Shown here: positions 1 through 24,136 of the stretch, one piece after another
How positions within the stretch are numbered: the first letter of the stretch is position 1
Layout of the letters: each line of letters begins with the position of its first letter
IMG/VR virus record: IMGVR_UViG_3300010151_000160
Span: 1-24,136 of that record
Source: a virus
DNA length: 24,136 nucleotides
Direction: 5' to 3' (one strand)
Program-made: the position numbers and the translations under genes
Notes under the pieces: generated by a model
What the model saw: only the letters and a program-made list of their open reading frames with translations
The model's database searches: none
Told to the model about the DNA's origin: nothing

Positions 1-105
1 ATTCCAGATATTGAAAAAGAAAATTTTTATAAAAGAAATTATGAACATATTAAAAAGTATGCTAAAGAAAAAGACATAGTGGAGTATGACGATAGAAAAC
101 TCTAA
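1..105 (+). CDS. C-terminal end of an unidentified protein (truncated by window start)
   Basis: Frame 1 is open from the first base to a TAA at 103-105 and encodes the last 34 residues of a protein. The tail is lysine- and glutamate-rich and probably helical, with many aromatic residues and the ending EYDDRKL. It overlaps the queE start by 20 bases, as expected for translationally coupled phage genes, so it is probably part of the same operon. The tail does not look like the end of QueD, the one preQ0-pathway enzyme missing here, but too little is visible to assign a family. That it is a real gene rests on the open frame and the tight overlap. Confidence 0.55.
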   Translation: MPDIEKENFYKRNYEHIKKYAKEKDIVEYDDRKL

Positions 106-844
106 AGTAACTCTTCCTATAAACGAGGTTTATTCTTGTTTACAAGGTGAGGGTAAGTTACTTGGTATACCACATTTATTAATTAGAGTTACAGGTTGTA
201 GATTACGATGTCAATTTACCAATTCATTTTGTGATACACCATACAGTTCTTGGAAACCAGAAAAAGGTAAATATGGTTATGAAGATATTCATGATTTTTA
301 TATGAAACATAAACACATTAAACATACTATGATAACTGGTGGAGGCCCTACTATACATTCTAATTTGTTAAAAGAATTATGTAAGATAGGAAAATTTTAT
401 AATCATTATATCACAATAGAAACAGAAGGTAGTGAATTTGTAGAAACACACGCCGATATGATTTCACTATCATCAAAGCTGTCTAACTCTACACCAGTTC
501 CAGGAACTTGGATGCCGTATCTTAATAGAGAAGTTACAGAAAGTGATAAAAAGAAACACGAGAAGTGGCGTAAAAATTATGATGCTATGAAAAAACTTAT
601 AGAGTATCATCCAGACTACCAATTAAAACCTGTTATATCAAATGAAAATGATTTACAAGAAGTAAAAGAGTTACAAAAAATATTAAATATACCAAATGAT
701 AAAGTATGGTTGATGCCCGAAGGATTAGTTGAAGAACAATTAAATGAAAGACGAAGATGGTTGATGGATTTGTGCACAGAACAAGGTTATAATTTTACAG
801 ATAGATTACATATAATAGCTTATGGAGATAAACGAGGAGTATAA
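86..844 (+). CDS. queE: 7-carboxy-7-deazaguanine synthase-like radical SAM enzyme (QueE)
   Basis: QueE converts 6-carboxytetrahydropterin to 7-carboxy-7-deazaguanine, the ring contraction on the way to preQ0. The 252-residue protein has the family layout: an N-terminal QGEG (20-23), then IRVTGC with the cluster cysteines C38, C42 and C49, the sequence [11 protein letters not shown]-binding TGGGP (84-88), an ISLSSKL segment, and a C-terminal [16 protein letters not shown] that matches the usual RlH...gnkRGv ending. Two motifs deviate: cysteine spacing is CX3CX6C instead of CX3CX2C, and the usual GGEP is GGGP. Altered cysteine spacing is known in some QueE enzymes, so activity is plausible. The ATG lies four bases after a GGAG-type ribosome site and overlaps the upstream gene; folE follows after one base. 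Confidence 0.9.
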
Positions 845-845
845 A

Positions 846-1478
846 ATGAGTAAGTTAAAACATGCTAATGGTAATAAACCATTAACAGCTGATGAAAAAT
901 TAAATATGATTAGAGAAGCGGCTGAACATTATGGTCGTTATATGACATCACTTGGGTTTGATTGGAAGAACGATCCAAATTCATCAGATACACCTATGAG
1001 AGTAGCTAAGGCTTTTGTTAATGATTTAGCAGAAGGTGTTTATAGTGAACCACCTAAGATTACAGCATTTGATAACATAGATGGTTATGATGGTATTGTG
1101 TTTCAAGGTAATATTACATTACATTCATTTTGTTCACATCATCATTTACCTTTTGTTGGTAATGCTCATGTAGCTTATTTACCTACACCTGAAGGTAAGG
1201 TGATTGGACTTAGTAAGTTAAATCGTATTGTTGAGTTCTATGCTCGTAGACCTCAAGTTCAAGAAAACTTAACAATGCAAATACACGACCATATTAATAA
1301 AGTGTGTGAAGGTAATATTGGGGTTGCTGTTATGATAGAAGCTAATCATATGTGTGCTTGTGTTCGTGGGGTTAAACATAATGCTACAATGAAAACAGCA
1401 AAGTTAAGTGGAGCATTTATGGAAAATGATAATGATGCTCGAGAAGAATTTTATGATTTTATAAGGGATTTAAAATGA
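846..1478 (+). CDS. folE: GTP cyclohydrolase I (FolE)
   Basis: FolE opens GTP to 7,8-dihydroneopterin triphosphate, the first step of folate and of 7-deazaguanine synthesis. The 210-residue protein has the zinc and catalytic cluster FCSHHHLPF (C96, H98, H99) and the second zinc cysteine in NHMCACVRG (C170). It also has the [11 protein letters not shown] substrate-binding segment near residue 47 and the [20 protein letters not shown] block. I chose the ATG at 846 rather than the in-frame ATG at 822. A clear CGAGGAG ribosome site lies just upstream of 846, and the 822 start would overlap queE and add eight non-conserved residues. Its stop overlaps the next start as ATGA. Placed between queE and dpdA/queC, it most likely supplies preQ0 precursor rather than folate. 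Unlike its neighbours, it keeps all metal ligands. Confidence 0.95.
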
Positions 1479-1687
1479 TAGGTTGGATAGGTTTAGGACT
1501 TTTAATGTCTGCGTATTTGTTATTGGTTACACCGTTAAAAAAATATTTTATTCCAATAGACACAATAGCAAGTGCTGTTTTGACAGTACATGCAACTACA
1601 ATTAATGATTATGTTTTTATTTGTGTTAATGGATGGATTACTTTAATACTAGCTTGGAAGTGGTATAAAGGAGAATACGGAGTATGA
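1475..1687 (+). CDS. Small integral membrane protein embedded in the 7-deazaguanine operon
   Basis: This 70-residue protein is almost entirely hydrophobic, with likely membrane helices at about residues 2-19, 27-42 and 45-63 and a positively charged LKKY turn between the first two. The opening [15 protein letters not shown] resembles small bacterial membrane proteins of the CBU_0592 type, but I recognise this only loosely. It overlaps folE and the transglycosylase gene by ATGA at each end, so it is a real coupled gene of the operon. Its function is unknown. It could assist precursor uptake, act as an accessory membrane protein, or simply travel with the cluster. It is much shorter than the known preQ0 transporters YhhQ and QueT. 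Confidence 0.75.
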
Positions 1688-2865
1688 CTTCAGGAAGTTT
1701 TATTTATTTTCCAAGTTTTTCTACCGCAGGTGTCGCACCTGAGTTGAAACAAAATTATAAATTTCCTAATGGACTTTCTTGTAGATTTTATTCTAAAGAA
1801 ATGAAACATATGAGATATCCATATTTTCTATTATCGGCTGGTGCTAATTATAGAAATAAAACAGCTCGTAAATCTTTTGGTTTATCAGAAGATGTATTAG
1901 TTGTAGGAGATAGTGGTGGGTTTCAACTTAAAATGGGTACTCTACAATGGAAACCTGAATTAAGAGAAGAAATTTTAAGATGGTTAGAAGGTAATTCAGA
2001 TATAGCTATGAATCTTGATATACCTCCAGGTGGGAAAGTTTTTAAAGAGTATGATGAATGTTTGGATATGTCTATTAAGAATTTTGAATATTTTGAAAAA
2101 AATAGAGAAGCTGATAATGTTGATTTTATAAATATATTACAAGCTGGGTTTGATAGTAGAACTAAAGATTGGTATGATGGAGTAAAGGGATTTAAATTTG
2201 ATGGTTGGTCTATAGGGGGATGTCAGGGTCAAAAAATTTCAAGTATGTTATATGCAGTTGCAATTTTATTAGATGGTAAGGAACATTTAAATCCAGATAA
2301 TAAATGGTTACACATTTTAGGAACAGCAAAGATTTTTGATTTCTTTATGTTAGAACAATTACAGAAATCTTTTAATGAGGTAGGAAGTAATTTTAGAGTT
2401 ACTACCGATAGTTCTTCACCAGATTATGCGGTAGTTTTTGGTGGATATTATTTGGATTACTCATTAAAGAAAATGTCAATTGAGAGTGTTAATTTTCCCA
2501 AACGAGAAAATATTTTTAACAATGATTTACCTCTACCTAAAGTAACTAATTTTGATAATTTGTTAGAAGGTAGTGTTACCTATAAAGATGTATATGAATA
2601 TAATAGAAATAGTTTTGTAGGTATGTCAACACACAATTTATATGTTCTTGTAGAATGTATTGATAGGATAAAAGAAATTATGTCTATGCATGATGACCTC
2701 GTACACCAGGTTGTATCAGAAGAAAAATTTAGATTGTTAAGTTCAATAGATGAGATGGTAAAGTCAGATAATCCAATGGATGTATATTATAAGTACGAAC
2801 CTTTATATCGTAAACTTAGTAATCCAAACAAAGAAAATAAACCAATAATAAATAAATTTTTTTAA
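1684..2865 (+). CDS. dpdA: TGT-like DNA 7-deazaguanine transglycosylase (DpdA family)
   Basis: Tail end of the pathway: enzymes of this family exchange guanine for a 7-deazaguanine base, in tRNA (TGT) or in DNA (DpdA). The 393-residue sequence has the TGT signature GDSGGFQ (75-81), with D76 the expected acid/base residue. It also has LDIPPGG (111-117), GWSIGGCQGQ (174-183, the substrate-binding glycine loop), and TTDSSSPDYA (240-249), with D242 the likely nucleophile. STHNLYVL (315-322) matches the TGT zinc-His region. The usual CXCXXC zinc cysteines are absent; only scattered cysteines (C33, C126, C180, C325) exist. Company with folE, queE and queC in a phage genome favours DNA modification over tRNA modification, following phage DpdA precedents. 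The start overlaps the upstream stop (ATGA). The substrate base is inferred to be preQ0. Confidence 0.85.
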   Translation: MTSGSFIYFPSFSTAGVAPELKQNYKFPNGLSCRFYSKEMKHMRYPYFLLSAGANYRNKTARKSFGLSEDVLVVGDSGGFQLKMGTLQWKPELREEILRWLEGNSDIAMNLDIPPGGKVFKEYDECLDMSIKNFEYFEKNREADNVDFINILQAGFDSRTKDWYDGVKGFKFDGWSIGGCQGQKISSMLYAVAILLDGKEHLNPDNKWLHILGTAKIFDFFMLEQLQKSFNEVGSNFRVTTDSSSPDYAVVFGGYYLDYSLKKMSIESVNFPKRENIFNNDLPLPKVTNFDNLLEGSVTYKDVYEYNRNSFVGMSTHNLYVLVECIDRIKEIMSMHDDLVHQVVSEEKFRLLSSIDEMVKSDNPMDVYYKYEPLYRKLSNPNKENKPIINKFF

Positions 2866-2878
2866 AGGAAAAATAAAA

Positions 2879-3676
2879 ATGAAAAAACAAGCAGTATTAT
2901 CTTTAAGTGGTGGTATGGATAGTTCAACCGTATTACTACATTTATTAGCAACTGATTACGAAGTAACTGCAGTTAGTTTTGATTATGGACAAAAACATAA
3001 TGTTGAATTGGAACGAGCAAAGGAACTTATTAAATACTTACATGAACATGATTTGAGTGTCCGACATCATGTTATTAAATTTGATGGACTACAAGGATTG
3101 TTAGATTCTAATTTAGTACAAGGTGGAGATGATGTACCTGAAGGTCATTATGAACAAGAAAATATGAAAGACACCGTAGTACCGAATAGAAATAAAATGA
3201 TGAATTCAGTTATTCAAGCAGTAGCTCTTTCAATAGCAAATACAAAGGATACAGAAGTAATTATCGCTATGGGTATTCACGCAGGTGACCATGAGATATA
3301 TCCTGATTGTCGTCCAGAGTTTAGAAATGCGGATTTCGAAGCATTTCAAATAGGTAATTGGGATTCAGAAAGAGTTTCAGTTTATACACCATATTTGGAT
3401 ACGGATAAGTATGGGATATTACAAAGTGGTGAATCTTGTTGTGATACATTAAATATAAATTTTGATGAAGTTTATAAGAGAACTAATACTTCCTACAAAC
3501 CTACACAAGAAGGTTATTCTGATTATAAGTCAGCTTCTTCTGTAGAGAGAATAGAAGCCTTTATTAAGTTAGGAAGAAAAGATCCTGTACAATATGCAGA
3601 TGACTCAGGTAAAGTTGAATGGGAAGTTGCTCGTAACCATGTTGAAAAAGTTTTGGAGGATTATACAAATGAGTAA
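2879..3676 (+). CDS. queC: 7-cyano-7-deazaguanine (preQ0) synthase-like protein (QueC)
   Basis: QueC uses ATP and ammonia to turn 7-carboxy-7-deazaguanine into preQ0 by way of the amide. The 265-residue protein has the PP-loop SGGMDS (10-15), the conserved VPNRN (101-105), GIHAGDHEIYPDCRPEF (132-148) and the C-terminal ERIEAF helix. The zinc site that normally reads SCY...CGxCxxC before that helix is replaced. By alignment to the family pattern the four ligand positions are S205, D215, S218 and S221, with spacing kept, so this is substitution and not a frameshift. Whether the fold is stable without zinc, or the chemistry stops at the amide, cannot be told from sequence. A good AAAGGAA ribosome site precedes the start. 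Confidence 0.9.
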   Translation: MKKQAVLSLSGGMDSSTVLLHLLATDYEVTAVSFDYGQKHNVELERAKELIKYLHEHDLSVRHHVIKFDGLQGLLDSNLVQGGDDVPEGHYEQENMKDTVVPNRNKMMNSVIQAVALSIANTKDTEVIIAMGIHAGDHEIYPDCRPEFRNADFEAFQIGNWDSERVSVYTPYLDTDKYGILQSGESCCDTLNINFDEVYKRTNTSYKPTQEGYSDYKSASSVERIEAFIKLGRKDPVQYADDSGKVEWEVARNHVEKVLEDYTNE

Positions 3677-4046
3677 ATATGAATTAATACATTATCCTGA
3701 AGTAGTAGACGCTTGTGATGAGATAGCTAAATGGGTTGTAGATTCTGGTATAGAATTTAGAGGAATATGGGGACCTCCGAGAGGCGGATTAATTCCTGGA
3801 GTTATTCTATCACATAAATTAGGATTGAAACTTTTTGATGAACCAAGAGTAAGACCTTTATTGGTAGTTGATGATATAGCGGATACAGGACAGACATTAA
3901 ATAGTTTTAGTAAATTAGATGATGTGTATATAGCTACTATACATTATCATGAACAATCATTATTTGTACCAGATAAATGGGTACTACCAAAAAAGGATAA
4001 GTGGATAGTTTATCCTTGGGAAAAAGAATACTGGGAGGGTGAATAA
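3669..4046 (+). CDS. PRPP-dependent (purine-type) phosphoribosyltransferase
   Basis: A 125-residue type I phosphoribosyltransferase. It has PPRGGLIPG (36-44), the PRPP-binding loop VVDDIADTGQTL (66-77) and a C-terminal WIVYPWE (112-118) typical of xanthine/hypoxanthine/guanine-type enzymes, where this aromatic region stacks on the purine. The enzyme would join a base to PRPP to make a nucleotide. I chose the ATG at 3669 because TTGGAGG lies ten bases upstream and the start overlaps the queC stop by eight bases; the in-frame ATG at 3594 would lie deep inside queC. In this operon it might recycle the guanine that the transglycosylase releases, or act on a deazaguanine base. Both are inferences, and the true substrate is unknown. 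It is short for the family, so a compact version. Confidence 0.85.
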   Translation: MSKYELIHYPEVVDACDEIAKWVVDSGIEFRGIWGPPRGGLIPGVILSHKLGLKLFDEPRVRPLLVVDDIADTGQTLNSFSKLDDVYIATIHYHEQSLFVPDKWVLPKKDKWIVYPWEKEYWEGE

Positions 4047-4816
4047 TGTTAGAACTAACAGTTGAACAATTACAAGAAAATTGGGATAAGTTAATACAAC
4101 TAATCGAAGATACATTTGAAGGAGAGAGAAAAGAAAAACTTCTAAAAATGTATGAACACTTTAAGGATAGAATGATGTTCGCACCAGCGAGTGGTCAAGA
4201 ACATTTTCATTTATGTACTCCTGGAGGATATGTTCAACATATTTTAAATATAGTACATTATAGTAAAGAGTTCCATAAGATATGGAAAGAAAATGGAGCA
4301 TCTGTAGATGATTATACTATGGAAGAACTTGTCTTTGCGGCGTTACATCATGACTTGGGTAAGGTTGGAGATTTGGAAAAAGATCATTATATACCAAACC
4401 CATCAGAGTGGCATAGAAAAAATCAAGGAAAGATTTATACAAACAATCCTGATTTGTTATTTATGACACCACCCGATAGAGGTATTTATATTTTAAATCA
4501 GTTTGGAATAAAGATGTCTGCTATAGAAATGTTAGGAATTAAATTAACAGATGGTATGTATGATGAGGGTAACGTACAATATCTTAAAACATATGCACCA
4601 GAAAAAAAGTTAAAATCAAATATGCCTCATATATTACATCAAGCTGATATGACTACTACTCGTATTGAATATGAGCAGTGGTTACGAGGTGATGATGATT
4701 TAATTCAGAATGAGGTTTTTAAACCTAAAGAAGAAATAAAAAAAGAACCAGAAAAACCAAAGGCATCTTCTACTGCTAAGGATTTATTCGATGAATTATT
4801 TGGAGAAACAAAATGA
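4046..4816 (+). CDS. HD-domain metal-dependent phosphohydrolase
   Basis: This 256-residue protein has an HD-domain arrangement: H65 in GGYVQHILNIV, H102-D103 in ALHHDLGKVGD (the HD dyad), and D201 in HQADMTTTRIEYEQW. Such domains bind one or two metals and hydrolyse phosphate esters, often of nucleotides. HD proteins near the late sigma gene are, from memory, common in T4-like marine phages. Residues about 225-242 form a charged, proline-rich linker (KEEIKKEPEKPKASS). It leads to a final short hydrophobic peptide, AKDLFDELFG (244-253), which resembles sliding-clamp-binding tails of T4-type replication proteins. The start overlaps the upstream TAA (TAATG) and the stop overlaps the next ATG. 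A role in nucleotide pool control fits the neighbouring phosphoribosyltransferase, but the substrate is unknown. Confidence 0.8.
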   Translation: MLELTVEQLQENWDKLIQLIEDTFEGERKEKLLKMYEHFKDRMMFAPASGQEHFHLCTPGGYVQHILNIVHYSKEFHKIWKENGASVDDYTMEELVFAALHHDLGKVGDLEKDHYIPNPSEWHRKNQGKIYTNNPDLLFMTPPDRGIYILNQFGIKMSAIEMLGIKLTDGMYDEGNVQYLKTYAPEKKLKSNMPHILHQADMTTTRIEYEQWLRGDDDLIQNEVFKPKEEIKKEPEKPKASSTAKDLFDELFGETK

Positions 4817-5079
4817 TATTTGAAATATTTTTAGGTACATTACTCGTTATAGAAGGGTATATAATTTGGAACTTAAATAGAAAGACAGAGATGTTAGAAA
4901 ATTGGGTTGAAGATTATACTGAAACTATACAAAGAGTTAATGATACAATTAAACAGATAGATTATAAGGGATACTTCGAAGAAGATGACGAAGTAGGAAC
5001 TATCTTTGAACAGATAAAAAATTCAGTTGATGAATTAAATAAATTTACAGAAGAAATAGAAAGTAAGGAAGAAAAATAA
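4813..5079 (+). CDS. Membrane-anchored coiled-coil protein of unknown function
   Basis: The 88-residue product begins with one hydrophobic segment (about residues 2-20, IFEIFLGTLLVIEGYIIWN). A long acidic helix with heptad-like spacing follows to the end and includes a conserved-looking GYFEEDDEVGTIFEQI stretch near residues 53-68. Similar small proteins with an acidic DDEVG core sit just before the late sigma gene in marine T4-like phages, as far as I recall, but their role is not known. It overlaps both neighbours (ATGA at the start, TAATG at the end), which supports real translation. The N-terminal helix could be a membrane anchor facing the cytoplasm. Confidence 0.7.
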   Translation: MIFEIFLGTLLVIEGYIIWNLNRKTEMLENWVEDYTETIQRVNDTIKQIDYKGYFEEDDEVGTIFEQIKNSVDELNKFTEEIESKEEK

Positions 5080-5816
5080 TGGGAGCACCTACCGCTAAAA
5101 AACCACGTAAGAAAAAAAGTAAAATATATTTTGGACAACCAGCTCAAGATGCTATTATAGCATATAACGCAACTGACGATCCATTAGAAAAAAATAACAT
5201 ATATGCTGAAAGTATTAATGCACCATTTGATAAATTGGCTGAGAATATAATTCATACATTTAAATTTTATTATTTTGATATACCTTTAGATGAAGTTAAG
5301 AATGAAGTTGTAGCGTTTATGGTAATGCAATTACCAAAGTACAATCCAGATAAAGGAAAAGCTTTTTCTTACTTTAGTATTGTTGCAAAGAATTGGTTGA
5401 TATTACATAATACCAATAACTATAAGAAGATGAAAAGTCATTCAGGTATAGAGACTTTGGATTATGGTAGAAATTTAGATGCAGAAGAAACTAATATTGA
5501 AACCAAAGAAATGTATTCTGAACTAGTAGATCAGATGATTCAGTTTTGGGAAAACAATATTCATAATCTTTTTCACCGTAAGAAAGATTTGAGTATAGCA
5601 TATTCTGTATTGGAATTATTTAAGAAGAGAGGTAATATTGAAAACTTCAATAAGAAAGCTCTCTATATTATGATACGAGAAATGACAGGAGCAAATACTC
5701 AGTTAATTACTCGTATAGTAAATCAAATGAAATCTCAATATGAGTCTATGTTACATCAATATCATAACGCTGGAAGTATAGATACTTGGGATACTGGTTC
5801 TATATTTGCTCAGTAA
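5079..5816 (+). CDS. Late-transcription sigma factor, T4 gp55-like
   Basis: A 245-residue divergent sigma factor. The block from about residue 50 to 120, with KYNPDKGKAFSYFSIVAKNWLI (87-108), matches the region 2 core of T4 gp55-type sigma factors, which recruits host RNA polymerase to late promoters. A lysine-rich N-terminus (KKPRKKKSK, 7-15) may contact nucleic acid. The last residues, DTGSIFAQ, end in a short hydrophobic peptide where gp55 proteins carry their sliding-clamp contact; that reading is tentative. It is the last gene of the operon and is followed directly by a strong terminator. It is longer than T4 gp55 (185 residues). No gp33 coactivator gene is seen in the window. Expressed with the modification genes, it would later switch on the structural genes downstream. 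Confidence 0.8.
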   Translation: MGAPTAKKPRKKKSKIYFGQPAQDAIIAYNATDDPLEKNNIYAESINAPFDKLAENIIHTFKFYYFDIPLDEVKNEVVAFMVMQLPKYNPDKGKAFSYFSIVAKNWLILHNTNNYKKMKSHSGIETLDYGRNLDAEETNIETKEMYSELVDQMIQFWENNIHNLFHRKKDLSIAYSVLELFKKRGNIENFNKKALYIMIREMTGANTQLITRIVNQMKSQYESMLHQYHNAGSIDTWDTGSIFAQ

Positions 5817-5833
5817 CATTTAACTTATAAAAT

Positions 5834-5866
5834 AAAAAAAGGGAAGTTTTTACACTTCCCTTTTTT
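5834..5866. terminator. Strong bidirectional rho-independent terminator
   Basis: The stem GGGAAGT (5841-5847) pairs with ACTTCCC (5854-5860) around a TTTTAC loop. The stem is flanked by an A-run on the left and a T-run on the right, which extend the pairing and supply a U-tract in both directions. It lies 18 bases after the sigma-factor stop and downstream of the minus-strand gene, so it can end transcription from both converging sides. Confidence 0.9.
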
Positions 5867-5872
5867 ATTGCT

Positions 5873-5921
5873 CTACATTTAATGTAGGAATGTAAAGCTA
5901 TTTCGTCCTACTTGCGAAATA
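5873..5921. other. Pair of small inverted repeats around the end of the minus-strand gene
   Basis: CTACAT-TTA-ATGTAG (5873-5887) is a perfect short hairpin. TATTTCG (5899-5905) and CGAAATA (5915-5921) form a second one around the minus-strand stop codon at 5908-5910. They may slow or stabilise the 3' end of the minus-strand transcript. Neither has a T-tract of its own, so neither is a classical terminator. Confidence 0.4.
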
Positions 5922-6129
5922 AACCCACCAACACCAACAAAGCGACGAGTCCAGCGAATCCTGAGTCGCCGAATGTGTTTATGATTGATGTCAGGTTACC
6001 GATAACATTTACACCAAAGATACCAGTACCGAAGATGACTTCTCCTACTGCACCGATGGCTACAAAGGACATAAGTAAGTGAGCTAAGTCATCTACCCAG
6101 TCTTTGACGAGTGTTATGATTTCCTTCAT
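5908..6129 (-). CDS. Small two-helix membrane protein, holin candidate
   Basis: The 73-residue product has a charged N-terminus (MKEIITLVKDWVDD) and a first hydrophobic stretch at about residues 15-40. A glycine- and asparagine-containing middle follows, then a very hydrophobic C-terminal helix (about 58-71) ending in the charged FRK. Size, two membrane spans and a basic tail fit a holin, but the family is not recognised. Support for a real gene: a GGGAG ribosome site with good spacing, an upstream promoter on the same strand, and a downstream terminator. It is the only minus-strand gene in the window. Its base composition is about 44% G+C by hand count, clearly above its neighbours, which suggests separate origin or different codon selection. 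It could also be another type of host-membrane effector. Confidence 0.65.
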   Translation of the reverse strand: MKEIITLVKDWVDDLAHLLMSFVAIGAVGEVIFGTGIFGVNVIGNLTSIINTFGDSGFAGLVALLVLVGLFRK

Positions 6130-6159
6130 TGGTTAATCTCCCGTTTATTAGCGAAAATC

Positions 6160-6174
6160 GAGGGAAAATCCCTC
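6160..6174 (-). promoter_or_regulatory. Hairpin in the 5' leader of the minus-strand gene
   Basis: GAGGGA (6160-6165) and TCCCTC (6169-6174) form a perfect six-pair stem with a three-base loop. It lies about 30 bases upstream of the minus-strand start codon and just downstream of its predicted promoter. It may stabilise the leader or tune translation. It has no U-tract, so it is not a terminator. Confidence 0.45.
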
Positions 6175-6186
6175 AATAATAACTAT

Positions 6187-6215
6187 ATTATAGTGGTTAA
6201 ATTCAAAATTGTTAT
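6187..6215 (-). promoter_or_regulatory. Sigma70-like promoter for the minus-strand membrane-protein gene
   Basis: On the minus strand a perfect TATAAT (6192-6187) sits 17 bases from ATAACA (6215-6210), a 4-of-6 match to TTGACA. Transcription would start near 6180 and run through the hairpin leader into the gene starting at 6129. The -10 box lies inside the near-palindrome ACTATATTATAGT (6182-6194), which could be an operator. Because the region is AT-rich, chance matches cannot be excluded. Confidence 0.5.
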
Positions 6216-6216
6216 A

Positions 6217-6262
6217 TATTTATATATGAAATCGGTTTTAAATAGTCTGATATTTATAAAAA
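6217..6262. promoter_or_regulatory. Late-promoter-like boxes between divergent genes
   Basis: T4-type late promoters are a TATAAATA box. Exact copies occur on the minus strand at 6224-6217 and 6258-6251, facing the minus-strand gene. On the plus strand TATAAAAA (6255-6262) is a 7-of-8 match just before the structural operon, though it would leave a leader of only about ten bases. This is the only gap long enough to hold the promoter of the whole baseplate operon. The AT-richness makes each single box weak evidence. Confidence 0.35.
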
Positions 6263-6277
6263 ATAACGAGAATGATT

Positions 6278-6667
6278 ATGTCACAAGATTATAAAGTGTT
6301 TGAAGATAAATCTCTTTCTGATTTATTTAAAGACATTTACGAGAATTCAAAAACGAATAAACAACAGTTAGATGTATTACTTAGAGAGGTAGTTGGGTTT
6401 GTTAAGGACGGTGATACCGCTATACAATTAATACCTGCGATAAAAGAATACTTAGAAATTAAAGTAAAAAATGATGAACAACTAATCAAGTTAGCTCAAG
6501 TTGTTCAACGCTTAATAAGTGGTGAAAGTAAGGGTGGAGCAGAAGTAGAGTTTGGTTTATCAGATAAAGAAAAAGAAGATTTGATAAAATCCTTAGAACC
6601 AGTCACACAAAAGCTACAAGAGTATACAGATAAAATAGACACAGAATCCACTACAGCTGAATCATAA
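6278..6667 (+). CDS. Unknown helical protein at the head of the structural operon
   Basis: A 129-residue acidic, largely helical protein with no membrane segment or recognisable catalytic motif. Its central part (KDGDTAIQLIPAIKEYLE, then VKNDEQLIKLAQVVQRL) reads as amphipathic helices, and the C-terminus (residues about 95-129) as a charged coiled coil. I prefer the ATG at 6278 over the one at 6272 because ACGAGA lies at a proper distance from it. It is the first gene after the divergent promoter region and is followed three bases later by the baseplate gene. A structural, chaperone or assembly role is plausible from position only. Confidence 0.65.
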   Translation: MSQDYKVFEDKSLSDLFKDIYENSKTNKQQLDVLLREVVGFVKDGDTAIQLIPAIKEYLEIKVKNDEQLIKLAQVVQRLISGESKGGAEVEFGLSDKEKEDLIKSLEPVTQKLQEYTDKIDTESTTAES

Positions 6668-6670
6668 TAA

Positions 6671-8017
6671 ATGAAACAAAAACAATTTAAACAACAGAAT
6701 CCTTCAGGTGGTATGACAGATACACGTGGTGGGATTTCAAAACCACGTGATGCCGCCTCCGCAGTAAAGAGTGCACTATCAGCAGTAGATAATAGTTTTG
6801 ATATTGATTATCTTTTAGTAACAAAAGTGTGGGATGATGTAACAGAATTAGATAACGTAGCTGACGGTATAAAAGCTTCTGATTATGGTAAAGTATCTGG
6901 TAAGTTGATGATATCAGGTGATGGAAAAGCTACTACCTTAGTTGATGCTTTACCATTAGATAAGAGTAATTGGGAATTACCACAACCGTTAGAAGTTGTA
7001 CCTGTATTTTATTATGGTGGTAATTTACATTATCTAAATAGTAGTGTTAAACTTACTGGAAATATTTCATCACCAGCTGTTAAGAATCCAGTATTAGACA
7101 ACGCTATGAGAGATGGGATAAATCGAAAATTATTAACTTATCCTTCCACGTGGAATAGAGTAAAAGTACCATTGACTGGTAGAGGTTCAAGACAAATAAA
7201 TAGTAGGTTTGGAAGTTCTATATTATTTGATAATAATTATTCTCTTTTAAAGGATGAAGATGGTAAAACAAAACCTACCATAAGATTAAGTAATAATCAA
7301 AACCAAACTACTCCAAAGTTCTATACTCCAGGAGTTCCACAAGAAGGTTCAACAATTTTAATGACTTCAGGACAATCACCTGAATATTTTTCAGAACTTA
7401 CACCATTGACTAATATAGAACTTGATAAAAATTATGACAGTTCTGAAAAGGATACTATTCTTCTAAATAGTGATAGATTAATATTACAAAGTGTAGATTC
7501 ATCTACTTATATTAGTAGTGGAGAAGATGTTAAAATTTCTGGTAAAAATGTTTATGTTAATAATCAACCTATGGTGTTGAGTAATGAATTGATAAATGTA
7601 ATAGAATTAATTGTAAAAGAGATTAATAACGTACTCGTTAATATTCAGACTACTACTGGAACACCAACACAATTACAAAGAGACTCATTGAACCGTATTG
7701 TTGAAATGGAACTTCCTGATATAGTAGCAACTGAAGATAGACATAATCTTAAAAAGAAAAAAATAAGTAAGTTAAAAACTGAATCATTAATATCAAAAGA
7801 ACCAGATGAAATTAAATACAAAGCAAAAGAAATAGGAGAAGTGGTATCATTTAAAAATGAAAAAGATATTACTATTGATGGTAAAACACCCAAACTGAGA
7901 CAGAAAATAAAAGAAGGTTCAGAAATTGAAGTTAAAGATGGATCTTTTTTAATATATAGACAATTAATTAATGGGGAAAAAATTAAAATAAGTGGAATGA
8001 GTGGTGAATTACTTTAA
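6671..8017 (+). CDS. Baseplate structural protein, gp5-like (OB-fold/spike region)
   Basis: The 448-residue protein has an N-terminal low-complexity tail and a domain at about residues 40-120 containing DIDYLLVTKVWDD and a VVPVFYYGG strand. A central GRGSRQINSRFGSSILFDNN (170-189) follows, with PTIRLSNNQ soon after. The GR.gnSiRFGS...P.I.lsN pattern is one I associate with baseplate hub/gp5-type proteins of marine T4-like phages. The middle (DTILLNSDRLILQSV, SGEDVKISGKNVYVNN) is a run of short beta repeats as in a spike. The last 110 residues are lysine-rich and may form a separate domain. It precedes gp25 and gp6, the expected module. No lysozyme domain is visible. The start relies on translational coupling because no strong ribosome site is seen. 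Confidence 0.65.
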   Translation: MKQKQFKQQNPSGGMTDTRGGISKPRDAASAVKSALSAVDNSFDIDYLLVTKVWDDVTELDNVADGIKASDYGKVSGKLMISGDGKATTLVDALPLDKSNWELPQPLEVVPVFYYGGNLHYLNSSVKLTGNISSPAVKNPVLDNAMRDGINRKLLTYPSTWNRVKVPLTGRGSRQINSRFGSSILFDNNYSLLKDEDGKTKPTIRLSNNQNQTTPKFYTPGVPQEGSTILMTSGQSPEYFSELTPLTNIELDKNYDSSEKDTILLNSDRLILQSVDSSTYISSGEDVKISGKNVYVNNQPMVLSNELINVIELIVKEINNVLVNIQTTTGTPTQLQRDSLNRIVEMELPDIVATEDRHNLKKKKISKLKTESLISKEPDEIKYKAKEIGEVVSFKNEKDITIDGKTPKLRQKIKEGSEIEVKDGSFLIYRQLINGEKIKISGMSGELL

Positions 8018-8028
8018 AGGAATAAACT

Positions 8029-8442
8029 ATGAGTGATAATAAAGGTAGTGTTAAAGTTGTTTTACATGACCCTACAAAAGTTGTTGGTGGAGTAGAGATG
8101 AAAGAAAATACTTTAAAGATAGGATTAGTGATGAAAGCCAATGGTACTCCAAAATTAAAAAAATGGAATGGAAAAACTATAACCGCAAAAGCTGGTATTC
8201 CTGTTCACCAAGATGACGTCATCAGCCTCGGTAAAGAAGATTTCTGTGTAGTCATTTTTCTTCATGATAAATCCGTAGTAAAGATAAGACCAAATACTGA
8301 TTTTAAGTTTGTTGCGACATCAAACACACGAAGTCTTATTATTGGTCAGGATGGCACACTTCATAACATTCTTAATAAAGATGGTAGTAAAAAACCCTAT
8401 CGTGTGGAAACACCTGTGAGTGTTGCATCTGTGAAAGGATAA
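8029..8442 (+). CDS. FecR-like beta-domain protein in the baseplate module
   Basis: The 137-residue protein reads as a FecR domain (PF04773 type). GIPVHQDDVISLG matches the usual G..v..gD.i.tg. ED-FCVVIFLHDKSVVKIRPNTDFKF matches s.v.l.l.DGS.v.l.pnt.l.f. The end, YRVETPVSVASVKG, matches V.TPtavAaVRGT, and the protein stops exactly there. In bacteria the domain occurs in anti-sigma regulators and in surface proteins. Here no membrane segment is present, and its neighbours are baseplate genes, so a virion or assembly role is more likely than signalling. A clear AAAGGAA ribosome site precedes the ATG, and the next gene starts five bases after the stop. Confidence 0.65.
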   Translation: MSDNKGSVKVVLHDPTKVVGGVEMKENTLKIGLVMKANGTPKLKKWNGKTITAKAGIPVHQDDVISLGKEDFCVVIFLHDKSVVKIRPNTDFKFVATSNTRSLIIGQDGTLHNILNKDGSKKPYRVETPVSVASVKG

Positions 8443-8446
8443 TAAT

Positions 8447-9118
8447 ATGGCTGATACAAAACCTGGACAATTATATGAAGTAAAATTAATAGAATCAGTA
8501 CAACCAGCATATAAGATTAAGTCTGAGCTCGCTGCAATACGTTATCTATTCACTCAACTTAAAAATGCTGATACGGAAATTACTACGGAAAAACTAGATG
8601 ACCTTAAAATAAAAATTAAAAAAATAAACAGACAAATAAAAAATGCTAAAGTAGGTGAAAGGATAATGGAGCGTATAAAAAAAGCTCAAGAAGCAGTATC
8701 TACAGCTTACAAGGCAGCAAAGCTTGCTATAAAGGGTGTACCAGGTGGAGCAGCTGTAGCAATTCATCCTGAAATAGCGGCTGTCGTACAAGATATTGAT
8801 AGTATTAATCGTAAACAATTTAGATTATTAAAGAAAGAATTTAGAAGTCTTTTTGAGGACTTTGATGGAGATTTAGCTTTTATTGAAGAAATGATTAGTA
8901 ACGCCGAGAATAAAAATAACAAAGACCAAGTAATGTTTGGTGGTATGGATGAGGTAGGAACAAATTATTTTATGGCTAAAAAAGATGGTAGACTCGTAGA
9001 GTTTTGGCAAGAAAGTGAAAGTAATAGAACTTGGGTAAATGATAAAGGTGGCTGGTTAAAATATAATGAAATTCAACAAGAAGCAAGATTAAGAGGATTG
9101 TATCCAATACAAACATAG
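8447..9118 (+). CDS. Unknown helical protein of the baseplate module
   Basis: A 223-residue protein with no family I recognise. Residues about 20-90 form a lysine-rich coiled coil (KLDDLKIKIKKINRQIKNAK and beyond). An Ala/Gly-rich hydrophobic stretch follows at about 89-110 (AAKLAIKGVPGGAAVAIHP), then more helix. The C-terminal 60 residues form a small mixed domain rich in aromatics (GTNYFMAKKDGRLVEFWQE, SNRTWVNDKGGWLKYNEI). The hydrophobic middle could be a membrane-active segment, as in tape-measure-like or lysis proteins, but it is not long enough to be sure. It has a good ribosome site (AAAGGATAAT) and sits between the FecR-like and gp25-side genes. Confidence 0.6.
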   Translation: MADTKPGQLYEVKLIESVQPAYKIKSELAAIRYLFTQLKNADTEITTEKLDDLKIKIKKINRQIKNAKVGERIMERIKKAQEAVSTAYKAAKLAIKGVPGGAAVAIHPEIAAVVQDIDSINRKQFRLLKKEFRSLFEDFDGDLAFIEEMISNAENKNNKDQVMFGGMDEVGTNYFMAKKDGRLVEFWQESESNRTWVNDKGGWLKYNEIQQEARLRGLYPIQT

Positions 9119-9128
9119 GAGTAGTAAC

Positions 9129-9623
9129 ATGGATAAAAAACAACTGATAGAAATTATCAGAAAAGTTGTAAGACAGGAAGTTAAAAAAACTATTAAAGAG
9201 ATATTTACTAATAAGGAAGATGTCCAAGAAAGTTTTGACTTAAAATCGTTGGTTAAAACCAAACCAAAAAAGCAACAACCTAAAAAACAAAAAGAAGTTC
9301 GCTATACTAAGAACAAAGTTTTAAATGATGTTCTTAATGAAACTAAAGGTGGAATAATGGGTGGTGATAGTCCACAAGTTAATCCAGGTTTCGAAGAGTA
9401 TCCAGATGTAAAAAATAAAACTTTTGATAGTTCAAATATGGCTGAAGTTCTTGGTTACGGAGACTTGGTTGGTGGAGGAAATTCCGACCATGCACGTAAT
9501 GTTGTTGCAGCTGATACAATAGCTAAATCTGGTGTTAAACTTGACCAAGTTCCTGAGTCTACAATAAATGCTTTGACAAGAGATTATAGTGGTCTTATGA
9601 AAAGAATAAATAAGGATAACTAA
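9129..9623 (+). CDS. Conserved phage protein preceding gp25, function unknown
   Basis: A 164-residue protein with a helical N-terminus (KQLIEIIRKVVRQEVKKTIKEIF, residues 4-26), a Lys/Gln/Pro-rich linker at about 44-58, and a C-terminal half ending in ALTRDYSGLMKRINKDN. From memory, small proteins with this helix and RDYSxLMK ending sit just before gp25 in many environmental T4-like phages; I cannot name a function. The AGGAG ribosome site is good, and the stop overlaps the gp25 start (TAATG). A structural or assembly role in the baseplate is the likely reading from position. Confidence 0.6.
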   Translation: MDKKQLIEIIRKVVRQEVKKTIKEIFTNKEDVQESFDLKSLVKTKPKKQQPKKQKEVRYTKNKVLNDVLNETKGGIMGGDSPQVNPGFEEYPDVKNKTFDSSNMAEVLGYGDLVGGGNSDHARNVVAADTIAKSGVKLDQVPESTINALTRDYSGLMKRINKDN

Positions 9624-10033
9624 TGCCCTCAAATAGAGAGTTAGATAATGACCCAAATGTTTATATAGGTGTAGAATTACCTATACGACATGGTACTTTA
9701 GGATTTTTTAATAGAACAAAAACGACTTTAGCACAAGCTGAGTTTAATTTAAAAAATCTTTTATTAACCAAGTTTGGTGAGAGACTTGCTCACCCTACCT
9801 TTGGGTGTGGGTTAGCGAGTTTAACTTTTGAACAAATGGATGAATCTATTATAAGTAATGCAGAGGAGTCTATTAGAGAAGCAGTAAATTTCTGGTTACC
9901 ATATTTATCTATAAGTAAAGTAGAACCAGTTATAGATGATGGAAATAACAGACTCAACGTAACAGTAACTTATAGTTTAAGCAATGACAAAACACAAGAA
10001 AATAAAACAATTATAATTTATGGGGATGTATAA
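9623..10033 (+). CDS. Baseplate wedge protein gp25-like
   Basis: The 136-residue protein matches the gp25/GPW family in length and pattern. It has an N-terminal strand, FNLKNLLLTKFGERLAHPTFGCGL (43-66) carrying the family signature n..nLLlT..GeR...P.fGcgl, then LTFEQMDES and C-terminal strands ending in NKTIIIYGDV. In T4-type phages gp25 forms the inner baseplate wedge with gp6 and gp53 and helps start sheath assembly. Both ends overlap neighbours by one base (TAATG), so it is made together with gp6. The assignment is supported by sequence and by order. Confidence 0.9.
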   Translation: MPSNRELDNDPNVYIGVELPIRHGTLGFFNRTKTTLAQAEFNLKNLLLTKFGERLAHPTFGCGLASLTFEQMDESIISNAEESIREAVNFWLPYLSISKVEPVIDDGNNRLNVTVTYSLSNDKTQENKTIIIYGDV

Positions 10034-11940
10034 TGCCTAATTACAATAAAGAAGTAAATTATGTTGGAAGAGATTTTTCTATTCTACGAGATAGTTTAAT
10101 AGAATTTGCAAAATCTTATTTCCCAACAGCTTACAGAGACTTTAATGAAGCGTCACCTGGTATGTTATTCTTAGAATCAGCGGCTTATATCGGTGATGTT
10201 ATGGGATATTATACTGATGTAGCTTTTAAAGAATCATTACTTCCATACGCAGAAGAAAAGAATCAAATATATAATATAGCTCAGTTTATGGGATACAAAC
10301 CAAGACTAAGTTCACCAGCTATAGTTGAGTTAGTATTTACAAGTGAAGTACCAGCTCAAACAGGTGATACATCTAAACCAGATTTTGATTATGCTATCAA
10401 TGTAAAAGCTGAATCAAGAGTTAAGACTTCAACTGGAATAGAATTTCGTTTATTAGATGATTGTAATTTTGCAGTTAATACTGGAGATTTAACAGTAGAG
10501 TTGTCAGCAACCAATTCAGCTGGTACACCAACTTATTATAAGTTGACTAAGAAGGTTAGAGGAACTAGTGGTTTTATAAAGGAAGAAGATTTTACTTTTA
10601 ACACGGCAACTAAATATAGTAAAATTGTTTTAGGATTAGATGAAGTAACAGATATTATTTCTGTAAAAGATAGTAATAATAATACTTGGTATGAAGTTCC
10701 TTTCTTAGCTCAAGATACTGTATTTCAAGAGATGGCTGGTAATGCAGATATTGATCCAGCATTAAATCAGTATAATGAAACTTCCCCTTATATTTTAAAA
10801 AGATTAAAAACTTCACGTAGATTTAGAACTTTTATTAGAAGTGATGGTAAGACTGAATTAAGATTCGGAGCAGGAACACAAGTAACACCTGATGAAGAAT
10901 TAATTCCTAACCCTACTAATGTTGGTAGTAATTTACCAGGTACACCATCTAAATTAGGTATAGCATTTGACCCAGCTAACTTTACAAGTACAAGAGCATA
11001 TGGTGAAGCACCTGCAAATACTACTTTGACAGTAACTTATATGTATGGTGGTGGAGCAGATAACAATGTTGGTAGTGGACAGATAAATTCTTTTTCTTCA
11101 AAAGTAGTAGGAGAGTTTACAGGAAATTTAGATGCTACTAAGTTGGCTCGAGTAAAAAATTCACTTTCATTATTAAATGAACAACCAGCAAGTGGTGGAA
11201 TGAATGAAGAATCTGTAGAAGAAATTAAACAAAACGCATTAGCATTTTTCCAAGCACAAGCTCGTGCAGTTACTAAGGAAGATATTATAGCGAGGATTTA
11301 TAGTCTACCTCGTAGATTTGGTAACATAGCTAAAGCCTATGTGGTACAAGATGACCAGATAACAACAGACAATCAGGGAGTTGATAGTAATATAATGAAC
11401 CAATTTGGTCTGAATGTTTATTTACTTGGATATAACAGTAATAAAAAATTAGCAAAAGTAAATGACCTTGTTAAGAATAATTTAAAAACTTATATGGGTA
11501 GATTTAGAATGTTGAATGATGCTTATAATCTTAAAGACGCTTATGTCATTAACATTGGTGTAAAGTTTGAGATAATAGCAGAACAGGGTTATAATAAAAA
11601 CGAAGTTCTATTGAGAGCAATTACAAAGATGATTGATTATTTTGACATGGATAAATGGCAGATAAATCAACCTATTGTTATTGCAAGTATAGTTAAAGAG
11701 ATATTAAATGTAGAAGGTGTAGCAGGTTTACAGACACCTAAAGATGGTAATCCACTTGGAACTCAAATAGCTTTCTATAACAAGTATGATGTTACTAAGG
11801 GATATTCTGGTAATTTGTATGATTTATCAGATCCAGAAACTACAAAAGATGGTATAATTTATCCAGCAAAAGACCCTTCAATATTTGAAGTTAAGTTTCC
11901 AAAAACTGATATTGTTGGTAAAGTAGTGGGAGATTTATAA
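10033..11940 (+). CDS. Baseplate wedge protein gp6-like
   Basis: The 635-residue product opens with YNKEVNYVGRDFSILRDSLIEFAK, then NEASPGMLFLESAAYIGDVMGYYTD, and QFMGYKPRLSSPA. These are characteristic of the gp6/baseplate J-like wedge proteins of T4-like phages (T4 gp6 is 660 residues). The C-terminal half has SGGMNEESVEEIKQNALAFF and ARAVTKEDIIARIYSLP, both typical J-family segments. gp6 forms the dimerising ring that ties wedges around the hub. It lies directly after gp25 with a one-base overlap and overlaps the next gene likewise. No frameshift or truncation is seen. Confidence 0.92.
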   Translation: MPNYNKEVNYVGRDFSILRDSLIEFAKSYFPTAYRDFNEASPGMLFLESAAYIGDVMGYYTDVAFKESLLPYAEEKNQIYNIAQFMGYKPRLSSPAIVELVFTSEVPAQTGDTSKPDFDYAINVKAESRVKTSTGIEFRLLDDCNFAVNTGDLTVELSATNSAGTPTYYKLTKKVRGTSGFIKEEDFTFNTATKYSKIVLGLDEVTDIISVKDSNNNTWYEVPFLAQDTVFQEMAGNADIDPALNQYNETSPYILKRLKTSRRFRTFIRSDGKTELRFGAGTQVTPDEELIPNPTNVGSNLPGTPSKLGIAFDPANFTSTRAYGEAPANTTLTVTYMYGGGADNNVGSGQINSFSSKVVGEFTGNLDATKLARVKNSLSLLNEQPASGGMNEESVEEIKQNALAFFQAQARAVTKEDIIARIYSLPRRFGNIAKAYVVQDDQITTDNQGVDSNIMNQFGLNVYLLGYNSNKKLAKVNDLVKNNLKTYMGRFRMLNDAYNLKDAYVINIGVKFEIIAEQGYNKNEVLLRAITKMIDYFDMDKWQINQPIVIASIVKEILNVEGVAGLQTPKDGNPLGTQIAFYNKYDVTKGYSGNLYDLSDPETTKDGIIYPAKDPSIFEVKFPKTDIVGKVVGDL

Positions 11941-13055
11941 TGCATTATTTTACATACGCAGATTCAGACGCAACTATATATGAAGGTTCAGTAACACAAT
12001 CTCAAAATACAGGACTTGATGAGATATTAGAAATTAGAAAAGATACTAATGATCAGGCAACTACAATTAGTGTTTCGAGGATTCTTATAAAATTTGATTT
12101 AACTGATATGTCAGGTTCGGTTGTTGATGGTACTATACCTTCCAACGCTACATATTATTTAAATCTTTATGATGCTAATTCTCAAAACTTAACAACGAGT
12201 CAATCTTTATATGCATATCCTGTAAGTCAATCTTGGACAATGGGAGAAGGTAAGTTTCATGATGACCCTAAAGATGAAGAAGGTGTGAGTTGGAGATATA
12301 GACATGGAGCGAATGATGGAACACAATGGATAAGTGGAAGTAATGATACAGGTGGTACTTGGTTGAGTGGTAGTGGATATGAAGCTTCACAGTCTTTTGA
12401 TTTTGAAACTACTGATATGAGAATGGATGTTACTGATATTGTTAATAAGTGGTTAATAGGTAGTGCATCTAATCAAGGATTTATGATTAAGAGAAGTGGT
12501 AGTGTTGGTAATTCAGATTCAAATGCAGAGGAAGGAAATACTACAAAGTATGGAAACTTCGCTTATTTTAGTCGTGAAACAAATACTATATATCAACCAA
12601 AGTTAGAGGCTGTATGGAATGATTCAACTTGGGCAACAGGAAGTCTTTCAGAACTAAGTGGTTCTCAATTAGAAGATATTGTTGTTTATATGAAAGGATT
12701 AAGACCTGAATATAAAGAAGAGTCTAAAGTAAAATTTAGATTAGTAGCTCGTGAACGATATCCTTCTAAAGAATATAGTACAACAACTGTTAATGAAGGT
12801 ATAACGGTACATCCTTTACCAAGTGCTTCTTCTTATTACTCAGTTAAAGATGCATTGACGGAAGATGTAGTTATCCCTTTTGATTCTGGTTCGTATATTT
12901 CTTGCGATAGTGAAGGAAACTATTTTAATATGTGGATGAATGGATTACAAGCAGAAAGATATTATGAATTTGAATTTAAATATGTTAGTGGAAGTGGAGC
13001 AAGTCAAACTATAAATTATTATAAAGATGATTTTACATTTAAAGTGAGTAGGTAA
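11940..13055 (+). CDS. DNRLRE-type beta-sandwich virion protein
   Basis: The 371-residue protein begins with a DNRLRE-like domain of about 210 residues (ADSDATIYEG, DEILEIRKDT, SRILIKFDLTDM, SQSWTMGEGKF, DMRMDVTDIVNKWLIG, NQGFMIKRSG). These beta-sandwich domains are common on secreted and surface proteins. A second region, DIVVYMKGLRPEYKEESKVKFRLVARERYP and onward, looks like an Ig-like fold ending in KDDFTFKVSR. Its place between gp6 and the giant wedge-type protein suggests an outer baseplate part or adsorption component. The sequence is Ser/Gly-rich (repeated SGS) and has no signal peptide, as expected for a virion protein. TAATG overlaps at both ends. Confidence 0.7.
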   Translation: MHYFTYADSDATIYEGSVTQSQNTGLDEILEIRKDTNDQATTISVSRILIKFDLTDMSGSVVDGTIPSNATYYLNLYDANSQNLTTSQSLYAYPVSQSWTMGEGKFHDDPKDEEGVSWRYRHGANDGTQWISGSNDTGGTWLSGSGYEASQSFDFETTDMRMDVTDIVNKWLIGSASNQGFMIKRSGSVGNSDSNAEEGNTTKYGNFAYFSRETNTIYQPKLEAVWNDSTWATGSLSELSGSQLEDIVVYMKGLRPEYKEESKVKFRLVARERYPSKEYSTTTVNEGITVHPLPSASSYYSVKDALTEDVVIPFDSGSYISCDSEGNYFNMWMNGLQAERYYEFEFKYVSGSGASQTINYYKDDFTFKVSR

Positions 13056-13441
13056 TGCCTTATACCCCGAAAGAAATTGAATTACTAGATTGGCAAAAAA
13101 AAGTAGAAGCTCTCGATAGACGAAATTATCTTAGAGAGGTTCGTAGACTTGCCATAAATGGAGTAGATATACCAGATGCAACTTTAAAAGCTGAGGGTAC
13201 TACAATGGAAATTAACAATAATTTTACAGACGACCAAGGTCGTTTAGTATTTTTTCAAGATCCAGATACTAAAGAAGTAATAAAGAATGTTGAATTTGAT
13301 AACTATAAGGTTGGTGAAAGAACAAAAAGATTGGTTGTAAGATATAAAGAAAATATTACTTATACGGATTATGAAGAGGTAGAAGGGTATGAGAAGGAGA
13401 GTTTTAAGGAATTGGTTCAATTGAAGAGTGAGTGGATTTAA
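13055..13441 (+). CDS. Small baseplate-module protein of unknown family
   Basis: A 128-residue charged protein. The N-terminal 30 residues are helical (ELLDWQKKVEALDRRNYLREVRRL), then beta-rich with GRLVFFQDPDTKEVIKNVEF and RLVVRYKENITYTDYEEVEG. It ends one base into the next start (TAATG), so its synthesis is coupled to the giant downstream protein, and the two may assemble together. No known family is recognised, and its role is inferred from position only. Confidence 0.65.
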   Translation: MPYTPKEIELLDWQKKVEALDRRNYLREVRRLAINGVDIPDATLKAEGTTMEINNNFTDDQGRLVFFQDPDTKEVIKNVEFDNYKVGERTKRLVVRYKENITYTDYEEVEGYEKESFKELVQLKSEWI

Positions 13442-16400
13442 TGTCATTTGGTGGTAAGATAGATAAATTTGGTGCAAGTACTTATGTGCATGTTACTGCT
13501 CGCGATAATCTTGATGAAGTATTATCAGTTGAGATGATACCTCAAGAGGAAAGTACTACGGAACTTAACCTCGCTCAAGATTTAGAAACTATCGGTCAAC
13601 CAGTAAATGTTGGTTCTCTTGAATATAATTTTATAGAACGGATAGGTGGTAGTTTAGATGTAACTAACTTTGATACAAAAGGGATGGTATGGACAGGTAG
13701 TTATTTTTCTCATGATGGTGATTTATACAAACAAGCAGCTGGTGATACAGACCAATCAAATCCAAATCCAACAGCTGATGCTCTTTTAGTAAGTGATACA
13801 CCTAGTTATGTTATAAAATATATTTCACCTTCAAGACGAGAACTTGTAATAGATAAAAAAAGTTTTATAAAAGAAGATTTATATAATGTACAATTTAATA
13901 ATTTAAAGTTTGATGATGACTCTATAAGTAGAATATGTAATGGTTATTATTTTGAAGGTTTTGATATTGATTCTAAAAAATTTATTAAAGACCCAACAAG
14001 AACAAGTGGTTATATTCCAAAAGATGTTTGGTTAGTTTTTACAGCAGGTGAGTCAATTAAAAATGTAGAGTTGGAAATACCTAATTTTTTCATTACAAGT
14101 ATGGAAGAAGTAGAGGAAATAACAACCACTACAGAACAGTTTAAAGAACCTAAACCAGAATACATTCCAAATATAGCTACAGATGGAACGGAATCAACTT
14201 ATGGTCAATGGGAATGGAAATTAACTGGGCCTCTAGCTAATTCATGGGTACACAAAATTCCTGGAATGGATCAAACGGGTGATGATAATAATGTATGGGG
14301 AACGGAATTAATACCAGGTTATCCTTTAGTTATTGCAACCGATCCTGGACATTTTGATAGTGGAACACCGTTGATTCCACAATATAGTTTAAGTCAAAAT
14401 CAAACAACATTAGCCAATGTAGCTAATCCAGCTTGGATAAAGGCTACAGTGATACAAAGTAATACGGGTGCACGCGATGATGATAGAAGTGATTTTAAAT
14501 TAGAATTTGAAGGACCATTTAAAACTTGGTTTCAAAAAAATGTAATAGGTAGAGGTTTCATTAGTAATGATTCAGATTGGGTAATGGCAAAATCAAATTT
14601 AAATGAATATGAATCAGACGCAAATATGATGTTGGCATTATATGATTCTGGTGGAGCTAATTCAATTGAAGGTTTAAGAGACTTTTTATCAACTTTTGTT
14701 TATGCAGGTGGAGCGGATGGTTTATATACAAGAACTGTAGAAACTATTGAAACAAAACTTGTGCCTACCTTTGAGTCTTTTAAAACAAAATTAACAGATG
14801 TGAAAGTACCAGTAGATGATAGTATAGACCATGTAGTTGAATTTGGATTTGAGACATCAGTAAGAGAGTATGCAACAGAAAACGGAATTGACTTAGATCA
14901 GATTATCGGTATTAATGATGATAGAATAAATGATACTGAATTAGCTGGTAAGTTATCGGGTGGTAATTTAATTTTAAATTTTACAAATGTTTTAAGAGAT
15001 GTTGCTAACTTAGATTTAGCAGTTATGGTTAATAAACAACCATATACTATAACGAATAAGATATTTGCAGAAAATAAAATTTTAGTAAAGTTACCAGTTG
15101 CGTTACCTAATTTTGTAGATTCAGAAGATGATGTTATATTTGTAAAGAAAGTTTTCTCATCTCAAAATTTTCCAATTAATTATGTAACCTATCAATCTCC
15201 ACCACCACCTACTAATATTTTAAGATTACCTACTGGAATTTATAAGTCAGGTAAGACTGGTACTATAAGACCACGTGCTTCTGAAGCATTAAGTTATGAA
15301 GATTTAATTTTTGAAAGTAGTTCTTTAGCTAAGGATATAGAAAGAGATATTGTAAGTGGTTCTTTCAATCAGGTTGAACTCAATATAGATTATTCTAATT
15401 ATGACAAGTTTATTAAGTTTAGTTCTGCTCGTAGAAGATTAGAAAATTTTAAAACTAAATTAGAAAAAATAGAAACATATACTGATAAGAGTGCTTCTAT
15501 TGCTGGAACATTATCTGATACTGGGTATTTAGGAAATGTATCAGGAACAGCAGTTACACACGGAGCACAAGACGCTAAGAATTTTGAAGTAGCTATTAAT
15601 GAAGTAGTAAATGGGTTTGATGGGTATGAGAGGTATTTGTATTTTGCAAGTTCATCTTATGAATCTGGAAGTGCAGGATTATATTATGACGCATCATGGC
15701 CTAAGACTAATTCTTCTAAACCATATACTTTACTTGATTCGGAAAATTCAACAGCTACTGATTGGTATAATGAACAACACACAAGTGCTTCAACTTATGA
15801 TACAGAAAATCTTGATAGATTAATATATCATTTACCAGACCACATAAGAGATGATTTGGGAAATCAAGATTTTGTTACATTTACGGATATGGTAGGACAA
15901 CACTTTGATAATTTAAAAAATTACATTGATAGATTTGGTCAAGTATATGAAACAGATGAAGCGTTGGATAAAGGATTATCAAAACAATTAGTTTATAATG
16001 TAGCGAAATCTTTTGGATGGACATTAGAAGATGGTTATGATTTAGTAAAGTTAGATAAATATCTTTTTGGTAAAACCGTAGATAGTAGTAATGACACAAC
16101 TTTATATGCTAGCTCTTCTTTACAAGATACTTCAAGAGAAATTTGGAAAAGAATTATCGCCAACATGCCTTATTTCTTAAAGTCAAGAGGTACAGTTGAT
16201 GCGTTAAAAGGATTAGTAAATTGTTATGGTATTCCATCTACAATATTAAGAGTTAGAGAATTTGGTGGACCTACTATTAATGATGTCGACCCAATATATG
16301 AAACAGGTCGTAGGTTTACTAAAGCGTTAGATTTTAAAACAGGTCAATTTGTATCTTCATCTTGGTCATCAACACTTGGGTTGGGTGGTACACAAGTTCC

Positions 16401-18942
16401 AAATAGTATGGAGTTTAGATTTAAAGCAGCATCAAGTTCTAATATGACTATAGTTCAAGGTGGTGGATTAGACGCTAATAGTTGGGGTGTACATTTAAGA
16501 GATAATGGTTCTGATGATAATTACGGTAGAATAGTATTTAGTTTGTCAGGTTCGGTAAATGATGATACTAAAATACCATCAACAGAAACTTATGGTGCAG
16601 AAGCAGTATCTACTTATGCTACAATGTCAAGTGATGCGTTACCTTTATATAATAATGATTATTGGTCAGTATTATTAAGACGCTCTCCAATATCAGGAGA
16701 AATGATTGGTGATGCTTTCGAGTCAGCGAGTTTTGGTGGAACGATTAGTGCAGCAGCTGGTACAAAAGATTTTCCATTTGCAGCTGCTGAGAATGGAGTA
16801 TTAACTATCAATAGTGCTTCGGCTTATACTAGAGCAGACTCTACATATTCATTAAAGTTATCACATACTGTTGGAACTACAACACTTGCAAATGATACAA
16901 AAGTTCCTGTGTCAACTTACACATATCCATATAGAAATCCAGGTGGTAATATTGGTTATTATGGAGCGGCTGGATATAGGGATGCACGATTTGTAACGGC
17001 ATCTTTTGGTCAAGAATTTAGTTTAGAAGTATGGGCTCGTACTGAAGAAAAGACAGCAACCGTAGCTCTATCAGCTCAAGAACTTGATAGTGTTGGTAAA
17101 GCAATTAATTGGAATACAAAACTTTATCCTAATGAAAGTACACCTAACGATTATGGTGTACATGAAATAAGAACAGGTGTAGGTACTACTTGGAAAAGAA
17201 TTAGTTTAAAATTTCCAATTAAACAAAGAGCAACTGCTAATTTATCACTTCAATTATCTGTATTAGCAAGAGGGACAGATGTAGATAACATAGAGTTAAA
17301 TCCGAATGTATATTTTGATGATGGTTCTTTGAAAAGAATTTTTCCTAATACGACAACTGGTATCGGATATACTTATGATTTAATTGTTAAACAATGGGAC
17401 GCTGGTAGAGATGCTATATTATATTCTGATGGAGTTTCAAAAGATTTTTTAACTTCAGTATCGAGTTCTTTTAATAATAAATTCGCAGAGACTGGTTCTA
17501 TGTATATTGGTGGATATACTACGAAAGATTTTGGTGGACAGTTTAGTGGTTCACTTATGGAATTTAGATTATGGAAATCAGCATTAGATGAAAAACCATT
17601 TAATGAGCATGTGGAGAATCCACAATCCTACGCAGGTAATTCTGTTAGTGCTTCTTATGAGGATATAGCTTTACGATATAGTTTTAATGAGGACAAAAAC
17701 CATTCAGATGTTAGTTCTGTAAGAGATACATCAACTGACCAATCTACACCTATTAATGGTATAGCTACAAGTTTTGCTGATGAGAATAATTATTCTGATG
17801 TGGTTGATAGAACCAAATTTCCATTACCTAAGATTGGTGGAATTAGAACAAACGCTAATAAGATAAGAATTGAAAAACCTGTATATCAGGAAAGAGTAGG
17901 ACAACAAATTCAATTAAGTCCTACAAATAGAATAGAGGAATCTTCTTATGATAGAAGTCCATTAGATTTAAATAGAGTAGGTGTTTATTTCTCACCTGTA
18001 GATGTTATCAATCAAGATATAATGGACCAAATGTCAGATTTTAATTTTGATAATTATCTCGGAGATAGTAGAGATGATAAAGAATATAGGTATAGAGGTT
18101 TAGAACAGATTAAAGAAGAATATTTTAAGAAATATACTGGTGCTAATAATTTTTATGATTATTTAAGAACATTAGAGTATTATGACCATTCTTTATTCAG
18201 ACAGTTAGAATCATTAATTCCTGCTCGTTCAAAAGCAGTTCTTGGTGTATTAGTAGAAAATAATATATTAGAGAGAAATAAACAACCAATAAATCATCCT
18301 ACTCAAGAAAATCCAATCTTTGAATCTACTGTATATTTTAACTCTGAAGATGGAGAAACAGTAAAACAATCTTCAGATAATCAATATTTTGAAGTAAGTC
18401 AAAGTGTTACACGATTAGATAAAGAAATGGATTCTGATTCCTCATATGGTTTACAAGGAGATAATCAGTATTTTGAAGATACAGTAGATACAGAACTAAG
18501 ATTACCTTCTCTTAGAGATTTAAATAGGGTAGATAAATTTGGACATTTTGGACGAAATTATACAACATCATCTATTTATATGGGAGGTCCAACCTCAGTT
18601 TTTACAGAATCTATAGCATATGTCGAGAATCAAAGAATTTCCGATTATAATAAAGAAAAACATTATATTTATAGTAGTAAGGCGAATTATGTAAACGGTA
18701 CAGCTTCAAGTGTAAGTTTTGTAACCTCAAGTTTTGAAAGATTAACCGAATACATATCAGCACAGAGAAGAATTAATTTTGAAGGTTGTAAGAATGATGT
18801 AAATTCAGCACCTTGGAGTATTGATGAGAATGGTGAAAAAGATTACAAACCAGTTAGTTTCATATTAACAAGTCCTACCAGATTGGCTGGAGATGCGAGA
18901 GATAGTGTGGTAATTAGAACTGAGTTTGATGTTGATGAATAA
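13441..18942 (+). CDS. Giant baseplate/tail protein with LamG-like and carbohydrate-binding-like domains
   Basis: A 1,833-residue protein, the largest in the window and placed where T4 has gp7, so probably a peripheral wedge or tail-fibre-attachment protein. In order: a beta-rich N-terminal half; a helical block at about 790-940 with LDRLIYHLPDHIRDD and IWKRIIANMPYFLKSRGTVD followed by LVNCYGIPSTILRVREFGG, resembling phage tail protein I/gp7-like segments; and a LamG-like sandwich beginning near 988 and resuming at about 1300-1400 (YTYDLIVKQWDAGRDAILYSDG, SGSLMEFRLWKSALDE). Between the halves lies a jelly-roll segment (about 1095-1290) of CBM-like character (YSLKL, FSLEVWART, TTWKRISLKFP, VYFDDGSLKR). 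A Ser-rich C-terminus contains DNQYFE twice. I chose the ATG at 13441, which overlaps the upstream TAA, over an upstream GTG at 13432. The sugar-binding folds suggest host contact. Confidence 0.75.
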   Translation: MSFGGKIDKFGASTYVHVTARDNLDEVLSVEMIPQEESTTELNLAQDLETIGQPVNVGSLEYNFIERIGGSLDVTNFDTKGMVWTGSYFSHDGDLYKQAAGDTDQSNPNPTADALLVSDTPSYVIKYISPSRRELVIDKKSFIKEDLYNVQFNNLKFDDDSISRICNGYYFEGFDIDSKKFIKDPTRTSGYIPKDVWLVFTAGESIKNVELEIPNFFITSMEEVEEITTTTEQFKEPKPEYIPNIATDGTESTYGQWEWKLTGPLANSWVHKIPGMDQTGDDNNVWGTELIPGYPLVIATDPGHFDSGTPLIPQYSLSQNQTTLANVANPAWIKATVIQSNTGARDDDRSDFKLEFEGPFKTWFQKNVIGRGFISNDSDWVMAKSNLNEYESDANMMLALYDSGGANSIEGLRDFLSTFVYAGGADGLYTRTVETIETKLVPTFESFKTKLTDVKVPVDDSIDHVVEFGFETSVREYATENGIDLDQIIGINDDRINDTELAGKLSGGNLILNFTNVLRDVANLDLAVMVNKQPYTITNKIFAENKILVKLPVALPNFVDSEDDVIFVKKVFSSQNFPINYVTYQSPPPPTNILRLPTGIYKSGKTGTIRPRASEALSYEDLIFESSSLAKDIERDIVSGSFNQVELNIDYSNYDKFIKFSSARRRLENFKTKLEKIETYTDKSASIAGTLSDTGYLGNVSGTAVTHGAQDAKNFEVAINEVVNGFDGYERYLYFASSSYESGSAGLYYDASWPKTNSSKPYTLLDSENSTATDWYNEQHTSASTYDTENLDRLIYHLPDHIRDDLGNQDFVTFTDMVGQHFDNLKNYIDRFGQVYETDEALDKGLSKQLVYNVAKSFGWTLEDGYDLVKLDKYLFGKTVDSSNDTTLYASSSLQDTSREIWKRIIANMPYFLKSRGTVDALKGLVNCYGIPSTILRVREFGGPTINDVDPIYETGRRFTKALDFKTGQFVSSSWSSTLGLGGTQVPNSMEFRFKAASSSNMTIVQGGGLDANSWGVHLRDNGSDDNYGRIVFSLSGSVNDDTKIPSTETYGAEAVSTYATMSSDALPLYNNDYWSVLLRRSPISGEMIGDAFESASFGGTISAAAGTKDFPFAAAENGVLTINSASAYTRADSTYSLKLSHTVGTTTLANDTKVPVSTYTYPYRNPGGNIGYYGAAGYRDARFVTASFGQEFSLEVWARTEEKTATVALSAQELDSVGKAINWNTKLYPNESTPNDYGVHEIRTGVGTTWKRISLKFPIKQRATANLSLQLSVLARGTDVDNIELNPNVYFDDGSLKRIFPNTTTGIGYTYDLIVKQWDAGRDAILYSDGVSKDFLTSVSSSFNNKFAETGSMYIGGYTTKDFGGQFSGSLMEFRLWKSALDEKPFNEHVENPQSYAGNSVSASYEDIALRYSFNEDKNHSDVSSVRDTSTDQSTPINGIATSFADENNYSDVVDRTKFPLPKIGGIRTNANKIRIEKPVYQERVGQQIQLSPTNRIEESSYDRSPLDLNRVGVYFSPVDVINQDIMDQMSDFNFDNYLGDSRDDKEYRYRGLEQIKEEYFKKYTGANNFYDYLRTLEYYDHSLFRQLESLIPARSKAVLGVLVENNILERNKQPINHPTQENPIFESTVYFNSEDGETVKQSSDNQYFEVSQSVTRLDKEMDSDSSYGLQGDNQYFEDTVDTELRLPSLRDLNRVDKFGHFGRNYTTSSIYMGGPTSVFTESIAYVENQRISDYNKEKHYIYSSKANYVNGTASSVSFVTSSFERLTEYISAQRRINFEGCKNDVNSAPWSIDENGEKDYKPVSFILTSPTRLAGDARDSVVIRTEFDVDE

Positions 18943-18969
18943 ATTAAATAATATATTGGAGAAAGATAA

Positions 18970-19677
18970 ATGGCTTATCTAAATAAAACAAGTCAAGTTC
19001 TTAAAGCTATTTTGACTAATAAAGGTCGAGAGTTATTAGCAAGTGGAGCTTTTAATGTATCACATTTTGCGTTAGCTGATGATGAAGTAGATTACTCATT
19101 ATGGGATACAGCACACCCATCTGGTTCTGATTACTATGGAAATGTAATCGAAAATCTTCCATTGTTAGAACCTGTTCCAAATGAAACGAGTACAATGCGT
19201 TATAAGTTATTGTGGTCTACAGATCATTTAGATAAATCAGCAGGATTTAAATTAGCAAGTATTGATGGAGAATTTAATAGCAAGGTTAATACTAATAGTG
19301 GTATTTTAGATTTAGAATGGAGAAATACAAGTGGTACTGGTACAGAAGCTTCTTTACAATGTAATACTAAAAATCTTTCTCCCACATCAGGTCCCGAATC
19401 TTATTCATATACATTACTTAACACTAATGTAGCTTTTATGTTTTTAGATAATGATGAGGGCACGGCTGGTACTTTTGCACAACCTACAGATGTACAGAGA
19501 AGGTTTAGATCTTCACAAACACTTATAGCACCTGCAGGAAATCAAACAATTAAAATTAAAGCTAAGTCTATAACGAGTACTCAAGATTTAAGTAAGACAA
19601 CTTGTATAGTTACTGGATTAAAATCTGGTGCAACAGCAGCTTTAACAATTAGAATGAATTATAAGGCAAATGACTAA
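18970..19677 (+). CDS. Virion protein, first of a tandem paralogous pair
   Basis: The 235-residue product opens with YLNKTSQVLKAILTNKGREL and HFALADDEVDYSLWDTAHPSGSD, a segment shared with the next gene. From memory, this start is common in tail/neck structural proteins of environmental T4-like phages, though no function is established. The rest is beta-rich and polar, ending in a set of strands (NQTIKIKAKSITS, TAALTIRMNYKAND). The ribosome site TTGGAGAAAG is good, in a 27-base gap after the giant protein gene, and the stop overlaps the following ATG. It is probably a virion component expressed late. Confidence 0.6.
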   Translation: MAYLNKTSQVLKAILTNKGRELLASGAFNVSHFALADDEVDYSLWDTAHPSGSDYYGNVIENLPLLEPVPNETSTMRYKLLWSTDHLDKSAGFKLASIDGEFNSKVNTNSGILDLEWRNTSGTGTEASLQCNTKNLSPTSGPESYSYTLLNTNVAFMFLDNDEGTAGTFAQPTDVQRRFRSSQTLIAPAGNQTIKIKAKSITSTQDLSKTTCIVTGLKSGATAALTIRMNYKAND

Positions 19678-20150
19678 TGGCGTTTTTAGATAAAAGTGTA
19701 ACAGTATTTATAGATGCAGTATTGACCGAACAAGGTCGTCAAGCATTAGCTAAAAGTGGAAATGTTAATATAACCAAATTTGCATTAGCAGATGATGGTG
19801 TTGATTATAGTTTATTTGATGTATCACATCCAGATGGACCTGATTCATATGATAAGACAATTTTAAACATGCCTATTCTTGAAGCTATGACGAGAACAGT
19901 TGGTGTATCTGAAGATAGTAAAGATGCTGCAATGAGAACTTTTTTAATTGATTCTTTACCCGATACTGCAGGTACTAATGTTGAGATTACTGGAGTCAAT
20001 ACTCAAAGTGAAGTTGTTGGTGGTTGGAATATTATTACAATAAATCCAAGTACACTTAATGGTGAAGATGAAAATTATACTATAACTATTACAGATGATA
20101 CATATGTTAAAGTATTTACTGACGGTGAAACTATAGATATGGAAGGATAA
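19677..20150 (+). CDS. Virion protein, second of a tandem paralogous pair
   Basis: The 157-residue product aligns with its upstream neighbour over the first 65 or so residues. FLDKSVTVFIDAVLTEQGRQALA, KFALADDGVDYSLFDVSHPDGPDSYD and LNMPILEA match AILTNKGRELLA, HFALADDEVDYSLWDTAHPSGSDYY and ENLPLLE. The remainder differs and is shorter, with a small beta domain at the C-terminus. This is a clear duplication with divergence in the C-terminal part, so the N-terminal module probably docks to the same virion site. It is coupled to both neighbours: a one-base overlap upstream and a two-base gap downstream. Confidence 0.6.
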   Translation: MAFLDKSVTVFIDAVLTEQGRQALAKSGNVNITKFALADDGVDYSLFDVSHPDGPDSYDKTILNMPILEAMTRTVGVSEDSKDAAMRTFLIDSLPDTAGTNVEITGVNTQSEVVGGWNIITINPSTLNGEDENYTITITDDTYVKVFTDGETIDMEG

Positions 20151-20152
20151 TA

Positions 20153-20716
20153 ATGGCATCAGTAACTAAAACAGGAAAAAATTTTGTTATAGTAACAAGA
20201 GCAAATGTAGGAACAACTACAGGAACTTTTGCAAATAAAACTGTAACTATAAGTGGAAAAGGTATAGATTCAGGAGCAGATTTCGGAACAACTCTAACTG
20301 TTAAAGCTGGAACAAGAGGTAGAAATCCAATAGGTGCTGTAATAGATGAGAATGGTAACGTATTTTATAAAAAGATTACACCACCACCAACAGAAGAAGA
20401 AAAAGCTGCAGAGTTAAAGAGAAAACTAGAAGCTGAGATGAGGAAAAAAGAAGTAGAAGCCGCGTTGAGAGAAGCTGAAGCCGCCGCCGATGCAGCGGAA
20501 AAAGCTAGACAAGCTAGACAAGCTCAACAAGAAACAGCTTCAGGTGAGAATAGAGCAGCGACAGCGGCTCAACAAGCCGCAGCTAAAGCACAACAAGCCG
20601 CCGATGTAGCGAAAGCACAACAAGCCGCTAAAAAAGCACAAGATTTAGCTGCTAAATTAGCAGATAAGAAGATAGCAGATGACGAAGCAGGTGGCCAAGA
20701 TGCAATGGATATATAA
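20153..20716 (+). CDS. Protein with beta head and Ala/Gln-rich coiled-coil tail
   Basis: The 187-residue product has an N-terminal beta domain of about 76 residues (FVIVTRANVGTTTGTF, KTVTISGKGID). A PPPT hinge follows, then about 95 residues of continuous helix made of Ala, Gln, Lys and Glu (for example EAEAAADAAEKARQARQAQQ). The helix is formed by short degenerate repeats at DNA level and uses more GCC/GCG codons than its neighbours. The shape suggests a fibre or rod: a globular base with a coiled-coil stalk. It might be a short fibre, a whisker-like protein or an assembly chaperone. No family is recognised. It lies between two pairs of duplicated virion genes and is followed by a 50-base gap. 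Confidence 0.6.
   Translation: MASVTKTGKNFVIVTRANVGTTTGTFANKTVTISGKGIDSGADFGTTLTVKAGTRGRNPIGAVIDENGNVFYKKITPPPTEEEKAAELKRKLEAEMRKKEVEAALREAEAAADAAEKARQARQAQQETASGENRAATAAQQAAAKAQQAADVAKAQQAAKKAQDLAAKLADKKIADDEAGGQDAMDI
20504..20628 (+). repeat. Short tandem and dispersed coding repeats in the Ala-rich gene
   Basis: Three 9-base units in a row (GCTAGACAA, GCTAGACAA, GCTCAACAA) occupy 20504-20530 and encode ARQ-type triplets. The 10-mer AACAAGCCGC recurs at 20571-20580, 20592-20601 and 20619-20628, encoding QQAA at spacings of 7 and 9 codons. These repeats suggest growth of the coiled coil by replication slippage and could vary in number between related phages. Confidence 0.7.
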
Positions 20717-20766
20717 TATCAAAAAACAAAATTTCAAAAATTTAGTCATTATTAAGGAGATATAAA

Positions 20767-21843
20767 ATGGCGATAGGAGACAGTAGCGTATTTAAATTAT
20801 TTGACCCATCCGAAGATATAGTAGAAAATCGTGTAACTACAGTATCAAGTGGTATATGGTCAAGTGGTGGAACAACTCTTGAAGGAAAATCCACCACAGC
20901 AGGATTTTTCACTTCTTCAGTACAGAGTGCTTCAAGTGGAGAATATTATTATGATGTGTATCAGGAAGCAACATCATCAAACACAAGTGAAGTACAATTC
21001 AGCGTAGCTTATGGACACTATGCAGGTAGTGGTTCAAAAGACCCTGATACTTCAAATGGTAAAATATCTAAGGCGGTATATAAACAGTTTAAGAATTTGA
21101 TTGTATCACCAACAAATGATTATTTTAAATTTGGAGCAACTGATGCTGAATTAGAATCTTCTTCTTCCTATTTTATATCTGTCGCACGAGCTCGTATGAG
21201 AGAGAAGATGGATCCAGGTAATTGGGAAATAAGACTTCAAAGTGGTAGTACACATAATGCATTATGTTTAATTGACGATAGTGGAGCTACAAGTGATTCA
21301 AGTGTAGCTAAAGGAACAACTTATTTTAATGTAGTTTCTGGAAGTATAAGAAGTGGAACAGCTGATTATAAATATTCAACTGGTACTACTAAAATGTATT
21401 ATGGTAGATTTTATCCATTTCTTGGTGTGATAATGTTAGACTCAGGTAGATTAGATTTAGGTTGGGCAGGAATTACTCAAAAAGGTATTTCGATTGGTAC
21501 AGGATTAGCTACAAATACTGATGGTAATAATGCTTCTAAATTATATCAAGCATTTAGTGGGTCTAATGGATATTTCCAAGCTCGCCGTGAAGAAGATATT
21601 AAATCAACACATTATTTTTGTCGTGTAAACCATTCAAAATATAATTACAGTCAAAATCCAACATATTATACTGGTAGTGGTGAATTGACAAATGCATCTT
21701 TTTTGAATGATCCAAGAACTTATGTAACAACAGTCGGTCTTTATAATGATAATAGTGAGTTGTTAGCAGTAGCTAAATTATCTAAACCTTTCCTAAAAAC
21801 ACCAGCAAGGGAAGCTATTATAAAAGTAAGATTAGACTTTTAA
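20767..21843 (+). CDS. Ser/Gly-rich virion protein, first of a second paralogous pair
   Basis: The 358-residue protein is rich in Ser, Gly and Tyr, with patterns such as SGIWSSGGTTLEG and QSASSGEYYYDVYQ. Its C-terminus, TTVGLYNDNSELLAVAKLSKPFLKTP and IIKVRLDF, is shared with the next gene. The central part contains beta strands and SGSIRSGTADYKYSTG-type turns. Such C-terminal sequences are, from memory, typical of virion/fibre proteins in environmental T4-like phages. The AAGGAG ribosome site is strong. The protein is probably part of a fibre or neck appendage; a receptor-binding role is possible but not shown. Confidence 0.6.
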   Translation: MAIGDSSVFKLFDPSEDIVENRVTTVSSGIWSSGGTTLEGKSTTAGFFTSSVQSASSGEYYYDVYQEATSSNTSEVQFSVAYGHYAGSGSKDPDTSNGKISKAVYKQFKNLIVSPTNDYFKFGATDAELESSSSYFISVARARMREKMDPGNWEIRLQSGSTHNALCLIDDSGATSDSSVAKGTTYFNVVSGSIRSGTADYKYSTGTTKMYYGRFYPFLGVIMLDSGRLDLGWAGITQKGISIGTGLATNTDGNNASKLYQAFSGSNGYFQARREEDIKSTHYFCRVNHSKYNYSQNPTYYTGSGELTNASFLNDPRTYVTTVGLYNDNSELLAVAKLSKPFLKTPAREAIIKVRLDF

Positions 21844-21855
21844 TAGGGGACTACT

Positions 21856-22968
21856 ATGTTGTATAAACCGTTTGAGGAAGGTGATAAATCAATCACACCC
21901 TTTAAGGTTTACAAACAGTTCCAGTTTACTAACGCTGATAGCGGTAGTGGAGTTTTTTGTCTTGAGGGTACAAGTGGAAGTTTTCATAACTTCGAAACAG
22001 GCTCAGCCGCCTCTCAATCATTTGGTACTATCAATGCAAAATCACAATCTTTAGGTAGACCAAAAGATGAGTGGTATAGTGTTGGAACTTTTTATAAGAT
22101 TCCTACTTGGGCGTCCATAAATCATTTATATTATAGATATTCAGCAGAAACTACACCACGAGGTGGTACTCAACCACAATTTAGTTTTACTCAAAATCCC
22201 GCACCTCATACTTTTTTATCTGGTAGTACAGTTAAAGAATTATATCCTATCTTACATCAATCAGTAAATGTATTTAATATACCAAGAAAGTTTTATGGAG
22301 AAGAATTAAAACCAAGTTCAGTAAATATAATAGATAATTCTTTAACTTATAAAACTCTTTATTTGACAGATGATGGTAGAGGAAATATTTATGATACTGA
22401 ATTTTCAGAAAGTTTCGCATATGGTAGTAGCAGTTTTTCTGGTAGTCAAGAAGTTGGTGGTATAGTAGGTAATGTATTTTACGATCAAGGAATGATTTGT
22501 ATAACTAATACAGGTTCAAGATATACAAATGTAGGATTGATGACAGGTTCAGATGGTTGGGAATTAGAAGTACAAGGTACTAAAACTATACGTGAATATG
22601 AATTCTTAGCTAATGTACAAGAACATGAATATAATGCTACTGATAATATTTCGGCTACAGAAGGATATAGTGGTTCTCAATTAATAGGTAGTGATTTGAC
22701 TATGTTATATGAAGAGAGTCCTGTTACACAAATATCTGGAGCCGCTTATAATAATATATTAAGAACTGAAGAATACCATACTGGTTCTATTTATAAACCA
22801 GCTGGTCGTTACCAAAATTTTGTTACACATTCAAATTTTAATCCTTACATAAGTTCGGTAGGATTATATAATGATCAAAAAGAACTTTTAGCAGTCGCTA
22901 AACTCTCAAGACCAATCAAAAAACCAAAAGATTACGATATATCGTTTACTATTAGATTTGATAATTAA
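21856..22968 (+). CDS. Ser/Gly-rich virion protein, second of the pair
   Basis: The 370-residue product resembles its upstream neighbour most clearly at the C-terminus: SSVGLYNDQKELLAVAKLSRPIKKP followed by ISFTIRFDN. Its N-terminal half differs (FKVYKQFQFTNADSGSGVF, SQSLGRPKDEWYSVG) and contains several Tyr/Ser/Gly beta segments. An AGGGGAC ribosome site lies before the ATG. It ends the structural operon: after its stop there is no further gene for 125 bases. It is likely virion-associated, sharing an anchoring C-terminal module with the preceding protein while its exposed part has diverged. Confidence 0.6.
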   Translation: MLYKPFEEGDKSITPFKVYKQFQFTNADSGSGVFCLEGTSGSFHNFETGSAASQSFGTINAKSQSLGRPKDEWYSVGTFYKIPTWASINHLYYRYSAETTPRGGTQPQFSFTQNPAPHTFLSGSTVKELYPILHQSVNVFNIPRKFYGEELKPSSVNIIDNSLTYKTLYLTDDGRGNIYDTEFSESFAYGSSSFSGSQEVGGIVGNVFYDQGMICITNTGSRYTNVGLMTGSDGWELEVQGTKTIREYEFLANVQEHEYNATDNISATEGYSGSQLIGSDLTMLYEESPVTQISGAAYNNILRTEEYHTGSIYKPAGRYQNFVTHSNFNPYISSVGLYNDQKELLAVAKLSRPIKKPKDYDISFTIRFDN

Positions 22969-23002
22969 ATTTTAATTTTATATATTACGTCTGTTTAAAT
23001 TC

Positions 23003-23016
23003 ATCATATATATGAT
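23003..23016. promoter_or_regulatory. Perfect 14-bp palindrome, possible operator
   Basis: ATCATATATATGAT is a perfect palindrome in the only longer non-coding gap of the right half of the window. It lies 44 bases upstream of the TATAAT box and overlaps a TGATATTTATA segment that also occurs at 6248-6258. It is made almost only of A and T, so chance occurrence is not negligible. Confidence 0.35.
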
Positions 23017-23036
23017 ATTTATATAGGAATAAAGTC

Positions 23037-23065
23037 TACACCTTTTTTATCTAAAAGGCTATAAT
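23037..23065 (+). promoter_or_regulatory. Sigma70-like promoter for the secreted-protein gene
   Basis: A perfect TATAAT (23060-23065) follows TACACC (23037-23042) with 17-base spacing; the -35 is weak (TTGACA shares three positions). Transcription would start near 23072 and give a short leader with a GGGGAT ribosome site before the ATG at 23094. An inverted repeat CCTTTT/AAAAGG (23041-23046 and 23053-23058) fills the spacer. This suggests expression by host-type RNA polymerase, separate from the late operon upstream. Confidence 0.5.
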
Positions 23066-23071
23066 GGAACA

Positions 23072-23083
23072 GTTTAATTAAAC
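23072..23083. promoter_or_regulatory. Perfect 12-bp palindrome at the predicted transcription start
   Basis: GTTTAATTAAAC is a perfect palindrome starting seven bases after the TATAAT box, where a repressor would block transcription. It could be the operator of the downstream gene. A cognate repressor is not visible in the window. Confidence 0.4.
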
Positions 23084-23093
23084 GGGGATATAC

Positions 23094-24136
23094 ATGCGGA
23101 AATTTCTAATAAGTTTCTTAATGTTGGTGGGTTTGCTACAAGCTCAAACACCCATCATAAGATTAATGCAATCGAGAGATTACAAAACACCAAAGTTTTG
23201 GTGGAGAGATCAAGTTACTCAACCATTGAGAACATACTTGGCTGATGCACCAGGTACACCTGCATATAAGAATAATAATTTTGATGCGTGGAGAGATTCA
23301 GTAATGACTATTGCTGTTACACTTGATGATAATGGAGCTAGTGTAACTGCTTTTCGTTTGGATTTAGTATTCGACAATGATATATTTACTTGGAATAATA
23401 CAACTCTTACAGGACACGATTCAGTTCGTGTAGAAAAAGGTGCGTACATATCAGGTTGGACTGAGGGTGATAATGCAGAAAGTGGACATCATTATTCATA
23501 TGAGGTAACTTGGTATAATAATGTGGGATACGTGGATTCAATACAAACTGCAGGTAGTGAAAAATCGGCAGCTAACAACCGTTATGATTGGTTAAGAATC
23601 ACAATGGTATCACATAATGGTGGTACACATACGTTCGGTAATGGTAACGGAAATCAAACAGAATTATTAAAACTACATTTTAAAGTAGATGATGTTGCAG
23701 ATAACTTTGCACCCAAGTCATTTCGAGTGGCTACAAAATATGAGGGTGCGGCAGGATATTATACTTATGTAACCAATGGAAATTATTTAACATCATATAA
23801 AGTTTATATAGATGGTAATGTGGGAACACACGAAGATGGTATAGGTCATGCACGTGGTGATATTACACTACACCCAAAACTATTAGATGTTGAGGGATAC
23901 TTCAGATACATTCAAGGTAATGGTAGAGGTATGGGAGCAGTATGGGATTATGCTGATGGTTCACCAGCTTGGGAAAGAGGTCCTATAGAAAACACATATC
24001 CATATTGGAAAGTAAAATTTGAGTTAGACCACAATGAAGCTAACTTTAATCCGAGAATAACTAATTGGTTGAATTATGAAACAATAGCTAACCATTCAGG
24101 AAATACAGCAGCTAAAAAATCAGATGAGACTACAAC
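23094..24136 (+). CDS. Secreted protein with cohesin-like domain (continues past window end)
   Basis: The frame is open from the ATG at 23094 to the last base, giving 347 complete codons with the C-terminus missing. Residues 1-17 form a textbook signal peptide: MRK, a hydrophobic core FLISFLMLVGLL, then QA, with cleavage likely before Q18. Residues about 60-95 (SVMTIAVTLDDNGASVTAFRLDLVFDNDIFTWNN) resemble the start of a cohesin-like beta sandwich. The rest is rich in Trp, Tyr, Gly and Asn, with extracellular-type strands. It has its own promoter-like element and a GGGG ribosome site. Export of a phage protein by the host Sec pathway would put it in the periplasm, outer membrane or medium, so it is more likely an accessory (moron-type) gene than a virion part. 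Function unknown. Confidence 0.7.
   Translation, partial: MRKFLISFLMLVGLLQAQTPIIRLMQSRDYKTPKFWWRDQVTQPLRTYLADAPGTPAYKNNNFDAWRDSVMTIAVTLDDNGASVTAFRLDLVFDNDIFTWNNTTLTGHDSVRVEKGAYISGWTEGDNAESGHHYSYEVTWYNNVGYVDSIQTAGSEKSAANNRYDWLRITMVSHNGGTHTFGNGNGNQTELLKLHFKVDDVADNFAPKSFRVATKYEGAAGYYTYVTNGNYLTSYKVYIDGNVGTHEDGIGHARGDITLHPKLLDVEGYFRYIQGNGRGMGAVWDYADGSPAWERGPIENTYPYWKVKFELDHNEANFNPRITNWLNYETIANHSGNTAAKKSDETT

Follow-up and report, generated by a model that had tools for sequence, protein, structure and literature searches.

The locus described here raises the question of which modified base a marine virus of bacteria would place in its DNA, and by what enzymes. The window, i.e. the whole stretch of DNA that was analysed, is the complete record IMGVR_UViG_3300010151_000160 (24,136 bases), itself a 24-kb contig fragment. 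As the earlier note had claimed, genes for QueE, FolE, a TGT/DpdA-like protein and QueC stand together at positions 86 to 3676, where they occupy four open frames that run in one direction and have matches to the respective families. The claim that they form a coupled operon was likewise borne out by the ORF coordinates, neighbouring genes of the cassette either overlapping by 1 to 23 bases or lying 13 bases apart. The same gene set was seen again in dozens of IMG/VR contigs, with its order largely kept, which argues that the cluster is not a product of chance. The extent first assigned to the cassette (86 to 3676) holds for the four named genes, but that description left out the 3' end of queD (1 to 105), a 70-aa ORF and a phosphoribosyltransferase gene.

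Read in the first frame, bases 1 to 105 (plus strand, as for all the genes below) encode the last 34 residues and the stop codon of QueD, and the sibling contig L107 has exactly these 34 residues at the end of its QueD, the full-length form of which matches PTPS (PF01242; E = 2e-26). All four preQ0 genes are thus present, with queD cut by the contig edge and known in the window from its 3' end alone, the catalytic core lying beyond that edge. The queE gene (86 to 844), predicted to encode the radical SAM enzyme 7-carboxy-7-deazaguanine synthase, matches phrog_2076 (QueE-like radical SAM) with E = 3e-43 and the Pfam family Radical_SAM (PF04055) with 22.5 bits only; its three radical-SAM cysteines are present as C-x3-C-x6-C, with a spacing of 6 to 8 in 104 of the 108 copies. 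The folE gene (822 to 1478; GTP cyclohydrolase I, PF01227, E = 1e-48) retains the zinc ligands C104, H107 and C178. It is followed by an ORF call of 70 aa (1475 to 1687), probably a membrane protein. The operons of relatives contain a 73-aa PnuC-like ORF in a slot that differs from that of the 70-aa ORF; the L107 copy gave a weak match to NMN_transporter (PF04973; E = 1e-5).

Downstream of the transglycosylase gene (1684 to 2865), queC (2879 to 3676) and the phosphoribosyltransferase gene (3669 to 4046), the 3' border of the cassette is marked by a gene (4046 to 4816) whose product weakly resembles phrogs of metal-dependent phosphohydrolases. A conserved flanking gene at 5079 to 5816 may, judged by eye and with no family match, encode a gp55-like sigma factor, and a short ORF lies between these two genes. 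The T4 late-promoter motif TATAAATA was no more frequent than expected by chance. Matches to baseplate-wedge families support a contractile-tailed phage; the label of a T4-like genome, put forward in the earlier note, stands at this baseplate-wedge level and is unproved beyond it.

Against the Pfam TGT family (PF01702) the 393-aa TGT-like protein scored E = 1e-5 and 24.9 bits, just under the curated cut-off of 26.3 bits; this family alone missed most phage DpdAs, so that an absence of DpdA judged by PF01702 means little. A scan of viral contigs with the single sequence gave no match, but one with an alignment as the query did, and searches of PDB sequences with phmmer and hmmsearch returned nothing significant, the predicted structure alone finding matches there. 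That model, built from 35 homologues (pLDDT 91), has the TGT barrel, and the structure-based search that had been proposed as a check placed TGTs at the top (Foldseek E = 6e-9; VIA Z = 24.6 over 312 residues), all 13 Foldseek matches with E <= 0.001 being TGTs. All 114 transglycosylase homologues have D76, D112 and D242, and nearly all have Q153 and G178. Aligned by motif, the three aspartates correspond to D102, D156 and D280 of the Zymomonas TGT. The zinc cysteines of TGT (CxCxxC-H site) are absent from the window's protein, although some distant phage relatives keep them. In the phylogeny, which the earlier note had named as a possible refutation, the tRNA TGTs fall on one side of a branch with 100/100 support and the window's protein on the other. 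Profile comparison ranked the PA5oct-type jumbo phage proteins nearest (8e-54), followed by the GR7B type (3e-21), nt-1 DpdA2 (3e-14), tRNA TGT (7e-10) and the immuto-type small DpdA (3e-7). The window profile matched nt-1 DpdA2 directly (E = 5e-11), which forms a long branch in the tree, but the PA5oct- and GR7B-type proteins are closer. Overall, the TGT-like protein is a DpdA-type enzyme, belonging either to DpdA2 or to a separate subfamily.

The QueC of the window (PF06508; E = 4e-40) belongs to a subfamily that lacks the zinc site. A recent family survey (2026; PMC13329287) terms the zinc motif a hallmark of QueC and defines the motifs SGGxDS, YxQxHxxE, VPxRN and YPDC. These four are present in the window's protein and invariant in our QueC alignment, but the C(x)8CxxCxxC zinc motif is absent: the positions of E. 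coli C188, C197, C200 and C203 read S/D/S/S in 83/83 phage copies of the window type, as against C/C/C/C in 28/28 QueCs of the canonical group. Three further copies (including L173) that BLAST had grouped with the window type possess all four cysteines, and in the tree they lie outside the zinc-free clade. Mutagenesis of E. coli QueC found Y35, R99, Y131 and Y189 to be essential (PMC13329287), and the zinc-free clade keeps every one of these residues, as invariant Y36, R104, Y141 and Y206. The first structural matches of the QueC model were solved QueC structures. In the QueC tree, one long-branch row of which is probably no true QueC, the window's protein clusters with copies from phages and Fastidiosibacteraceae (100/100), and the topology is consistent with the zinc site having been lost once (77/88; 83% of bootstrap trees).

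The zinc-free clade is also cellular, being found in Fastidiosibacteraceae, in Pirellulaceae and related planctomycetes, and in marine Thermoplasmatota. In five bacterial genomes whose completeness is not given (a Thiotrichales bacterium, Facilibium, Cysteiniphilum and two planctomycetes), the zinc-free QueC was the only PF06508 protein found, and TGT, QueA and QueF were found as well. As QueF needs preQ0 and no other QueC was found, the zinc-free enzyme must make preQ0 there. The clade appears to lack the zinc site without loss of function, and the window's QueC, a putative preQ0 synthase, would perform the same chemistry. This zinc-less clade spans phages, marine archaea, planctomycetes and gammaproteobacteria, and its enzymes would be overlooked wherever annotation requires the motif.

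The 125-aa protein encoded immediately downstream of queC is a xanthine-guanine-type phosphoribosyltransferase by profile match and motifs. Its profile retrieved purine and xanthine-guanine phosphoribosyltransferases from the PDB (best E = 8e-25; E. coli XGPRT, 3e-13), and both the PRPP loop and the purine-pocket motif WIxxPWE are kept. At least one cassette gene was within reach in 69 of the 77 newly fetched viral loci carrying this gene. On contigs of at least 15 kb, at least two cassette genes accompanied it in 32/34 loci, versus 8/61 thyA control loci, a difference whose p-value overstates independence because the survey drew its queries from cassettes and covered related contigs. Within the part of the literature covered, by titles and abstracts only, no paper addresses a link between this gene and the cassette. 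The association suggests a missing step, namely the fate of the guanine expelled by DpdA, and the simplest reading is that the phosphoribosyltransferase salvages it.

In close relatives (FolE 78-88% identical), QueD, QueE, FolE, DpdA and the 3' flank are mostly conserved and the tailoring slot varies. It holds (i) a canonical QueC placed between QueE and FolE (19 loci), (ii) a zinc-free QueC 3' of DpdA (the window and L126), (iii) a second QueC-like protein (L128 and L129), (iv) a methyltransferase and no QueC (L024, L025, L130 and L131), or (v) p115 with a GT4-like glycosyltransferase and no QueC (L105, L106, L108, L120, L121 and L177). Among all loci with the window's DpdA type, p115 and QueC never occurred together (52 against 33), and this mutual exclusion suggests that the slot gives different bases. 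The p115-glycosyltransferase pair, which PA5oct and Acidovorax phage ACP17 also carry next to DpdA, would then lead to a different, perhaps sugar-bearing, deazaguanine. As to p115 itself, the idea of a QueD paralogue was set aside after an unconvincing profile comparison. It could be the decarboxylase DpdL. Operons that are otherwise alike but carry p115 and a glycosyltransferase instead of QueC form a natural series in which new DNA bases could be sought.

Taken together, these data make it highly probable that the operon serves to exchange guanine in the replicated phage DNA for 7-cyano-7-deazaguanine (preQ0). FolE, QueD, QueE, QueC and DpdA make up the minimal dPreQ0 set (Hutinet et al. 2019, PMC6884629); the gene set of the window matches that of the published dPreQ0 phages, and the earlier note had given the order from FolE through QueD, QueE and QueC to preQ0, with DpdA for insertion, as established. 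In CAjan and Rosebush the minimal set gives dPreQ0 at about 30% of G, inactivation of dpdA abolishes dPreQ0, and the modified DNA resists restriction (PMC6884629). Since that set yields dPreQ0, and since family searches recognised no ArcS, Gat or QueF in the window's operon, dPreQ0 is the best prediction, and we infer it to be the base in the DNA of this phage. The modified fraction is not predictable, because the nearest characterised enzyme, nt-1 DpdA2, is a very distant relative and only about 0.1% of G is replaced by dPreQ0 in nt-1.

According to the proposed mechanism, FolE would convert GTP to dihydroneopterin triphosphate, QueD and QueE would carry this to 7-carboxy-7-deazaguanine, and the zinc-free QueC would make preQ0. 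Asp242 of the DpdA-type transglycosylase would then attack the sugar of a DNA guanosine, so that guanine is expelled and preQ0 inserted, and restriction enzymes that read the N7 of guanine would be blocked, protecting the DNA from bacterial enzymes. The phosphoribosyltransferase would probably turn the released guanine into GMP, pulling the exchange forward and refilling the GTP pool. More tentatively, and with somewhat less than even confidence, we propose that these steps close into a cycle, in which preQ0 comes from a QueC that needs no zinc, DpdA puts it in the place of guanine in DNA and a dedicated phosphoribosyltransferase captures the guanine set free, so that the exchange is effectively one-way; the exchangeable slot would lead to preQ0 in the QueC phages and probably to a sugar-bearing deazaguanine in the p115-glycosyltransferase phages. 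The cassette type is already known; its new features are a QueC without the zinc site, the phosphoribosyltransferase linked to it and the mutually exclusive occupants of the slot.

Other readings of the operon have to be weighed against this one. It might make another 7-deazaguanine (dADG, dPreQ1, dG+ or a hypermodified base), either through an altered QueC or through a tailoring enzyme encoded off the contig. The window being a 24-kb fragment, such an enzyme encoded elsewhere could turn preQ0 into another base; moreover, sibling phages exchange tailoring genes in the slot, and the DNA of nt-1 contains dADG and dG+ as well as dPreQ0. We nevertheless regard this outcome as unlikely, though it is the most credible of the alternatives, given that family searches recognised no tailoring genes in the operon and that the zinc-free QueCs of cells supply QueF-dependent pathways, for which the nitrile preQ0 is required. 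A slightly lower probability attaches to the idea that the phosphoribosyltransferase converts preQ0 or another base to a nucleotide for polymerisation as modified dGTP, or serves general phage purine metabolism. Its substrate is a prediction from sequence, and a modified-dGTP route has been proposed for Campylobacter phages (PMC6884629); the same operon, however, encodes a DpdA whose active site is intact, the phosphoribosyltransferase retains the guanine-pocket motif, and its gene is tied to cassettes and less to phage nucleotide metabolism at large.

That the genes instead serve queuosine or archaeosine in the tRNA of the infected cell, the TGT-like protein being a tRNA-guanine transglycosylase, is very improbable. 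FolE, QueD, QueE and QueC are indeed the same enzymes as in the tRNA pathways, and the transglycosylase fold is that of TGT; but the fully supported separation from the tRNA TGTs and the missing zinc cysteines speak against such a role, the relatives of the window's transglycosylase came from phage loci, of which many also hold genes of the cassette, and QueA, QueG and QueH were not found in the viruses analysed in PMC6884629. Replacement of guanine by preQ0 in the phage DNA thus remains the preferred reading.

Among known systems, the dG+/dPreQ0 cluster of Vibrio phage nt-1 (QueD, ArcS-like, FolE, DpdA2 and QueC) shares with the window the order FolE, DpdA, QueC, a contractile-tailed phage and transglycosylase homology at the profile level, the two transglycosylases being only about 24% alike. 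It differs in that its QueC is of the canonical zinc type and that a DUF5591-like (ArcS-like) gene is adjacent, the window having neither, and nt-1 DNA contains dPreQ0, dADG and dG+ at low level (PMC6884629). VPFG_00169 of nt-1 was ruled out as a QueE, the related L173 protein matching DUF5591. The jumbo phage PA5oct has the nearest transglycosylase family by profile, with a phosphoribosyltransferase and QueE nearby, but a search found no QueC, the glycosyltransferase and p115 standing in its place. Escherichia phage CAjan and Mycobacterium phage Rosebush, with demonstrated dPreQ0 (PMC6884629), have the same minimal enzyme set as the window; the DpdA of CAjan, the one of the two that was searched, is of an unlike subfamily and gave no match to the window profile. 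Flavobacterium phage immuto carries a small DpdA (264 aa) of another subfamily, and its cluster adds QueF and a formyltransferase. On the other hand, immuto holds the closest isolate homologues of the window's QueC (57-63% identity, neither protein having the four zinc cysteines) and QueE (45%), together with a FolE that is 54% alike and a phosphoribosyltransferase within the cluster.

At the comparison loci L105:7825-9142, L120:5824-7563, L177:9630-10971, L003:7527-9050 and L516:5257-6669, a 115-aa protein (phrog_17812, a PHROG family of unknown function) and a GT4-like glycosyltransferase adjoin DpdA; QueC is absent from each of these loci, and no case of QueC together with this pair was found among such DpdA loci. 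The DNA of these phages possibly carries a glycosylated deazaguanine. In two sibling phages, the QueC slot is occupied by a third, divergent QueC-like protein retaining every zinc cysteine (L128:9654-10421 and L129:9630-10397). Further siblings have a SAM methyltransferase lying between DpdA and the phosphoribosyltransferase (L024:5365-6207, and likewise L130 and L131). QueC was not found in the siblings with the methyltransferase, for which a methylated deazaguanine is possible.

Tiny membrane-type ORFs lie within the operon in the window (1475-1687) and in L107 (8049-8267). As the latter is similar to the C-terminal part of PnuC (PF04973), its sequence hints at a role in base or nucleoside transport. 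Elsewhere in the window, a structural-looking 1836-aa protein (13432-18942) gave no PHROG match, and an ORF interrupted by the contig end (23094-24134), whose start resembles a signal peptide and which by eye appears secreted and cohesin-like, matched neither Pfam nor PHROG.

Zinc-free QueC also occurs inside a FolE-QueE-QueC-QueD cluster of marine Thermoplasmatota (Poseidoniales, Thalassarchaeaceae; L273-L282), and preQ0 synthesis without the zinc site therefore seems to be chromosomal in these archaea.
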